DNA of 64,000 nucleotides from Candidatus Gastranaerophilales bacterium. GTDB lineage: Bacteria > Cyanobacteriota > Vampirovibrionia > Gastranaerophilales > Gastranaerophilaceae. Location: the NCBI GenBank assembly GCA_944325085.1, contig CALUYT010000057.1:1-64000 (forward strand), given 5' to 3'. A program made the position numbers and the translations under genes. The notes under the pieces are model-generated. The model saw only the letters and a program-made list of their open reading frames with translations. It was not told where the DNA came from and searched no databases. How positions within the stretch are numbered: position 1 is the stretch's first letter; the number at the start of each line of letters is the position of its first letter. Shown piece by piece: positions 1-64,000 of this stretch.

Positions 1-409
1 TTACGTTTTGGAAGTTTGCAGGTCTAACCATTGTATATGCTTGAGCTGTACCGTTAACGTTACGTCTTAAATCAGCAACTGTACCTTGGAAAGTTTGACC
101 AGTTAAAGTACCATTTAAGATAGCACAAAATGTCATTGTTTCTTCTGGATGTTCAGCAGCAGCAGCGTCTTTATCTGCAGCACAAGCAGCATTGTTAACA
201 CCAACTGTACCAGCATAGTCAAAGTCATATTGAGCTTGTGACATCAAACCAGCTTGGTTTAATGTAGAAACTGTTTTCTTAAATTGAGAACGGAATTTTG
301 CACCGTTAGTATTCGCAATCAATGTAGGAATAGTCATTGCAGCAACTACACCAATGATACCTAGTGTAATCAATACTTCTGCCAAAGTAAAACCGAATCT
401 TTTTGTCAT
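1..409 (-). CDS. Type IV pilin-like protein, 3' end beyond window
   Basis: The first 136 codons run off the left edge. The protein starts MTKRFGFTLAEVLITLG, a class III prepilin signal: short basic leader, Gly|Phe cleavage site, Glu at mature position 5, then a hydrophobic helix that would anchor it in the inner membrane and pack into a pilus or pseudopilus. A prepilin peptidase is expected to cut it. A GAAAGGTG ribosome site lies about 8 bases before ATG. The rest is a globular head with several Cys. It is a close paralogue of the gene at 3919-4686, sharing the stretch through NTNGAK and FKK. Whether it serves pili, competence or a type II secretion-like system cannot be told from sequence. 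Confidence 0.85.
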   Translation of the reverse strand, partial: MTKRFGFTLAEVLITLGIIGVVAAMTIPTLIANTNGAKFRSQFKKTVSTLNQAGLMSQAQYDFDYAGTVGVNNAACAADKDAAAAEHPEETMTFCAILNGTLTGQTFQGTVADLRRNVNGTAQAYTMVRPANFQNV

Positions 410-780
410 AATCTTTTCACCTTTCTTTTAAATAAAATTAACTATAACATACGCTTTACATACCGATTATATTACTATTTTTTCAAAAATCTGTCAACCA
501 TATGTATGATTTATACAAGATTGACAGATTTTCGGGGTTATGTACTGTTAAAGTAGTACTTTATAAACATATAATAATTCCTCATATTGGTTATACTTTA
601 TATAAACCCAAATTAACTAATCAAATAACATTAATAACAAAAAACTAATTCTTAAGAATTAGTTTTTTGTTCTGTAATATGCTTAAAATTATTGTAAATA
701 TTGAATTTTAACTTATTGTAAATTTTTATTAAAATTTTATATAAATTGTCAAATATATTAAGATTTGTAATACAAAAGAA
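410..780. other. 371-base gap with terminator
   Basis: No gene was found here. It holds the leader and probable promoter of the pilin-like gene on the minus strand (a TATAGT-like -10 near position 450) and the strong palindromic terminator at 636-671. The rest is A/T-rich with no further structure that I can support. Confidence 0.6.
636..671. terminator. Perfect palindromic bidirectional terminator
   Basis: Two exactly complementary 18-base arms meet with no spacer at 653/654. The arms begin with A-rich and end with T-rich tracts, so a transcript from either strand would form a hairpin followed by a U run. It lies just downstream of the glycosidase gene that ends at 781 on the minus strand. 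Confidence 0.85.
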
Positions 781-3072
781 TTAACCTCGTTCTAGTTCGT
801 ATATTCTAAATTCACTAGGTTCCAATTTATCAAAGTGAATACTATCAGAATTTTCAATATCTTGAGGTTCAAAATCTTTATCTTGGAATACATATTCTTT
901 TTTTAGATTATAATCACTTGGAATAAAGATTTCTTTGTCAAATATTGCATAACCTTCAACGATTTCTCTGTAGTTTTCTCCTGTAGCAGCAGTTTTTGTA
1001 ACTTTTTCAGTTGGATATTTGTGGTTTGATACTATTAGATAAGCTTTTCTCATAGGTTCTCTTGTTATTAACCAAGCACTATATCCATCTTCATCATCTA
1101 CTATAATTTGAGCTTCTCCACCTGTTATAACAGGATTATTTTTTACAAATCTATCAATTGCATCGAATTTCTTGTAGAAATTTTCATTAGTTGAACGTTT
1201 CATTGCAACTTCTTCACCTATAGTGTATTCTGTACCACCTTGAGTGAAGTTTTCATCACCATCAACATATAACATTGGTCTTTGAGCATATCGTCCGCCT
1301 GGTAAGAATTTATATTTAAACCATTTGTATAAAGCTCCTTGTTCTCCAAGTTGACCAGGGTATTGGTCTATGCAATGAAATTCTCCATCTTGGTTGTTAT
1401 AAGTTTTTAGGATGGACAACATATTACCTTTTTTGAATTTTATATTGTAATTTGATAAGTTTTGATTGTCTTCGCAGATTCTTTCAGGAGTTTTATCAAA
1501 TTGAGATACTATATCATTACCCCAAAGTAAATCAAATTTCATATCCTTATGATATTCTTTAAGGTAATTGTCCCATAGCATATATTCTGCAAGTGTTGCA
1601 AAATATGGGATTTTTTTCTTCATTGTAGAATTGAGCTTGTTAAGAACATATCTAGGAGCTCTGTAACTGATAGGTACTCCGTTACGTTCAGAAACTTCAT
1701 CTACAACGTGATCAATATGATCAATTCTAAAACCATCAAAGTTATAATCTTTTTGTAATTGTTTCATACTATTTATGAATAACTCAATTACATCTTCGTT
1801 ATATTTTCCATTTTCAAGGTTTACAAAATAATAAGGTGTTTGGCAATCTAAATTAGCGAAAGCTGTAACATCATCACCTTTGTAATCAAAATGTTTAAAT
1901 GTAGGATATCCTCCGCATTCACTCATTCCGTCATATATTGGAATTCCTGCAGAACACCAAGCTCCGCCCGGAGCAGGCCAAAGTCCTTCATTCATAAGTA
2001 GTTGGATTGTTTCTATTTGTTTTGTGATATCACTTTCTTCAAGTTTCTTTTTATCATTTTTAAACTCGTGAATTTTAGCAACTAATTCTTTTACCCTTTT
2101 ATGCAATTTAGTTTGATAAGGTTTTTCCAGCATTGTATTTGAGAACTGTTTTTTATGTTCTATCATTATGCCTTCGAAGTTGTTGTAAAGTTCTTGAAAT
2201 GCAGGACTAAGATCTCCTGAATTTCCTTGCAATCTTTGTTTGTAAACATCTTTTGCAATTTGTATATCATCTTGATCGTGATCTTTTGATAAAAATTCAG
2301 CCACTTCATCAACTTTTGCTAATAATTGTTTTTGAAGTTCTGTAATGTCATACCAACGTGCTACTTGAGGATTTGCAAGTACAAATTTAGAAAATCTTCC
2401 GGTTTGTGGAAGGATATCGTAAATTACAGGGTGACCTGCAAGTTGCGCCATTTCTATAAATGTTTGAACTTGTTTTTTCTCATCCATACCTGTAATTTTT
2501 TCAATGTTTTCATCTTTTAATTTTGGACTTACTTCGCTACTTTTTGGAAGGTATGCGCAGCCAAATTCTCTTGGGTGGAAAGGTATTAGATAAATTGTTG
2601 TGTTGTATATTTTAGAATTTAAATTTCCCGTAGGGAGAATTAATAATTGTTTTAACCAATCAAAGAATTTTCCCGGAGTTTTTGATTGATTTCCGTTGCC
2701 CAAAGCTGCAAGGTTTATTAATTTAATATTATGACCTTCTTTTTTAAACCAATCAGAATTTTTTTCTTGGTGTCTTGCAAGTACACTAACTTGATTATTC
2801 TTGAAGTGGAATTTTCCATTTTTGAAAACATTATTTTGCTTCCATTTTTCTTCAAGTGCAAAAAGTGTTTCTTCAGGTGTTAATTCTTCAAGTGCTTTTT
2901 GAAATGAATATGTAAGATAGCCATATTTTTGGATGTGCATAGACAAATATTTCTTTCTAATTTCAGGAATATTGTCAAACGGATAAGCTTCTTTTAATTT
3001 TTCATAAACACTATTTAGTTCTGCATCTTTAGTTTTTTCTTGCTCTCTTTTTTTAAATAATAAATTCAACAT
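781..3072 (-). CDS. Divergent GH13-like alpha-amylase family protein
   Basis: The 763-residue protein carries the beta-strand motifs of the alpha-amylase (GH13) barrel in its second half. GFRIDHIDHV holds the nucleophile Asp, TLAEYM the acid/base Glu, and an FHCIDQYPG segment is the likely counterpart of the third acidic site. Region I is altered: VIYDILPQTG replaces the usual Asp-x-x-x-Asn-His. A Lys/Glu-rich helical insertion lies between regions I and II. There is no signal peptide, so it is probably cytoplasmic and acts on glycogen or imported glucans. A GGGAGA ribosome site and a TATAAT -10 precede it. It stands alone and ends in a strong terminator. Fold assignment is good; the substrate is unknown. 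Confidence 0.75.
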   Translation of the reverse strand: MLNLLFKKREQEKTKDAELNSVYEKLKEAYPFDNIPEIRKKYLSMHIQKYGYLTYSFQKALEELTPEETLFALEEKWKQNNVFKNGKFHFKNNQVSVLARHQEKNSDWFKKEGHNIKLINLAALGNGNQSKTPGKFFDWLKQLLILPTGNLNSKIYNTTIYLIPFHPREFGCAYLPKSSEVSPKLKDENIEKITGMDEKKQVQTFIEMAQLAGHPVIYDILPQTGRFSKFVLANPQVARWYDITELQKQLLAKVDEVAEFLSKDHDQDDIQIAKDVYKQRLQGNSGDLSPAFQELYNNFEGIMIEHKKQFSNTMLEKPYQTKLHKRVKELVAKIHEFKNDKKKLEESDITKQIETIQLLMNEGLWPAPGGAWCSAGIPIYDGMSECGGYPTFKHFDYKGDDVTAFANLDCQTPYYFVNLENGKYNEDVIELFINSMKQLQKDYNFDGFRIDHIDHVVDEVSERNGVPISYRAPRYVLNKLNSTMKKKIPYFATLAEYMLWDNYLKEYHKDMKFDLLWGNDIVSQFDKTPERICEDNQNLSNYNIKFKKGNMLSILKTYNNQDGEFHCIDQYPGQLGEQGALYKWFKYKFLPGGRYAQRPMLYVDGDENFTQGGTEYTIGEEVAMKRSTNENFYKKFDAIDRFVKNNPVITGGEAQIIVDDEDGYSAWLITREPMRKAYLIVSNHKYPTEKVTKTAATGENYREIVEGYAIFDKEIFIPSDYNLKKEYVFQDKDFEPQDIENSDSIHFDKLEPSEFRIYELERG

Positions 3073-3198
3073 AAATATCTCCCTATGTGTAATAAAAATT
3101 ATAGCATAAGAAAAATTTTATTTTGCAACATGAAAATATTACCTAACAGACTAATGGAATAAACTCCTTTAAGATATAAATTTGTAGGTGAATAGAGA

Positions 3199-3208
3199 GG
3201 GCTAGCCC
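3199..3208. promoter_or_regulatory. GGGCTAGCCC palindrome in response-regulator leader
   Basis: A perfect 10-base GC-rich palindrome sits 29 bases before the response-regulator start in otherwise AT-rich DNA, downstream of a TATAAA-like -10 near 3175. It could be an operator or a small leader hairpin; no regulator is known. Confidence 0.35.
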
Positions 3209-3236
3209 GTTTATTGATAGGAATGGAGATTAAAAA

Positions 3237-3911
3237 ATGGTTACAAAAGAAAAACAAATTTCGATAGTTATTGTAGAAGATTTTAAATTAACCAGAGTTG
3301 GATTAAGATGTGCATTGAATGCAAATCCTGATTTAAATGTTGTAGCAGAATCTGAAGATGCAATTGATGGCTTAAAACAAATAGAAAAATTACATCCAGA
3401 TGTTGTTTTAATGGATTTAGGATTACCAATGATGAATGGTATTGAAGCAATGGTGAAAATAAGAGAATTTTCTTCTGATATAAAAATAATTGCACTAACA
3501 TCTCATGATAGAGAAGAAGAAGTTGTAGCAGCATTGAGTTCTGGAGCTAATGCTTATTGTTTAAAAGATATCGATCCTGCAAAATTAGCAGATGTAATAA
3601 GAGATGTTTCTCAAGGTGTATGTTGGATTGATTCTGTTGTTGCCAATTTGGCTTTAAGATCTATTCCAAAAGTAGAAAATGTAGGTTTGTTGGGTTCTCA
3701 AGTTTCTGATCAAGCAAGAATACCTTTAACAGAAAGAGAATTTGAGGTTTTAAAACATTTAGTTGCGGGAAAAAGTAATACGGAAATTGCTAAAGAATTA
3801 ATTGTAAGTGTACACACCGCAAAAGCTCACGTTTGTTCTATTTTACAAAAAATGTGTGTAAATGATAGAGTTCAAGCTGCGGTTAAAGCTGTTAAAGAGG
3901 GTATGGTATAA
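3237..3911 (+). CDS. NarL/LuxR-family response regulator
   Basis: This 224-residue two-domain transcription factor has an N-terminal receiver (residues about 8-125): acidic pair in VIVEDF, phospho-acceptor Asp in VLMDLGLP, conserved Thr in IALTSH and Lys in YCLKD. The C-terminal LuxR-type helix-turn-helix (about 158-220) starts LTEREFEVLKHLVAGKSNTE. Phosphorylation by a sensor kinase should control DNA binding, but no kinase gene is nearby, so it is an orphan regulator. A GGAATGGAG ribosome site precedes the ATG. Its stop is only 7 bases from the stop of the convergent pilin-like gene, with no obvious terminator between them. Target genes are unknown; the adjacent pilin genes are only a positional guess. 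Confidence 0.93.
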   Translation: MVTKEKQISIVIVEDFKLTRVGLRCALNANPDLNVVAESEDAIDGLKQIEKLHPDVVLMDLGLPMMNGIEAMVKIREFSSDIKIIALTSHDREEEVVAALSSGANAYCLKDIDPAKLADVIRDVSQGVCWIDSVVANLALRSIPKVENVGLLGSQVSDQARIPLTEREFEVLKHLVAGKSNTEIAKELIVSVHTAKAHVCSILQKMCVNDRVQAAVKAVKEGMV

Positions 3912-3918
3912 TTAATTA

Positions 3919-4686
3919 TTAAATTTTGCTTGTATCAAGTACAAATTGAGCGGCACCAGAGGCTGGTTCTACAGTGGTATCGTGAAAAACTACAGGAAAT
4001 ACATCAAGTAATCTGTTTGCAGTGTTTTCAACTATACAATTAGAGCCAGCATCAACGCTATTAACACCAGAAGAGCAGTTAACTTCTCTATTTGGTAATG
4101 TCGGACCGTTTACATCGATAAAACCTACACAATGAGATAAATCTACTCCATTATCGTTTCCTGTGAACATTGCTTGTGTAATTCTGCGCCCTATTGGTAA
4201 TTCACAATTCATAGCATCAGGGTGAAAAGCAATAATAGATCCATCAGCTAATGCGTAAGCAAAATAATCTGTATAATTATCTGGTATAGTATCTTTAGTA
4301 TTTAATACATAAGGTCCAAAAGATTTCTTTTTGTTTACAACAATATCGGAAACTTTTCCATAATACATTTTACCTTCCAGTGTTCCGTTAAGCATTGCGC
4401 AGAAAGACATTGATTCTTCCGGATGCAAAGCTCCTGCAATGCTTTTGTCTTCTGGACATGTTTCTGTTGTGCTTGCAAAATTATATCCAAATTGTGCTTC
4501 TGACATTAATGCGGCTTGGTTCATTGTAGAAACAGCTTTTTTAAATTGTGATCTATATTTTGCACCATTTGTATTTGAAATAAGAACAGGTATTGTCATC
4601 GCGGCAACAACGCCAATGATACCTAATGTAATTAAAACTTCTGCAAGAGTAAAACCATATTTTTTATGCATAACCAAAACCGCCAT
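3919..4686 (-). CDS. Type IV pilin-like protein
   Basis: This is a complete 255-residue paralogue of the truncated gene at the window edge. The prepilin motif KKYGFTLAEVLITLG gives a Gly|Phe cleavage site and Glu5, followed by about 20 hydrophobic residues. The head domain has several Cys (for example ETCPEDK, SHCVGF, VNCSSG and SNCIVE) that could form disulfides outside the cytoplasm. The first ATG (4686) is preceded by AGGT at 9 bases. An in-frame ATG five codons later (4671) gives a leader length more usual for prepilins, so the start is uncertain by five residues. No assembly ATPase or prepilin peptidase is encoded nearby. Confidence 0.85.
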   Translation of the reverse strand: MAVLVMHKKYGFTLAEVLITLGIIGVVAAMTIPVLISNTNGAKYRSQFKKAVSTMNQAALMSEAQFGYNFASTTETCPEDKSIAGALHPEESMSFCAMLNGTLEGKMYYGKVSDIVVNKKKSFGPYVLNTKDTIPDNYTDYFAYALADGSIIAFHPDAMNCELPIGRRITQAMFTGNDNGVDLSHCVGFIDVNGPTLPNREVNCSSGVNSVDAGSNCIVENTANRLLDVFPVVFHDTTVEPASGAAQFVLDTSKI

Positions 4687-4729
4687 ATAAATGTTACCTA
4701 TTATAATTATTTATTATTTTTGATATTTG

Positions 4730-5311
4730 TCAATTGTGTATAGTATTTTTAAGCTTATTTAAAAGTTCCAAAAGAGTTTCTGTAGGTAAGCCAATTACGT
4801 TATCAAGGCAACCTTCTACTTTTTTTATATAACCTTTTGGCATTTCTTGTATTCCATAAGATCCGGCTTTATCAAATGGTTTGTATGTGTCTATATAGTA
4901 ATTTATTTGTTCTTGCGTAAGTTTTTCAAAGGTAACATAAGTTGTGGTTGATTTTATTTCAGATGTCATTGTTTTTGAATCAATAACTGCAATACTTGTT
5001 ACTACAAAATGGGTTTTCCCTGATAATAAATTTAGCATATTAAATGCATCTTGTTTATCTTTTGGTTTCCCAAGAATTTTATTATCGATTACAACAATAG
5101 TGTCTGCACCAATTATTGTTGCGGGATAATTTATAGATTTGGCAACATTTAATGCTTTGTTATAGGCCAAATCTTCAACGTATGCATAAGAGAAATCCGT
5201 CTGGTCATGTGGTTCCACATAAGAAGACGGAATAATTTCAAAATCCAATTTTAGCTTTTTTAGAATATCTGCTCTTCTGGGAGAAGAAGAGCCTAGGATA
5301 ATTTTTCCCAT
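4730..5311 (-). CDS. maf: Maf-family nucleotide pyrophosphatase
   Basis: The 193-residue protein begins MGKIILGSSSPRRADILKKL, the substrate-binding signature of Maf proteins, and has the GADTIVV metal/base segment and a C-terminal IQEMPKGYIKKVEG region typical of the family. Maf enzymes hydrolyse non-canonical or methylated nucleoside triphosphates to monophosphates in the cytosol and are linked to septum control in Bacillus. An upstream in-frame codon would add 16 residues, but AAGGAG lies correctly spaced before the ATG at 5311, so that start is chosen. Which nucleotide this one prefers is not readable here. Confidence 0.93.
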   Translation of the reverse strand: MGKIILGSSSPRRADILKKLKLDFEIIPSSYVEPHDQTDFSYAYVEDLAYNKALNVAKSINYPATIIGADTIVVIDNKILGKPKDKQDAFNMLNLLSGKTHFVVTSIAVIDSKTMTSEIKSTTTYVTFEKLTQEQINYYIDTYKPFDKAGSYGIQEMPKGYIKKVEGCLDNVIGLPTETLLELLNKLKNTIHN

Positions 5312-5377
5312 TGTGTGTTCTCCTTGTTTTCTGTTATTGTCAACCAAAAACAGATACAATTCAACACAAAACTTTTG

Positions 5378-5617
5378 TTAATGCTGACCCATTGATTTTT
5401 GATATCGTGCGGTTCTGGCATTTATTGCATAACATGCTATATTTAATCGTTGTCGTAGCTCCATCATGTTTCGTAATGTTGATGCATAATCATTCATTGC
5501 TTCTAACATTTTATTTGGATCTACCATTGATTCCATATTATCGTGATTATCAACTCGTTCTTCTTGATATTTTTGTACCAACATCTTATCGATGTAGTCT
5601 TCTGCTCCAACGCCCAT
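5378..5617 (-). CDS. Small helical protein of unknown function
   Basis: A 79-residue soluble protein preceded by a strong GGGAGGA ribosome site nine bases before ATG. It is predicted to be almost all helix, with many Met, Asn and Arg (for example the stretch around LRNMMELRQRLNIACYA). There is no transmembrane segment or recognised family. It lies upstream of maf on the same strand with a gap of 66 bases and may share its transcript. The divergent membrane-repeat gene begins 178 bases away. It could be a chaperone or small structural subunit; I do not recognise it. Confidence 0.7.
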   Translation of the reverse strand: MGVGAEDYIDKMLVQKYQEERVDNHDNMESMVDPNKMLEAMNDYASTLRNMMELRQRLNIACYAINARTARYQKSMGQH

Positions 5618-5794
5618 GCGCAGTCCTCCCTATTGATTTGTGTATCCTGTTCCTGTAAAAAATATATCCTAGATATTCCTTATATAATATTAAAGTTTTT
5701 TGTTTATCAGAAATTGCCTTTTTTGATAAAATTAAGTTTACATTTCTTAATATCATGGCAATTTTCAACATTCAGTTTCATTATATTGATTGCT

Positions 5795-7471
5795 ATGGAT
5801 TTTGTGAATAATTATAAAGAATACAAAAAATATTACCCCGAATATGAATCTTGGAGAAATACTCAAGAGCAAAATCGTGCTAAAAGATTGGAGTATGTAA
5901 AACGTAATCCAAATTCTATGAATAAAGAGGATATTCAGCGCGGAAAAATTTTATTACATGCTATAGATGTAATGGATGAGTATTCTCAATCAAATGCTGA
6001 AGATATGGAGGTTGCTACAGAATTTGCTACAGGTCAAGTTGTTGGTATTTCAACAGGGCTTGGTATGTTGGCAGGTTTACCATTAGCAAATTTAAAATTT
6101 GTAAAAAGATTAGCCGGAAAAATTTCAAAAAATGTACACGGTGCAGGTATGATTGTGCAGATGTTGCCATCTGTTGTCGGTATGTTAATTGGTACTGCTG
6201 TTAGTTTCCCAGTAATTGCTTGGGCTACTAAAACTAAAGTTAGTGCATCAAGACACGGCAGATTTGAAGCAATGCGTAAAGATTTAAGTAATCCTGCAAT
6301 ATTTGCGGTTTTAACTCCTGAACAAATGAAAAAAGCTGAGGCAGATGCAAAAAATATAAATTTAGATGACAAAGTAAAGAAACGCATTGATAAGAAAACT
6401 GGCATGGGCGTTAACCCAACAGATTCTTTCAAAACTTTGAGAAAATATTATTCTAAAGATGGCGAATACATTAAACAAAAAGCAGAATTTGATAAAAAGT
6501 TAAAAGAATCAGAAAAAAATTTTAATACTCAACTTTCTGAATCTCAAATAATAAAAGCGAAAAAAGATCAGCAAATTTTGGCGGATATGGTTCGCAAAAT
6601 TGATATTGCGTCTCAAGATTATTCTGAAAATGCAGAGCTAGCAACAAATACACTTACAACTTTAGCTCTTGGAACAGGTGGTTTGGTTGGTTGGGCTTCT
6701 AATAAGTTAATAAAATTATTAAAAGTAAAATCAAACTCTATTGCAAAATTTATTCCTTGGGCAGTAGGGGCTAGTATTCCTCTTGTTATGGGTATATATT
6801 CTGCTAAAATTCAAAAGCAAGCATCAAGAATTGGTAGATTTAAAGCAAAACAAGAAATGATGAATAATCCTGAAGGTTTTGTATATGTAGATGATAAAAA
6901 TTTGTCAGGAATTAAAGATGTAAAAGCTCCTGAGAAAACTAAAAAGCCTAATTTATTCCAATTCTTTGGACAATTAGTTAAAGATAGTAAAGAATATAAT
7001 AAATATAGAAAAACAGAGTTAATTAATGATTTAAAATTGCAAAAAGCAATAGAAAAAATAGATCTTTCTGATGAACAATTAAAAGACGCGAAAGCTTTAC
7101 AGATGAATGTGTTTAAAACTTTCAATAAAGTTGATGAAAAATCTCAAACATATTCAGAAAGTGTTGAAGCTATGGGAGAAATGACAAAACAAGGCGTTTC
7201 ATTGTTTGGATCTTTAGGTGCAATGTGTGTATCTATGATGTCTATGTTGAAATCATTAGAAAATCCAGAAAGTCTTAAGAATGCATCTATCGTTAAAACT
7301 ATTGCTAAATCATTAGCGCCATTTGCATTTGTATTATTACCTGTTATTGCAATTGATATTTATACTACAAAGGCTCAGAAAAAAGCTTCCAGAGTTGCAG
7401 ATATGATGGCACTAAAAGATTTGGAAGATTATAGACATTATGTTGATTATAGCGAAGTTAATAAAAAATAA
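5795..7471 (+). CDS. Membrane protein made of three ~190-residue repeats
   Basis: The 558-residue protein contains three diverged tandem units. Each has a charged helical stretch with a D-x-x-S-x-x-Y/S-x-E-like pattern, a pair of hydrophobic spans, then a basic exit motif: ASRHGRF at about residue 151, ASRIGRF at 343 and ASRVADM at 531, so the period is 188-192. That predicts about six membrane spans separated by long Lys-rich cytoplasmic helices. There is no known domain. Longer readings of the frame start inside the divergent gene at 5378-5617 and give implausible sequence. ATG 5795 has no ribosome site but a TATATT box 7 bases upstream, a leaderless arrangement. Function unknown. Confidence 0.85.
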   Translation: MDFVNNYKEYKKYYPEYESWRNTQEQNRAKRLEYVKRNPNSMNKEDIQRGKILLHAIDVMDEYSQSNAEDMEVATEFATGQVVGISTGLGMLAGLPLANLKFVKRLAGKISKNVHGAGMIVQMLPSVVGMLIGTAVSFPVIAWATKTKVSASRHGRFEAMRKDLSNPAIFAVLTPEQMKKAEADAKNINLDDKVKKRIDKKTGMGVNPTDSFKTLRKYYSKDGEYIKQKAEFDKKLKESEKNFNTQLSESQIIKAKKDQQILADMVRKIDIASQDYSENAELATNTLTTLALGTGGLVGWASNKLIKLLKVKSNSIAKFIPWAVGASIPLVMGIYSAKIQKQASRIGRFKAKQEMMNNPEGFVYVDDKNLSGIKDVKAPEKTKKPNLFQFFGQLVKDSKEYNKYRKTELINDLKLQKAIEKIDLSDEQLKDAKALQMNVFKTFNKVDEKSQTYSESVEAMGEMTKQGVSLFGSLGAMCVSMMSMLKSLENPESLKNASIVKTIAKSLAPFAFVLLPVIAIDIYTTKAQKKASRVADMMALKDLEDYRHYVDYSEVNKK

Positions 7472-7500
7472 CAGTTTTTAATTAAAGTAATGTTATATGC

Positions 7501-7506
7501 TATAAT
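7501..7506 (+). promoter_or_regulatory. Extended -10 box, leaderless promoter
   Basis: TGCTATAAT ends exactly 6 bases before the ATG at 7513, and no Shine-Dalgarno fits between them. Initiation about 7 bases past the -10 would start the mRNA at the start codon. Confidence 0.6.
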
Positions 7507-7512
7507 AAACTT

Positions 7513-9198
7513 ATGAAAGAGATTGTTATTACTGCACCGGTTAAAAAGCCGGAAGATATCCTTAGGTTTTCTCAAAATACAAGATGCAGGGATTATTATG
7601 TCTATTATACAAAATTTTTGAATAATAATTTTGAGTATATAAATGATTTTGTAAATCAGGCTAAAGAATGTAATTGCAGAATTTTTGTAAATTTTAAACA
7701 TGATATTCAAGAAGAAGAATTGGTTGAAATTAAAAAGTTCTTGAAATATTTAAAAACTACAGGAATTGATGGAATTTATATAAACAGTTATGCAGTTTTA
7801 GAAGCTATTAAAGTTTTTAAGTTTCCTTTTCAAGTAATTGTTGATTCCTATTTTGATATACATAATTTGTCAGGTATTGATTTTATAAATAGTTTTCATA
7901 AAGTTAATGGTGTTATTATTACTGAAGAAATTTATCTGAAAAATATTCTTAAGATAAAGAAATATACAAAACTTCCATTATCTATTGATTCTGATAATTT
8001 ACCTTGGTGTGCTGAAGATATTATAAAATTAAAAGCAATTGATAATGTAGTTATAAAAGGAAAATTCCAAACTTCTGAAGATATTTTAGATGGGATTATT
8101 TTGATTGAGAAAATTTTGGATAAGCCAAAGTTATTTAAAAATCAAAAATTACCTTTTAAACATGTACGAAAAAGTATTTATAAGACTAATCATTTTTCGG
8201 GAGATATGGTTAGTGCAGAAGGTAAAGATTTTAAATTTAGTAGAAATATAAAATCATTTGATTGGAATGAAAATAATGAATTTATTTGTGAAAATTTAAA
8301 TGTTCCTAAAGCTTTTGTATTAGAATATGCAAAAAAATATAGGATAAATTTAAGATTAACGGCTTTGGCTCAAATTGAAGAGTTGGAATTATATATAAAA
8401 GAGCTTGGTTTTAATCCTATTTACTCTATTGAATATGGTGAAATTGTTTCGACATGTGATTTATCTACAAATAGCTTTTCAGAAGTAATAACAAAAGTTA
8501 AAAATTTTTGTTACAAGTATGGTATAAAATTTCAACTATCAACCCCGAGTATATTGATAGAACGTGATTTTGATAGAGTTTATGAGTATGAAAAAAATCT
8601 TTTGTTAGAAGAACCTGTACCTGATACTTTAATAATTAATAATATCGGATATTTTTGGGCATTTATAAATGATGCTGAAGTTAATCATATTCCTTTTGAA
8701 ATAGGACAAGGTATTAATTTATTAAACAGTATGTCTATAAAATGTTTAAATGAATTATCGTCAATTGATACGGTAGATTTTACTTTATTCAAAGATTTTC
8801 ATTCTTTGATGAAAATTTTAAAAAAATTAAAAAATGATATTTTAAATAAAAAATACACAATCGCAGGAAATATAAGAGTTTCAAGTATGGGTTTGTGCCC
8901 ATTAAATAATGATAGTGCTATAGTTTCTCGTTTATCTTGTAAGGCTCCTTGTTATAAAGGTCAATATGCAATGAAGGATCCTTCTTTAAAAAAATTGTAT
9001 CCGTTTGTTTGCGATGGTTTTTGTCGTATGCATATGTTTGAGGATTCTATAATTGATGATTTTTCAAGTTTTGAAGATTTGTATAATGCAGGAATTAATG
9101 AATTTGTATTTGATTATAGTGCCTTAAATTCAAAGTATATTCCCCACCTGCTTAATAAATTTTTTAATCATGTTCACAATATTAATAAATCATCATAA
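7513..9198 (+). CDS. Peptidase U32-like protein with Cys cluster
   Basis: The 561-residue protein looks like a diverged U32 family member. It starts with the MKEIVITAPVKKPEDI strand seen at the front of U32 barrels and ends with a cysteine cluster (GLCPLN, LSCKAPCYKG, FVCDGFCRMH) in the place where U32 proteins hold their conserved Cys. Characterised relatives include collagenase-like proteases and the iron-sulfur hydroxylation or RNA-modification proteins UbiU/UbiV, RlhA and TrhP, so proteolysis should not be assumed. The five Cys could bind an Fe-S cluster. It has no signal peptide. The DUF2229-type gene follows after 65 bases in the same direction, suggesting a functional pair. Family call moderate, activity unknown. 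Confidence 0.6.
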   Translation: MKEIVITAPVKKPEDILRFSQNTRCRDYYVYYTKFLNNNFEYINDFVNQAKECNCRIFVNFKHDIQEEELVEIKKFLKYLKTTGIDGIYINSYAVLEAIKVFKFPFQVIVDSYFDIHNLSGIDFINSFHKVNGVIITEEIYLKNILKIKKYTKLPLSIDSDNLPWCAEDIIKLKAIDNVVIKGKFQTSEDILDGIILIEKILDKPKLFKNQKLPFKHVRKSIYKTNHFSGDMVSAEGKDFKFSRNIKSFDWNENNEFICENLNVPKAFVLEYAKKYRINLRLTALAQIEELELYIKELGFNPIYSIEYGEIVSTCDLSTNSFSEVITKVKNFCYKYGIKFQLSTPSILIERDFDRVYEYEKNLLLEEPVPDTLIINNIGYFWAFINDAEVNHIPFEIGQGINLLNSMSIKCLNELSSIDTVDFTLFKDFHSLMKILKKLKNDILNKKYTIAGNIRVSSMGLCPLNNDSAIVSRLSCKAPCYKGQYAMKDPSLKKLYPFVCDGFCRMHMFEDSIIDDFSSFEDLYNAGINEFVFDYSALNSKYIPHLLNKFFNHVHNINKSS

Positions 9199-9263
9199 TA
9201 GGTGTTAATTTTTATTTTTTTGAGCTATTATATACATAGTAGAAGTTATTAGGGATATTTGTC

Positions 9264-10340
9264 ATGACACAAAATAATACAGAAGAAAAAGTAATTGGTA
9301 TTCCAAGAGCAATGTCTTTTTATAATCATTATCCTTTTTATTATGGATTTTTCAATGATTTAGGCATTAAAATAATATTGTCTGATGTGACAACAAAACA
9401 AACTATGTCTGAAGGTGCAGGTTTGGTTGTTACCGAAACTTGTTTACCTATTAAAGTTTATATTGGACATATTTTGAATTTATTGAATAAAGGTGTGGAT
9501 AAAATCTTCGTTCCATCACTACAATCTATAGATAATAAAATTTATAACTGCTCAAAAATCAGAGGATTGCCTGATTTAGTAAGAAATGTTATTAAAAAAC
9601 CATTTACAATGATAGAAGCAACATTAGACAAGTCTGAAAAAAATCAAGGTTTGTATGAATTTTTGGCAGAAGCTGTAAAACCTTTTGGAATTACAGATAT
9701 GAAGGTTATAAAAAGAGCTTCAAAAGCAGGTTGGAGATGTTATAACAACTTCCATGTTATGACAAAATCCGGTATGCCTTATTCAAAAGCTTTGAGTTAT
9801 GCATTGCAAGGTAAAGTTGTAATTGCTAATAAAAATAAAGAGTATCCGATTTCAGTTGCATTAGTAGGTCATGGTTATAATATTTATGACGAACGTGTAT
9901 GTATGAAGATATTTGATAAACTGGAAAAAATGGACGTTGAAGTTTGTACTTCATTACAATTGTCAGATGAACAATTAGATGAAGGTATTGCAAGCCTTGG
10001 TAACGATAAATATTGGGCAAATGAAGATGAAATGACAGGATCTGCTGGTCATTATTTAAAAGATAATAAGGTTGATGGTATAATCACAATCACTGCATTT
10101 GGTTGTGGACCTGATTCATTGATGGTTGAACGTATTACAAGAAAAGCTAAACAATTTAATAAACCATTATTAAATTTAACTATTGACGAACAAACCGGAG
10201 AAGCTGGTTTTGTGACTCGTATTGAGGCTTTTGTTGATATGTTGTTCCGTAAAAAACGTGCAAGTATAGTTAATAAATTGAATATTCAAGGTAAACAAGC
10301 TGAATATACTCCAAATATTGAATATATTGAAACCAAATAA
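9264..10340 (+). CDS. Acyl-CoA dehydratase activase-related protein (DUF2229-like)
   Basis: The 358-residue protein opens with IGIPRAMSFYNHYPFYYGFF, closely matching the start of the DUF2229 region found in large 2-hydroxyacyl-CoA dehydratase activase proteins. It continues with TETCLPIKVYIGH, a YNCSKIRGLPDL segment and FGCGPDSLMVER. These Cys are those conserved in the family and may bind a [4Fe-4S] cluster. No ASKHA ATPase domain is present, so this is a stand-alone partner module, not a complete activase. It follows the U32-like gene and ends in a strong bidirectional terminator. A TATATA -10 and an AGGG ribosome site precede it. The biochemical role is undefined. Confidence 0.75.
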   Translation: MTQNNTEEKVIGIPRAMSFYNHYPFYYGFFNDLGIKIILSDVTTKQTMSEGAGLVVTETCLPIKVYIGHILNLLNKGVDKIFVPSLQSIDNKIYNCSKIRGLPDLVRNVIKKPFTMIEATLDKSEKNQGLYEFLAEAVKPFGITDMKVIKRASKAGWRCYNNFHVMTKSGMPYSKALSYALQGKVVIANKNKEYPISVALVGHGYNIYDERVCMKIFDKLEKMDVEVCTSLQLSDEQLDEGIASLGNDKYWANEDEMTGSAGHYLKDNKVDGIITITAFGCGPDSLMVERITRKAKQFNKPLLNLTIDEQTGEAGFVTRIEAFVDMLFRKKRASIVNKLNIQGKQAEYTPNIEYIETK

Positions 10341-10355
10341 TTAAGTTGTTTTATA

Positions 10356-10396
10356 AGAAAAATCCCTGACTTTATATATAAGTCAGGGATTTTTCT
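10356..10396. terminator. Bidirectional terminator
   Basis: Arms of 17 exactly paired bases (10356-10372 and 10380-10396) enclose a 7-base TATATAT loop, with A and T tracts at the ends. It separates two convergent genes, the DUF2229-like gene and the HD-GYP gene, and can stop both. Confidence 0.95.
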
Positions 10397-10419
10397 ATAG
10401 TTTGATATGGATTTATAAT

Positions 10420-11661
10420 TTATTTCATAATTATTTGAGCAAGTGCATTAACCACATCTGGGTCCCATTTAGAACCTGCTTCAGAATTTATTATGTCTAA
10501 AGCCTGTTTTGCTTCCATAGCTTTTCTATAAGGTCTATCAGATGTCATAGCAGAATAAGCATCAGCTACAGCTATGATTCTTGAACCCAAAGGTATTGAT
10601 TGTCCTTTTAATCCTTCAGGAGAACCGCTACCATCAATTCTTTCTGTGTGGTAGGTTATATAAGGTACAACTTCTGATAGGAAGTTAATATTCATAAGTA
10701 GGTTTACGCCCACATTTGTGTGGTTTTTAATCTTTTGTAATTCTTCCGGTGAAAGTTTTCCGTTTGTTGCAAAAATCTTTTCTGGAAGTGTTATTTTTCC
10801 TATATTTTGAAGTAATCCTGCGTAGTATATCAAATCTGTTGTTTTTTCATTTAAGCCTAATTTTTTACAAATGCTTCTTGCTAATTTTGCAGAATTTCTT
10901 GAATGTGATACTGTGTATTGACCTTTTCTATCTACGGCATTAGCTAATGTTTCAACAAAACTTTGTTGATAGTCACATAAATCTCCAATTAGTGCTGTTA
11001 ATGTTGCTCTATCTTGTTTTAGTTCAATTTCAGTTGTGTCAGGATTGTTTATTAAAGCATTTGTATGCTCGATTTCATTTTGTAATGTTATTGTTGTTCC
11101 TAGTAAATTTGCAATGCTAAAGATAAGTTCAAAATAATCTTTATCAAGTTTTTCATTTACTTTGATTTTAATCATACCTACAGGCATAGTTGAACTTCTC
11201 ATTGGAATTATAGTATATCTGTTTTTCTCTATAATTTCCTGGTGAGTTAGTTCTTCTATTGTTATATCATTTTGAGATTCTTTTTCTGTTGAATTTCCAA
11301 CAGGAACAATTGTTTTATCTTTTATCAAACTGATTTCGCATTCTTCAACTTCAAGCATTTGAACTATGGATTTTGCAATAGATGTGTATATAGCATGTTC
11401 TTCACCTGTCGAAAAGTTTAAAACACATAGTGTGTTTTTAGAAGAATAAATATCAATAAGTTCTTTTAATTGATTTTGCAAGCGTTCTTTTTTGTTTGCG
11501 CTAACACTTATTTTTTTTGCTAAATCTTCAGATATTAGAGTTTCTGAAATGAAGTCACCAAGATTTAGAGCAAACATTTCTTCTAGTGGATCGCTGCCCA
11601 TAAGATGCTCTGATTGACCAAAAAGTGACACACCTACTTGCTTTTTCTCTTCTTTATCCAT
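10420..11661 (-). CDS. HD-GYP domain protein with degenerate active site
   Basis: The 413-residue protein has a GAF-like N-terminal half and a C-terminal HD-GYP domain from about residue 240. The order of HD-GYP elements is intact: HSRNSAKLA near 252, a LLQNIGKITLP block near 285, NHTNVGVNLL, then a DGSGSPEGLKG block near 345 and DAYSAMTSDRPYR. The diagnostic residues are changed: the HD of HDIGK is Gln-Asn, and GYP is Gly-Ser-Pro. Active HD-GYP enzymes hydrolyse cyclic di-GMP through a metal site that needs this His and Asp. The protein is therefore more likely a nucleotide-binding or scaffold protein than a phosphodiesterase. An AAAGGA ribosome site precedes the ATG. Confidence 0.88.
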   Translation of the reverse strand: MDKEEKKQVGVSLFGQSEHLMGSDPLEEMFALNLGDFISETLISEDLAKKISVSANKKERLQNQLKELIDIYSSKNTLCVLNFSTGEEHAIYTSIAKSIVQMLEVEECEISLIKDKTIVPVGNSTEKESQNDITIEELTHQEIIEKNRYTIIPMRSSTMPVGMIKIKVNEKLDKDYFELIFSIANLLGTTITLQNEIEHTNALINNPDTTEIELKQDRATLTALIGDLCDYQQSFVETLANAVDRKGQYTVSHSRNSAKLARSICKKLGLNEKTTDLIYYAGLLQNIGKITLPEKIFATNGKLSPEELQKIKNHTNVGVNLLMNINFLSEVVPYITYHTERIDGSGSPEGLKGQSIPLGSRIIAVADAYSAMTSDRPYRKAMEAKQALDIINSEAGSKWDPDVVNALAQIIMK

Positions 11662-11729
11662 ATTGTTTCCTTTAAATACATGCCTTCTATTTTTATATAC
11701 GGCAGATTTTTTTATAACTTTAGTGCTAA

Positions 11730-11766
11730 TTTGAAAAATTCATACTAAAGTATGGTATTTTTCAAA
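11730..11766. repeat. Long inverted repeat in divergent promoter region
   Basis: TTTGAAAAAT (11730-11739) pairs exactly with ATTTTTCAAA (11757-11766). Inside, CATAC (11741-11745) pairs with GTATG (11750-11754) around a TAAA loop. It sits between the divergent HD-GYP and glycosyltransferase genes, where neither transcript needs a terminator, so an operator or leader hairpin is the likelier role. Confidence 0.6.
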
Positions 11767-11862
11767 CTTTTGTTTAGTAAATTTTGTAAAATTTATTAAT
11801 ATTTAAAATATTACCCATGTGCCTAATATAAATTGGAGGTTGATTTTTGTAATAATGTGTTT

Positions 11863-12744
11863 ATGGTAAATTTTGTTAGATTAAGTATTATTGTTCCGGT
11901 TTATAATTCTGAAAAGTTCTTAGATAAGTGTATTGAAAGTCTATTACGACAAAATGTGCAAGATATTGAAATATTATTGATTAATGATGGTTCAACAGAT
12001 AGTAGTTTAGATATTTGTAAAAATTTTGCATTGAAAGATAATAGAATTAGAGTCTTTAATCAGGAGAATTTTGGGCAAAGTAAAGCTAGAAATGTTGGTT
12101 TGGATAATGCAATTGGGCAATATATTGCATTTGTTGATTCCGATGATTGGGTTGATGTTGATTATTATGAAAAAATGATTAAGGCTATTGAGGCTAATGA
12201 TGCTGATATTGCTTGTGCATCTATAATTAGGGAAAGAAAATATTTAAAAAAATATCGAATTAATTATAAATCTGAAAAATGTTATACTTTGGCTCAAGAG
12301 AAAATTGATGTCGCAGAAGTTCCAAATATGTGTTATGTTTGGAATAAAGTCTATAGAAGATATTTCTTGAATAGAATTGGTTTAAGATTTATTGAAGGAA
12401 TGTATTTCGAAGATGTTGATTTTGTTACAAGGGCTGTGTACTTTTCTAATAAGATAGTAACAGTGCCGGGAACTTATTATCATTATTGGACGAATTCTAA
12501 TTCTACAGTAAAAACTATGCGTTATTCTGATAAAAAAAGATTTGATTCTTTACTGTCGAAAAAGTATATGCTGGAGTTTTTTAAAGAGCATAATTTGACC
12601 TCAAAATCAAAAAATATGATTATGAAAAAAGATTGCATAAAACTTTTTGGCGTAACTTTTTTAAAAATTTACGAATGGCAAACTAAAAAAGTTTACTACT
12701 TGTTTGGGGTTATACCTATTGCAGAACAAATATTTTATGCTTGA
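11863..12744 (+). CDS. GT2-family glycosyltransferase
   Basis: The protein, about 293 residues, begins with the GT-A fold signature LSIIVPVYNSEKFLDKCIES and has INDGSTDSS for nucleotide binding, FGQSKARNVGLD, and the metal-binding VDSDDWVD. ED in the YFEDVDF block is the probable catalytic base of inverting GT2 enzymes. It would transfer a sugar from a nucleotide donor to surface glycan, lipopolysaccharide or a glycoprotein; donor and acceptor cannot be inferred. It lacks membrane spans. GGAGG at 11835 is 17 bases before an in-frame GTG (11857) and 23 before ATG (11863); both starts keep the whole domain, so the start is uncertain by two codons. Confidence 0.88.
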   Translation: MVNFVRLSIIVPVYNSEKFLDKCIESLLRQNVQDIEILLINDGSTDSSLDICKNFALKDNRIRVFNQENFGQSKARNVGLDNAIGQYIAFVDSDDWVDVDYYEKMIKAIEANDADIACASIIRERKYLKKYRINYKSEKCYTLAQEKIDVAEVPNMCYVWNKVYRRYFLNRIGLRFIEGMYFEDVDFVTRAVYFSNKIVTVPGTYYHYWTNSNSTVKTMRYSDKKRFDSLLSKKYMLEFFKEHNLTSKSKNMIMKKDCIKLFGVTFLKIYEWQTKKVYYLFGVIPIAEQIFYA

Positions 12745-12748
12745 TATT

Positions 12749-13228
12749 TTAGTAGCCTATTGCCCATTTGAAGTTGCTTGTTGCTGTTTTTACAGGAGCT
12801 ACAACTTGTTTTTGAGATGCGTTTAACGCAGTAACTTCAATTACTTTTTCTGCTTTTTGTAATAGGTTATATTCGCCAATTTTATTATCAACATTGTTAA
12901 ATGATTTGAATTTATCTAATTCAGCTTGTAAATCTTGGTTTTCAGCGTTAAGTCTAACTATTTCATTATCAAGATTATTAAGTTTAGCTTCGTAATTCAT
13001 TGCAATATAATAGCTAACAAAAGTTATTGCAATAGTTATACCAAGACAAAAGCATAAAGATTTGTTTATTTTTCTTGTAACCATCTCTCTTATTGTCATA
13101 GGCTTAACTTGATAAAAATCGCCTTCAATAACTGAAGAATCTTCTTTTATCGGGTTGTTTACGTAACCTGATTGTCTGTAAAGATTGTCTTGAGTTTCAA
13201 TTGTTAATCTTGCTGAATTCAAATTCAT
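12749..13228 (-). CDS. ftsL: FtsL-like septum protein
   Basis: The 159-residue protein has a cytoplasmic N-terminal tail of about 75 residues, one membrane span (around LCFCLGITIAITFVSYYIA), then a leucine/asparagine-rich coiled coil (NNLDNEIVRLNAENQDLQ). This is the architecture of bitopic divisome proteins such as FtsL, which recruits peptidoglycan synthase with FtsB/FtsQ. Sequence alone is weak because FtsL is poorly conserved. The place directly after rsmH, 36 bases downstream on the same strand, is the classical position of ftsL in the division and cell wall cluster, which supports the call. The cluster stops here: no ftsI or mur genes follow. Confidence 0.7.
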   Translation of the reverse strand: MNLNSARLTIETQDNLYRQSGYVNNPIKEDSSVIEGDFYQVKPMTIREMVTRKINKSLCFCLGITIAITFVSYYIAMNYEAKLNNLDNEIVRLNAENQDLQAELDKFKSFNNVDNKIGEYNLLQKAEKVIEVTALNASQKQVVAPVKTATSNFKWAIGY

Positions 13229-13264
13229 TCCCTAAACTACCTACCACTAAATATTGTTACTTAA

Positions 13265-14200
13265 TTACCTTCGAATACATCTTGCAATTCTTAGCTTTGC
13301 GCTTCTTGAAGGTGGATTCTCTTCTATCTCCTGCTCTGTTGCCATTATTGGCTTTTTATTTACAAGTTCCAAAATCGGAGGAGGACATTTGCAAATCATT
13401 TGATTTTTTTCGCAATGACATCGAGTCGAATGGTATTTGAATACCTGTTTTACAACTCTATCCTCAAGAGAGTGAAAACTTATTACACTAATTATAGCAC
13501 CAAAGTCTAACAAATCCAATACATCATTTAATGTGTTTTTAACATTTTGTAACTCATGGTTTACTTCAATTCTAATAGCCTGAAAAACCCTTGTGGCAGG
13601 GTGTATAGATGATTTTATCTTTGGTGTTGATTTAACAATTAAATCAGATAATTCTGTAGTTGTTTGTATAGGTTTTATTTTTCTTTGTTCTATTATTGCT
13701 TTTGCGATGCGTTTTGAAAATCTTTCTTCACCATATTCTGAAAAAATTTTTACCAAGTCATTTTCAGAATATTTATTAACGACATCGTATGCTGAAAAGT
13801 CTGAATCTTTATTAAATCGCATATCTAGAGGTGCTTCTTTTGAAAAGGAAAAACCTCTTTCTTGTTTTGTTAATTGATGATAAGATGCACCTAAGTCAAA
13901 TAAAATTCCGCCTGTAATTTTAGGAATTCCAAGTTCTTTTAATACTTGTTTTAGATTTGTATATGAATTTTTTACAATTGTTAAATTCTTATAGTTTTTT
14001 AATCTTTCTGAAGCTGCGTCTATTGCATCTTGATCTATATCAAAGGCTATCAATTTTCCGTTTGGTGATATCCTTTTTAATATAAGTTCGCTATGTCCGC
14101 CACCACCTAAAGTACAATCGACATAAACTAATCCGTCTTTACATTCTAGTGCATCAACGGCTTCATTTTTCATAACAGTGTAATGTTTAAATTCTGACAT
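13265..14200 (-). CDS. rsmH: 16S rRNA m4C1402 methyltransferase RsmH
   Basis: The 311-residue enzyme uses S-adenosylmethionine to N4-methylate C1402 of 16S rRNA in the ribosomal P site. Visible marks are HYTVMKNEAVDALE at the N-terminus, the SAM-binding VDCTLGGGGHSELIL, FDLGASYHQL, AFQAIRIEVNHEL and SFHSLEDRVVKQVF. Length matches the family. Upstream, an extended -10 (TGCTAGTAT) ends 6 bases before ATG and there is no ribosome site, so the mRNA may be leaderless. ftsL follows in the same transcript. Confidence 0.97.
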   Translation of the reverse strand: MSEFKHYTVMKNEAVDALECKDGLVYVDCTLGGGGHSELILKRISPNGKLIAFDIDQDAIDAASERLKNYKNLTIVKNSYTNLKQVLKELGIPKITGGILFDLGASYHQLTKQERGFSFSKEAPLDMRFNKDSDFSAYDVVNKYSENDLVKIFSEYGEERFSKRIAKAIIEQRKIKPIQTTTELSDLIVKSTPKIKSSIHPATRVFQAIRIEVNHELQNVKNTLNDVLDLLDFGAIISVISFHSLEDRVVKQVFKYHSTRCHCEKNQMICKCPPPILELVNKKPIMATEQEIEENPPSRSAKLRIARCIRR

Positions 14201-14206
14201 AACTTA

Positions 14207-14212
14207 ATACTA
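14207..14212 (-). promoter_or_regulatory. -10 box of rsmH, leaderless type
   Basis: Read on the minus strand, TGCTAGTAT is followed by six bases and then the rsmH ATG, with no Shine-Dalgarno between them. Confidence 0.5.
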
Positions 14213-14224
14213 GCATAAATAAAA

Positions 14225-14260
14225 CTAAAAAAGAGATACAAAATGTATCTCTTTTTTTAG
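14225..14260. terminator. Terminator between 73-residue gene and rsmH
   Basis: The stem GAGATACA/TGTATCTC closes a 3-base loop and is flanked by runs of six A and seven T, so it works on both strands. It ends the transcript of the small gene at 14282-14503 before rsmH begins. Confidence 0.92.
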
Positions 14261-14281
14261 TTCATACTAGCTATTCAGTTT

Positions 14282-14503
14282 TTACATTATAAAGCCTGCT
14301 AAGCCCTCCTGATCAAATATTTCTAAGAATTTATCATATGTGCAGTTAACTTCTTCGCCTGTTTCATCAATAATTTGAATTACTTTTTGCATTTCAGTAT
14401 CTGCAACTGTTGCAGCTTTTGATAAAATTAAATATGAATTTGTATCGTTTAAGGCATTATCCTTATGTTCTAATAATGTTGATTCATCAAATTTAAATTC
14501 CAT
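14282..14503 (-). CDS. Small acidic protein of unknown function
   Basis: The 73-residue acidic, soluble protein begins MEFKFDESTLLEHKD and has the segment QIIDETGEEVNCTYDKFLEIFDQEG. I do not recognise the family. An in-frame start eleven codons upstream exists, but AGAGGT at eight bases marks ATG 14503. It is a single-gene transcript closed by a strong terminator. There are no membrane or Zn-binding features. Confidence 0.7.
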   Translation of the reverse strand: MEFKFDESTLLEHKDNALNDTNSYLILSKAATVADTEMQKVIQIIDETGEEVNCTYDKFLEIFDQEGLAGFIM

Positions 14504-14615
14504 TTCAGTGACCTCTTTCGTTTTTCGTAACCACATTTTTTATATCGGATAACTTTTGGTCATTCTTTAGTTTTTTCTATTGTTTTTTTACAAATGTTTA
14601 CATATTTAGTAATAA

Positions 14616-14649
14616 AAAAATACAGAAGGTGTTTGCCTTCTGTATTTTT
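14616..14649. terminator. Terminator of gltX
   Basis: CAGAAGG and CCTTCTG pair around a 6-base loop, extended by TA pairs and A/T tracts. It lies 24 bases past the gltX stop on the minus strand. Confidence 0.92.
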
Positions 14650-14672
14650 GTTTATAAAAATTATATTTTTAG

Positions 14673-16136
14673 TTATTTAATAGCTTTTTGAGCTCTATAT
14701 AAACTTGTTTCTTTTCCAAGAATTTCTAAAATTCCAACCATATCAGCGCCTCTAGTTCTACCTGTTATAGCTGCTCTGATTGCCCACATTGTAACTTTAG
14801 GTTTGATACCGTTTTCTTTCCAGAATCCTCTGAATTCTTCAAGTTTGTGGTGTAGATTTTCTTCTGTCCATTCCCAATCTTTCGCTTTTTCAACAAAATC
14901 TTTTAATACATTTTGTGAAGTTTCAGTATCTAAAGTTCCAGTTTGAGTTTCTGGTTCTATTTCTACATCTTTACCAAAGAAGTAAGGAACAGCGTCTGTT
15001 ATATCAGATAACAATGTTAATGGTTCCATTGTTATTTCTACCATTTTTGTATATTGTTCATCTGTTAATTCATTTAGGTTGTATTTTGTTAAATATGGTT
15101 TTAACATTTCTTTCAATTTTTCAATTGGAAGCATTTTTATATAATGGCTGTTCATCCATTTTAATTTGTCATATTCAAAAATTGAATTTGAAGAAGAAAT
15201 TTCGTTTATTCTAAAATCTTTAGCAATTTCATCCACAGATTTAATTTCTTCTCCATCTGAAGGTGACCAACCAAGTAGTGCTACAAAGTTAATTAAAGCT
15301 TCTGTTAAGTATCCTTCTTTTACGAAATCAGAAACTGCAGTAGCTCCGTGTCTTTTTGATAATTTGCTTCTGTCTGGAGCTAAGATCATACCTAAGTGTC
15401 CAAATTTTGGAACTTCAAAACCTAAAGCTTCAAATATTAAAATTTGTTTGTAAGTGTTTGAGATATGGTCTTCCCCTCTGATAACGTGAGATATTTTCAT
15501 TAATGCGTCATCTATAACAACTGCAAAGTTGTAAGTAGGAGTTCCGTTTGATTTTTGAATTACAAAGTCACCTAATAGGTTTGTATCCATATGTAATTCA
15601 CCTTTTACAAGGTCATCAAATTTTAATATAGAAGAATCATGAAATGCTTTTTGAGCTTTTGCAATGTTAAATCTTATTGCAGGTTTTCTTCCTTCTGCTC
15701 TTAATTTAGCTTTTTCTTCTTCTGTTAAGTTTTCACATTTTTTTGAATAAACATAAGGTTTTTTAGCTGCAGTAGCTGCTTCTTTTTCTTGTTCTAGTTC
15801 TTCTGGGGTACAAAAACATTCATAAGCAAAGCCTGAGTCTAATAATTTTTGTACGTATTTTGGATATATGTCAAATCTTTCAGATTGAGTATATGGACCA
15901 TAAGGGCCACCAACATCAGGACCTTCATCCCAATTCAATCCTAAAGCTTTCAAACTGTCAAAAATATTATCTATATATTCTTGAGAAGTTCTTTCAGCAT
16001 CTGTATCTTCAATTCTTAAAATGAACTTTCCGCCCATTTTTTTTGCAAATAAATAATTAAATAATGCAGTTCTAGCTGTACCGATGTGCAAGTTTCCACT
16101 TGGTGACGGTGCTATTCTAACTCTAACTTCTGACAT
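14673..16136 (-). CDS. gltX: Glutamyl-tRNA synthetase
   Basis: The 487-residue class I synthetase attaches glutamate to tRNA. It has the HIGH-type motif PSGNLHIGTARTALFNYLF, the glutamate-binding RIEDTDAERTSQEY, a VIRGEDHISNTYKQI block and the KMSKS-type loop DRSKLSKRHGA. The C-terminal anticodon-binding helical domain is present at full length. It is monocistronic with its own terminator; GAAGG lies before ATG. Whether it also charges tRNA-Gln for GatCAB cannot be decided here. Confidence 0.98.
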   Translation of the reverse strand: MSEVRVRIAPSPSGNLHIGTARTALFNYLFAKKMGGKFILRIEDTDAERTSQEYIDNIFDSLKALGLNWDEGPDVGGPYGPYTQSERFDIYPKYVQKLLDSGFAYECFCTPEELEQEKEAATAAKKPYVYSKKCENLTEEEKAKLRAEGRKPAIRFNIAKAQKAFHDSSILKFDDLVKGELHMDTNLLGDFVIQKSNGTPTYNFAVVIDDALMKISHVIRGEDHISNTYKQILIFEALGFEVPKFGHLGMILAPDRSKLSKRHGATAVSDFVKEGYLTEALINFVALLGWSPSDGEEIKSVDEIAKDFRINEISSSNSIFEYDKLKWMNSHYIKMLPIEKLKEMLKPYLTKYNLNELTDEQYTKMVEITMEPLTLLSDITDAVPYFFGKDVEIEPETQTGTLDTETSQNVLKDFVEKAKDWEWTEENLHHKLEEFRGFWKENGIKPKVTMWAIRAAITGRTRGADMVGILEILGKETSLYRAQKAIK

Positions 16137-16226
16137 TTTAGCCTTCTTTCTTTATATATTTCAGCACAATAAGGATACCACACGGGTAATTCTTTTTCAA
16201 GTTTAAATATATTTGCTGTAGTGTTT

Positions 16227-17612
16227 TTAAAATATTTTATAAGGGTTAAGGATATTTTTTGGATCAAAAATTTTTTTTATTTGGCGCATATAATCCAAAG
16301 CCCCTCCATCTACAACTTTTGAAATATATGCTTTCTTTTCCAAACCTATTCCGTGTTCTCCTGATATAATTCCTCCAAGTTTTATTGTCAAATGATAAAT
16401 CTCAGATTTTGCTATTTTGTATCGTTTGTATTCGTCTTTATCATTGTAATCTATAGGGATTTGCGGATGAACACTGCCATCTCCAACGTGTCCAACCATA
16501 CATACTATAAGGTTGTGTCTTGAACAAATTTCTTGAATTCCTTTGACTAATTTTGCAAGATTTTGTCTTGGTACAATTACATCATCTGTTGTTATATTTG
16601 GTCGTAATTTTGTGCAAGCTGCCATTGAGGATCTTCTTGCTGACCAAATGTGATCGGCTTCTTGTTTATTTGTAGAAAATTGTATGCTGGAAGCTTTGTT
16701 ATCTCTAAGTGTTGAACATATTGTTTGGCGCATATCTTCTATAATTGAATTATGTCCATCAATTTCTATTATTAATGCTGCTTCTTTGTCACACAAAAGT
16801 CCTGTAGGATAATATTTTTCTACAGTTTGTATTGCATTTTTATCCATAAAATCAATTGTTGTTGGAGATATTTGTTTTTCAATAATCTTATTTACTGCAA
16901 TAATTGAATCTTCAACAGTATCAAAATAAGCCATTATGACTTTTGTAGCTTGAGGTTTTGTTATTAATTTTACAGTAGCTTCAACAACAATACCTAATGT
17001 TCCTTCTGAACCTATAAATAAGCTGCCTAAATTATAGCCGGTTGCATTTTTTATTGTGTTTGAGCCTGTTCTTATTAACTGTCCATCAGCCATAACAACA
17101 AGCATATCTATAATATAATCTTTTGTTGATCCATATTTAAAACATCTGGCTCCTGCTGAGTTTTGTGCGATACTTCCGCCTATTGTTGAAACTTTCAAGT
17201 TTGATGGATCAGGAGGATAAAATAACCCAATATCTTCCACTGCTTTTTGTAAATCGCCAACAATTACTCCAGGTTGAACTCTTGCTGTCATATTTTCTTT
17301 GTTGATTTCAAGGATTTTATTCATCTTTGAAAAGTTTAAGATTATACCGCCGTGCGGAGTTGTACAGGCTCCAACTGTATTTGTGCCTGCTCCTCTGCAT
17401 ATAATTGGTGTCATATGTTTGTTTGCTATTTTTACAACTTTTTGTACTTGTTCTATTGTTTCAACAAAAACCACTGCATCAGGTAATTGTGTCTTTGTAT
17501 AAGGATCATTTGATGCATCAACAGAATATACGTATCTTTCTTCTATTTCAGATAGTACGTTCTGTTTAGGTAATGTATTTGTTAATTCTTTTATTAAGTT
17601 TTTAGTCAACAT
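16227..17612 (-). CDS. FAD-linked 2-hydroxyacid dehydrogenase, GlcD/LldD2-like
   Basis: The 461-residue flavoprotein has a PCMH-type FAD-binding domain (CRGAGTNTVGACTTPHGGI, DPSNLKVSTIGGSIAQNSAG) and a C-terminal substrate domain ending with GHVGDGSVHPQIPIDY and GGIISGEHGIGLEKK, which holds the conserved His residues of glycolate oxidase GlcD and D-lactate dehydrogenases. It should oxidise glycolate, D-lactate or a similar 2-hydroxyacid; no GlcE or GlcF partners are adjacent. Its ATG lies inside the last codons of the giant coiled-coil gene (11-base overlap), so translation may be coupled, although the two proteins have no obvious link. Confidence 0.9.
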   Translation of the reverse strand: MLTKNLIKELTNTLPKQNVLSEIEERYVYSVDASNDPYTKTQLPDAVVFVETIEQVQKVVKIANKHMTPIICRGAGTNTVGACTTPHGGIILNFSKMNKILEINKENMTARVQPGVIVGDLQKAVEDIGLFYPPDPSNLKVSTIGGSIAQNSAGARCFKYGSTKDYIIDMLVVMADGQLIRTGSNTIKNATGYNLGSLFIGSEGTLGIVVEATVKLITKPQATKVIMAYFDTVEDSIIAVNKIIEKQISPTTIDFMDKNAIQTVEKYYPTGLLCDKEAALIIEIDGHNSIIEDMRQTICSTLRDNKASSIQFSTNKQEADHIWSARRSSMAACTKLRPNITTDDVIVPRQNLAKLVKGIQEICSRHNLIVCMVGHVGDGSVHPQIPIDYNDKDEYKRYKIAKSEIYHLTIKLGGIISGEHGIGLEKKAYISKVVDGGALDYMRQIKKIFDPKNILNPYKIF

Positions 17613-20600
17613 ATGATGCCAGTTTTTCTATGTTTGTGCTTAATTTAGCAATTTGTTTATCTATTTTATCTATTTTACGGGTAACTTTTGAATCATCAAT
17701 TTCTTCAACTGCTGATAAAATCTTTTCTAATGACATTTCAAGACGATCAATGCGTTCTTGTTGTTCTTCAAATCTGTCTTCTAAAGAACTTAGTTTATTT
17801 ATTTGCTTTTCAAAGAATGCTAGACGTTCTTGTTGTTCGTCAAATTTTTCTTCAATTGAATTTAGTATATCTGTTTGTTCCGGTAATTCTTTTTTCAAAT
17901 CTTCCATAACTGATTTGATTTCAAGAATTTCCTCAGAATTTGTTGATATTTTGTTCATACTTTCGCTTGCTGAGTCAATCCATTCTCCCATATATATCAA
18001 TGCTTGACGCATTACTTTATCTGAATCGTTGGATTTTTCCAGCATTTTTGTAACTCTATCAACTTTTGTTGTTAATTGATCGGTAATTATTTTACCAAAA
18101 TCTTCAAGTCCATTGTTTAATGCGTTGTATGATTCTCCTGATTTTACAAGAAGTTGATTTGTTATAGCATTTAGACTCTTTATGTCTGTGTTAATTCTAT
18201 CAAATCTTGTTTTTAGTCCAAATACTTCTTCTTTTGTTAGAGAATTTTGTAATTCAACAACAGAAGCTCCAATTTGGCTTATGTTATCTAAAATATATGA
18301 TAAACGGCTGGCTTGAGTTTCTTGTTCTGTTGTTTGGATTTCATTTAGTGCAAGTCTTAATTTTGCTAAGTCAGATTCTATATCTTGCATAGAATATGTA
18401 TAATCAGGATCTTCGTTAGCGTTTGTTATTTGTTTTAATTGTTTTGTTACTGCAACTAAACTTTTGTTAATTTCATCTGTTTTTTCTTCTACAAAGTCTT
18501 TGATATCTTCTGATTCTTCAACAAAAGATACTTGTTCAAATATGGTAACAACTGCTGCCATTATTGATTCTTTCATATCTTTTATTGTCTTTTGGATTTG
18601 CTTTGTATTGTCTTTATTGTTTAGATTATTAACTTCAACAGTTAGTTCTTTTAAACATTTTTTAAACGCATCGGTTTTATTGTTTTTCTCAAGTTTTTCA
18701 ATATAATCCATTTGCGCTATTATTAAATGTTTTACATCTTCAATATCTTCGTGAGTGCTAGATGTTTCATCATTTGCAATAATGTCAATTTTGTGATTCA
18801 AAGCTTCTAACATTGACGTTATTTTTGCATCTGATTCTGATAGTTTTTTTACGGTATCAACCTTTTCATCAACATTTAATAATGTGTATTTAATATCTTC
18901 AATATTGTTTGTTGTTTCTGAAGATGCAACTGAATCGATTTTGCTTTCTATTGAATCTAAAATATCTTTAATTTCATATATATCTTCATCACTATTTTCA
19001 GCAAAATTCTTTAGGATATTCTTTTCTAATTTGCTGATAGCTTTTTTTACACTTTCTAATTCGTTAGCAGAAGATACTTCTTCTATTTTTGTTTCAATAG
19101 AACTTAGGGTTTCTTTCAATTCTTTGAAATCTTCAGCATTGCTTGGCGTAGATGCAACTGTGTCGATTTTGTCTTCAATTGAGTATAATGAATCTTTAAT
19201 ATCTTCAAAGTCTTCAATATTATCTGAAGATGCTAATATATCAATTTTTTCATTGATAACATTTAACAACTGGTTAGTGTTGTTGTCTTGAATTGGTTCT
19301 AATCTGTCTATTGCGTCTCTAACTTCTTCGATTAAATCATAATCATCTGAAGCTGCTAATATGTCAATTTTCTCGTTAATTAAAGCTAACATTGACTGAA
19401 TTTGACTGTTAGAATTAATTACATTACCGGTTTCTCCACCATTAAGTTGTTCAAGTGCTTGTTTGATTTCACCAATCCACTCGCTGTTATCAGTTAATGT
19501 TAATATATTAATCTTGTCATTGATTTCTTCCAACATTGAGTGAATTTCATCACCTGCAATGTAATTTTTTATTTCTTCAAGCCAATCTTTATTAATTGTT
19601 TTAGAAAGAAGTTCAATTTTGTTATTTAGGTTAATCAGCAAATTATCTTTTCCTAATGTAGGAATAGATGTTAGTGTTGATGTAGCCTTTTTCTGTTCTT
19701 CTTTTGGTAGTACTTTTTCTATATCTTTATGTAGATTAGAGATGTCTTGTTTTAACAAATCAAGAGCTTTTAATACGTCAAAATTATTGGCGCCGATAAG
19801 TATATCTTCGTCATCGTCTTCATATTCTTCATCATCATCATCGTCTTCATAATCGATATCATTTTTGTCTGAAGTATTATCATCTGTATCAATATTAAAG
19901 TTTGCTTTTTCTTCAGAATCATCGTCAGAGTCTTGAGATACTTCGTCAGCTTCAATTATTTCAGGTATTTCATTTTTAACCACAGTAAGGTTATCCATTT
20001 TACCTTTGATTAGTTCTAAGACTTCTTCGATTTGTGGGTTTTCGCCAGACAAATCTTTAAGTAATTCTGAGAATTTATTAAAATCTTCTTTTATTTCTTC
20101 AATTACTTTTGCATTTTTACTGGTTTCAAAAGCTTGTTCATATTGGTTTGTTCCAAAGTCTAAGCCACTATCATCTTGTGATGCTTCTTGTTGTAATTTT
20201 ATAAGTTCTTTGATTTTTACTTTGAAGCATTTTTTTAGATTATCGATAGCGCTAATTATTTCTTCATTGTTGATGGCAACTGTCAGCATTGATTTTAGTT
20301 CTTCGTGCTGACTTGTCATTTGTTCTCCAATAGAAGTTTTTATTTCTTCTGCTACATTAGATAATAATTCTTTTTGCTCAGCTTTGAATTCGTTTATACC
20401 TTCAACAAATTCTTTAAATTCTGCCATACTTTCAGCATCTGGCGGAGATATTCTATTTAGACTCTCTTCAAGATCAGATCTTAAGCTATCGATTTTTATG
20501 ATTACAGAATCTATATCACCTAAAATAAAGTCTCTTAAGTGATTTTCAGTTTCGCAAAGATCTGCATTTATTTGTTGATAAGTTTCTTCTAATTTATCAA

Positions 20601-23427
20601 ATGTGCTTTTTGAATATTTTGTGTATTCAGCTAAGTCTCCTTGAACAGAGTCATGTAGTTGACCAAGTTTTTCTTTGACTTTTTGTCCTTGTTTTGAAGA
20701 TGAGGCGGAAGCCAGATTTGAAATCAATTCTTTTATTGGTTCTAAATCTAAGATTAGTTGGTCTGTTTTAGAATTTAGACTACTTATAACATCTGTTGTG
20801 ATTAAGTTTAATTCTTCTTTTGAATCTATCAGTTTGTTATCTGTAACTGTTAATCTTTCATATAAATCAATATTTCCACTGTTTGCGTGTCTTAATTCTT
20901 TTACAAAATCTAAAAGAACAGCTGTTTTTTCTTCAATTAATTCTGCGTTATATGCAAATCCTAATTGAAGTTGGTTTTCTATATTATTTGTTAAAGTATC
21001 TAGGTTTTCACTTAATTCTGTTAATTTTTCTGATACGAAAGATGATATATTTCCTTCTGTGGTATCAGGTTGATAATTCAATGAATTAAATGATTCGCCT
21101 AGTTTTTGTATTTGATTTTTGATTTCTGAAATTTCAGACATAGAACTTTCAAGATTTATATCTTTACTTGTTGTAGTGTCCGGTTTTGTTTCTAGTAAAT
21201 TTTTGTATTCTTCAATTTTTTCAATTATTTGTGTCCAAGCATTTTCATTTGTAGCTTGGAATTTTACAAGTTCATTTTCTAATTCTTCAATTTGAATATT
21301 GGTATTTTGATTTATTCCATTATCGTTTGTATCTAATAGATTTTTTAATTCTGTTAAATACATTTCAATTTTTGAGATAATGTCGTTATTATCATTTTCA
21401 ATTTCATCAAAATTAGATTTTTTATTTTCAATAACTTCTTTTATTTCAGATAGTGATCTTTTTATTTCATCATTATCTATTTTGACTATGTTTGTAAGAT
21501 ATTCATCTATTGTTGATAATTTTTGTTCGATTTGTGAAACTTTTTCATCTTCGATAGTGTTTGAAGATTCTGTATTAATTGTATCAATTTTAGATAATAT
21601 CAATTCTTGATTATTTTTTATATCTTCAATATTTGTAGATAGTATATCATTTTTATCAAGAACTTTTGTTACAAATGTTTTTAAATCTTCTATAAAAGAG
21701 TTAAATTCATCAGCTGAAACAATACCTGAAGCGGATTTTTCTAATTCTGATAATTGTTCAATTACAGAACTATTGTGCATTCCTGTTGTTGTTAAGATAT
21801 CATTTTTTAATTCTTCAATAATTTCAGATACTTTTGATATTAATGTATCAGAAGATTCGTCACTATTGAGTGTTGATATTTCGTTAAGCTTTTCAATAAT
21901 TTGTTCAGCATTTCTTGAAATATCCAGAATATCTTGTTTTTCTGCTTTATTATCTAATTTTTCTAGTATTTCTTCAGAATAACCTTTGATGTTAGATTTT
22001 TCTAACCAATTTTGGATAGAATTTGTTTTACTATATATATTATTAAATTCTTCGTCTAAGTTAAGATTATCCAGTATTTCTTCAATTTTGTCAGCTTGAG
22101 CTTTTATTTGTGCAACATCATCTTTTGAAGATAATGTATCTAGTTTGTCATCAATTTCTTCTGTTTTGGTATATATAGATTCAATTGCATTTTTTTCTAT
22201 TTCATTTTTTTCTAAAAGACTATCGATATCTTCTTTTAGAGGTAAGCGAGATAACATTTTTGATATATGATTTTTTAGTTCATAATTTTCTTTTTCAAAA
22301 GATATTTCATTTATTGCTTTGAAAACTTTTGAAGTTATTATTTCGTTTACATCAGACAATATATTTTTAACTATTGATAATTCTGTTATTAGTTTGGATA
22401 TTTTATTGTCTATATCAGAAATGTTTTCTTTAGAATTTGTTTTTGCCAGGTCTGTTGATAAACTTTCAAGTTTTTGGAAGATGTTTTGTAATGATTCATC
22501 TAGCAATTTTGTATCAGGTTGAGTTTCTATATTTTTTGTAACTTTTGCAAGGGATTCTTTCACTTCACTGATGTGGTGAACTAGAGAATCTGTTGTGTTT
22601 GTAATTTTTGAGAACAAATCTTTTGTTACAATATTATCAAATTTTTTGTTGATTGAATCTGCAGTTTTTTCTAAATTTGTAAGATCAGAATTTTTAGCTA
22701 AAGTTGTTATTTTTTCAAAAATTTCTTCTGATTTTTTGATAATAGAATCAATTGCACCTTGAGTAATTTTTAAGGTTTCGTTAGCAGAAATGTTTGATAA
22801 TATTTTTTCTAAGTTATTATCTTTTTTATCAAATGTTTTTAAATAATCAAGAAGTTCTTTTATTGAACTTGTAATAAGTTGTAGGTGCTCTTTATCAATA
22901 TCATATGAATTATTTTTTGTAGGTTTTGCAAGTTTATTAATGATATCTTGAAGTGTTGAGTTTATGCTATCTAAAGAATTGTTATATCCATAATTCAATG
23001 TTTTAAAAAGATTTATGGCTTTTTCTATTGTTTCAGGACTATTATCATATTTGTCGCTAAGATTTTTTTCTGTAGTTTTTAAAATATTAGATTTTTCTTC
23101 TGTCGTTTGAGCAAATTCGGACATGCTTTTGTTGAAGCTATCTGATAGCTTTTTAAAACCATGCCAATTATTTTCTTCAAAAATAATATTTAATGTTTTT
23201 TGAATGTCTGTAAATTTAGAATAAGTTGTAGAGTATTTTTCTCTGATAGTTGCAGCTAATTCAACTAAATAAGCTTTTATAAGTTCAATAGAAGTTACAT
23301 CATCATCTATTGATTCAAATTTGTTATTTATACTTGCTAATAATCTGTCGAAATTTGCAGTATTGCTATTACTAGCTCTTGTAATCTCCCTTAATAAATC
23401 AATGGTTTTTTCTAAATCTTGAGCCAT
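17602..23427 (-). CDS. Giant 1941-residue coiled-coil protein
   Basis: The largest gene in the window, one uninterrupted frame. It has no signal peptide and no membrane span. Nearly the whole length is heptad-like Leu/Ile/Lys/Glu/Asp/Ser/Asn sequence, broken around residues 1160-1215 by a very acidic run (DYEDDDDDEEYEDDDED) and followed to about 1600 by repeated KIDILA-type units. The last about 100 residues contain two near-copies of a LEDRFEEQQERIDRLE segment and end in a predicted coiled coil. GAAGGA precedes the ATG. Such proteins act as filaments, scaffolds or long tethers (cytoskeletal, polar or gliding proteins), but no family is recognised, so the role is open. Confidence 0.92.
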   Translation of the reverse strand: MAQDLEKTIDLLREITRASNSNTANFDRLLASINNKFESIDDDVTSIELIKAYLVELAATIREKYSTTYSKFTDIQKTLNIIFEENNWHGFKKLSDSFNKSMSEFAQTTEEKSNILKTTEKNLSDKYDNSPETIEKAINLFKTLNYGYNNSLDSINSTLQDIINKLAKPTKNNSYDIDKEHLQLITSSIKELLDYLKTFDKKDNNLEKILSNISANETLKITQGAIDSIIKKSEEIFEKITTLAKNSDLTNLEKTADSINKKFDNIVTKDLFSKITNTTDSLVHHISEVKESLAKVTKNIETQPDTKLLDESLQNIFQKLESLSTDLAKTNSKENISDIDNKISKLITELSIVKNILSDVNEIITSKVFKAINEISFEKENYELKNHISKMLSRLPLKEDIDSLLEKNEIEKNAIESIYTKTEEIDDKLDTLSSKDDVAQIKAQADKIEEILDNLNLDEEFNNIYSKTNSIQNWLEKSNIKGYSEEILEKLDNKAEKQDILDISRNAEQIIEKLNEISTLNSDESSDTLISKVSEIIEELKNDILTTTGMHNSSVIEQLSELEKSASGIVSADEFNSFIEDLKTFVTKVLDKNDILSTNIEDIKNNQELILSKIDTINTESSNTIEDEKVSQIEQKLSTIDEYLTNIVKIDNDEIKRSLSEIKEVIENKKSNFDEIENDNNDIISKIEMYLTELKNLLDTNDNGINQNTNIQIEELENELVKFQATNENAWTQIIEKIEEYKNLLETKPDTTTSKDINLESSMSEISEIKNQIQKLGESFNSLNYQPDTTEGNISSFVSEKLTELSENLDTLTNNIENQLQLGFAYNAELIEEKTAVLLDFVKELRHANSGNIDLYERLTVTDNKLIDSKEELNLITTDVISSLNSKTDQLILDLEPIKELISNLASASSSKQGQKVKEKLGQLHDSVQGDLAEYTKYSKSTFDKLEETYQQINADLCETENHLRDFILGDIDSVIIKIDSLRSDLEESLNRISPPDAESMAEFKEFVEGINEFKAEQKELLSNVAEEIKTSIGEQMTSQHEELKSMLTVAINNEEIISAIDNLKKCFKVKIKELIKLQQEASQDDSGLDFGTNQYEQAFETSKNAKVIEEIKEDFNKFSELLKDLSGENPQIEEVLELIKGKMDNLTVVKNEIPEIIEADEVSQDSDDDSEEKANFNIDTDDNTSDKNDIDYEDDDDDEEYEDDDEDILIGANNFDVLKALDLLKQDISNLHKDIEKVLPKEEQKKATSTLTSIPTLGKDNLLINLNNKIELLSKTINKDWLEEIKNYIAGDEIHSMLEEINDKINILTLTDNSEWIGEIKQALEQLNGGETGNVINSNSQIQSMLALINEKIDILAASDDYDLIEEVRDAIDRLEPIQDNNTNQLLNVINEKIDILASSDNIEDFEDIKDSLYSIEDKIDTVASTPSNAEDFKELKETLSSIETKIEEVSSANELESVKKAISKLEKNILKNFAENSDEDIYEIKDILDSIESKIDSVASSETTNNIEDIKYTLLNVDEKVDTVKKLSESDAKITSMLEALNHKIDIIANDETSSTHEDIEDVKHLIIAQMDYIEKLEKNNKTDAFKKCLKELTVEVNNLNNKDNTKQIQKTIKDMKESIMAAVVTIFEQVSFVEESEDIKDFVEEKTDEINKSLVAVTKQLKQITNANEDPDYTYSMQDIESDLAKLRLALNEIQTTEQETQASRLSYILDNISQIGASVVELQNSLTKEEVFGLKTRFDRINTDIKSLNAITNQLLVKSGESYNALNNGLEDFGKIITDQLTTKVDRVTKMLEKSNDSDKVMRQALIYMGEWIDSASESMNKISTNSEEILEIKSVMEDLKKELPEQTDILNSIEEKFDEQQERLAFFEKQINKLSSLEDRFEEQQERIDRLEMSLEKILSAVEEIDDSKVTRKIDKIDKQIAKLSTNIEKLASYVD
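18690..19640 (-). repeat. Tandem ~30-45-residue coiled-coil repeats in giant gene
   Basis: Within the giant protein, about ten diverged units share a core Ile-x-x-Lys-Ile-Asp-[Ile/Thr]-[Leu/Val]-Ala followed by an acidic linker and a D-I/L-K-x-x-L helix. Clear copies include INEKIDILAASDD, INEKIDILASSDN, IEDKIDTVASTPS, IESKIDSVASSET and LNHKIDIIANDET. Nucleotide identity between copies is limited, so this is old protein-level duplication, not recent DNA repeats. Confidence 0.75.
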
Positions 23428-23590
23428 TCCTTCGTCCTTAAATAAAATATCCCTACGATATTAATATTAGCAGGCATAGAAATTTTAGTAAATTTTATTT
23501 CATTTATTTATTACAAATGTTAAGATTAACTGCTTAAATTTTGTTATTAGTGTTAGAATACTAATAAGGTAGATTTGAAAGAGGGGTAGA

Positions 23591-23803
23591 ATGAGTCATA
23601 TTGTTATTGACGAAAAACGTTGCAAGGCTTGTTATTTATGTGTAAATGAATGCCCAAAAAAACTAATAAAAATAAGTAACAAGACAAACAATTTAGGCAA
23701 TAGAATAGTTGAATTTGATGATCCGGAGCATGAATGTTTGGGCTGTGCAATGTGTGCTACAAGATGTCCGGATTTAGCAATTACAGAAGTATATAAAGGA
23801 TAA
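23591..23803 (+). CDS. vorC: 2[4Fe-4S] ferredoxin subunit of VOR-type oxidoreductase
   Basis: The 70-residue ferredoxin has two clusters: CKACYLCVNECPKK and CLGCAMCATRCPDL are two complete CxxCxxCxxxCP motifs. It is the first gene of a four-gene operon and matches the delta/ferredoxin subunit of 2-oxoacid:ferredoxin oxidoreductases, passing electrons from the catalytic core to soluble ferredoxin. GAGGGG precedes the ATG. The next gene starts 3 bases after its stop. Confidence 0.92.
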   Translation: MSHIVIDEKRCKACYLCVNECPKKLIKISNKTNNLGNRIVEFDDPEHECLGCAMCATRCPDLAITEVYKG

Positions 23804-23806
23804 GAT

Positions 23807-24883
23807 ATGGTTGCAGAATGCGTAACAGGTAAAAAAGTTTTAATGAAGGGTAATTATGCTATTGCTAATGCAGCAATAAAAGCTGGTTGTCAATGTTATT
23901 TTGGTTATCCGATTACTCCTCAAAGTGAAATAGGCGAGTTTATGAGCGGAAAAATGCAAGAACTTGGTAGAGCATATGTTTCTGCAGAAAGTGAACTTGC
24001 AGCTATAAATATGGTTATTGGTGCAGTATCTACTGGTGTTAAGGCAATGTCTTCATCATCTTCTTGTGCGATTTCATTGATGCAAGAAGCTTTGTCATAT
24101 GCAACAGCTGATCAGTTACCGGTAGTTTTGGTTAGTGTAATGAGAGGTGGCCCAGGTTTAGGAAATATTTATCCATCTCAAGGTGATTATAACCAAGCAA
24201 CTATAGGTGGTGGTAATGGTGATTATAAATTGATTGTATTAGCTCCATCTACAGTTCAGGAATGTATTGATTTAACATATAAAGCTTTTTATTTAGCTTT
24301 TAAATATAAAAATCCAACTATGATATTGGCAGATGGATTGTTGGGACAAATGATGGAACCTGTAGAGTTTTATGATTATCCGTATCCGGAAATTGATACT
24401 ACATCTTGGGCTTTATCCGGTGCGAAAGATAGATCTGCAAGAGTTATTCGTTCATATGCACCGTTAGAAGAAAATCAATGTGTATTTTTGGATAATTTAT
24501 TTAAAAAGTATGAATTGATTGAACAAAATGAAGTTGAATATGAAGAATATATGGTAGATGATGCTGATTTTGTTGTTGTGGCATTTGGTTCAATGTTCAG
24601 AAATGTTAAATCAGCAGTAAAATTATGCAGAGAAAAAGGTTTAAAAGTAGGTGCATTTAGACCAATAACGCTTTATCCGTTCCCATCTGAAAGATTAAAT
24701 TCTTTAGCTGATAAAGTTAAAAAGATTTTGGTTACAGAAATAAATATGGGACAAATGGTTAGAGATGTACGTTTAGCCGTAAATGGAAAAGTTCCTGTTT
24801 TATTTAAAGGTAAAGGGGTTGGCGCAATGATTGATGTTGAAACCCTTGTAGAAGAAATTGAAAAACAAATGGGTGGTGTATAA
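23807..24883 (+). CDS. vorB: 2-oxoacid:ferredoxin oxidoreductase alpha subunit, VorB-like
   Basis: The 358-residue subunit starts with KGNYAIANAAIKAGCQCYFG and YPITPQSEIGEFM and continues with AESELAAINMVIGA, SSSSCAISLMQEALSYA and VVSVMRGGPGLGN, a pattern closest to VorB of 3-methyl-2-oxobutanoate (branched-chain) oxidoreductases. A 2-oxoglutarate enzyme is the main alternative. It catalyses CoA-dependent oxidative decarboxylation of a 2-oxoacid with ferredoxin as acceptor, together with the beta, gamma and ferredoxin subunits. Its stop overlaps the start of the beta gene by one base. The enzyme is oxygen-sensitive and points to anaerobic metabolism. Confidence 0.92.
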   Translation: MVAECVTGKKVLMKGNYAIANAAIKAGCQCYFGYPITPQSEIGEFMSGKMQELGRAYVSAESELAAINMVIGAVSTGVKAMSSSSSCAISLMQEALSYATADQLPVVLVSVMRGGPGLGNIYPSQGDYNQATIGGGNGDYKLIVLAPSTVQECIDLTYKAFYLAFKYKNPTMILADGLLGQMMEPVEFYDYPYPEIDTTSWALSGAKDRSARVIRSYAPLEENQCVFLDNLFKKYELIEQNEVEYEEYMVDDADFVVVAFGSMFRNVKSAVKLCREKGLKVGAFRPITLYPFPSERLNSLADKVKKILVTEINMGQMVRDVRLAVNGKVPVLFKGKGVGAMIDVETLVEEIEKQMGGV

Positions 24884-25629
24884 TGGCAACACAAGTATTT
24901 AGTATTCCAAAATCATTGAAAAAAGATGTTAAATATTCTTTTTGTCCTGGATGTGACCATGGGGTTGCTGTCAGATTGGTTGCGGAATGCTTAGATGAGT
25001 TAGGTTTAAAAGAAAATACAATTACTGCAACTTCAATTGGTTGTTCTGTTGGTTTGTATGATTTTATAGATATAGATGCTATAGAAGCTCCGCATGGTAG
25101 AGCTTTAGCTGTTGCAACTGGTGTAAAAAGAGCTAATCCTGATAAGTTTGTATTTACATATCAAGGTGATGGTGATTTTGCTTCTATTGGCTGGGCAGAA
25201 AGTATGCATAGTGCGTTCCGTGGGGAAAAACTTTCTGCAATATGTATAAATAACACAACTTACGGAATGACAGGTGGTCAATTAGGGCCAACAACTTTGT
25301 TAGGGCAAGTTACAACAACATCACCAACAGGTAGAAATATTGAATATTATGGCTATCCTGTTAAAATTGCAGAGCATATTGCTTTGAGCGAAGGAACAGC
25401 ATTTAGCGCAAGAGTTTCTTTGGATTCAGTGGCTAATATAAGAAAAGCAAAAGCCGCTATCAAGAAAGCTTTTGAAGTTCAAATGAAAGGTTTAGGCTTT
25501 GGTTTTGTAGAAATTCTATCAAGTTGTCCTACAAATTGGAGAATGTCTCCACAACAAGCTCATGAACGAGTAAGAAATGAAATGATGCCAATTTATAAGT
25601 TGGGTGTGTATAAAGATATAACAGCATAA
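24883..25629 (+). CDS. vorA: 2-oxoacid:ferredoxin oxidoreductase beta subunit (TPP-binding)
   Basis: The 248-residue subunit binds thiamine diphosphate: the motif GDGDFASIGWAE with the downstream NNTTYGMTGGQ coordinates Mg-TPP. CPGCDHGVAVRLVAE near the N-terminus and SIGCSVGLYD give conserved Cys of the family. It forms the active site with the alpha subunit. ATG overlaps the alpha stop (TAATG), giving translational coupling. Confidence 0.93.
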   Translation: MATQVFSIPKSLKKDVKYSFCPGCDHGVAVRLVAECLDELGLKENTITATSIGCSVGLYDFIDIDAIEAPHGRALAVATGVKRANPDKFVFTYQGDGDFASIGWAESMHSAFRGEKLSAICINNTTYGMTGGQLGPTTLLGQVTTTSPTGRNIEYYGYPVKIAEHIALSEGTAFSARVSLDSVANIRKAKAAIKKAFEVQMKGLGFGFVEILSSCPTNWRMSPQQAHERVRNEMMPIYKLGVYKDITA

Positions 25630-25648
25630 ATTTTTAGGTAAGGTAAAT

Positions 25649-26200
25649 ATGGAAAAAGATTTTATAATTGCCGGTTTTGGCGGACAAGGTGTATTATTAG
25701 CAGGCGAGGTATTGGCTAATGCTTTTATGTTAGATGACAAAAAAGTTACTTGGTATCCTTGCTATGGTGCTGAAATGCGTGGCGGAACTGTTAATTGTGG
25801 AATTGTAATGAGCGAAGAAGAAGTTAGTTCAGTTCAAAAATCTAAGGCTGATTTTATTATTGTTTTAAATCAGGCTTCATTTGATAAATATGCGTCTTGG
25901 GTTAGAAAAGGCGGTTATATTATCGTTAATTCTTCTTTGGCTAAAAAGTCTGATAATCAAAGAGATGATATTAATTATATTTACGTTCCTATAACAGAAG
26001 TTGCTCAAGAAAAATTGGGTAATATAAAAATGTCTAATATTTATGCATTAGGAGTGTTGGCAAAAGTTAGTAAGTTAGTTTCAGTGGAAAGTCTTGAAAA
26101 AGCTTTATATAACGTTATTCCACCTCATAGAAAACATTTAATTCCAAAAAATACTGAAGCATTAAAACTAGGCTATGAGTATGATTTATTGAAAGTTTAG
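25649..26200 (+). CDS. 2-oxoacid:ferredoxin oxidoreductase gamma subunit
   Basis: The 183-residue subunit has the typical opening IIAGFGGQGVLLAGEVLANA, then TWYPCYGAEMRGGTVNCGIVMS, as in the gamma subunits of KOR, VOR and POR enzymes. It completes the catalytic set. It follows the beta gene after 19 bases. No terminator is obvious after its stop; the small coiled-coil gene follows 82 bases on. Confidence 0.92.
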   Translation: MEKDFIIAGFGGQGVLLAGEVLANAFMLDDKKVTWYPCYGAEMRGGTVNCGIVMSEEEVSSVQKSKADFIIVLNQASFDKYASWVRKGGYIIVNSSLAKKSDNQRDDINYIYVPITEVAQEKLGNIKMSNIYALGVLAKVSKLVSVESLEKALYNVIPPHRKHLIPKNTEALKLGYEYDLLKV

Positions 26201-26282
26201 CTCAAAATCACCTAAAAAGTTGATTTTAAATTTGATAAGACAGTTTATTCTTTTAATGTGATATATGAGAGGTTTATTTAAA

Positions 26283-26519
26283 GTGAAACAAGATCTGATT
26301 TGTTCAATTAGAGAAAAAGAATTACAGCTGTCGAAATTAAAAGAACATATAGATAAGAGCGTTGTGTGTTCAGATTTATATAATAAAGTTCTTATTGAAA
26401 AAGCCGTTTTAACTAAACAACTTGAAGATTTGCAAAACAAATCTCTTATAAATAGAATAAAACATCTGCTTCCGCGTCGAGAAAAGTTAATTTGCGATTA
26501 TTTTAAAGGTAATAATTAA
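26283..26519 (+). CDS. Small coiled-coil protein
   Basis: A 78-residue Lys/Glu/Leu-rich protein, probably one helical hairpin (SIREKELQLSKLKEHI ... LTKQLEDLQNKS) with a basic tail NRIKHLLPRREK. The first ATG at 26265 has no ribosome site, while GAGAGG at 26267-26272 fits the in-frame GTG at 26283, so GTG is preferred. It is located between the VOR operon and rpsU. No family recognised. Confidence 0.6.
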   Translation: MKQDLICSIREKELQLSKLKEHIDKSVVCSDLYNKVLIEKAVLTKQLEDLQNKSLINRIKHLLPRREKLICDYFKGNN

Positions 26520-26558
26520 AGTTTTTTCGAAGGTTTGTATTTCTGTTTAATAACATAC

Positions 26559-26587
26559 TTGTATTTTTTAGTGCTTTATATTATAAT
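26559..26587 (+). promoter_or_regulatory. rpsU promoter
   Basis: A TTGTAT -35 (26559-26564) and a perfect TATAAT -10 (26582-26587) are separated by 17 bases. The predicted mRNA leader to rpsU is about 44 bases. Confidence 0.85.
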
Positions 26588-26637
26588 TGGCTATATCCCA
26601 ATGTAATAATTGTGCTATGAAGGTGGTGAAAATATAA

Positions 26638-26811
26638 ATGGCAGAAGTTAAAGTTGGCGAAAACGAAAGTATTGAAAGCGCTTTAAGACGTTTCAAAAAG
26701 AAAATCCAAAAAGCTGGTATTCTTTCTGAAGTTAAAAAACGTGAAAGATACGAAAAGCCAAGCGTAAAAAGAAAACATAAATCTGAAGCTGCTCGTAAAA
26801 GAAAAGTGTAA
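26638..26811 (+). CDS. rpsU: 30S ribosomal protein S21
   Basis: The 57-residue basic protein begins [19 protein letters not shown] and continues with [20 protein letters not shown] and an Arg/Lys-rich tail, the standard S21 pattern and length. S21 sits near the anti-Shine-Dalgarno end of 16S rRNA in the small subunit and aids initiation. AAGGTGG lies about 12 bases before ATG. It is a single-gene transcript with its own strong promoter. Confidence 0.97.
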
Positions 26812-26829
26812 GATATTGTTAATAAGATT

Positions 26830-26861
26830 AAGGAGGAAGGTTTGTTTAAATCTTCCTCCTT
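26830..26861. terminator. Hairpin between rpsU and a convergent gene
   Basis: AAGGAGGAAG pairs exactly with CTTCCTCCTT over a 12-base loop. The T tract is short on both sides, so it is a weaker intrinsic terminator than others here, but its place between convergent stops fits that role. Confidence 0.75.
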
Positions 26862-26867
26862 TAAAAA

Positions 26868-27173
26868 TTAATAATCTTCTTGATTAATAATACTAAATCC
26901 CACTATCGCATTTGTGCTGATATTAAACCATTTGAATTCCACAAATGTATCGACTCCACAAAGACAATCGTGATTTGAGCAATTGCAAAGGTCTTCCAAT
27001 CTTGCAATTTTTACATCTTTCAAAGCAATTAAACAGTCGTGACAGTTTTCGCATTTGTCGTAGTAATTGTGTATTGTTCCTGATATCTGCATATGATTTG
27101 TCAAAATTAAAACTTTTTTACTGGCATTTTCTTCCATAATGTTATTTATTACTTCGCCTAAGTTTTTTGTCAT
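26868..27173 (-). CDS. Cys-rich small protein, possibly Sm-like fold
   Basis: The 101-residue protein has a perfect AGGAGG ribosome site. Strand-like flanks, KKVLILTNHMQISGTIHNY at 19-37 and VEFKWFNISTNAIVGFSII near the end, surround an insert with two cysteine groups (CENCHDC and CNCSNHDCLC) that could bind Zn or a cluster. The flanks loosely resemble the Sm1 and Sm2 strands of small RNA-binding beta barrels (Val-x-Leu-x-Asn-x-x-x-x-x-Gly then a later Ile-Val-Gly), but this is pattern reading only. No established family is recognised. Confidence 0.65.
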   Translation of the reverse strand: MTKNLGEVINNIMEENASKKVLILTNHMQISGTIHNYYDKCENCHDCLIALKDVKIARLEDLCNCSNHDCLCGVDTFVEFKWFNISTNAIVGFSIINQEDY

Positions 27174-27239
27174 AAATAAGCCTCCTTTTTTGAAAATTGT
27201 AAAAAGGAAGTTTGTTTTATACTATTATTCTATTTACTA

Positions 27240-27473
27240 TTAAAATGTCTTATTTTCAAAGATGTTTTTGTTTTTTAATTTGTCTTTAGGTACGACAATT
27301 CCACAATATTTGCACGCAAAATATTCATTAGAACTATCAAGGGGTAAAAATAAATGTTCACAACTTTCATCAGGTGAATTTAATTCCTGATCTTGTTGTT
27401 CTAATGGGTTGTAATAATTTGGTACTCTTTTTTTTGGTTTAAAAGCTTGCGCAATTAGTTCAAAAATATACAT
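27240..27473 (-). CDS. Small Zn-ribbon-like protein
   Basis: The 77-residue protein has a CxH...CxxC arrangement (CEHLFLPLD followed by FACKYCGIVVPKDKL) that would bind one Zn as a ribbon. The N-terminus (MYIFELIAQAFKPKKRV) is amphipathic and basic. Its ATG follows directly after the cdd stop codon, so it is translated from the same mRNA. No known function; DNA, RNA or protein contact are all possible. Confidence 0.7.
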   Translation of the reverse strand: MYIFELIAQAFKPKKRVPNYYNPLEQQDQELNSPDESCEHLFLPLDSSNEYFACKYCGIVVPKDKLKNKNIFENKTF

Positions 27474-27851
27474 TTATAGAGAAAATCTTTCAGGTAATAG
27501 TTCTGTAATTTTGTAAATTTTTAAATCATCGTTGATTTTTACGATAATATCAGTGTTATCATCGCAAAACTCGCTAATGACTTGTCTGCAAGCTCCACAA
27601 GGTGTGCAGTTATCTTGTTTTGGAGAATAAACTGCTATTGCTTTGATTTTTCTTTCGCCATCTGCAATTGCTGATCCTATTGCATTTCTTTCAGCACAGA
27701 TTGTTAATCCAAAACTTGAATTTTCAAAGTTACAACCAGTATATGTTTTATCATTTTCTGTTAGAACGCAAGCGCCTACCGGGAAATTTGAATAAGGCAC
27801 ATAAGCTCTAGTTGAAGCGTCAATAGCTTTTTTCATTAAATCTTCATACAT
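27474..27851 (-). CDS. cdd: Cytidine deaminase
   Basis: The 125-residue homotetrameric-type enzyme deaminates cytidine and deoxycytidine to uridines in pyrimidine salvage. The Zn site is complete: FGLTICAERNAIGSAI (Cys ligand and catalytic Glu) and CTPCGACRQVISEF (two Cys ligands). NFPVGACV and the GCNFENSS nucleoside-binding segment are present. GAGGAAA precedes the ATG. The small Zn-ribbon gene is coupled downstream. Confidence 0.96.
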   Translation of the reverse strand: MYEDLMKKAIDASTRAYVPYSNFPVGACVLTENDKTYTGCNFENSSFGLTICAERNAIGSAIADGERKIKAIAVYSPKQDNCTPCGACRQVISEFCDDNTDIIVKINDDLKIYKITELLPERFSL

Positions 27852-28010
27852 AATAAATTTTTCCTCTTTTTATATTATATATTTTTTATTTTATTTGTTA
27901 TCCATTAATCAGATGAAAGTTTTAATTTTTCTTAAAATTTAAGTTTAATTATTAAAGATTTTACAACTTATTCCGATTTTATTTGTAAATATTAACTGAA
28001 AGTTTTGTAT

Positions 28011-29105
28011 ATGGAAGTTTCAAGAATAAACGCTGTTTCTCCAATGCAAATCGATTGGAGAAAATTAACGGCAAAAGAAATAATTGAATATAATAACCAA
28101 GGTGTTGAAGTTCCAACGCAATATTTGCAATGGGCGCAAGAATTTAGGCAATCTTTGACTGCAGGAGATACTGATGACACAACATATGAAAGTGCTGAGT
28201 CATCTCGTTCTACTTCGACATCTCAAGTTCCTAGTGTTCAGCCTCAAGACCAAACAACTTCAACGGGAGATACTTCAACTCCTCAAGCTGATACTCCTGA
28301 AGAAAATTTAACAGCTAAAGAAAAAAGAAAACAATTAGAAGAACAAGGTTATGGATTAATTCCTCTTGCTTACGAATTTAAAAATTTGAGTAATACCAAA
28401 GGCGATGCTTCAGAAGAAGCTAACAAAACAGCATCTTCTGCTTCAACAGTTTCTCAAAATTCAATCGAAAGTTTAGATAGTTATATGTCAGGTTTGATGT
28501 CTGAAATTAATGATTTAAAATCTAAAATTAGTTCTGAATCTAAAAAGAATAAAGAAGGTAATATTGCAAAAGTTAATAGGCTTCGTCAGCAATTACAAGG
28601 ACTTGGACAAAGTGGTCAAAATGTTGTTGCCTCATATTCAGTAGAAATAAATAATTTGATGAATCTTGTAAATGCACAAGTTGGAATTCCTACTGATGGT
28701 ATTGACTACGGTAATGAAACTGTATCTATTGGTGAAGAAGTAGAAAAAATTCCTTTATTTGGTGCTGTTGGAAAAAGAACTAAACGAGCAGGAGATGATG
28801 CTATATCAAAATCTCAAGAGGCAAGTAATACAATAAATGATTCAATGAGCACATTAAATGACAATCAAAGAACTATAAGCTCTCATGTGAATGATATTAC
28901 TGTAGAAACTGGTGTTTCAGAAGCTTCAGCAAAAGAAAACGGTGAAAATGGCAACACTGATTCAGAAAAGAAAGAATCAGATAAATCTGTTAAAACTGCA
29001 CAAAATGATGGTACTGATACCACAGCTAAAAATAGTACAAGTTTAGATGAAATATTAAAAGCTAAAATCCGTAAGGGTGAAAAAGTAGATAATCAATCAG
29101 CGTAA
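28011..29105 (+). CDS. Ser/Thr/Gln-rich coiled-coil protein of unknown function
   Basis: The 364-residue protein has a short conserved-looking N-terminus (MEVSRINAVSPMQIDWRKL), a low-complexity Ser/Thr/Gln/Asp linker at about 50-110, a central predicted coiled coil (SLDSYMSGLMSEINDLKSK), a glycine-containing middle and a Ser/Asp/Lys/Asn tail. It has no signal peptide or membrane span. A TTG two codons earlier is in frame, but ATG 28011 is preferred. No clear ribosome site is visible. Its last 9 bases overlap the 3' end of convergent rpe. Composition suggests a structural or exported substrate-like protein; the role is unknown. Confidence 0.75.
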   Translation: MEVSRINAVSPMQIDWRKLTAKEIIEYNNQGVEVPTQYLQWAQEFRQSLTAGDTDDTTYESAESSRSTSTSQVPSVQPQDQTTSTGDTSTPQADTPEENLTAKEKRKQLEEQGYGLIPLAYEFKNLSNTKGDASEEANKTASSASTVSQNSIESLDSYMSGLMSEINDLKSKISSESKKNKEGNIAKVNRLRQQLQGLGQSGQNVVASYSVEINNLMNLVNAQVGIPTDGIDYGNETVSIGEEVEKIPLFGAVGKRTKRAGDDAISKSQEASNTINDSMSTLNDNQRTISSHVNDITVETGVSEASAKENGENGNTDSEKKESDKSVKTAQNDGTDTTAKNSTSLDEILKAKIRKGEKVDNQSA

Positions 29106-29741
29106 TGAATTGATAGCTTGTTGTATATTGTTTGATTTATATATATAATTCCCCGCAACTAGAGAATTTGCACCGTAATTTGTGCATATTTTGCCAGTTG
29201 TATTGTTTATACCGCCATCAACTTGTATTATTAGATTTTCTGATGCTTCTTGTTTTATAATTTTTATTTTTTCTGCGCAATCTTGCATAAACTTTTGTCC
29301 GCCAAAACCTGGTTCGACTGTCATAACAAGTAATAAATCTAATTTATCTAAATATTTTAAAATCTTTTCAGCTTCGGTTTTTGGTTTTATGGAAAGACCA
29401 GCCTTTATTCCATATGAATGTATTTTTTCAATAATCGGAATTATATTTTCTTCTTTTACTGCTTCGTAGTGAAATGTTAAAATATCGGCGCCGGCTGATG
29501 CAAAATCTGCAATATATTTTTCAGGATTGCTTATCATTAAATGAACATCAAGTGGTAAGTTAGTAACTTGTTTTATTGATTTTACAACAGGAATACCTAT
29601 TGTTATGTTTGGTACAAAATGTCCATCCATTACATCTACATGTAGCCAATTTGCTCCTGCATTTTCTACATTTTTTATATCTCTTTCAAGATTTGCAAAG
29701 TCTGCGGATAGTATTGAAGGTGATATTATAATTTCTTTCAT
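29097..29741 (-). CDS. rpe: Ribulose-phosphate 3-epimerase
   Basis: The 214-residue TIM-barrel enzyme interconverts ribulose-5-phosphate and xylulose-5-phosphate in the pentose phosphate pathway. Marks are SPSILSADFANLERDI, the metal/catalytic block HVDVMDGHFVPNITIG, DVHLMISNPEKYI, MTVEPGFGGQKF and VDGGINNTTG. It is the last gene of the pyrH-frr-cdsA-rnc-rpe run and begins directly after the rnc stop. Confidence 0.97.
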   Translation of the reverse strand: MKEIIISPSILSADFANLERDIKNVENAGANWLHVDVMDGHFVPNITIGIPVVKSIKQVTNLPLDVHLMISNPEKYIADFASAGADILTFHYEAVKEENIIPIIEKIHSYGIKAGLSIKPKTEAEKILKYLDKLDLLLVMTVEPGFGGQKFMQDCAEKIKIIKQEASENLIIQVDGGINNTTGKICTNYGANSLVAGNYIYKSNNIQQAINSLR

Positions 29742-30425
29742 TTATACAATTCCTAATTTTTTACAAGCTGTATATGCGCATTTTTGTTCAGCTTCTTTTT
29801 TTGTAGAACCTTTTTCTACTGCTAAAACTTCATTATTGTATATAACTTCAATTTCAAATTCTTTTTTATGTTCAGGACCTGTTTCTTTTATAACTCTATA
29901 TACAGGTCTATCTTTTGTCTTTTCTTGAGTGTATTCTTGCAAGATTGCTTTTGCATTAAATCTTTCAAAATGGGTTGAAACTTCATCAATATACGGTTTA
30001 AATGTTTTTTCTATATATTTTATTATTTCATCAAATTTACCATCAAGATAATAAGCTCCAAGTACTGCTTCAAATACGCAAGCACAAATTGAATTCAAAT
30101 TTCTACAGCCTTGTTTTTCTTCATGTTTACTCATTATAATAAGGTTTTGAAGTCCATTTTTTTTCGCAATATCTGCTAAGGTATTATCAGAAACAATAAT
30201 ACCTCTAATTTTTGATAATTCACCTTCATTTGATTCAGGGTACATTTTTAGTAGTACATCTGAAATTGTGAGTTTTAAAACCGCATCTCCCAAAAATTCT
30301 AAGCGTTCATAGCATTGTTGATGTGGCAAATTATTTTCTTTTGTGAAAGATGAATGTGTTAGTGCATGTTTATACAAATCTTCAGAAATTGTCTCAATTC
30401 CAAATATGTCAGCAATTGATTTCAT
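29742..30425 (-). CDS. rnc: Ribonuclease III with altered metal-site residue
   Basis: The 227-residue protein has the RNase III domain (signature ERLEFLGDAVL at 40-50) and a C-terminal double-stranded-RNA-binding domain from about 155. It processes rRNA precursors and structured mRNAs. Catalytic Glu43, Asp47 and Glu119 match E. coli Glu41, Asp45 and Glu117, but the position of E. coli Asp114 is Cys116 (SICACVFEA in place of SILADTVEA). That Asp binds the catalytic Mg ion, so activity may be reduced or metal preference changed. The start overlaps the cdsA stop (TAATG). Confidence 0.93.
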   Translation of the reverse strand: MKSIADIFGIETISEDLYKHALTHSSFTKENNLPHQQCYERLEFLGDAVLKLTISDVLLKMYPESNEGELSKIRGIIVSDNTLADIAKKNGLQNLIIMSKHEEKQGCRNLNSICACVFEAVLGAYYLDGKFDEIIKYIEKTFKPYIDEVSTHFERFNAKAILQEYTQEKTKDRPVYRVIKETGPEHKKEFEIEVIYNNEVLAVEKGSTKKEAEQKCAYTACKKLGIV

Positions 30426-31294
30426 TAAAATAGACCTTTCACAAAGTTAGAAAGTGTATTCATCCATTCAGTTTGGAAGATAAAACACTTGCAGAAATAA
30501 TACATAATCGGAATTGTTAGTATAAAACTGTCTGTTCTATCAAGAAAACCGCCATGCCCAGGTAGGCTTGTTCCTGAATCTTTTACTCCTGCATCTCTTT
30601 TTATAAGTGATTCTGATAAATCTCCGATTTGAGCAAATACAGTACAGATAATTCCTGCTAATATTGCTACATACCATTGTAAGCCAAGATATAAGCCTAT
30701 AACCAAAGCTCCTAACAAAGCAAAAAACATACCTCCAATAGAGCCTTCAATAGTTTTGTTAGGACTAATTACCGGAGCCAATTTGTGTTTTCCAAATTTA
30801 GAACCTATATAATAGCAGCCAACATCTGTTAATAAGATTGATATAAACATCAATACAACAAAACCTAAGCCGCTATCGTATTTATCGCAAGATAAATCTC
30901 TTAAAAATATTAGATGTAGCGGAAACCATCCGCAATAAACCATTCCAAGCAAAGTTGTTGCAACATTTGCAATATATGGTTGTCTGCCTCTAAACAGTAC
31001 CCACATAAAAGATGCCATAGCACAAATAGTAAGTGTTATAGCTACCAAATCAAATCTTTTAAAATAAACAACAGTAGTTAATATTGCTTCTGTAAAATAA
31101 ATGACTTTAAGGCTTGGATAAAAACCTTTGTGGTTCAAAATTTTAACATATTCTCTTGAACCTACAATCAGCATAAATATTAAAAGTAATAATAATGCTA
31201 TATTCCCGACTATAATTGCACTTAGGACTATTGTCCCTAGAATAAGTCCTGTTAACATTCTTGTTGCGTTTTTATTCAAGCCTAAATCAATCAT
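30425..31294 (-). CDS. cdsA: Phosphatidate cytidylyltransferase
   Basis: The 289-residue multi-span inner-membrane enzyme makes CDP-diacylglycerol from CTP and phosphatidic acid for phospholipid synthesis. About eight hydrophobic spans are seen. The C-terminal signature SLIKRDAGVKDSGTSLPGHGGFLDRTDS is complete, and SPNKTIEGSIGG matches the conserved loop. Translation is coupled to frr (TAATG overlap) and rnc. Confidence 0.96.
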   Translation of the reverse strand: MIDLGLNKNATRMLTGLILGTIVLSAIIVGNIALLLLLIFMLIVGSREYVKILNHKGFYPSLKVIYFTEAILTTVVYFKRFDLVAITLTICAMASFMWVLFRGRQPYIANVATTLLGMVYCGWFPLHLIFLRDLSCDKYDSGLGFVVLMFISILLTDVGCYYIGSKFGKHKLAPVISPNKTIEGSIGGMFFALLGALVIGLYLGLQWYVAILAGIICTVFAQIGDLSESLIKRDAGVKDSGTSLPGHGGFLDRTDSFILTIPIMYYFCKCFIFQTEWMNTLSNFVKGLF

Positions 31295-31860
31295 TATACA
31301 GTCATAACCTCTTTTTCTTTTACTGCAACAGCACTGTCAATATTTGCAGTATATTTATCTGTTAATTTTTGAATTTTATCTTGGTTATCTTTTACCATAT
31401 CTTCTGGTAAATTTTCACTTTTTTCTAGTTTCTTTAATTGATCAGTCATATCTCTTCTGATGTTTCTTACAGCAACTTTAGCATCTTCACCCAATTTTTT
31501 AACATCTTTAGATATTTCTTTTCTTCTATCTTCAGTTAATGGTGGAAATGTTAATCTGATACAAATACCGTCACTGTTTGGAGTGATACCTATTTCAGCC
31601 TTGATGATCGCTTTTTCTATTTCTTTCATAATAGATTTATCGTAAGGCGTAATAACTAAAGTTGTACCATCTTGAACTGATACTTGAGACATTTGTCTTA
31701 AAGGGGTTGGTGCTCCGTAGTATTCAACAATAACTTTGTCTAAAATTCCAGGATTAGCACGACCAGAACGAATAGAGCTAAACTCTTTTTGTAATTGAGC
31801 GATAGCTTTTTCCATCTTTTCTTCGCCGAATAAAAATAATTCTTCTAAAGATTCTGACAT
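31294..31860 (-). CDS. frr: Ribosome recycling factor
   Basis: The 188-residue factor splits post-termination ribosomes with EF-G. RSGRANPGILDKVIVEYYG, QVSVQDGTTLVITPYDKS and IRLTFPPLTEDRRKE are canonical. It follows pyrH by 20 bases, with AGAGGT before ATG, as in the conserved pyrH-frr-cdsA order. Confidence 0.97.
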   Translation of the reverse strand: MSESLEELFLFGEEKMEKAIAQLQKEFSSIRSGRANPGILDKVIVEYYGAPTPLRQMSQVSVQDGTTLVITPYDKSIMKEIEKAIIKAEIGITPNSDGICIRLTFPPLTEDRRKEISKDVKKLGEDAKVAVRNIRRDMTDQLKKLEKSENLPEDMVKDNQDKIQKLTDKYTANIDSAVAVKEKEVMTV

Positions 31861-31880
31861 TTTTTACCTCTTTCGTATAA

Positions 31881-32591
31881 TTAACTAATATATGTTCCAA
31901 TTTTTTGATCGTTAAGTATGTTTTTTATTCCGTCTTCTTTTTTGAAGTCAAATACAACAATTGGAATATTGTTTTGTTTACATAATGCGCAAGCTGATGT
32001 ATCCATAACTTTTAATCCGTTTTTGATAATGTCATCATAAGTAATATTATCAAGTTTTTTAGCATTAGGATTAGTGTTAGGATCGTCAGTGTAAACTCCA
32101 TCGACACCATTTTTTGCCATAAGCATTGCTTGAGCATTTATTTCAGAAGCTCTAAGTGCTGCTGCTGTATCAGTTGTGAAGAATGGGTTTCCTGTTCCTG
32201 CTGCAAATATTACAACTCTACCTTTTTCTAAGTGTCTTATTGCTCTATGTCTAATATATGGTTCTGCAATTTGATTCATAGAAATAGCAGATTGAACTCT
32301 ACAAGGTACTTCAATTTGAGTAAGTGCGCTTTGTAATGCAATAGCATTCATTACTGTTGCAAGCATTCCTACATAATCTCCAGAAGCTTGGTCCATTCCA
32401 AGTTTTGCACTGTTTTTCATTCCTCTAAATATGTTGCCACCGCCAACTACAACTGCAACTTCAGCACCCATTTCGGTTACTTTTTTGATTTCGTTAGCTA
32501 TCATTTTTACTGGGGCTTGGTCTATTCCAAACTGTTGATCTCCAAGTAAAGCTTCCCCACTTATTTTTAGTAAAATTCTCTTATATTTCAA
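31881..32591 (-). CDS. pyrH: Uridylate kinase
   Basis: The 236-residue hexameric UMP kinase of the amino-acid-kinase family has [61 protein letters not shown] and [11 protein letters not shown]. It phosphorylates UMP to UDP. The start codon is TTG, supported by GGGAG eight bases upstream and the alignment of the N-terminus with the family. It has its own promoter and leads the pyrH-frr-cdsA-rnc-rpe group. Confidence 0.97.
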
Positions 32592-32617
32592 CTTTATATC
32601 TCCCTTAATCTTGTTTT

Positions 32618-32646
32618 ATCCTAGCTTAAAGACACTCTAAAGTAAA
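32618..32646 (-). promoter_or_regulatory. pyrH promoter
   Basis: On the minus strand TTTACT (32641-32646) and TAGGAT (32618-32623) are 17 bases apart, 26 bases before the pyrH start. It separates pyrH from the mgtC gene upstream. Confidence 0.65.
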
Positions 32647-32668
32647 GCTAATTGTAAAGGTTTTTTTC

Positions 32669-33409
32669 TTATTCTAAGCATTCTTGGATAGATATAGAAT
32701 CAATTCCTTGAATGTTGCTAAAAGCTTTGTATAAATCTTTTATCGGCTTTCTGCTTATTATATCAAGTGTACATGTTATTTTAGAGCTGTTTTCATCAAC
32801 TTTTAGTTGTTTTGTTGTTAATTCTGAAATTGATGGATATTTTTCAATAATATATTTTTGAATTTTTTGAGTGTAATCATTGTTGCAAGTAATATTGATT
32901 TTTACTCTTCTTGTAATTTTAGTACTGGTTGGTAGAACTTTTCTTTCAAAAACTCTAATAGAAACTAATGTAAGTATAGATAAAATTGTGCCGGCAAAGG
33001 CTATATCAAACATACCAGCACCACATGCCATTCCTATACTTGCGGCAATCCACAAAGTTGCAGCGGTTGTTAATCCTAATACAATTGGTCCGTTTCTTAA
33101 TACTGTACCAGCACCAATAAACCCGATACCAGTAACTATTTGAGCTGCGACCCTAGAGGTATCTCTCACACCTGTTGCGTGGTCAATAATTACGTTGTCT
33201 CCCGGTGCGAATGTAGGAAAACCGTATATAGAAATAAGTGTAAATACGCAAGCTCCTAAGCAAACTAAGATATGTGTTCTTAGTCCTGCATATTTGTTTG
33301 TAAGTTCTCTTTCTAAACCTATACAAAATCCAAAAATTACGGCAATAGTTATTCTGATAATGTACTCGTAATTAATTATGTGTGTTAATTTGTCAATGTT
33401 TAATTCCAT
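32669..33409 (-). CDS. MgtC/SapB-family membrane protein
   Basis: The 246-residue protein has four or five N-terminal spans with the family marks GLERELTNKYAGLRTHILVC, TSRVAAQIVTGIGFIGAGTV and GLTTAATLWIAASIGMACG, and a C-terminal cytoplasmic domain of about 90 residues resembling ACT-like tails. MgtC relatives affect magnesium homeostasis and F-ATPase activity in pathogens; the exact job here is unknown. It lies 14 bases after the TPR gene at the end of the ABC-importer group. Confidence 0.92.
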   Translation of the reverse strand: MELNIDKLTHIINYEYIIRITIAVIFGFCIGLERELTNKYAGLRTHILVCLGACVFTLISIYGFPTFAPGDNVIIDHATGVRDTSRVAAQIVTGIGFIGAGTVLRNGPIVLGLTTAATLWIAASIGMACGAGMFDIAFAGTILSILTLVSIRVFERKVLPTSTKITRRVKINITCNNDYTQKIQKYIIEKYPSISELTTKQLKVDENSSKITCTLDIISRKPIKDLYKAFSNIQGIDSISIQECLE

Positions 33410-33423
33410 TTTTTTATCCTATA

Positions 33424-34116
33424 TTATTTAATTCTATTACTTTGTCTTAATTCAATTTCTTTGATTTGTTTTATTGCTTTTTTATATTCTTTTATGTTGC
33501 CTAACTTTTTAGATATTTTAGCTTTATCTTGCAAAGCTTCTAAACTTTTAGGGTAGCTTTTTAACATTTTATCAATTTCTGAGTTTGCTAATTTATAATT
33601 TCCTTTACTCATTTCAATTTCGGCTTTATACATATGTGCTCTGGTTGGATAAGGTTTTTCCTTTTTTAAATCATTTAATATTTGTTCCGCTTTTTTTATC
33701 TCACCAAGATTTAAATATGCTCTTGTTATCATACCTTTGTTATTTGATTTTTTTGCATATTCTAAAGATTGTTGATATTCTTGTTTTTTCATAAGTGCAA
33801 AAGCTGCAAAATAATAGTGCATATCGTTTGCTTTATTTAATTTTTCAAGCTCTTTTACATAAGTTATTGTTGTATCAAAATCTTTTGAAAGAATAAGACT
33901 TGGTAAAGCTGAATTAATTGCAAATTCTTTTTGAGGCGTCATTATTGCATATTTTACTGCAAGTTTGTTCCATTTTAAATTCTTTATACCGGTTTTACCT
34001 TCTTCAATTATTCCAATATATAGGTATAAGAATGGAAGAATGACAAAAAACATAAAAATTCCAAAAGCAATCAAACCAATTGATATAATAGTTGCTGTTT
34101 TAGAACATTTTTTCAT
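33424..34116 (-). CDS. Membrane-anchored TPR protein
   Basis: The 230-residue protein has one N-terminal span (ATIISIGLIAFGIFMFFVIL) and then helical pairs typical of tetratricopeptide repeats (residues about 90-210, for example YFAAFALMKKQEYQQSLEYA). It is probably exposed outside the inner membrane or in the periplasm and binds partner proteins. GGAGG is five bases before ATG 34116, so a TTG 15 bases earlier is rejected. It lies between the permease gene and mgtC with short gaps, suggesting one transcript. Confidence 0.8.
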   Translation of the reverse strand: MKKCSKTATIISIGLIAFGIFMFFVILPFLYLYIGIIEEGKTGIKNLKWNKLAVKYAIMTPQKEFAINSALPSLILSKDFDTTITYVKELEKLNKANDMHYYFAAFALMKKQEYQQSLEYAKKSNNKGMITRAYLNLGEIKKAEQILNDLKKEKPYPTRAHMYKAEIEMSKGNYKLANSEIDKMLKSYPKSLEALQDKAKISKKLGNIKEYKKAIKQIKEIELRQSNRIK

Positions 34117-34140
34117 TTTACCTCCAACCAATTTTATAAA

Positions 34141-35208
34141 TTATCGAATTTTACTTTTTGGATCAAGTACGTCTCTTATAGTATCACCTATCAAGTTAAA
34201 AGCCAAAACTGATACAAAAATTAAAAAACCTGGGGTTAATAACCACGGTCTATATAATATATTTGTAAATTCTTGAGCTTCTTTAAGCATATTGCCCCAG
34301 CTTGCATCCGGTTGTTGAATTCCCAGACCTAAGAAACTTAAACCAGATTCAGATAATATATAAGATGGAATTGATAATGTCATTGCAACAATTACAAAAC
34401 TTGTTGTTTGAGGCAATATATGTTTGATAATAATTCTTAATTTTGAAGCTCCTATAGTTTGTGCAGCTTGTACATATTCTTGACTTTTGATAGATAAAAC
34501 CATTCCTCTTACAACTCTTGCAAACCCTGCCCAACCAATTAGAGCAAGTATTATTACAATCAATAAAAATCGTTGTGTACTAGTCATTCCTGAAGGTAAT
34601 ATAGATGCCAATATAATAAGAAGGTAAAAGCTTGGGATAGACATAACCGCTTCCGCAAATCTCATCATTATAATATCGACTTTCCCGCCAAAATAGCCAG
34701 AAATACCTCCATAAAGTAAACCGATAGGGAATAATACAAATAAAGCCAAAAATCCTATTGTCATAGAAATTCTGCCGCCAAATAGTAATCTGGAAAATAC
34801 ATCTCTACCATTAATATCAGTTCCAAGAATAAATATTCTCCCCGAATTGTCAGTGGTAAATAAATGTCTTTTCATAGGTATTAGACCTAAAAATTTGTAA
34901 GGTTGACCTTTAGCAAAAAATTTGATGTAGTGTTTTTGACTTCTATCAAGATTATATTTTATTTCTAAATCAACAGGGTCAAATTCTCTGATATAATTAT
35001 AAGTATATGGTTTTGATAATTTGCCGTTTTCATCAATAGTGAATACTTTTGATGGTGGAACATATGCCATAGTTCTATCTGAAAAATCTTTTGTATAAGG
35101 TGCTATAAAATCTGCAAAAAATAATGCAAGATATATAATTCCTAATACAATTAGAGCAAGTCTTGCGAATTTATCTTTCCATAGTTGTTTAATAACTTCT
35201 TTTATCAT
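34141..35208 (-). CDS. Oligopeptide-type ABC permease, DppC/OppC-like
   Basis: The 355-residue inner-membrane subunit has an N-terminal span, a periplasmic loop of about 90 residues (longer than usual) and the BPD-transport core (GTDINGRDVFSRLLFGGR, then the EAA loop VRGMVLSIKSQEYVQAAQTIGASKLRIIIKHILP split across residues). It pairs with the OppB-like permease, whose 3' end it overlaps by 4 bases. ATPase genes are not in this operon. Confidence 0.93.
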   Translation of the reverse strand: MIKEVIKQLWKDKFARLALIVLGIIYLALFFADFIAPYTKDFSDRTMAYVPPSKVFTIDENGKLSKPYTYNYIREFDPVDLEIKYNLDRSQKHYIKFFAKGQPYKFLGLIPMKRHLFTTDNSGRIFILGTDINGRDVFSRLLFGGRISMTIGFLALFVLFPIGLLYGGISGYFGGKVDIIMMRFAEAVMSIPSFYLLIILASILPSGMTSTQRFLLIVIILALIGWAGFARVVRGMVLSIKSQEYVQAAQTIGASKLRIIIKHILPQTTSFVIVAMTLSIPSYILSESGLSFLGLGIQQPDASWGNMLKEAQEFTNILYRPWLLTPGFLIFVSVLAFNLIGDTIRDVLDPKSKIR

Positions 35209-36176
35209 GATTTCACCCTTATTCTCGGATCTGTGATGATAAGAAGTATATCCGCAATTAAATTACCTAAAACAAGCATTATTGCACCCATCATCAATGA
35301 TGCCATAACTAAATTAATATCTGACTTCATAACGGCTTCTAATATAAGTCTGCCAAGCCCCGGATATTGAAATACATATTCTGTTAATGCTGCTCCGCTC
35401 AATAAACCAGCAAATTCAAAACCTAAAAGAGTAATCATTGGGTTTATTGCATTTCTTAGTGCATGTTTATAGATTACAACAAATTCTGGTAATCCTTTTG
35501 CTCTTGCAAATTTTACATAATCGCTATCTAAAACATCAAGCATATTAGCTCTCATCTGTCTTTGAAGTCCGGCAAGTGAAATTGTAAATAATACAAATAC
35601 CGGTAAAATTAGATGATATGCAATATCAAAAAATTTTTCAATAAAATTCATATCAGCAAAATTCGGACTGGTTAATCCTCCAATAGGGAACCATCCTGTT
35701 TTTACTGCAAATAAAAGTAATAGCACCGCAAAGAAAAATGACGGAATTGCCATTCCTATACTTGTAAATACAGTTAAAACTCTATCAAATGTTGTTTTCC
35801 AATGCACTGCTGCAATAATTCCCAGCGGTACACCAACAAGCCAGGTTAAAAGAATAACTAAAGATGTTAAAAGAAGTGTATTTGGAATCCTTTCTTTTAA
35901 CTTTTGACTAACTTTTTCTCCTGTTGAAGTTACACCTAAATCTCCTCTAATGAATGAATAAGCCCATTTGCCGTATTGAACGATAATAGGTTTATCAAGA
36001 CCAAGTCTTTGTCTTTCTTTTTCTACTGTGATTGGTGAAATTGAAGGGTTTAATTTTAGCTCCGCTAAAGGGTCAACCGGAGAAAGTCTTATTATAAAAA
36101 AGCTTATTAATGAAACCATAATTAATAATGGTATAGTTTGAAGTATTCTTTTTATTATGTATTTTAGAGTTTCCAT
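35205..36176 (-). CDS. Oligopeptide-type ABC permease, DppB/OppB-like
   Basis: The 323-residue permease begins METLKYIIKRILQTIPLLI and has six spans, the RLGLDKPIIVQYGKW segment and the EAA-type loop with FARAKGLPEFVVIYKHALRN, which contacts the ATPase. ATG 36176 is chosen because GGAG precedes it at seven bases inside the end of the binding-protein gene; an earlier in-frame start lacks this. It forms the channel with the OppC-like protein. Confidence 0.93.
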   Translation of the reverse strand: METLKYIIKRILQTIPLLIMVSLISFFIIRLSPVDPLAELKLNPSISPITVEKERQRLGLDKPIIVQYGKWAYSFIRGDLGVTSTGEKVSQKLKERIPNTLLLTSLVILLTWLVGVPLGIIAAVHWKTTFDRVLTVFTSIGMAIPSFFFAVLLLLFAVKTGWFPIGGLTSPNFADMNFIEKFFDIAYHLILPVFVLFTISLAGLQRQMRANMLDVLDSDYVKFARAKGLPEFVVIYKHALRNAINPMITLLGFEFAGLLSGAALTEYVFQYPGLGRLILEAVMKSDINLVMASLMMGAIMLVLGNLIADILLIITDPRIRVKS

Positions 36177-36180
36177 ATTG

Positions 36181-38022
36181 TTAATCTCCAATATAAATTT
36201 CTTCAATATTGTGAGTAATTCCACTTAAACTTGAAGGATAAATATTTTTGAATTTGTTTCTTATTGCAACAATTATTACCGGTGAATATATGTATATAAA
36301 TGGTTTTTCGTTATATACAATTTCTTGGTATTTGTCATAATATTTTTTTCTATCTTCAAATTTTGTAGCCAGTGCACCTTGTGTGTATAGGTAATCAATT
36401 TCTTTTTCCCAAGGCAATATTCCGATTTTGCCTTCATTTGGTGTCCTTTGGTTAAACATATGTAACCGTCCATCAGAAAGCCATACATTTTTGCCGCCAT
36501 TTGGCTCTAATGGCGAACCTGTAAGTCCCATAATAACCATATCCCAATCAAAGGTGCTTACTAATTTATTTACAAGTGAATTGAACTCTATTGGCTTAAA
36601 GTTTACTTTCATTCCTAAATCTTCAAGATCTTGTTTTACCATTACTCCAATAGCTTCTCTTTCAGAGTTTCCTGCGTTTGTGTATAAATCAAATTCAACT
36701 CTGTGACCGTGTTTATCAAATAATCTACCTTTTTTATCTTGATAGAATCCAGATTTTTTTAGTAATTCTTTTGCTTTATTTAAATCTTTGTCATATGGTT
36801 TTAAGTTTGTATTTAAAAATATAGAATTTAGACTTTCTGCCGTATATAATGGTGCTCCAATTCCATTTGCTATATTTAGTACCATATTTTTTCTATCAAT
36901 CGCATAATCAATGGCTTTTCTAAAGTTTACATCTTGAAACCACATTTGTTTATCAGGATTTACGTAAAATTTACCTTTATCATTTTTTCGGTTGTTTAAG
37001 TTTAAAGATAAAAACATTGTTCCTGTATTTGGTCCAAGATTATATAATTTAAAATCTGAATGAGGTTCAAGTGTTTTATATCTCGCAACTTTCGATCCTT
37101 GAAGTGATATCACATCTAATTCTTTTGCTTCAAATTTTAAAACTTCGTTGTTCAGATCTCCTACAATCAGGTAAACAACTTTATCTAAGTATGGTAGTTT
37201 TTGCTTGTTTTTATTTATTTCATAGTAGTTAGGATTTCTTTCAAATACTACTCTTTGCGCCGGAACATATTCTTTTAATTTAAATGCACCTGATGTTACA
37301 AAATCTTTTGGAGGAGTATTTGTAGAAAGAAAAGAATCAAAGCTTGTATTTCCTTTTTTTACAGCTGGCATGAAGAAATGTTTTGGTGCTATTGATGTTG
37401 ATAGCATTCTTATAAATGGAGCAAATGGTTTTGGAGTTTTAAAAACAACAGTGTAATTATCTATTTTTTCAACAGTTGGCAGTTTATCGTCAATGATTAT
37501 AGAATCTCTGGTTGAAGTATCGCCTAGTCCTGCAAAGATTATATCATTCCAAGTGAAAACAACATCGTCAGCTGTAATTGGTTTTCCATCACTCCATTTT
37601 ATACCCTTTCGAAGTTTTATGGTATAAGTTTTTCCATCTTCAGATATAGAAAATGATTTTGCAAGTTTTGGTATAGGTTGCCCTGTTATTGGGTCTGTTG
37701 ATAATAATCCGTCATATAAAATTCCTGCCATTAAAGCAGATATATTATCTTTACAGTTAAAAGGATTAAATGTTTTTGGACCTTCACCTATTGTTGACGC
37801 GATAAGTTCTCCTCCAAATTTTCCTATAGGTGCTTGTGATTGAAGATAGTCAATTCCGTCTATAGTAATATTTTTGGGAGTTGGATATTTGATTTGTTCA
37901 ACTTGATTAGAATGAGTATTTGTTAGTTGTTTAGGTTCAGGAACATCTTTAACTAAGCAGCCTTTAAATAATAAGGCTACTAACAATATAACCAATAAAA
38001 CCCTAAAACCTCTCCTTGTCAT
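36181..38022 (-). CDS. Family 5 substrate-binding protein (peptide-type), lipoprotein-like
   Basis: The 613-residue protein has an N-terminal basic and hydrophobic signal ending at Cys22. The box before it (LFKGC) is unusual because Lys is at -2, so lipidation is likely but not certain. The mature part has the SBP_bac_5 signatures: KTFNPFNCKD, LAKSFSISEDGKTYTIKLRK and GIKWSDGKPITADDVVFTW. It would deliver peptides or similar ligands to the two permeases downstream. ATG 38022 has an extended -10 (TGCTATCCT) six bases upstream and no ribosome site, so its mRNA may be leaderless. Confidence 0.92.
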   Translation of the reverse strand: MTRRGFRVLLVILLVALLFKGCLVKDVPEPKQLTNTHSNQVEQIKYPTPKNITIDGIDYLQSQAPIGKFGGELIASTIGEGPKTFNPFNCKDNISALMAGILYDGLLSTDPITGQPIPKLAKSFSISEDGKTYTIKLRKGIKWSDGKPITADDVVFTWNDIIFAGLGDTSTRDSIIIDDKLPTVEKIDNYTVVFKTPKPFAPFIRMLSTSIAPKHFFMPAVKKGNTSFDSFLSTNTPPKDFVTSGAFKLKEYVPAQRVVFERNPNYYEINKNKQKLPYLDKVVYLIVGDLNNEVLKFEAKELDVISLQGSKVARYKTLEPHSDFKLYNLGPNTGTMFLSLNLNNRKNDKGKFYVNPDKQMWFQDVNFRKAIDYAIDRKNMVLNIANGIGAPLYTAESLNSIFLNTNLKPYDKDLNKAKELLKKSGFYQDKKGRLFDKHGHRVEFDLYTNAGNSEREAIGVMVKQDLEDLGMKVNFKPIEFNSLVNKLVSTFDWDMVIMGLTGSPLEPNGGKNVWLSDGRLHMFNQRTPNEGKIGILPWEKEIDYLYTQGALATKFEDRKKYYDKYQEIVYNEKPFIYIYSPVIIVAIRNKFKNIYPSSLSGITHNIEEIYIGD

Positions 38023-38028
38023 GATTTC

Positions 38029-38034
38029 AGGATA
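38029..38034 (-). promoter_or_regulatory. -10 box of substrate-binding protein gene
   Basis: TATCCT with TG one base upstream ends six bases before ATG 38022 on the minus strand, matching the spacing seen at several other genes in the window. Confidence 0.4.
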
Positions 38035-38110
38035 GCACAAAAAGTTCTAAATGTATTCTCTTTGTGGATAGTTTTATTTATAAAATATAAAGTTTTCATT
38101 TGTAGCCAAT

Positions 38111-38150
38111 ATGTTTATAGGTAAACATTACGAAATGTTTTGATGTTTTA
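38111..38150. promoter_or_regulatory. Cluster of ATGTTTA half-sites upstream of nrdJ
   Basis: ATGTTTA (38111-38117) and TAAACAT (38122-38128) form a perfect palindrome with a 4-base centre. AAACATT (38123-38129) also pairs with AATGTTT (38134-38140), and ATGTTTTA follows at 38143-38150. The cluster ends about 10 bases before the nrdJ -35, where an operator would lie. It does not match the NrdR box. Confidence 0.45.
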
Positions 38151-38159
38151 ATCTTTTTA

Positions 38160-38189
38160 TTGCAAAGGTTTTGTTTGCTGTAGTACAAT
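38160..38189 (+). promoter_or_regulatory. nrdJ promoter
   Basis: TTGCAA (38160-38165) and TACAAT (38184-38189) are 18 bases apart. The predicted leader is about 75 bases. I see no cobalamin riboswitch in it. Confidence 0.6.
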
Positions 38190-38271
38190 TTTAGAAAGAC
38201 ATGTATTGAGCATGCTTATTTAAGATTAGGAAAGTGAAAGTAATATATTTATATAATTAGTGGAGGTTAAT

Positions 38272-40296
38272 GTGTCAGATTCAAGCAGTTCATGCACTGA
38301 AAAAGCATTGAAATTATCAGATAATGCTGTAAAAGTGTTGGAAAAAAGGTATTTAAAAAGAGATAAAGATGGTAAATGTACAGAAAAACCGGAAGATATG
38401 TTCCGCAGAGTTGCAGATACTATAGCATCAGGAGATTTAAAATTTGGAAAAACTGAAGCTGATGTTAAGAAGCTTTCAGATAGATTTTATGATGCAATTA
38501 CAAATCTTTATTTTATGCCAAATTCACCAACTTTGATGAATGCAGGTAGAGAGTTGGGTCAGTTGGCTGCTTGTTTTGTATTGCCGGTTGAAGATAGTTT
38601 GGAAGGAATTTTTGAAACTGTTAAAAATACTGCATTGATACATAAATCAGGTGGAGGTACAGGTTTTTCTTTTGCAAGATTAAGACCTAAAAATAGTGTT
38701 GTAAGATCAACAATGGGAGTATCATCTGGTCCTGTTTCATTTATGGAAGTGTTTAACGCAGCAACAGAAGCTGTAAAACAAGGCGGAACAAGACGTGGTG
38801 CTAATATGGGTATTCTAAGAGTTGATCACCCTGATATTCTTGAATTTATTAACTGTAAAGCTGATAATAATAAATTGAATAATTTTAATATTTCAGTAGC
38901 TATTACAGATAAGTTTATGGAAGCTTATTTGAATGGTACAGATTATGATTTAGTAAATCCTCAAAATAATGAAGTTGTTGGAAGATTAAATGCTAAAGAA
39001 GTATTTGATTTAATTGTAGATGGTGCTTGGAGAAATGGCGAACCTGGTATTGTATTTATTGATAAGATGAATGCAGATAATCCTACTCCGCTTGTTGGTG
39101 CAATTGAATCTACTAACCCTTGTGGTGAAGTTCCTTTACTTCCTTATGAAGCTTGTAACTTAGGTTCAATAAATCTTGGATTGATGATGAAAGAAACTTC
39201 AAATGGTTGGGAAGTAGATTGGGATTTATTAGAAAAAACTACAAGAACAGCAATGAGATTTTTAGATAATGTAATTGCCGTTAACAATTATCCATTACCT
39301 CAAATCTCAGAAATGGTTCAAAATAATAGAAAAATTGGTTTAGGTGTAATGGGTTGGGCTGATATGCTTATGAAAATGAGAATATCATACAACTCTGAAG
39401 CCGGTACAAAATTAGCTGGTCAAGTTATGGAATTTATTGACTATATTTCAAAAACTGAGTCAATTGAATTAGCAAAAGAACGTGGTAGTTTTAATAATTT
39501 CAAAGGAAGTATTTACGACCAAGATAATTATTTGTATAACAAATATAAAGGAAAATCTGCAGGTAAAATTTCTGATGAACAATGGGCACAAGTAGATGCT
39601 GATATCAAAAAATACGGATTGAGAAATGCTACAACAACTTGTATAGCTCCAACAGGTACTATTTCTATGATAGCCGGAGCATCAGGAGGTGTTGAACCAT
39701 TGTTTGGTTTGGTGTTCTCAAGACTTATTATGGATGGTACAGAAATGTTGGAAGTAAATCCAATATTTAAAGATTATATGGTATCACATGGTTTGTATTC
39801 AGAAGAATTGATGTCTCAAATTGCAAAAGAAGGTACTATTGCTCATGTGGACGGTGTCTCTGATGAAGTAAAACAAATTTTTGCAACTGCTCATGATGTT
39901 TCACCATACTGGCATGTTAAGATGCAAGCTGCATTCCAGTTACATACTGATAATGCGGTTTCTAAAACTGTAAACTTTGTAGAATCAGCAACAAGAGAAG
40001 ATATCAAAGAAGCTTACATTTTAGCTTATAAAAATAATTTAAAAGGTATAACGGTTTATAGAAACAATTCTCGTCAGTTCCAACCAATGAATTTGGATGA
40101 TAAGAAAAAAGATGAAAAGAAAATTGAAATAAAACCGGTAGAATCAAAGCCTGAAGTTGATAAGAAGAGTGAGCCAGAAGAATATAATCCGACAGGTGAA
40201 GTTAAAAAGATAACTTGTCCTGAGTGTGGAAACACAATTGAAATGGCAGAAGGTTGCTTCATCTGTTTGAATTGTGGATATTCTGGTTGTTCATAA
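38272..40296 (+). CDS. nrdJ: Adenosylcobalamin-dependent ribonucleotide reductase (class II)
   Basis: The 674-residue enzyme reduces ribonucleotides to deoxyribonucleotides with a cobalamin-generated thiyl radical. Seen are PNSPTLMNAGRELGQLAACF (first redox Cys), the radical-site loop STNPCGEVPLLPYEACNLGS, and ATTTCIAPTGTISMIAGASG. The C-terminus has a CPECG ... CLNCGYSGC Zn-ribbon tail as in NrdJ of this type. The start is GTG at 38272, five bases after GGAGG; an upstream GTG inside the ribosome site is rejected. Class II needs no oxygen and no NrdB partner, in line with an anaerobe that obtains or makes B12. A strong terminator follows. Confidence 0.97.
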   Translation: MSDSSSSCTEKALKLSDNAVKVLEKRYLKRDKDGKCTEKPEDMFRRVADTIASGDLKFGKTEADVKKLSDRFYDAITNLYFMPNSPTLMNAGRELGQLAACFVLPVEDSLEGIFETVKNTALIHKSGGGTGFSFARLRPKNSVVRSTMGVSSGPVSFMEVFNAATEAVKQGGTRRGANMGILRVDHPDILEFINCKADNNKLNNFNISVAITDKFMEAYLNGTDYDLVNPQNNEVVGRLNAKEVFDLIVDGAWRNGEPGIVFIDKMNADNPTPLVGAIESTNPCGEVPLLPYEACNLGSINLGLMMKETSNGWEVDWDLLEKTTRTAMRFLDNVIAVNNYPLPQISEMVQNNRKIGLGVMGWADMLMKMRISYNSEAGTKLAGQVMEFIDYISKTESIELAKERGSFNNFKGSIYDQDNYLYNKYKGKSAGKISDEQWAQVDADIKKYGLRNATTTCIAPTGTISMIAGASGGVEPLFGLVFSRLIMDGTEMLEVNPIFKDYMVSHGLYSEELMSQIAKEGTIAHVDGVSDEVKQIFATAHDVSPYWHVKMQAAFQLHTDNAVSKTVNFVESATREDIKEAYILAYKNNLKGITVYRNNSRQFQPMNLDDKKKDEKKIEIKPVESKPEVDKKSEPEEYNPTGEVKKITCPECGNTIEMAEGCFICLNCGYSGCS

Positions 40297-40306
40297 ATAG
40301 AGCTTT

Positions 40307-40338
40307 AAAAAAGGTTCCTTATATAAGGAACCTTTTTT
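40307..40338. terminator. nrdJ terminator
   Basis: AAGGTTCCTTA and its exact complement form a palindrome centred at 40322/40323 with A6 and T7 flanks, so it acts on both strands. It separates nrdJ from the convergent small gene. Confidence 0.94.
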
Positions 40339-40592
40339 TATACTAATTCTATCATGTTAGAAATGGGATTGTCTGATAAAATTGCTTGAATATTAGGCGT
40401 TGAAACTTTATATCTAAATTTCTTTTTGAAATTTTTATTCATTCCATAAGTAGAAATTAAGATGATTGTTTTTGTAGCTTCGAAAAAATTTAAATCAGAT
40501 AAATCAATAATTTCATTATTGTAATTCTTGATTTTATTTAAAATATCTGATTTTTCAATTTTACTAGATGTTACTTTAAAATAGTTATTCAT
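40338..40592 (-). CDS. Small protein of unknown function
   Basis: An 84-residue protein preceded by TAGGAG at eight bases. It has an alternating strand-helix look: IIDLSDLNFFEATKTIILIS in the middle is a hydrophobic strand then a helix, reminiscent of STAS-like domains, but it is too short and diverged to call. No membrane span or Cys. Its stop touches the nrdJ terminator. Confidence 0.7.
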   Translation of the reverse strand: MNNYFKVTSSKIEKSDILNKIKNYNNEIIDLSDLNFFEATKTIILISTYGMNKNFKKKFRYKVSTPNIQAILSDNPISNMIELV

Positions 40593-40710
40593 AAATCTCC
40601 TATATAGTCTAATATCGGTAAATTTTTACGAATTTTAAAAAATAATTGTAAATATACTGTGTTTGTAGGATATTTATTGTATAATTTTTAAAGAGTTAAG
40701 AGAGGTGGAT

Positions 40711-41691
40711 ATGGTAGCTATGACTTTAAATAAAATTAATGAATTAGCAAAAGAAGTTTTAGAAATAGAAGCAAATTCAATATTAAGATTAAAAAATAAT
40801 ATTGGAGATGAATTTGATAAAGCAATAGATATTTTATATAACTGTAAAGGTAGAGTTATAGTTACAGGAATGGGAAAGTCAGGGTTGATTGGTAAAAAAA
40901 TTGCCGCAACAATGTCTTCAACAGGTACTCCTGCTTATTTTTTACACCCTGCAGAAAGTACGCATGGTGATTCTGGGGTTATTACAAGAAATGATGTAAT
41001 TATCGCAATTTCTAATAGTGGAGAAACTCAAGAATTGATGAATTTATTGCCATTAATTAAAAGGTTTGGTTGCGAAATGATTGCTATGACCGGCAATTTG
41101 AATTCAACTTTAGCAAAAACAAGTGAAGTAACTTTGGATATATCAGTAGAAAGAGAAGCTTGTCCTTTAGGAAAAGCTCCAACAGCAAGTACTACTGCAA
41201 CATTAGCAATGGGTGATGCTTTAGCTGTGTGTTTAATGGAGAAAAAAGGTTTTACAAAAGAAGATTTCTTGATGTATCATCCATCTGGAAAGTTGGGTAA
41301 AGGTTTAACTTATAAAGTTAGAGATTTAATGATTACAGGTAGCAAAATGCCAATTGTTTCTGATACTGAAACTTTCACAAATGTAATAAATATAATTTCT
41401 GAATATAAGTTAGGTATGGCAATTATTGTAGATTCTGATAAAAAATTGTCAGGCGTTTTAACAGATGGTGATATTAGAAGAACAGTTATAAAATATCCAA
41501 ATACTTCAGATTTAAAAATAAAAGATGTAATGACTGTAAATCCTAAAAAAATCACAGAAGAAGCTTATGCCGCTTCAGCTTTAAATTTGATGGAAAAATA
41601 TTCAATTACAGCGTTGGCTGTAGTTGATGAAAATAATATTCCTGTTGGAGTAATTCATGTTCATGATTTATTAAGAGCAGGTGTTGCATAA
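40711..41691 (+). CDS. kdsD: Arabinose-5-phosphate isomerase
   Basis: The 326-residue enzyme converts ribulose-5-phosphate to arabinose-5-phosphate, the first step of KDO (lipopolysaccharide core sugar) synthesis. It has a SIS domain (VTGMGKSGLIGKKIAATMSS, HPAESTHGDSGV, ISNSGETQELMNLL, PLGKAPTASTTATLAMGDAL) and two C-terminal CBS domains. AGAGG lies five bases before ATG 40711; an earlier GTG overlaps the ribosome site. A TATAAT box lies at 40680. It heads a kdsD-kdsC-queD-uppP run. Confidence 0.95.
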   Translation: MVAMTLNKINELAKEVLEIEANSILRLKNNIGDEFDKAIDILYNCKGRVIVTGMGKSGLIGKKIAATMSSTGTPAYFLHPAESTHGDSGVITRNDVIIAISNSGETQELMNLLPLIKRFGCEMIAMTGNLNSTLAKTSEVTLDISVEREACPLGKAPTASTTATLAMGDALAVCLMEKKGFTKEDFLMYHPSGKLGKGLTYKVRDLMITGSKMPIVSDTETFTNVINIISEYKLGMAIIVDSDKKLSGVLTDGDIRRTVIKYPNTSDLKIKDVMTVNPKKITEEAYAASALNLMEKYSITALAVVDENNIPVGVIHVHDLLRAGVA

Positions 41692-42194
41692 TGAGAATAC
41701 CTGTTGAAAAAGCTGCAAAGAATATAAAACTTTTGGCATTTGATGTAGATGGAGTTATGACTGATGGCAGTATAACTTATGATGAGAATGGTGTTGAATA
41801 TAAGACATTCAATGCTAAAGATGGTCACGGGCTTGCAAAAATGGCTAAAAATGGTTTTATAACAGCAATAATTACAGGAAGAAAAAACGGAACTGTAGAT
41901 AGAAGAGCTTCAGATTTAAGAGTAACTGAAGTTTTTCAGGGTGTAAAAAATAAATTACCTATATTGGAAGCTATAATGGAAAAATATGGAGTAGATTTTT
42001 CTCAGGTGTCTTATATGGGTGATGATGAACCTGATATTTGTATTTTAGAAAAGGTTGCTATAGCTGCTTGTCCTGCTGATGCGGTTGAAAAAGTTCAGGC
42101 TGTATGTAATTTTAAGTCTGATAAAAATGGTGGTCAAGGCGCGGTTAGACAGTTGTGCGACTTTATTTACGATTCACAACAAGATAATATTTAA
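41691..42194 (+). CDS. kdsC: KDO-8-phosphate phosphatase
   Basis: The 167-residue HAD phosphatase releases phosphate from KDO-8-phosphate. The nucleophile motif FDVDGVMTDGSI, the IITGRKN motif II, the Lys in GVKNK and the GDDEPD metal loop are intact, and there is no cap domain, as usual for KdsC tetramers. Its ATG overlaps the kdsD stop (TAATG). Together with kdsD it implies a KDO-containing outer membrane. Confidence 0.95.
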   Translation: MRIPVEKAAKNIKLLAFDVDGVMTDGSITYDENGVEYKTFNAKDGHGLAKMAKNGFITAIITGRKNGTVDRRASDLRVTEVFQGVKNKLPILEAIMEKYGVDFSQVSYMGDDEPDICILEKVAIAACPADAVEKVQAVCNFKSDKNGGQGAVRQLCDFIYDSQQDNI

Positions 42195-42218
42195 TTATAT
42201 AGTTAAGGGGATAGAGAA

Positions 42219-42581
42219 ATGTACGAAATTAAAACACAAGCTTTTTTTTCAGCAGCACATCATTTATTAAATTATGATGGTGAATGTGAAAATCAACATG
42301 GTCATAATTGGATGGTTGAAGCTTTTGTTCAAGGTGAAAGTTTAAACAAAAGTAATATATTGATTGATTATAAAGTTTTAAAAAGAGAATTGAATGCAGT
42401 ATTAGAAACTTTAGATCATAAAGATTTGAATGAACTTCCTGAATTTAAAGGTGAAAGTCCATCAAGTGAAATGATTTCAGCTTATATCTATACAAAATTA
42501 AAAGAAAGAATTGTTCAATTAAGTAAAATTACGGTTTGGGAAACTCAAACATCTTGTTGTTCTTATTTTGAAGCCGAATAA
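42219..42581 (+). CDS. queD: 6-carboxytetrahydropterin synthase QueD-like
   Basis: The 120-residue PTPS-fold enzyme has the Zn histidines (SAAHHLLN and QHGHNW), the catalytic Cys in GECENQHGH and the LDHKDLNEL and VWETQTSCCSYFE segments. QueD makes 6-carboxytetrahydropterin from dihydroneopterin triphosphate for queuosine synthesis. AAGGGGA precedes ATG. No other queuosine genes are in the window, so a different PTPS activity is possible. Confidence 0.92.
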   Translation: MYEIKTQAFFSAAHHLLNYDGECENQHGHNWMVEAFVQGESLNKSNILIDYKVLKRELNAVLETLDHKDLNELPEFKGESPSSEMISAYIYTKLKERIVQLSKITVWETQTSCCSYFEAE

Positions 42582-42607
42582 TATAAAATAGAAAGAGAGA
42601 ATATTCA

Positions 42608-43456
42608 ATGAATTTAATACAATCAATATTAATGGGGATAGTTCAAGGTTTGAGTGAATTTTTACCTGTTTCAAGTTCTGCACATTTGGTATTTACATCA
42701 AATTTTTATAAAGTATTAAAAAATATACCTATAGTTGAGCAATCTAATGAGGAAGTCTTTTTTGATATAATGCTTCATTTAGGTACATTAATTGCTGTAA
42801 TAATATTTTTTAGAAAAGAAGTTTGGGAAATATGTAAAGCATTATTTTATGCGATAAAAAATAAAGATTATTCGGATAAGAACGCTAAACTCGGGTTGTA
42901 TATAATTGCCGGAACAATTGTTACTATTATATTAGCTCTTCCGTTCCATGATTTTGCAAATTTATTAGTATATCATCCTGCTATAGTTGGCGGATTATTA
43001 ATCTTAACAGGTTTTGTATTATTCTTTAGTGAATATCTATCTAAAAAAAGAGGTGGCGGCGATGATTCTAAAATGACATTGAAGCAAGCTCTTTTGATTG
43101 GTTTGGCTCAAGGTTTTGCTGTGTTGCCTGGTTTTTCCAGATCAGGTTGGACTATGGCAACAGGATTATTTACAGGTTTAGATAGGCAAACTGCAGCCAG
43201 ATATTCGTTTTTGTTGAGTATTCCAATAATATTGGGTGCTTCAATGGTTTATCCGTTAGTAAAAATTGATGTGCATGAAGCTTTAGGGTATAACTGGACA
43301 GCAATTATAGTAGGAACTGTAGTCGCAGGTTTAGTAGGATATTTATGTATTAAGTATTTTATGAAATTTATTTCAAAATTTTCATTGAATATATTTGGCT
43401 ATTATTGCGTGATAATGGGGTTATTCACGTTTATCTTTTTCAATGTTTTTAAATAA
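42608..43456 (+). CDS. uppP: Undecaprenyl-diphosphatase
   Basis: The 282-residue membrane enzyme recycles undecaprenyl diphosphate, the lipid carrier of cell wall and O-antigen units. The family motifs GIVQGLSEFLPVSSSAHLV and LPGFSRSGWTMATGLF are complete, and about eight spans are visible. It is 26 bases after queD with GAAAGAGAG before ATG. Grouping with KDO genes makes sense as envelope synthesis. Confidence 0.97.
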   Translation: MNLIQSILMGIVQGLSEFLPVSSSAHLVFTSNFYKVLKNIPIVEQSNEEVFFDIMLHLGTLIAVIIFFRKEVWEICKALFYAIKNKDYSDKNAKLGLYIIAGTIVTIILALPFHDFANLLVYHPAIVGGLLILTGFVLFFSEYLSKKRGGGDDSKMTLKQALLIGLAQGFAVLPGFSRSGWTMATGLFTGLDRQTAARYSFLLSIPIILGASMVYPLVKIDVHEALGYNWTAIIVGTVVAGLVGYLCIKYFMKFISKFSLNIFGYYCVIMGLFTFIFFNVFK

Positions 43457-43490
43457 AAATATTTGTTAAAATTTGTAAATATAAATAATT

Positions 43491-43513
43491 CAAGGTAACA
43501 AAAAAATACCTTG
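43491..43513. repeat. Inverted repeat overlapping a TTGACA element
   Basis: CAAGGTA (43491-43497) and TACCTTG (43507-43513) pair exactly around 9 bases. The right arm runs into TTGACA (43511-43516-region), so a bound protein could block that -35. No good -10 is found at proper spacing; an alternative TTGTTA/TAATTC pair lies just upstream. Confidence 0.45.
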
Positions 43514-43548
43514 ACACGTATTCTAATGATAGAAAATGCGGAGTTATC

Positions 43549-44592
43549 ATGATATTACCAATTAGGAATTTTAGTGAGAAAAATTTATCGTTTCAATCTA
43601 AACCAAATAAGGGGGAGGAAGCTAACGTAGCTTATGATAAAGATACTTTATTAGAAAATACGTTTGCAAATCGTACCAGAATTGGTTTGGATAAATTGAC
43701 AAAAGCTTTTACTATTTATCCTGCTAAAGGATTAAAAGGTAGTAAAAACTCTAATTTTTATGAGTTTTTAACTATGGGTAATGTGCCATATATAATTGGT
43801 AGTGTAACTTTGATGTCTATTTTTAACTCTGTAAATTCAGATTTCTTCCCAGATGCAAAATCTAAAGCTTCCAAATTAGGTAATAAGATGGCAATGGGTG
43901 TAATTTTATACTGTGTATTTAAAGAATTAGCTAAATCTTTTATTACATTGCCTGTTAAATGGAAAACTGGTATAGATACTGAATTGCCTTATGCAAAAGT
44001 TAATTATTTATTACAAGAATCTCCTGATGATTATAATTTAACAAGTATAGAATATCATAAAGTTGGAGAAAGTGTTGATTTCCCACGTTGGGACCAACTT
44101 TATGGAGATCCGAAAAAAGGTGAAAAGTTAAACTTTAGATATGATAAAATTGCAGAAAAAAACGGTTTAGGCAAAGATTTGAATGATTCAGATCAAGAAG
44201 TTAAACCAATGTATAAAGAAGTTTTAGTAAAATCAAAACTTGCAAAGAGCTTTACTTCATTTATGTGGGCTGCAACTGGTGTAGCTTTAGCGTTCCAAAA
44301 ACCTTGGGAAAACTACTTTAATGTTGCAACTTTAAAATTCTGGAAACCAAAAGAATTTGGTCATTCTTTGAAAGTTTTGGGAAAAAGTTTTGTAGATAGT
44401 ATAAAAGAGTTGTATAAAGGTTCTCCGGATTCTTTCTCTAAGTTGGAAAGACATTCAGGAAAGGCTCTTATTGGCGCATCTGTATTAGTAACTTTATTAG
44501 GTATTTTAAATACTTTACACATTACTAAAAAGCCGTCAAATGTAAAAGGTTCAGATGTAATGGATAAAAATAAAGAAAGTGTGGTGAGTTAG
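43549..44592 (+). CDS. Membrane protein, first of a homologous pair in GH13 operon
   Basis: The 347-residue protein has several hydrophobic spans (around residues 80-105, 115-130, 238-255 and 303-318) and a soluble middle. It shares a pattern with the next gene: a span ending F-x-x-LP, a Tyr/Asn-rich stretch, FPRWDQLYGD near 178, and MWAATGVAL followed by KPWENY near 239. GGAG precedes ATG by six bases. The gene ends directly at the next ATG. No known family. It is likely inner-membrane and partner of the two genes downstream. Confidence 0.85.
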   Translation: MILPIRNFSEKNLSFQSKPNKGEEANVAYDKDTLLENTFANRTRIGLDKLTKAFTIYPAKGLKGSKNSNFYEFLTMGNVPYIIGSVTLMSIFNSVNSDFFPDAKSKASKLGNKMAMGVILYCVFKELAKSFITLPVKWKTGIDTELPYAKVNYLLQESPDDYNLTSIEYHKVGESVDFPRWDQLYGDPKKGEKLNFRYDKIAEKNGLGKDLNDSDQEVKPMYKEVLVKSKLAKSFTSFMWAATGVALAFQKPWENYFNVATLKFWKPKEFGHSLKVLGKSFVDSIKELYKGSPDSFSKLERHSGKALIGASVLVTLLGILNTLHITKKPSNVKGSDVMDKNKESVVS

Positions 44593-47127
44593 ATGAGAAC
44601 AAATTTAATTCAATCATACGTTAATGGAACTCCAATTGCTCAGCAATATAATTCTGATAAAGCTGTAAAAGATTTTGATGTACATAAAGAATTAGCAAAT
44701 AGAACATTTATAAAACCATTACCAAGTAACGGAAAGTTATTAAAACCAAGTCTATTTGATATGCCATCAGTTGTTGCTAATGATTTGATTTATGATTGGA
44801 ATGCTTTTCGTCATGCAGTGAAAGGTGAAGCAAACGATCATGAATTAGGCAGATTAAATGATGTTGGAATGAAGGTTGGTGGGCTTGCTATTGCATCATA
44901 TTTATTCACTAAAAAACAAACTCCAATGACAAAGGCTTTTGAATTTATAGGTTTAGCATCATTTTTTGGCGCTATGGATTTATGGCCTAAATTATTTTTA
45001 CAATTGCCGGCTTATTTGGTTCATGGGTTTAATATAAGACAAAAGTATGAAGATAATTACGGCAGAAAGAAATTAGTATTCCAAGATCACCAATTTATTC
45101 CTTGGGATTTATATTCAGATAAAGAAATAAATAAAATTGGTGACAGACTAAGAGTTCCAAAAGATATTCCAAATAGACGAGAATTTATTCAAGAAAAAAT
45201 GCGTAAGATTGCATTGCAAAATAATACTATGTGGATGTTGACGGCAGGTTTTGCAACTCCTATTATGAGTGCATTGATTTGTAACGCTTTAGAAAAACCT
45301 GTTGCTAGTTATTTAGATAGAAAAAATAATGAAAAAGCAGAACGTTTATTGACTAATTTCCCTCAAGAAATTTCAAAATTTGATTTTTCTAAAGAAGAAG
45401 CAGCTCTAAAAACTTTCTTAGCTGAAAACGAAGGAAAATCAATAACTCCTGAATTAGTAGATAATATACATGCACATCTTTCAGATGGAATAGATTACGT
45501 AACAGCTACAGGTATAAGAAAAGATTTAGATGATCTTTTACCTGTAGGTAAATATAGATTTTCAAATGAAACATTAAATGCCGTTAGAGATGTTTTAAAG
45601 GAATCATTTGCAGGTGTTCAATTGACTGAGGAAGAACTTGCAAAAATCTTGCCTGATAATAATGCAATGTTAAGAGCCTTTACGGATAACGGTTTGATGC
45701 GAAGTGAAGCAAAAGAGTTTTCTGAACATTCAAAACTTGTTCAAAATTTAGTGTTTGATAATATTGAAAGATTTGTTGAAGAAAATCCTGGAAATCCTAA
45801 TGCAAGAAGATTACGTTTCATCATGAATCAGATGGTACACTCAAATGTTCATGGTGAAGATTCAAAATTAGTAAAAGCCTTTAAGTTTGAACCTGTTTCA
45901 GTATTAACTAAAGAACTTTCTGAAAATTTGGGTAATATTTCTAAAATATTAAATGATTTTAAAGCAAAGAATTTAGTTTTAGACCGCTATGCTTATATAA
46001 AAGTAGCACAAGCTCCAGAAACTATATTGGCAAATTCTTGGAATGAAATATCTGAGTCTTTGTTAAAGGTTATGAATTTTACTCCTGAAGAAATTAGACA
46101 AGCTCGTTATGATAGAGAAATAGCAGGAGAAGTTTTAAGAAATAAATTAGAAGGAATAACTGCAGATAAGGCTTCATATTCAAAATTTGTAACAGAAATG
46201 GAGAAATTGTTATCAACCTTACAAAGTAAAGCTGCAGCATTAGATGTTTCTTCTGATGAAAGTAGCTTATATAGTTCTCTTGTAAATAAATCAACTTTTG
46301 ATGAATCAGCAAAAGCTCTAAGAAATGCACATATGGAAAATACTGCAGAAAGTCTTGTTGGATACGGATTTACATCAAGAACGTCATTAAAAGATGTTCA
46401 ATTGAGCTTTGTAGCTGATAGATTGAAAGGTGTAAAAAGTTCATTCTATAGAATTCTAAATATGGCAGATATGTACTATAAAATAGCACATGTAGAGGGT
46501 TTAGATTCTGTATTAACAAATACTATGCCAAGAGAAGTAAAAGAAGAAGTTGTTGAATTGGCTAAAGAAACTTTATTAGAAGGTCATACTTCAGATTTTG
46601 CGGTTAAATTCTATCAAAAACGTAATCCAAATCCAGATAAGTTTGATTGTTCTCAAATAGAATCTGTAGCCGGCAAAGTTAAGAATAAATATTTTGGAAC
46701 ACATCAATCTTCAGAATTGATGGAACTTTCTAATGATTCAGGTTTCTTTGAAAGTGTTATGAAATTAATGTATGAAAATAATTTACATCCTGACACTTAT
46801 GAAAAGATAAAAAGCTCTGTAATATTGGAAGATTTTATGAATTACAGAAAGAATGTCTTAGATTTTCTTGGCTGTGATTCTTATTATCCAAAACCAGCTC
46901 ATTTGGTTAATGGAAAAGTTGTAGATTCTTCATCAGAATTAAAATTCTTATTAATGGGTTGTTCTCCAGATGAAATGTTCTTGAAATTGTTTAGACAAAA
47001 ATCAAATAGTAATAAATGGTTTAAAACATTTGGTCGCTTAGGCGCAGGATTAATTGGAGTTACATTGTTATCACAATTCTTTATAGGTCATATGAAGAAA
47101 CCTCAGCCAAGTAAGGAGGTAAAGTAA
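44593..47127 (+). CDS. Large membrane-anchored helical protein, second of the pair
   Basis: In this 844-residue protein the first about 260 residues align by pattern with the preceding protein: F-x-x-LPAYLVHGF, then FIPWDLYSD near 171, then MWMLTAGFA and EKPVASYL near 213-240. A long soluble helical region of about 550 residues follows, and one last span (LGAGLIGVTLLSQFFIG) lies next to a short Lys-rich tail. The middle is rich in Glu/Leu/Lys/Asn without repeats. ATG abuts the previous stop. Predicted to be tethered at both ends to the membrane. No family recognised; it may hold or position the GH13 enzyme encoded next. Confidence 0.85.
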   Translation: MRTNLIQSYVNGTPIAQQYNSDKAVKDFDVHKELANRTFIKPLPSNGKLLKPSLFDMPSVVANDLIYDWNAFRHAVKGEANDHELGRLNDVGMKVGGLAIASYLFTKKQTPMTKAFEFIGLASFFGAMDLWPKLFLQLPAYLVHGFNIRQKYEDNYGRKKLVFQDHQFIPWDLYSDKEINKIGDRLRVPKDIPNRREFIQEKMRKIALQNNTMWMLTAGFATPIMSALICNALEKPVASYLDRKNNEKAERLLTNFPQEISKFDFSKEEAALKTFLAENEGKSITPELVDNIHAHLSDGIDYVTATGIRKDLDDLLPVGKYRFSNETLNAVRDVLKESFAGVQLTEEELAKILPDNNAMLRAFTDNGLMRSEAKEFSEHSKLVQNLVFDNIERFVEENPGNPNARRLRFIMNQMVHSNVHGEDSKLVKAFKFEPVSVLTKELSENLGNISKILNDFKAKNLVLDRYAYIKVAQAPETILANSWNEISESLLKVMNFTPEEIRQARYDREIAGEVLRNKLEGITADKASYSKFVTEMEKLLSTLQSKAAALDVSSDESSLYSSLVNKSTFDESAKALRNAHMENTAESLVGYGFTSRTSLKDVQLSFVADRLKGVKSSFYRILNMADMYYKIAHVEGLDSVLTNTMPREVKEEVVELAKETLLEGHTSDFAVKFYQKRNPNPDKFDCSQIESVAGKVKNKYFGTHQSSELMELSNDSGFFESVMKLMYENNLHPDTYEKIKSSVILEDFMNYRKNVLDFLGCDSYYPKPAHLVNGKVVDSSSELKFLLMGCSPDEMFLKLFRQKSNSNKWFKTFGRLGAGLIGVTLLSQFFIGHMKKPQPSKEVK

Positions 47128-47128
47128 T

Positions 47129-48868
47129 ATGTTGAATGTAACAAATAGTAATTTGATATCTCAAAGAATAAATGTATTACAAGAAAAGCCTCAACAAAAT
47201 CAAGGTAATGTGGTTGAGAATAATAAACCTGCAACTTCAAGTTCGTTAATCTCTCAGTATTTAAAAAATTTAGCTAATATAAATTCTGTATCAGTGAAAA
47301 AGACTTCTGAAGTTTCAGAACCAAATGCAGTTCATAAACCATATAAAAATGACTTAAGAACTTTATTCTTAACAAACAGTGCTAAAATATTGGCTATAAT
47401 TCCAAGAACTTTTAACGCAAAAGATACAAATGGAAATGAATATATAGATGGTACAGAGCAACACGGAACATTTTTAAATGCAATTGAAAGACTTGATGAA
47501 GTCAAAGCTCAAGGTTTTAATACATTGCACGTACTTCCAATAAACCCTCCGGGTAGAAGTAACGCAATGGGTACAGCAGGTTCTGTATATTCACCATTAG
47601 ATATGTTAACATTAGATCCAATGTTAATAGATAAGAATGATCCTCGTTCAGATAAAGAGCAATTTAAAGCTTTTGTTGATGCTTGTCATGATAGAGGTAT
47701 TAGAGTAATGGTAGATATGCCAAGTTGTGCATCTTATGATTTATATCTTGCACGACCAGAATTAATGGCGCATGAACGTAATGGCTTAGCAAAAACTCCT
47801 CAAGGTTGGTTTGATATTAGAATGTTCCAACCATGGGAAGATGAGGGAAAACGTACATTAAATCCTGAATTATTAGAATATCATAGAAAGTTTGTAGATA
47901 TGATGATAGATGCAGGAGTTGATGGTATTAGAGCCGACGTAGCAAGAGCTAAACCGGTTGAATTTTGGGATATTATAATCCCTTATTCAAGAAAGAGAAA
48001 TCCTGAATTTGCTTGGTTAGCAGAATCTTATACATACGAAGATGCTTCACCTCAAGCAAATATGCCTTATGATAGACCGGAAGATTCATTAAGAGCAGGC
48101 TTTGATGCTTATTATGGACAATATCATATTTTCCATGAATGGAATACAGCGCAAGAATTGCATGATTTTGTATTAGATAATTTGAATATGTCATATCGTG
48201 TAGAGCGCGGAAAGTCATTAATTGGTTCTTTTGCAACACATGATGACATTTCACCAATGAATCACGGTGGTGAGGTATATTGTAATTTGACATCAGGATT
48301 ACAAGCAACTTTACCAATGCTAAATCCATATATTGTTGATGGTTTCCAATCCGGCGATTATTATGATTATTCATATAAAGATAAATATTCAACAGAAACA
48401 AGAACAGATAACCATGAGATGACAGTTCACCAAGGTAAACTTGATATCTTTAATCTATCAAGAAGACCTGGAGGAAATCAACCTGAAATCGGTAAGTTTA
48501 TGACAGCTTGTTTTGCAATGCGTGATAAATATGCAGATGTTATAAAACGTGGTTCTTATATAATTTTAGATAAAAAAGATGATAAATTAGATAAGGTCAT
48601 TGCATATGCAAGACATAGACAAGGCAAAACATTACTTGTAATAGCAAACAAAAATGTTGATAGAAGAGTTGCATGTAAGGTCGAAGTTCCTACATTAAAG
48701 GCAAATCAAGAATTAAATAATTTATTGCCGTCATATGGTGAAGAAAGTCACTTCCAAGTATCTCAAGGTGAGATTGCCGTAGATTTGGGACCAGGTCGAG
48801 TTCATGTATTTGAAATCGATACACCTTATATAGAATCTTATTCTAAGAAAATTTATAAACAACACTAA
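47129..48868 (+). CDS. GH13 alpha-amylase-family enzyme with intact catalytic triad
   Basis: The 579-residue protein has a disordered N-terminal tail of about 70 residues (Gln/Asn/Ser-rich, no signal peptide) followed by a GH13 barrel. VMVDMPSCASYD is the region I equivalent. GIRADVARAK carries nucleophile Asp270, FAWLAESYTYEDAS acid/base Glu299, and FATHDDISPM His371-Asp372. A C-terminal beta domain follows from about 510. It would cleave or transfer alpha-glucans, probably in the cytoplasm. GGAGG lies before ATG, in the end of the previous gene. Substrate not readable; a branching or transferase role is possible. Confidence 0.88.
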   Translation: MLNVTNSNLISQRINVLQEKPQQNQGNVVENNKPATSSSLISQYLKNLANINSVSVKKTSEVSEPNAVHKPYKNDLRTLFLTNSAKILAIIPRTFNAKDTNGNEYIDGTEQHGTFLNAIERLDEVKAQGFNTLHVLPINPPGRSNAMGTAGSVYSPLDMLTLDPMLIDKNDPRSDKEQFKAFVDACHDRGIRVMVDMPSCASYDLYLARPELMAHERNGLAKTPQGWFDIRMFQPWEDEGKRTLNPELLEYHRKFVDMMIDAGVDGIRADVARAKPVEFWDIIIPYSRKRNPEFAWLAESYTYEDASPQANMPYDRPEDSLRAGFDAYYGQYHIFHEWNTAQELHDFVLDNLNMSYRVERGKSLIGSFATHDDISPMNHGGEVYCNLTSGLQATLPMLNPYIVDGFQSGDYYDYSYKDKYSTETRTDNHEMTVHQGKLDIFNLSRRPGGNQPEIGKFMTACFAMRDKYADVIKRGSYIILDKKDDKLDKVIAYARHRQGKTLLVIANKNVDRRVACKVEVPTLKANQELNNLLPSYGEESHFQVSQGEIAVDLGPGRVHVFEIDTPYIESYSKKIYKQH

Positions 48869-48872
48869 TCAA

Positions 48873-48910
48873 CTAAAAAAGACTTCCAAAATCTAGGAAG
48901 TCTTTTTTAG
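48873..48910. terminator. Bidirectional terminator
   Basis: A 15-base arm CTAAAAAAGACTTCC pairs exactly with 48896-48910 around an 8-base loop. It ends the GH13 operon and the convergent leuC. Confidence 0.95.
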
Positions 48911-48931
48911 TTTAGTATTTAAGAATTTGTT

Positions 48932-50173
48932 TTATTTATCTGAAATATAACCATTTATTGCGGTGTAAGCTGCAACATAAGGTGAAGCTAAATAAATATA
49001 TCCTTTAGTGTTACCAAGTCGGCCTTGGAAGTTTCTATTTTGAGTAGTTAGGCAAACTTCATCATCTGCCAAGATTCCGGCATGAATTCCCACGCAAGGT
49101 CCGCAACCAGGAGGTAAAATTGTAGCATTTGCATCTATGAAGATTTCTAGCAAACCTTCTTGTAATGCTTGTTTGTAGATATCTCTTGATGCAGGACATA
49201 TCAACATTCTAACATCTGGATTAACCTTTTTACCTTTAAGAATAGATGCTACAGTTCTCATATCTTCTATTCTTCCGTTTGTACAAGTTCCAACATAGAC
49301 TTGTTGAACTTTTATGTCATTTAAATCTTTTGCTAATTTCGTATTATCTACAGTGTGAGGGCAAGAAACTGTATGTTCTATTGTAGATGCATCTATTTCA
49401 ATAACTCTTTCATAAATTGCATCAGCATCAGGTTTTATTTCTTTATATTTATCTCCTCTGCCTCTTGAAATTAAGTATTCTTTAGTTTTTTCATCAGGAA
49501 CAAATAGTCCGCATTTAGCTCCTGCCTCAACTGCCATATTTGCAAGAGTGAATCTTTCAGACATACACATATTATCAATGGTATCCCCACAAAATTCCAA
49601 AGCTTTATAAGTAGCACCATCAGCACCAATCATTCCAATAAGGTGAAGCATTAAATCTTTAGAGCATATGCCTTCTTTGAATTTTCCATTAACTACAATT
49701 TTAAAAGTTTGAGGAACTTTTAGCCAAGTTTTACCTAAAGCCATCGCAACTGCAACGTCAGTTGAACCCATACCTGTTGCAAAAGCACCAAGAGCACCTG
49801 ATGTACAAGTGTGAGAATCAGCTCCAACTAAAATTTCAGTTGGGTTAACAAAAGTTTCAACCAATCTTTGGTGGCAAACTCCAGAACCCACTTCAGATAA
49901 TACAGCACCGTATTCTTTTGCGAAATCTCTTAAGGTAGTGTGCATGTTTGATAATTCTTTTTTCGGACTAGGAGAAGCGTGATCAATAAAAAGAATAGTT
50001 CTTTCCGGATTTTTAAGTTTATCTTTTCCTAGTTTTTTAAATTCTTGAACCGTTAAAGGTCCAGTTCCGTCTTGAACTGCGCAAACATCAACATTTGCAA
50101 TTACAAGTTCTCCGGCTTTAACTGCTTTTCCCGCGTGGTTTGATATAATTTTTTCTACTAAAGTTTGTCCCAT
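48932..50173 (-). CDS. leuC: 3-isopropylmalate dehydratase large subunit (or homoaconitase type)
   Basis: The 413-residue aconitase-superfamily protein has the [4Fe-4S] Cys ligands in VGTCTNGR and PGCGPCVG, substrate residues in DHASPSPKK and GADSHTCTSGALGAFATGMGST, and the NRNFQGRLG end. It is the short bacterial/archaeal type that works with a separate small subunit (LeuD), whose gene is not here. It isomerises 2- to 3-isopropylmalate in leucine synthesis. ATG 50173 with GAGGG at nine bases is preferred over an ATG five codons earlier. Confidence 0.93.
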   Translation of the reverse strand: MGQTLVEKIISNHAGKAVKAGELVIANVDVCAVQDGTGPLTVQEFKKLGKDKLKNPERTILFIDHASPSPKKELSNMHTTLRDFAKEYGAVLSEVGSGVCHQRLVETFVNPTEILVGADSHTCTSGALGAFATGMGSTDVAVAMALGKTWLKVPQTFKIVVNGKFKEGICSKDLMLHLIGMIGADGATYKALEFCGDTIDNMCMSERFTLANMAVEAGAKCGLFVPDEKTKEYLISRGRGDKYKEIKPDADAIYERVIEIDASTIEHTVSCPHTVDNTKLAKDLNDIKVQQVYVGTCTNGRIEDMRTVASILKGKKVNPDVRMLICPASRDIYKQALQEGLLEIFIDANATILPPGCGPCVGIHAGILADDEVCLTTQNRNFQGRLGNTKGYIYLASPYVAAYTAINGYISDK

Positions 50174-50279
50174 AATAATAGCCCTCATTTACTATTTTAA
50201 TAGTATCATAAATATTTTATAGCGGTAATAAATATTATAAAATTTGAATATTAATCATTAGAAAAACTTTACATAACAC

Positions 50280-50308
50280 TTGACTATGCCTATCTTTTGT
50301 ACTATATT
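50280..50308 (+). promoter_or_regulatory. Promoter of rpsE operon
   Basis: TTGACT (50280-50285) and TATATT (50303-50308) are exactly 17 bases apart. The predicted leader is about 144 bases, long for this genome. Confidence 0.8.
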
Positions 50309-50314
50309 CAAAAT

Positions 50315-50458
50315 GTCAGAAGTTAAAGTTCGAATACGATTTCCATATAGCTGAAAAACCAGCTTTGTTTTGGCGTATTCTAAAAAATAATCGGATAAAC
50401 CCAAAGTCCGAAAAATGTTATTAAACATTAGAAAGTAATTACAAGAAAGGTAAAATCA
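50315..50458 (+). promoter_or_regulatory. Structured leader of ribosomal-protein operon
   Basis: GAATACG (50332-50338) pairs exactly with CGTATTC (50374-50380) and encloses a hairpin AGCTG/CAGCT (50349-50353 and 50360-50364). A further CGGA/TCCG stem lies at 50392-50410. The ribosome site follows at about 50447. Such leaders often let a ribosomal protein (here S5, L30 or L15) repress its own operon; this one matches none I know. Confidence 0.55.
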
Positions 50459-51106
50459 ATGGAAAACAACGAAGAATTAAATGTAACTGAAGCTGCAGCT
50501 GAAGTAGCAGAAGAAGTTAAATCTGAAGAAACTGTAGCAGAAGTTGCTGTTTCTGAAGAAAAACCTTCAAAATCAAGAAAAGGCCGTGGTAGAAAACAAA
50601 AAATTGAAACAACAGAAGAAAAACCACAATCTGAATGGACAGAAAGAGTTGTTCAAATCAGCCGTGTAACAAAAGTTGTAAAAGGTGGTAAAAAATTAAG
50701 TTTCAGAGCTATCGTAATTGTAGGAAACCAAAAAGGTCAAGTAGGTATCGGTTGTGCAAAAGCATCTGAAGTTATTATTGCTATCCAAAAAGCAATTGCA
50801 GATGGTAGAAAAAATGTAATAACAGTTCCTATATTCAAAACAACAATTCCTCACCCAATAACAGGAAGATCTGGTGCAGGTGCAGTTATGTTAAGACCAG
50901 CTTCAGAAGGTACTGGTATTATTGCTGGTGGTGCAGTTCGTTCAGTATTAGAACTTGCTGGTATTGAAAATATTCTTTCAAAATCATTAGGTTCAAAATC
51001 TCCATTAAATGCTGCAAATGCAACAATTGAAGCATTAAAAGCTTTAACTCCATTTACAGAAGTTGCTAAAAAACGTGGCTTAACAATGGCTGAACTTTTA
51101 AACTAG
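50459..51106 (+). CDS. rpsE: 30S ribosomal protein S5 with acidic N-terminal extension
   Basis: The S5 core starts near residue 58 ([18 protein letters not shown]) and has the RNA-binding [21 protein letters not shown] and [17 protein letters not shown] segments. The first about 55 residues are an acidic Glu/Ala/Val-rich stretch followed by a basic [11 protein letters not shown] patch, longer than in most S5 proteins (215 against about 165 residues). S5 helps decoding accuracy in the small subunit. GAAAGG precedes ATG. It leads rpsE-rpmD-rplO-secY. Confidence 0.97.
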
Positions 51107-51144
51107 TAAGAACAAATACATTTAATTTATAAGGAAATAAAATT

Positions 51145-51336
51145 ATGGCAGATAAAAAAACAGAAATGATAAAAATTAAACTTGTAAGAAGTTTAATAGG
51201 TTCATCAGAACAACAACGTAAAATTGTTAGAGGCTTAGGTCTAACTAAAAAAGATCAAGTTGTAGAACATGCTTCTAGCGCAACAATAATGGGTATGGTA
51301 AACAAAGTTTCTCATTTAGTAGAAATTGTTAAATAG
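51145..51336 (+). CDS. rpmD: 50S ribosomal protein L30
   Basis: The 63-residue protein has the L30 core IKIKLVRSLIGSSEQQRKIV and RGLGLTKKDQVVEH, ending in KVSHLVEIV. It is in the usual bacterial place between rpsE and rplO. Photosynthetic cyanobacteria and plastids are known for lacking this gene, so its presence is useful for placing the organism. AAGGAAAT precedes ATG. Confidence 0.95.
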   Translation: MADKKTEMIKIKLVRSLIGSSEQQRKIVRGLGLTKKDQVVEHASSATIMGMVNKVSHLVEIVK

Positions 51337-51389
51337 TTGCCCGAAAAAATGATTATATTATAAAGTACAAAGAAAGAAGGAAAATTAAA

Positions 51390-51839
51390 ATGGCAAATAT
51401 ATCATTAGAAGATTTAAGACCAGCAGAAGGTTCTACATCTAAATCTAAAAGAGTAGGCAGAGGTCGTTCATCAGGTCATGGTAAAACATCTTGCCGTGGT
51501 CACAATGGAGAAGGTCAAAGATCAGGAAATTCTAGTAAAAGAGGTTTTGAAGGTGGTCAAATGCCGGCATATAGAAGATTGCCTAAGTTAAAAGGCTTCC
51601 AAGTATATTCAAAACTTAATTATGCACAAATAAATGTAGGTAGATTAGACGATTTGGGTCTAAAAGAAGTTTCTTTAGATTCATTAAAAGAAGTTTTAAC
51701 AATTCACCCAACTTGTGTTGGTTTAAGAGTTTTAGGTAATGGCGAAATTAAATCAGCCGTAACAGTAAAAGCTTCTTATGTTACTCCATCTGCAAAAGAA
51801 AAAATTGAAGCTGCCGGCGGAAAGGTTGAGTTAGTATAA
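51390..51839 (+). CDS. rplO: 50S ribosomal protein L15
   Basis: The 149-residue protein has the canonical LEDLRPAEGS, RVGRGRSSGHGKTSCRGHNG, KRGFEGGQMPAYRRLPKLKG and the C-terminal AAGGKVELV. It is a large-subunit assembly protein. Its stop overlaps the first possible secY ATG. Confidence 0.98.
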   Translation: MANISLEDLRPAEGSTSKSKRVGRGRSSGHGKTSCRGHNGEGQRSGNSSKRGFEGGQMPAYRRLPKLKGFQVYSKLNYAQINVGRLDDLGLKEVSLDSLKEVLTIHPTCVGLRVLGNGEIKSAVTVKASYVTPSAKEKIEAAGGKVELV

Positions 51840-53176
51840 TGACACAAGGTGTAAAAATGCCTACTACAGATGATTTGATGTCAATGTGGAACGCATCAGG
51901 TTTAAAACAGAAAATTATCTTTACATTTTTGATGATTGCTGTTTGGCGTCTTGGTGTACAAATGCCTTTGTATGGTATTAATAACCAAGTATTTGCAAAT
52001 ATTGCTCAAGGAAACAATATTATTGGTTTCTTGGATTTATTTACAGGTGGTGCGTTAGGTAAAGTATCTATTTTAGCTTTAGGTATTGGACCGTTTATCA
52101 CATCTTCAATCATTGTTCAACTTGTTTCTGTTGTTATTCCAGCTTTGGAAAAATTACAGAAGGAAGAGGGAGAAGCAGGCAGAAGAAAGCTATCTCAGTA
52201 CACTAGAGTGTTTACTGTAGTTTTAGCTATGTTTCAATCATTTATATTCATGTTGTATTTGCGTCATTTACCGGAAGCGGTTCTTCCTGGAATCAATCCG
52301 ATTATGTTTTACGCAAGTTCAATATGTATTTTGACAGCAGGTGCCGTATTAGTTATGTGGATTTCTGAACTTATTACAGAAAAAGGTATAGGTAACGGAG
52401 GTTCGCTAATTATCTTTTGCGGTATTTTATCAGGTATTCCTATTTATGCATCAAGAACTGCTCAATTAGTTAAGGCTAGTTCTCAAATGCAAATAGGTTT
52501 ATTTGTATTACTTACAATATTTTTCTTAGCAATGATTCTTATTGTAATAATGCAAGAGGCTGTCAGAAAAGTTATTATTGTAAATCCTAAAAGACAGATT
52601 GGTAATAAGGTTTATGGCGGAATGAATTCATTTATACCATTCAAGTTGAATCCTGGTGGTGTAATGCCAATAATCTTTGCTATTGCAATTTTGTTATTCC
52701 CATCTACTGTTTTGGCTTTGGTTGGGAAGGCTGAATTTCAGTCTGCAGCAATGAAAAATTTCATTCTTACTCTAAACCATTATTTGAGTCCGGATGGTAT
52801 TGTATATTATGTATTGTATATAGGTTTGATTATTGCATTGACTTTCTTCTATGCTTCAATTATGCCAAATATGCAACCAAAGGATATTGCAGATAATTTG
52901 AAAAAGTATGGTTCATCAATTCCTGGTATAAAACCTGGGAAACCAACTGCTGAAGCATTAGATAAAATCTTATCAAAAACTACATTTATCGGTGCTATTG
53001 GTTTAGGTATTATTGCATTGATCCCATCTTTTGCAAGTTATGCTACTCACATTGAGACTTTACAAGGTATTGGTGCTACTTCTTTAATCATTATGGTAGG
53101 GGTTGCATTGGATTTAATAAATCAAGTAAGATCTCATTTGTTGGCTCGAAATTACGAATCTTTCTTGAAAGAATAA
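51839..53176 (+). CDS. secY: Protein translocase subunit SecY
   Basis: The 445-residue channel of the general secretion pathway has ten spans. LYGINNQVFANIAQGNN, GIGPFITSSIIVQLVSVVIP, EKGIGNGGSLIIFCGI and KKYGSSIPGIKPGKPT are diagnostic. Two starts are possible: ATG 51839 overlapping the rplO stop (TAATG), or ATG 51857 with AAGGTG before it. No adk or infA follows; a terminator ends the operon, so the spc cluster is cut here. Confidence 0.98.
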   Translation: MTQGVKMPTTDDLMSMWNASGLKQKIIFTFLMIAVWRLGVQMPLYGINNQVFANIAQGNNIIGFLDLFTGGALGKVSILALGIGPFITSSIIVQLVSVVIPALEKLQKEEGEAGRRKLSQYTRVFTVVLAMFQSFIFMLYLRHLPEAVLPGINPIMFYASSICILTAGAVLVMWISELITEKGIGNGGSLIIFCGILSGIPIYASRTAQLVKASSQMQIGLFVLLTIFFLAMILIVIMQEAVRKVIIVNPKRQIGNKVYGGMNSFIPFKLNPGGVMPIIFAIAILLFPSTVLALVGKAEFQSAAMKNFILTLNHYLSPDGIVYYVLYIGLIIALTFFYASIMPNMQPKDIADNLKKYGSSIPGIKPGKPTAEALDKILSKTTFIGAIGLGIIALIPSFASYATHIETLQGIGATSLIIMVGVALDLINQVRSHLLARNYESFLKE

Positions 53177-53198
53177 TAATTTAAATAGAGTAATAATT

Positions 53199-53231
53199 AA
53201 AAAGAGGTCTGTATTTTACAGATCTCTTTTT
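53199..53231. terminator. Bidirectional terminator after secY
   Basis: A 15-base stem with one G-U type mismatch encloses TTT and is flanked by A5/T5. It lies between convergent secY and mtaB, and touches the mtaB stop. Confidence 0.92.
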
Positions 53232-54513
53232 ATATTAGTTCTCCAAATAGAATTCCTTTTTCAAATTTGGTTATTTTTACATATTGTATAGTGTTAAATA
53301 AATCATCTCTATTGCTATTGATTTGTATTGTTAAATAATTTCTTGTTATGCCTTTTAAATTGTTCGTATGTTTATCTCTATGTTTTTCTATTAAAACTTC
53401 TACCGTTTTCCCAAGATTTTTTTCAATGAATTCAGAATATTTCTTTTTAGATATTTCTTTAACAATTGTAGCTCTTTGATTTTTTATATCATCAGGAATT
53501 TGATCTTCCATATTTGCTCCAATAGTACCTTCTCTTTTTGAATAAGGGAAAGTATGTATTTGAGTTAAGCCGGATATTTCCAAGTTTTGACGCGTAATTT
53601 CAAAATCTTCATCTGTTTCACCTGCGAAACCTGTAATAATATCACTTCCTAAAAATGGTAAGTCAAAAATCTTATTAATTTGTTCTATTTGTTTTAAGTA
53701 ATCTTCTGTTTTATAAAATCTGTTCATTGAACGTAGTGTTTTATCATTTGCAGATTGTAATGATAAGTGGAAATGAGGACAGAATTTCTTTGATTTTTTC
53801 AAAAACTCTAACATTTCTGGAGTTATTTCTGTTGGGTTAAGTGAACCTAGTCTATATCTTTGAATTGTTGTTTTTTCTTCGATTTCTTTTAGTAAATCTA
53901 TTAAACTTAGATTAAATTCTTTTCCCCATTGACCAATGTGTATTCCTGTAAGTATAACTTCTTTAAATCCGTGATTTGCAAAGTTATTAATTTGTTCAAT
54001 AATAAATTTTGAATCTGCGCTACGACTTTTACCTCTAGCTTTCCAAATTATGCAATATGAACATCTGTTGTCGCAACCGTCTTGAATTTTTAAGCTAGCT
54101 CGAGTTTTTGATGTATCAATAAGTTCAACTTTATTAAATTCAGATAAAGACATAATGTCATTTACTTGAAAATGAATGTTGTTTTTTATGAAATTATAAA
54201 GTTGAAGTTTTTCATTGTTACCAATTACAAAGTCGATAAATTCTATTTTTTGTAATTTATCTTTTTCAATTTGAGCAAAACATCCGGTTAGTATTGTTAT
54301 AATATCGTTTTTTTTATTTTTAGCAGCTCTTAATAAATATAAAGCTTCGTTATCGCTTTTGTGAGTAACTGTGCAAGAATTTAATATATAAAAATCTGCA
54401 TCTTTAATATCGTTAGTTTTAACTAGTCCGTTTGTTTCTAAATTTTCTTCAATTATAGAGCTTTCAAATTGGTTAGATTTACAGCCCATAGTGTGGATAA
54501 AAAATTTCTTCAT
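53230..54513 (-). CDS. mtaB: tRNA (t6A37) methylthiotransferase MtaB
   Basis: The 427-residue radical-SAM enzyme adds a methylthio group to t6A at position 37 of tRNAs. It has the N-terminal UPF0004 domain with three Cys (MGCKSN, LNSCTVTHKSD, LTGCFAQ), the SAM-cluster CDNRCSYCIIWKARGKSRS and a C-terminal TRAM-like part. The MtaB type is favoured over MiaB by the LNSCTVTHKSD motif and CSYCIIWKARG. It is a single gene; no clear ribosome site is seen, and a TATCAT box lies about 7 bases before ATG. Confidence 0.92.
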   Translation of the reverse strand: MKKFFIHTMGCKSNQFESSIIEENLETNGLVKTNDIKDADFYILNSCTVTHKSDNEALYLLRAAKNKKNDIITILTGCFAQIEKDKLQKIEFIDFVIGNNEKLQLYNFIKNNIHFQVNDIMSLSEFNKVELIDTSKTRASLKIQDGCDNRCSYCIIWKARGKSRSADSKFIIEQINNFANHGFKEVILTGIHIGQWGKEFNLSLIDLLKEIEEKTTIQRYRLGSLNPTEITPEMLEFLKKSKKFCPHFHLSLQSANDKTLRSMNRFYKTEDYLKQIEQINKIFDLPFLGSDIITGFAGETDEDFEITRQNLEISGLTQIHTFPYSKREGTIGANMEDQIPDDIKNQRATIVKEISKKKYSEFIEKNLGKTVEVLIEKHRDKHTNNLKGITRNYLTIQINSNRDDLFNTIQYVKITKFEKGILFGELI

Positions 54514-54585
54514 AATAGAAATGATATAAAAAATAAAATTAATTGTAAATATTTGTGTACATATGTTATTAAAATGGCAAAAAAT

Positions 54586-54614
54586 TTTACTTTCCGTTTT
54601 AATATGTGTATAAT
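54586..54614 (+). promoter_or_regulatory. Promoter of membrane-protein gene
   Basis: TTTACT (54586-54591) and a perfect TATAAT (54609-54614) are 17 bases apart, 26 bases before ATG 54641, with GAAAGG between. Confidence 0.85.
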
Positions 54615-54640
54615 CAAGGTGTGAAAGGTATAGGTGTTTT

Positions 54641-55456
54641 ATGCAGGTAAATTCGATTTCATCTCAAAATGTAGAAACAAGACAATCTTTTGGTCAACGA
54701 AATAGAGAACGAGAAGCATTGGAAAGATTCGCAGAGTTAGATGATAGATCTATCAGGCATCTTGCATATCAAAAAGCTTCTGTAGATGTTAATGATAAAA
54801 AACATAGACGCATTTCCAGCGCTTTATATTACAATATACCTTTAGCTGCAGGTTTAGCAGCAGCTGTAAGAACTCCTGCAGTTAAAAATATGACAAGATC
54901 TTTAAGATTAAGAAATTTTGGAGCAACAGCCCTATCTTGGGCAGCAACATTTGCAGCAATAGATTTAATTTTTGCCGGTAAACGTAAATTGGATAAAGCA
55001 AGTCCTGCAGTAAAAGATTTTTCAGCAAATCATCCTATAGTTTCTACTCTTGCAACAATTGGTGCTAGTATTGGAGCTATTTACTTAGGTGGTAAAGGTA
55101 TTTCTAAATTAGCTGAAAAAGCTTTATCAAAATCTGCAAATGCTATATCTAATAAATTTACAATTAAGCAATTGAGAAGTATGGCAAAACTTAATCAAAC
55201 TTTGAATAATAGCAAATTCTTAAATTCTGTTTCTGAACAATTAGCTAAAGTTCCATCATCTCTTAAGAATTTTGCTAAAGGCGTAGTTGATTACGGTCCA
55301 ATCTTGTTAATTTGTTCAAGTATTGCACATTCATTCAATCACGAAAATGTTAAAGCCAGACAAGTTGTAAATAATTATAATGATATCAAAGAAGCTCAAG
55401 CTAATGTTAGAAATATTCTTGCAAACGAAGAATTAGCAGAAGCTGAAGAAGTTTAA
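54641..55456 (+). CDS. Orphan membrane protein
   Basis: The 271-residue protein has a basic soluble N-terminus (QSFGQRNREREALERFAELD), then hydrophobic spans at about 68-82, 95-112, 131-150 and 222-235, and an acidic C-terminal helix ending EELAEAEEV. Ala/Ser/Lys-rich. Its exit motif after the last span (HENVKARQVVNNY) recalls the basic exits in the three-repeat protein, but the match is weak. It has its own strong promoter and terminator. No family recognised. Confidence 0.82.
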   Translation: MQVNSISSQNVETRQSFGQRNREREALERFAELDDRSIRHLAYQKASVDVNDKKHRRISSALYYNIPLAAGLAAAVRTPAVKNMTRSLRLRNFGATALSWAATFAAIDLIFAGKRKLDKASPAVKDFSANHPIVSTLATIGASIGAIYLGGKGISKLAEKALSKSANAISNKFTIKQLRSMAKLNQTLNNSKFLNSVSEQLAKVPSSLKNFAKGVVDYGPILLICSSIAHSFNHENVKARQVVNNYNDIKEAQANVRNILANEELAEAEEV

Positions 55457-55478
55457 AAATAATACTTAATATAAATTT

Positions 55479-55514
55479 AAAAAGCTGTATAATTTTAAAA
55501 TTATGCAGCTTTTT
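55479..55514. terminator. Terminator
   Basis: AAAAAGCTG and CAGCTTTTT frame an 18-base inner AT palindrome with one G-U pair; T tract on the right. It ends the orphan membrane protein gene immediately before the next gene's -10 box. Confidence 0.9.
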
Positions 55515-55518
55515 ATTT

Positions 55519-55524
55519 TATAAT
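55519..55524 (+). promoter_or_regulatory. -10 box of formyltransferase gene, leaderless type
   Basis: A perfect TATAAT ends six bases before ATG 55531, and no ribosome site is present. It lies directly behind the previous terminator. Confidence 0.6.
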
Positions 55525-55530
55525 AACAAT

Positions 55531-56481
55531 ATGAAGGTTGTTATTTTAGGCAAAGGTTTAATGCTCGCTAATTTGATTCTTGGTGCAATGGATGCTGGTG
55601 CTGATATTGTTGGAGTTTTTAGATATGAGCAAACTTGTTCAAATCCTGTTTCTTTATTTATAAAGGATTGGTTGAATCCTGATTCTGTTGTTACAATGAT
55701 AAATCAGTTAAAGGTAAATCAGATAAGAATGAAGTCTGCAAATTCTTCTGATTTTAGAAAACTTTTAATAAATAAAAATGTTGATTTGTTGATTGTTGGA
55801 ACTTGGAAAGAGCGATTGAGAAAAGAAACTTTTGATATACCAAAGATAGCGACAGTAAATGTTCACCCATCATTGTTGCCAAAATATAGAGGTCCAAATC
55901 CATATTTGCAAACTATATTGAATGGTGAAAAAACATCTGGTGTAACCTTGCATCTTGTTGATGAACACTATGATAGTGGTGCTATTTTATCTCAGGAAAA
56001 AATTACTATCTCGGATACTGATACGTCAAAGGAATTGAGAGAAAAATCAGTAAGAGTAGCGAGAAAGTTGGTTAAAGAATTTATTGAAGATTTGAATGAT
56101 AAAATCATTACTCCAATAGAACAAAGTGAAAAATATGCAACGTATTATCCGAATATTTCAGGAGAAGAAAAAATGCTTGATTTTTCATATCAGACAGCAG
56201 ATGAAATTTCAAGAACAATAAGAGCTTTACACCCTTTTTTACCTTGTTATATAACTCATAGGGATAAGTTTTTTGTAGTAAATCCTTATAATTTTCAAAT
56301 TTTACTTGAGGATTTTACTGATTATAATCCTGGAGATATAGTTGCCAAAAATCCTGATAGGTTATCAATTACAATTGTATGTAAGGACAAAAAAGCAATA
56401 CGCTTTACTAGTTTGAGATTATATAAGTTTGGTTTTTTAACTAAAAAATATATAGAAAAGCAAGTTAATGTTATTTCTTAG
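55531..56481 (+). CDS. Formyltransferase-family protein (Fmt/ArnA-like)
   Basis: The 316-residue protein has the formyl-THF transferase core: catalytic Asn and His in VNVHPSLLPKYRGPNPYLQT and Asp in VDEHYDSGAILSQ, then a C-terminal beta domain of the Fmt_C kind (ALHPFLPCYITHRDKFF). It moves a formyl group from 10-formyltetrahydrofolate to an amino group. It could be Met-tRNA formyltransferase, but the loop PKYRGPNPY and long N-terminal half differ from usual Fmt, so an amino-sugar formyltransferase is also possible. No def gene is adjacent. Its end overlaps the mnmG 3' end by 11 bases. Confidence 0.78.
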   Translation: MKVVILGKGLMLANLILGAMDAGADIVGVFRYEQTCSNPVSLFIKDWLNPDSVVTMINQLKVNQIRMKSANSSDFRKLLINKNVDLLIVGTWKERLRKETFDIPKIATVNVHPSLLPKYRGPNPYLQTILNGEKTSGVTLHLVDEHYDSGAILSQEKITISDTDTSKELREKSVRVARKLVKEFIEDLNDKIITPIEQSEKYATYYPNISGEEKMLDFSYQTADEISRTIRALHPFLPCYITHRDKFFVVNPYNFQILLEDFTDYNPGDIVAKNPDRLSITIVCKDKKAIRFTSLRLYKFGFLTKKYIEKQVNVIS

Positions 56482-58354
56482 CTATTGAATTTCTATCAAG
56501 CATTACCATTAATATTGATATATCTGCAGGTTTAACGCCACCAATTCTTGAAGCTTGTGCTAGTGTTTTTGGTTTTATTTTTTCTAATTTTTCTTTTGTT
56601 TCTGAAGAAATATGATCTATTTTTGAGTAATCAATATTTTCAGGTATTTTAAATTTTTCAAGTTTTCCAGCTTGATCAACTTGTTCTTCTTGTCGTTTTA
56701 TATATCCGTCATATTTTATTATTACTTCAATTTGTTCATAGATATCTTTTTCAATGTTTAAAGCTTTTGTTGATTCATCTAATTCTTGAATTACTTTGTA
56801 ATTAATGTTTGGACGTTTTAAAAGTTCAGAAGCTCTAATACCTCTATCTATATGTTCTTCGTATTTTGCTAAAATTTCATTAGTTTTTTCAGATGGTGAA
56901 ATCTTAAGGTTTTCAAGTCTTATTTTTTCTTCATTTATAAGTTCTTGTTTTTTTGTAAATCTATTAAATTGTTCATCATCAATAAGTCCGATTTTATGAC
57001 CTATTGGAGTTAATCTTTCATCTGCATTATCTTGTCTTAAAAGTAAACGATATTCAGAACGAGATGTAAGCATTCTATATGGATCTTGAATATCTTTTGT
57101 AACTAAATCATCAATAAGAGTTCCTGTGTATGATGAACTTCTTGAAAGTTCAAGCATTTCAGATCCATTTAAATAATTAAAAGCGTTGATACCAGCTATT
57201 AAACCTTGAGCTGCGGCTTCTTCGTATCCGCTAGTTCCGTTGATTTGTCCGCCGAAAAATAATCCTTTAATCTTTTTAGACATTAGTGAATGTGTTGTTT
57301 GGACTGCAGGAACATAGTCATATTCAACAGCGTAAGCAGGCTTTATAATATGAGCTTTTTCTAATCCAGGTAAACTTCTTATCATTTTAACCTGAACATC
57401 TGCAGGTAAACTTGTTGAAAAACCTTGAATGTAAGTTTCATATGTTCCTAAGCCTTCAGGTTCAATAAATATGTGGTGAGAAGGATTAGAAGCAAATCTA
57501 ACAATTTTATCTTCTATAGATGGGCAGTATCTTGGTCCAACACCATGAATAAGTCCTTGGAACATTGGTGATTTATCAAGATTTTCTTTAATTATTCTAT
57601 GAGTTTCTTCATTTGTTCTTGTCAAGTAGCAAGGATAAGTTTTTCTAATTGGTCTATTAGGTTTAAATGAGAAGAAACTTAATTCTTCATCTCCAGGTTG
57701 AATTGTCATTTTTGAATAATCAATTGTTCTTTTATCAACTCTGGCAGGCGTTCCTGTTTTTAATTTTTTAGTCTCAATACCAAGTTTGTGAAGAGAATCT
57801 GATAATCCAATTGCCGCTTTTTCACCTAATCTTCCAGCGCTATAAGAGCGTAAGCCTACAAATATTCGACCTTCTAAAGATGTACCTGTAGTTAGAATAA
57901 CAGCTTTAGCGTGATATTCTATTCCAAACTCATCTATGGCACCTGTAATAGTGTCATTTTCAACTGTAAGTTCGGTTATGCAACATTGTTTAAGATATAT
58001 GTTTTCATTACTTTCAAGTAAATTTCTCATATATCTTGTGTATTCAGCTTTGTCAGATTGTGCACGCAAAGCTCTAACGGCAGGTCCTTTTGATGAGTTT
58101 AGAACCTTCATTTGCAAATACGTAGCATCGGTAACCTCACCCATAACACCACCCAAAGCATCTATTTCTCTAACCAGAGTAGATTTAGCCGGGCCTCCTA
58201 CGGCAGGGTTGCAAGGTTGCAAAGCGATGTTGTCAACATTTAGAGTGCATAGCAGTACTTTCATACCTAATTTTGCGCAAGCTAATGTAGCTTCACAGCC
58301 TGCGTGACCTGCTCCTACAACTATTATGTCAAATGTATTGTTTAAATAACTCAT
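56471..58354 (-). CDS. mnmG: tRNA uridine 5-carboxymethylaminomethyl modification enzyme MnmG
   Basis: The 627-residue flavoprotein modifies U34 of several tRNAs with MnmE. FAD-binding IIVVGAGHAGCEATLACAKLG, NPAVGGPAKSTLVREIDALGG, TTGTSLEGRIFVG, FFGGQINGTSGYEEAAAQG and the C-terminal helical GGVKPADI segment are canonical. ATG 58354 (MSYLNN) is chosen; TATAAT ends six bases upstream and there is no ribosome site, so the mRNA may be leaderless. MnmE is not in the window. Confidence 0.97.
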   Translation of the reverse strand: MSYLNNTFDIIVVGAGHAGCEATLACAKLGMKVLLCTLNVDNIALQPCNPAVGGPAKSTLVREIDALGGVMGEVTDATYLQMKVLNSSKGPAVRALRAQSDKAEYTRYMRNLLESNENIYLKQCCITELTVENDTITGAIDEFGIEYHAKAVILTTGTSLEGRIFVGLRSYSAGRLGEKAAIGLSDSLHKLGIETKKLKTGTPARVDKRTIDYSKMTIQPGDEELSFFSFKPNRPIRKTYPCYLTRTNEETHRIIKENLDKSPMFQGLIHGVGPRYCPSIEDKIVRFASNPSHHIFIEPEGLGTYETYIQGFSTSLPADVQVKMIRSLPGLEKAHIIKPAYAVEYDYVPAVQTTHSLMSKKIKGLFFGGQINGTSGYEEAAAQGLIAGINAFNYLNGSEMLELSRSSSYTGTLIDDLVTKDIQDPYRMLTSRSEYRLLLRQDNADERLTPIGHKIGLIDDEQFNRFTKKQELINEEKIRLENLKISPSEKTNEILAKYEEHIDRGIRASELLKRPNINYKVIQELDESTKALNIEKDIYEQIEVIIKYDGYIKRQEEQVDQAGKLEKFKIPENIDYSKIDHISSETKEKLEKIKPKTLAQASRIGGVKPADISILMVMLDRNSIAKK

Positions 58355-58360
58355 AGTTAT

Positions 58361-58366
58361 ATTATA
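58361..58366 (-). promoter_or_regulatory. -10 box of mnmG, leaderless type
   Basis: TATAAT on the minus strand is followed by six bases and the ATG at 58354. Confidence 0.6.
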
Positions 58367-58527
58367 GAGCAAACAAATTTTGACTGCTGCATTTTTTGTC
58401 TGGTATGTTACTTTTAGTAATTTTTTGCACTACAAACTATCCGTTTATTTAATAAACGTACTTTACACACTAATAACAAACCAAACTCTCTTAAATGTCA
58501 AAAAACGGTAATTTTAAAATTTTATTC

Positions 58528-58620
58528 CTATCCTTCAGCTGTTAATTCTTCCCAAATGCTTGGAACAACAATTAATGCTGTGTACACGATAAAACCGAAT
58601 AGGATCAGATTAATAGCCAT
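58528..58620 (-). CDS. 30-residue single-span membrane peptide
   Basis: A short gene in the 375-base gap between mnmG and a Zn-ribbon gene. It has an ideal ribosome site (AAAGGAGG, six bases before ATG) and plausible promoter TTTACC/TATACA with 17-base spacing just upstream. The peptide begins MAINLILFGFIVYTALIVV, a full membrane span, then PSIWEELTAEG, an acidic tail, with Trp at 23. Codons look normal. Small one-span subunits of this size stabilise larger membrane complexes in many bacteria. It is not recognised. The gap from 58373 to 58527 otherwise shows nothing. Confidence 0.75.
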   Translation of the reverse strand: MAINLILFGFIVYTALIVVPSIWEELTAEG

Positions 58621-58729
58621 GATAAACCTCCTTTGGCTTCATGTATATTAATCCCATTTTTTGAGGTAAAATAACAATTAATAGTTTAATTAAATGAAAT
58701 ATTTACAAAACTTAATATAAATAATTGAT

Positions 58730-59017
58730 ATGAAAAATTTTACACAAAAGGATATAAATACAATGTTTTCGGGACTTTGTTGTTCTCGTTGTAAAAATGA
58801 TTTTTCTATAAATTCTATAAAAATTTTAGAACAGTATTGCGATATTTTGCTCTGTAGTTTATCATGCGAAAAATGCGGGAAAGATTTTGGAAAAATTGTA
58901 TTTAACTATAATAAAAAATCTGATAAACATTTACCTTTAGAAATTATAGAGGGTCCTCCTCCAATATCTTATGACGATGTTATTGAAGCTCATAAATTTA
59001 TAAAAGATAATTTATAG
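58730..59017 (+). CDS. Small Zn-ribbon-type protein
   Basis: The 95-residue protein has two Cys pairs, LCCSRCKNDF and SCEKCGKDFG, 25-30 residues apart, fitting one Zn-ribbon. The tail has IIEGPPPISYDDVIEAHKF. TATAAA lies eight bases before ATG, without a ribosome site. It ends 68 bases before the putative metalloprotease on the same strand. No family recognised. Confidence 0.75.
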   Translation: MKNFTQKDINTMFSGLCCSRCKNDFSINSIKILEQYCDILLCSLSCEKCGKDFGKIVFNYNKKSDKHLPLEIIEGPPPISYDDVIEAHKFIKDNL

Positions 59018-59085
59018 TTTTGCGCTATCTAGCAATTTTATTTTAAATTGTGTTTTTAATACTATAAGGGGAATTTAGCTAAATT

Positions 59086-60171
59086 ATGGTTAATATTTCA
59101 AAAATAATATTTAAAACTACAGGTTTGATGCCTTGCAAGGAAGTCGTTAAAACATCTAAAATTGTAGGAAAAAGACTTGCAGATAAGGTTAAAGCAGGAA
59201 AAGAAATCACACCGAGTTGTATTAGTGAATTTCTGACAGACGCTATTGGTAGGAAAAAGGCTAAAAATATTGTTATTTCTGATAAATATGAAGATTTGGT
59301 CACTTATATGAATGCTGTTGGAATAAAAGATGAAACAGTGATACGGCAAATTTATGAAGGGTCTGCATCTACTGTTTTATTGAATCCTAAAACTAAATCA
59401 GTTCTTCTTTCTTTGCGGTTAAATGATAGAAATGTAAATGAATCATTGAATTTGGTGGCTCATGAATTGGAGCATGTATTAAATCAGTCACTTACACCAA
59501 GAATAAAATTAGAGTATTTATTTGCAAAACTAAGAGGTAAAAAGTATTTGGATAAGTATATTGCCAAATATGGCCAATTATTGAATGAAAAGAATATGGA
59601 TTTGCAAAGTTCATTATTGTATATATCAAAACTATATGGTCCATCCGGCGGTGCGTTTGGTGTTACAATTAATCAGCCACCAACTATTCAGGGTTTATTA
59701 AAACACATGTCGATTCAAAGTCAAAAAGCTTTAGGTAACAGATTAAATAGAGAAGTAAGGTCGTTATTAGTTAATGATTATAAAACTGATAAAAAAATAT
59801 TAAATATGTGTAAGGTATTGTTAAAAGAAGAATCAAGAGCTTATAAATCTGGTGGTGCTGTTGAAAGATATTGGTCAGAAATAAATGGTTTAAATAGCAC
59901 AAATGCTAATAGCTCAGAGATGATGTCTCTATTGTATGATGAAACTTTAGCTCAGGTAGAAAAAGAATCTAAAAAATTAAAACGTAACCGCATAAAACGT
60001 TTCTTTGGTATTAAGCCAAAGAAAAAAGTTCCAGTGATGGAAACGGTTACAATTAATCCTGATGGTTCAAAAACTTATGAAATGAATCTTTCTGGTAAAA
60101 AAATAAAAGCGACAGAAACCGAAGTTTCTCAAAATGATGTTTCAAAAGATATTTGGGATAGTTTAAAATAA
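59086..60171 (+). CDS. Putative zincin metalloprotease with HELEH motif
   Basis: The 361-residue protein has LNLVAHELEHVLNQ with His126-Glu127-His130, the HExxH zinc signature of zincin peptidases. EESRAY near residue 244 could give a third ligand of the gluzincin type, but this is inferred. The N-terminal 100 residues are basic; the C-terminal 60 hold a Lys-rich NRIKRFFGIKPKKK and a beta-like tail. No signal peptide or span is evident, though the N-terminus is mildly hydrophobic. AAGGGG lies before ATG. It is lineage-type and not matched to a named peptidase family. Confidence 0.72.
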   Translation: MVNISKIIFKTTGLMPCKEVVKTSKIVGKRLADKVKAGKEITPSCISEFLTDAIGRKKAKNIVISDKYEDLVTYMNAVGIKDETVIRQIYEGSASTVLLNPKTKSVLLSLRLNDRNVNESLNLVAHELEHVLNQSLTPRIKLEYLFAKLRGKKYLDKYIAKYGQLLNEKNMDLQSSLLYISKLYGPSGGAFGVTINQPPTIQGLLKHMSIQSQKALGNRLNREVRSLLVNDYKTDKKILNMCKVLLKEESRAYKSGGAVERYWSEINGLNSTNANSSEMMSLLYDETLAQVEKESKKLKRNRIKRFFGIKPKKKVPVMETVTINPDGSKTYEMNLSGKKIKATETEVSQNDVSKDIWDSLK

Positions 60172-60202
60172 AAGACCTTGAATATTTTCAAGGTCTTTTA
60201 TT
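60168..60202. terminator. Terminator between metalloprotease and aspS
   Basis: AAAAGACCTTGA pairs exactly with TCAAGGTCTTTT around a 6-base loop. Convergent position to aspS on the minus strand. Confidence 0.93.
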
Positions 60203-60225
60203 TTATTTAATATAAATTATTATTA

Positions 60226-62007
60226 TTATTTACCTAAGTTTGCAGTACTTTTGATGTGTAATTCTCTTAATTGTTGAACAGATGCAACACCTGGAGCATC
60301 ACTCATCAAACATTTAGCACTTGCATTTTTAGGGAATGCTATAACATCACGGATAGAATCAGTTCTAGCAAGTAATGCTACCAATCTATCTAAACCGATT
60401 GCTAAACCTGCATGAGGAGGTGTTCCGTACTGTAGTGCATTTACCATAAATCCGAATTTTTCTTGAGCTTCTTCTTCAGTTAAACCTAAAGCTTTAAATA
60501 TTGCAGATTGAACTTCTGAAGAGTGAATTCTAACAGATCCACCACCAAGTTCTGTTCCGTTATAAACTATATCATAAGCGATAGATTTAACATTACCTAA
60601 ATCTCCGGATTTTAATTTATCCAAATCTTCAAGACAAGGTGATGTGAATGGGTGGTGCATAGCCATAAATCTGCCTTCTTCTTCACTCCATTCAAACATT
60701 GGGAAATCTACTACCCATAATAAGTTATGTTTTGATTCATCAATCAAATTCAATGATTTACCAAAATGTAATCTTAATCTTCCCATAACGTCATAAACTA
60801 ATTTTGGTTTATCAGCTACGAAGAAAATAATATCACCTGGTTGAGCTTGAGCTCTTTCTTGAATTTGTTTAGCTTGTTCTTCTGTAACAAATTTAAGAAC
60901 AGGAGATTTTGCAGTTCCATCTTCGTTATAAATGATATTAGCTAAAGCTTTAGCTCCGAATGATACTGCAAGTTTTGTAATATCATCAATTTCTTTTCTT
61001 GAGTATTTAGCACCGCCAGGAATTCTTATACCTCTAACGATACCACCATTTTCTAAAGTGTTTTTAACGATTTGGAATTCTGATTGTAAAATAATATCTC
61101 CAATATCGAATAATTCTAAACCAAATCTTGTATCAGGTTTATCAGAACCATATCTATCCATAGCTTCTTGCCAAGGCATTTGAATAAATGGAGGTTTTAC
61201 TTCAACTCCTGCTGCTTTAAATGCATCAACAATTAAACCTTCTACAACTTTTATAACATCTTGTTGTTCAACAAAAGACATTTCTAAGTCAACTTGAGTG
61301 AATTCAGGTTGTCTGTCTGCTCTTAAATCTTCATCTCTGAAACATTTTGCAATTTGATAATATCTTTCGATACCACCAACCATCAATAATTGTTTAAATA
61401 TTTGAGGTGATTGAGGAAGAGCATAGAATTTGCCTTCTTGAACTCTTGATGGTACTAAATAATCTCTAGCACCTTCTGGAGTTGTTTTGATTAGAATTGG
61501 TGTTTCAACTTCTAAAAAGTCTAAATTATTTAAATATTTTCTGATAGCTTGAACTATATTATGACGCATAACAAGTTTTGATAACATTGGTTCACGTCTT
61601 AAGTCTAGGTATCTGTATTTTAATCTAACGTCTTCTGAAACATTTTCATCATCTAAAACGAAAGGTAATGTTTTAGCTTCTGATAAAACTTCGATAGTAT
61701 CAGGATACATTTCAACTTGACCTGTTGGGTATTTTTCATTGTATGTTTCTTCCGGTCTTTTTGAAACTTTTCCGCTTACTTTTATAACATATTCGCTTCT
61801 AACTTTTTCTAATGTTTTATGAATTTGAGGGTTAATTTGAGGGTTCGCAACAATTTGGAAAAATCCGCTTCTATCACGAAGTTCAACGAATAATATACCT
61901 CCCAAATCTCTAATGCAAGACACCCAGCCTGACAATGTAATTGTTTCGCCGATGTTTGACAAGTTAATCTTTCCACATTCGTGGTCTTTAAACTTTGATT
62001 TAATCAT
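60226..62007 (-). CDS. aspS: Aspartyl-tRNA synthetase, bacterial type
   Basis: The 593-residue class II synthetase has an N-terminal OB fold (TLSGWVSCIRDLGGILFVELRD around 25-50), class II motif 2 (RCFRDEDLRADRQPEFTQVD), the bacterial GAD insertion domain in the middle, and motif 3 HAGLAIGLDRLVALLA. It charges tRNA-Asp; whether it also charges tRNA-Asn (non-discriminating, with GatCAB) cannot be told. AGGAAAT precedes ATG. Confidence 0.98.
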   Translation of the reverse strand: MIKSKFKDHECGKINLSNIGETITLSGWVSCIRDLGGILFVELRDRSGFFQIVANPQINPQIHKTLEKVRSEYVIKVSGKVSKRPEETYNEKYPTGQVEMYPDTIEVLSEAKTLPFVLDDENVSEDVRLKYRYLDLRREPMLSKLVMRHNIVQAIRKYLNNLDFLEVETPILIKTTPEGARDYLVPSRVQEGKFYALPQSPQIFKQLLMVGGIERYYQIAKCFRDEDLRADRQPEFTQVDLEMSFVEQQDVIKVVEGLIVDAFKAAGVEVKPPFIQMPWQEAMDRYGSDKPDTRFGLELFDIGDIILQSEFQIVKNTLENGGIVRGIRIPGGAKYSRKEIDDITKLAVSFGAKALANIIYNEDGTAKSPVLKFVTEEQAKQIQERAQAQPGDIIFFVADKPKLVYDVMGRLRLHFGKSLNLIDESKHNLLWVVDFPMFEWSEEEGRFMAMHHPFTSPCLEDLDKLKSGDLGNVKSIAYDIVYNGTELGGGSVRIHSSEVQSAIFKALGLTEEEAQEKFGFMVNALQYGTPPHAGLAIGLDRLVALLARTDSIRDVIAFPKNASAKCLMSDAPGVASVQQLRELHIKSTANLGK

Positions 62008-62064
62008 CTTCTCTTATTTCCTTTTTGTCTATTTATATTGCAACTATTATACTAACAAAAACAC

Positions 62065-62107
62065 AAAAAAAAGACTACAATATGTAACATTTGTAATCTT
62101 TTTTTAT
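62065..62107. terminator. Terminator of small gene upstream of aspS
   Basis: On the minus strand a stem GATTACAA/TTGTAGTC (one wobble) is followed by eight T. It ends the 102-residue gene. Confidence 0.8.
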
Positions 62108-62113
62108 TTATAT

Positions 62114-62422
62114 TTAGTCTTTTATTATTTGACAAGAGTGTACGATATTTAAATTTACATTGTAATAATCAACATGTTCCGGTTGATATTCAACGTTATG
62201 TCTGTTACTGATTACGCAATCATAAAGTGCCATAAACATATTTCCACAGTTTAGAGCATAAAATAAAAGGTTTTCAGTTGTAGGATTTTCTACCACAGAA
62301 GGAATAGGCAATCGTAATTGACCTGTAATTAAATAATCTTCTGTTGTAACTAGTAATTTTACATAATCATTTCCTAGTTGTGTTTCGTTTTTGTTTGCTT
62401 TTTTTATTTCATCTTTTTTCAT
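62114..62422 (-). CDS. Small protein, unknown
   Basis: The 102-residue protein has a Lys/Asn-rich start (MKKDEIKKANKNETQLGN) and a strand-rich core (VKLLVTTEDYLITGQLRLPI ... FMALYDCVISN). The core loosely resembles a widespread small beta-domain (strand, GxLxLP, then FxxLxxxxV), but no firm family. AGAGGA precedes ATG 62422; a TTG frame extension of 18 codons is rejected. It has its own terminator. Confidence 0.72.
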   Translation of the reverse strand: MKKDEIKKANKNETQLGNDYVKLLVTTEDYLITGQLRLPIPSVVENPTTENLLFYALNCGNMFMALYDCVISNRHNVEYQPEHVDYYNVNLNIVHSCQIIKD

Positions 62423-62468
62423 ATCTTTATCCTCTACTATCCCCACTATACTAGCATATTTTTTATGG

Positions 62469-62498
62469 TTGGACAATAGGTTTGTTTTTTAGTAAAAT
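62469..62498 (+). promoter_or_regulatory. Promoter of rqcH, leaderless type
   Basis: TTGGAC (62469-62474) and TAAAAT (62493-62498) are 18 bases apart. The ATG follows the -10 by six T bases, with no ribosome site. Confidence 0.6.
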
Positions 62499-62504
62499 TT
62501 TTTT

Positions 62505-64000
62505 ATGATAACATTTGACAATTTAACCCTAAAAGCTTTTACTAATGAGCAACAAGCCTTTTTTACAGGTGCAAGAATTAATAAAATTCAGCAACCAACC
62601 CGCAGAGAATTCATATTTACATTACGTAATAATGGTGAAACAAAACAATTTTATGTAAATATAAATCCTCAATTTTATCATGTTTGTTTCATGTCTAAAG
62701 AAAATTACGCAAAACGAAATTTGGTAATTCCGCAAAAACCACCTATGTTTTGTATGTTGTTGCGAAAATATTTAGAAAATTTCAGAATTGCCAAAGTTGA
62801 ATTACCACAAAATGAAAGAATTTTAGAACTGTATATTGAAACCTATAATGAGATAGGTGATAAAATTTATTTATGTTTGGCGATAGAGTTAATGGGTAAA
62901 CATTCAAATGTTATTTTATATAACTATGATACTAATATAATTTTAGGGTGTGCTCACAATGTTGGTTCTGAAAAAAGTAGAGAACGTGAAATGGCAGGTT
63001 CTCTACCTTATGTGTATCCGCCTAAACAGTCTAAATTTGATATTTTAAATTATTCAGGTGAAATAAATTACGAGAAATTAGCTGATGAATTTTTTATGTT
63101 TTCTAAAAATTTTGCAACTATGTGTAAAGGTAAAAGTTTAGAAACTTTAAAATCTTATGTAAGACTTGAAAATTTATCACCTTGTATTTCTAAAGATTTT
63201 AAGTATTATTCTTTGTTTAGTTCATTAGTTTCAGGTGATATTATTGAATATTCAAATGTGAATAATATGATTGATGATTATTATTCCTATTATATAGCTC
63301 AAGATAAGTTTAGAACTTTAAAAAATCATTATTTAAGTTTGCTTAATCAAAAGTTAAAAAAAGTTTCAAAATCAATATCTCAAATGAATGCGAAAATTCT
63401 AACCGATTCTGAAAGTGATAGATACAGATTGTTTGGTGATTTGATTATGGCAAATTTATATAACTTGAAAGATTATTCTCAAAAAGCTTTTGTCTATGAT
63501 TATGAAAATGATAAACAAATATCTATAGATTTAGATGAAACTAAAACTATTAAAGACAATGCTAATAATTTTTATAGGTTATATAATAAAGCTAAAACTT
63601 CACGGATTAAGTTGATGGAATTGCTTGAAGCAAATAATATTAAAAAGGAATATTTAGAACAAATATTGTATTCTGTTGAAATGTCAGAAAATATAAGTGA
63701 TTTATTAGAGATTTCTACAGAAGTTGAAGAAGATAAGAGTGATTTAAAGCAGGCAAAAAAGAAAATCTCATTTGATATTCAAACTATAGAACCGGATGAA
63801 AATACTCGTATCTATATTGGGAAAAATAATAAACAAAATGATTATATAATTTCAAAGTTAGCATCTGATGAAGATTTATGGTTCCATGTTCACAATTGTG
63901 CAGGTTCTCATGTTTTATTGAAAACTCAAACCCTTACAGATGATTTAATTTTAAAATGTGCAAAATTGGCAAAAGAATATTCTACAGGTAAAAATTCTTC
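62505..64000 (+). CDS. rqcH: RqcH/NFACT-family ribosome quality-control protein, 3' end beyond window
   Basis: The first 498 codons are present. NFACT-N is clear (ARINKIQQPTRREFIFTLR, PPMFCMLLRKYLENFRI, NEIGDKIYLCLAIELMGKHSN), followed by long coiled coils (about 260-420) and the NFACT-R start DLWFHVHNCAGSHVLLK. RqcH binds stalled 50S-peptidyl-tRNA and adds C-terminal alanine tails to nascent chains. The Asp-Arg pair known in B. subtilis RqcH (Asp97-Arg98) is here Glu104-Arg105. The TAAAAT box six bases before ATG suggests leaderless mRNA. Confidence 0.93.
   Translation, partial: MITFDNLTLKAFTNEQQAFFTGARINKIQQPTRREFIFTLRNNGETKQFYVNINPQFYHVCFMSKENYAKRNLVIPQKPPMFCMLLRKYLENFRIAKVELPQNERILELYIETYNEIGDKIYLCLAIELMGKHSNVILYNYDTNIILGCAHNVGSEKSREREMAGSLPYVYPPKQSKFDILNYSGEINYEKLADEFFMFSKNFATMCKGKSLETLKSYVRLENLSPCISKDFKYYSLFSSLVSGDIIEYSNVNNMIDDYYSYYIAQDKFRTLKNHYLSLLNQKLKKVSKSISQMNAKILTDSESDRYRLFGDLIMANLYNLKDYSQKAFVYDYENDKQISIDLDETKTIKDNANNFYRLYNKAKTSRIKLMELLEANNIKKEYLEQILYSVEMSENISDLLEISTEVEEDKSDLKQAKKKISFDIQTIEPDENTRIYIGKNNKQNDYIISKLASDEDLWFHVHNCAGSHVLLKTQTLTDDLILKCAKLAKEYSTGKNS

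Follow-up and report, generated by a model that had tools for sequence, protein, structure and literature searches.

Canonical bacterial glycogen enzymes are, as far as is known, soluble. Among the GH13 enzymes (alpha-amylase clan) that resemble the one described here, GlgE carries an Asn directly after the nucleophile that contacts the M1P phosphate, and to our knowledge the maltosyltransferase of T. maritima has no membrane partner. Pairing of a GH13-fold protein with a partner in the membrane is known from the heavy subunits rBAT and 4F2hc (PMC8537225). These are animal proteins with a single transmembrane anchor, an extracellular GH13 domain and a transporter as partner.

We analyzed a stretch of 64,000 nucleotides (the window) from a Candidatus Gastranaerophilales bacterium. 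It holds three consecutive genes, encoding two predicted membrane proteins (P1 and P2) and a GH13 enzyme (P3).

Layout and distribution of the three genes

The genes for P1 (43549..44592, + strand; 347 aa), P2 (44593..47127, +; 844 aa) and P3 (47129..48868, +; 579 aa) were initially described as abutting or nearly so, and the ORF coordinates bear this out, with gaps of 0 base between P1 and P2 and 1 base between P2 and P3. A strong bidirectional intrinsic terminator (48871..48912), consisting of a 17-pair stem followed by a T run on both strands, separates the trio from a convergent leuC-like (aconitase/isopropylmalate-dehydratase) gene. On the 5' side lie genes for a KpsF-type isomerase, KdsC, QueD and UppP. 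Promoter-like matches are as numerous as expected from shuffled sequence, so we claim no promoter for the trio. A plasmid origin was considered and dropped, P1 having no plasmid match. Elsewhere in the window, two short proteins on the - strand (~2-412, 136 aa; and from 3919, 255 aa) have an N-terminal part that is met again close to the trio in a number of related loci, with 40-60% identity across the first 60-100 residues; they possibly represent a multi-copy prepilin-like family.

In 40 relatives, matches to P1, P2 and P3 adjoin in almost all genomes where they occur. The genus, like six further families of the order, keeps the trio contiguous and tightly spaced, with differing flanks, and a P1 profile matches 229 of 241 genomes and 45 of 50 genera of the order. 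Gene order and strand are kept in every complete trio (75 of 75) among named GTDB loci, nearly all of which come from gut or rumen metagenome-assembled genomes. In a sample of the class Vampirovibrionia (146 genomes), the genomes with P1 and those with a strong match to P3 (E below 1e-90) are exactly the same 65, 52 of them from family f1 and 13 from families f9 and f15. A phylum sample of 244 genomes yielded none outside the class among the matches listed. The three genes, which the preliminary description knew from this genome alone, hence co-occur order-wide and beyond, and their distribution and fixed order leave little room for a chance explanation. The trio is near-core in Gastranaerophilales, a common uncultured gut and rumen group on a non-photosynthetic branch of cyanobacteria, and extends into further families of the class.

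Order members without a P1 match include G025, G031 (f2), G033 (f4), G036 (f3), G247 and G250 (f1), which may represent natural losses. Some of them are 96-99% complete. The trio of Gastranaerophilales is also carried by two loci filed under other names, L192 (FR900488.1, Fusobacterium sp. CAG:439) and L166 (JAMPCZ010000042.1, Muribaculaceae bacterium); because both carry it, their names or bins look wrong.

P1 and P2

The first two proteins had been proposed to be paralogues that share an F-x-x-LP / W-D / M-W / K-P pattern. This pattern is real, and its residues can be located in both: FITLP (131-135), W181-D182-Q-L-Y185-G-D187, MWAATGVA (239-246) and KPWENY (251-256) in P1, and FLQLP (135-139), W171-D172-L-Y-S-D, MWMLTAGFA (213-221) and KPVASY in P2. 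Pairwise BLASTP detects no similarity between P1 and P2. We replaced it with a comparison of profiles, each built from ~30 orthologues, against shuffled controls. With hhalign, residues 59-262 of P1 align to 73-246 of P2 over 171 columns (E 4.9e-8) with a score of 70, compared to 20.3 or less for 40 column-shuffled P2 profiles and 19.8 for a reversed profile. The P1 proteins of the distant families f9 and f15 also match the P2 module profile, with E values from 1e-7 to 1e-14. AlphaFold models built from alignments of 47 (P1) and 43 (P2) sequences reach pLDDT values of 78 and 81, respectively, and predict the same order of elements in both proteins: a helix, a hydrophobic helix, a long hydrophobic helix, a beta hairpin, a short helix and a long hydrophobic helix. 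Paralogy thus held in the structure comparison as well as against the profile controls, and common ancestry of the two predicted N-terminal modules is well supported.

The shared membrane module, as predicted, spans residues 59-262 of P1 (43723..44334, +) and 54-254 of P2 (44752..45354, +), where it is the part kept across families and orders. P1 ends in a hydrophobic helix (residues 303-323; 44455..44517, +) that hydrophobicity and the model mark as its best transmembrane candidate. P2 likewise ends in a hydrophobic segment (residues 816-834; 47038..47094, +), which precedes the GH13 domain in the f9 fusions described below. Between module and terminal helix, P2 carries a domain predicted to be all-helical (~residues 255-790; 45355..46962, +). 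The preliminary description was right that P2 has a surplus over P1, although its size is ~535 rather than about 550 residues. This domain differs between families and is missing or much shorter in f3-f5, f9 and f15; because of this variability, we take the module, not the helical domain, to be the conserved core of P2. The longest P1 seen is an f5 orthologue of 631 aa (L105:1763-3658), against a usual length of ~350-400.

Neither protein resembles a described family. In Pfam, NCBIfam and PHROGs no family reaches its cut-off with P1 or P2, and their profiles give no informative PDB sequence match; the PDB matches of the P2 profile, chiefly to designed helical repeats or to helical bundles, were set aside as uninformative. 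Foldseek searches of the two models against the PDB return no credible fold (best E 0.2 and 0.6). A match of P2 to PhiKZ gp86 was rejected, as it reaches 16.6 bits against a cut-off of 26 and reflects helical composition.

The GH13 enzyme P3 and its linkage to P2

The single P3 sequence scores just below the Pfam threshold for PF00128 (20.9 bits, cut-off 22). Its profile places 4gkl, 1gju, 3dhu and GlgE at the top of the PDB list, with 4gkl at E 9e-29, 1gju second best and 3dhu at E 4e-22 over the barrel. The GH13 triad had been described as intact, and it is invariant in 38 P3 sequences. Asp270 (GIRADVARAKPVEFW; 47936..47938, +), the predicted nucleophile, aligns to the nucleophile segment of GlgE and the maltosyltransferase; Glu299 (LAES; 48023..48025, +) is the predicted acid/base, and Asp372 (ATHDD; 48242..48244, +) the predicted transition-state stabiliser. 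The position of these residues in conserved regions, together with the PDB profile matches, places P3 in GH13, of which it is a new member.

P3 departs from typical hydrolases of the family in region I, where the hydrolase His is missing and an invariant Cys (C200) stands in its place. The stretch that follows the nucleophile, RADVARAKPVEFW, is similar to RVDNPHTKPVAFW of GlgE. Judged by its sequence, P3 is a GH13 enzyme resembling maltosyl-transferring members. Because its closest solved relatives include such enzymes, transfer of a short malto-oligosyl unit would be slightly favoured over plain hydrolysis. We infer both the substrate and this choice between transfer and hydrolysis.

As first described, P3 has no export signal: we find neither a signal peptide nor a hydrophobic segment. 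It begins with a ~70-residue low-complexity, disordered tail, and the barrel starts directly after. A paralogue, 38-42% identical to P3, has a signal-peptide-like hydrophobic start followed by the same domain start, 'NDLR', and is likely an exported sister enzyme. It lies elsewhere in the genus (G000 contig C12; L091:8332-9882, - strand; also L092-L094) and is present in most family genomes sampled.

In three f9 genomes from three genera, a single polypeptide of 986, 1030 or 1082 aa joins the P2 module to the P3 domain (L224 8229-11189; L228 9820-12912; L229 9000-12248). Others in f9 and f15 have P2 and P3 as separate genes. One f9 genome (G273; L224, L225) carries the P1-P2-P3 unit twice, and P2 and P3 are fused in one copy and separate in the other. 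The fusion is direct evidence of physical linkage, and the strongest we have for P3 working attached to P2; in species with separate genes, P2 and P3 presumably touch directly as well. With the conserved gene order and the identical distribution, the fusions make the proposed functional linkage of all three genes well supported. Since natural fusions show what touches what, they also render a long-standing pair of 'hypothetical proteins' directly testable.

Function of the locus and comparison with known systems

We give about even credence to a model in which P1 and P2 form a lineage-specific membrane platform that holds P3 and serves the processing of alpha-glucans, probably from the cytoplasmic face. 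The homologous P1 and P2 would make up the platform at the inner membrane, and signal-less P3 would be held there, most likely on the cytoplasmic side, by binding P2 directly, possibly via NLIxxYL-type N-terminal peptides. P3 would then cut or transfer alpha-1,4-glucan chains, its substrate being of the glycogen or maltodextrin type, through the usual GH13 double displacement with D270, E299 and D372. A second, giant GH13 protein may cooperate with the trio.

The preliminary description called the locus a membrane-attached intracellular glucan-processing machine. Membrane attachment and glucan processing remain the best reading. That P3 has no signal peptide points to the cytoplasmic face, and the word 'intracellular', which depends on that observation, is tentative given the ambiguous topology of P1 and P2. 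Both are presumably inserted in the membrane, and the side is presumed too: reading topology from hydrophobicity and flanking charge was abandoned, as the flanking charges of P1 and P2 give no clean answer.

The candidate docking peptides lie at the N-termini of P2 and P3. The P2 peptide TNLIQSYV (residues 3-10; 44599..44622, +) is conserved and similar to two NLI-type peptides in the P3 tail, SNLISQRI (residues 7-14; 47147..47170, +) and SSLISQYL (residues 38-45; 47240..47263, +). Across relatives, P2 starts with 'TNLIQSYL' and P3 tails contain 'SNLIxQYLxNxA', often also 'TNLIAQKL'. A matrix made from P2 peptides matches 38 of 70 P3 tails; among the N-termini of other ORFs the rate is 7.7%, and among shuffled tails 1%. 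The similarity between the P2 and P3 peptides is moderate, and because the tails are related to one another the figure carries less weight. The window's own P3 peptides score 3.6 and 1.9, below the matrix threshold of 6.4. From their sequences, these peptides may form helices for docking or for binding the membrane. The idea of one 'FxG' tag shared by P1, P3 and the giant GH13 is unsupported for P1 and P3, where the strict motif is at background; F-x-G is invariant near the N-terminus in 12 of 12 giant GH13s, and F15 is nearly invariant in P1.

The giant protein is encoded by a neighbouring gene of ~1,280-1,490 aa in f3, f5, f7 and f9 (L095:12466-16488; L100:2958-7013; L104:236-4165; L228:4345-8412). 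In this genome the orthologue is not next to the trio (contig C4; L246 3931-8082, - strand), and Pfam misses it. An alignment of 12 giant sequences shows a WR[IL]DAAKD-type nucleophile motif, the Glu and [NS]HD motifs, so that the proteins look active, with an insertion of roughly 540 residues between region I and the remaining catalytic motifs. A ~1,296-aa neighbour in L231 (f15) was dropped from this set, the catalytic motifs being absent. A bolder version of the platform model, which we think unlikely, would make the locus a lineage-specific membrane alpha-glucan metabolon: P1 and P2 would gather at least two signal-less GH13s, P3 and the giant, via short N-terminal peptides, and no other lineage tested would have one.

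Export offers a different account of the locus. P1 and P2 could be a device that exports or flips P3, or the glucan made by it, across the inner membrane, with the N-terminal tails as address labels and a surface or periplasmic alpha-glucan as product. P3 has a conserved tail where its paralogue has a signal peptide, the f9 P2 proteins have a strongly positive segment ahead of the last helix that, taken alone, would place the fused GH13 outside, and Kdo-type (KpsF, KdsC) and UppP envelope genes lie upstream in the window. However, no ATPase, channel or transporter family and no transporter fold is recognised in P1 or P2, a translocator would need no fusion to its cargo, and the envelope neighbours are not kept in other families. 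We consider export quite improbable.

The same neighbours could instead indicate a role in envelope polysaccharide synthesis, in which P3 would trim or transfer glucose on a lipid- or LPS-linked saccharide and P1 and P2 would be accessory membrane proteins. Genes for the KpsF-type isomerase, KdsC and UppP are directly upstream in the window as well as genus-wide, but this neighbourhood is limited to the genus loci examined; where other families have a recurrent neighbour at all, it is the giant GH13. P3, moreover, resembles alpha-1,4-glucan enzymes rather than glycosyltransferases, and we judge this role to be no likelier than export.

P1 and P2 might also stay out of the membrane altogether and act as a soluble or peripheral helical scaffold for glucan enzymes, for example on a glycogen particle. 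Segments 1 and 2 of both proteins are weakly hydrophobic; a membrane-insertion scale gives them sums of +4 to +9, and every loop is positively charged. Only segments 3 and 4 are good transmembrane candidates and reach transmembrane-like values, especially in relatives: on the Kyte-Doolittle scale, the last helix scores 2.32 in f6 P2 and 2.16 in f15, and P1 reaches 1.94. A scaffold of this kind seems more doubtful still. Finally, that P3 is a non-catalytic GH13-like subunit aiding a membrane partner, as rBAT and 4F2hc aid amino-acid transporters, has a precedent in that arrangement (PMC8537225) but is scarcely credible, as the triad together with R268 and H371 shows no decay, being invariant in the orders that were sampled, and P1 and P2 bear no relation to transporters.

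A membrane platform for P3 can be set against each of the described systems. GlgE (alpha-1,4-glucan:maltose-1-phosphate maltosyltransferase; 3zss, 4u2y) shares with P3 the GH13 barrel, a similar post-nucleophile segment ('TKPVAFW' vs 'AKPVEFW'), a Cys around the region-I His position of hydrolases and, probably, a cytoplasmic setting. P3 is nevertheless not GlgE, because Val replaces Asn after the nucleophile (D270-V271) and the GlgE N-terminal domain, PF11896, is absent (0 of 10 genomes, this one and nine relatives); unlike GlgE, it also comes with membrane partners. The N-terminal half of the T. maritima maltosyltransferase (1gju/1gjw) is similar to P3, and its region I also lacks the His. 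The similarity, however, falls into three separate local stretches, with a different length and insertions, so the two are not co-linear over their full length. The best barrel matches, the bacterial GH13 alpha-amylases 4gkl and 3dhu, keep the region-I NH motif and lack a long N-terminal tail, unlike P3. Nor does the locus belong with rBAT and 4F2hc, since P3 keeps the whole triad and P1 and P2 are not transporter-like.

The canonical glycogen pathway (GlgA, GlgP and GH13 enzymes) likely overlaps with P3 in substrate and has no proteins like P1 and P2. This genome has GT5 and GT35 matches, which are genes of alpha-glucan metabolism, in agreement with papers that infer fermentation of starch and glycogen by the group (PMC3787301, PMC4040986). 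The part of a 2024 Chem Rev survey consulted (PMC11046441) makes no mention of 'transmembrane' or 'membrane-associated', and we found no description of the membrane pair or of the three-gene composition in the open-access literature searched. A membrane-tied glucan enzyme, if true, would alter the picture of how this lineage handles glycogen or maltodextrin. Two of the three proteins fall outside all described families and folds, and what is new in the locus is this undescribed set of membrane partners for a GH13 alpha-glucan enzyme that is itself of a known kind.
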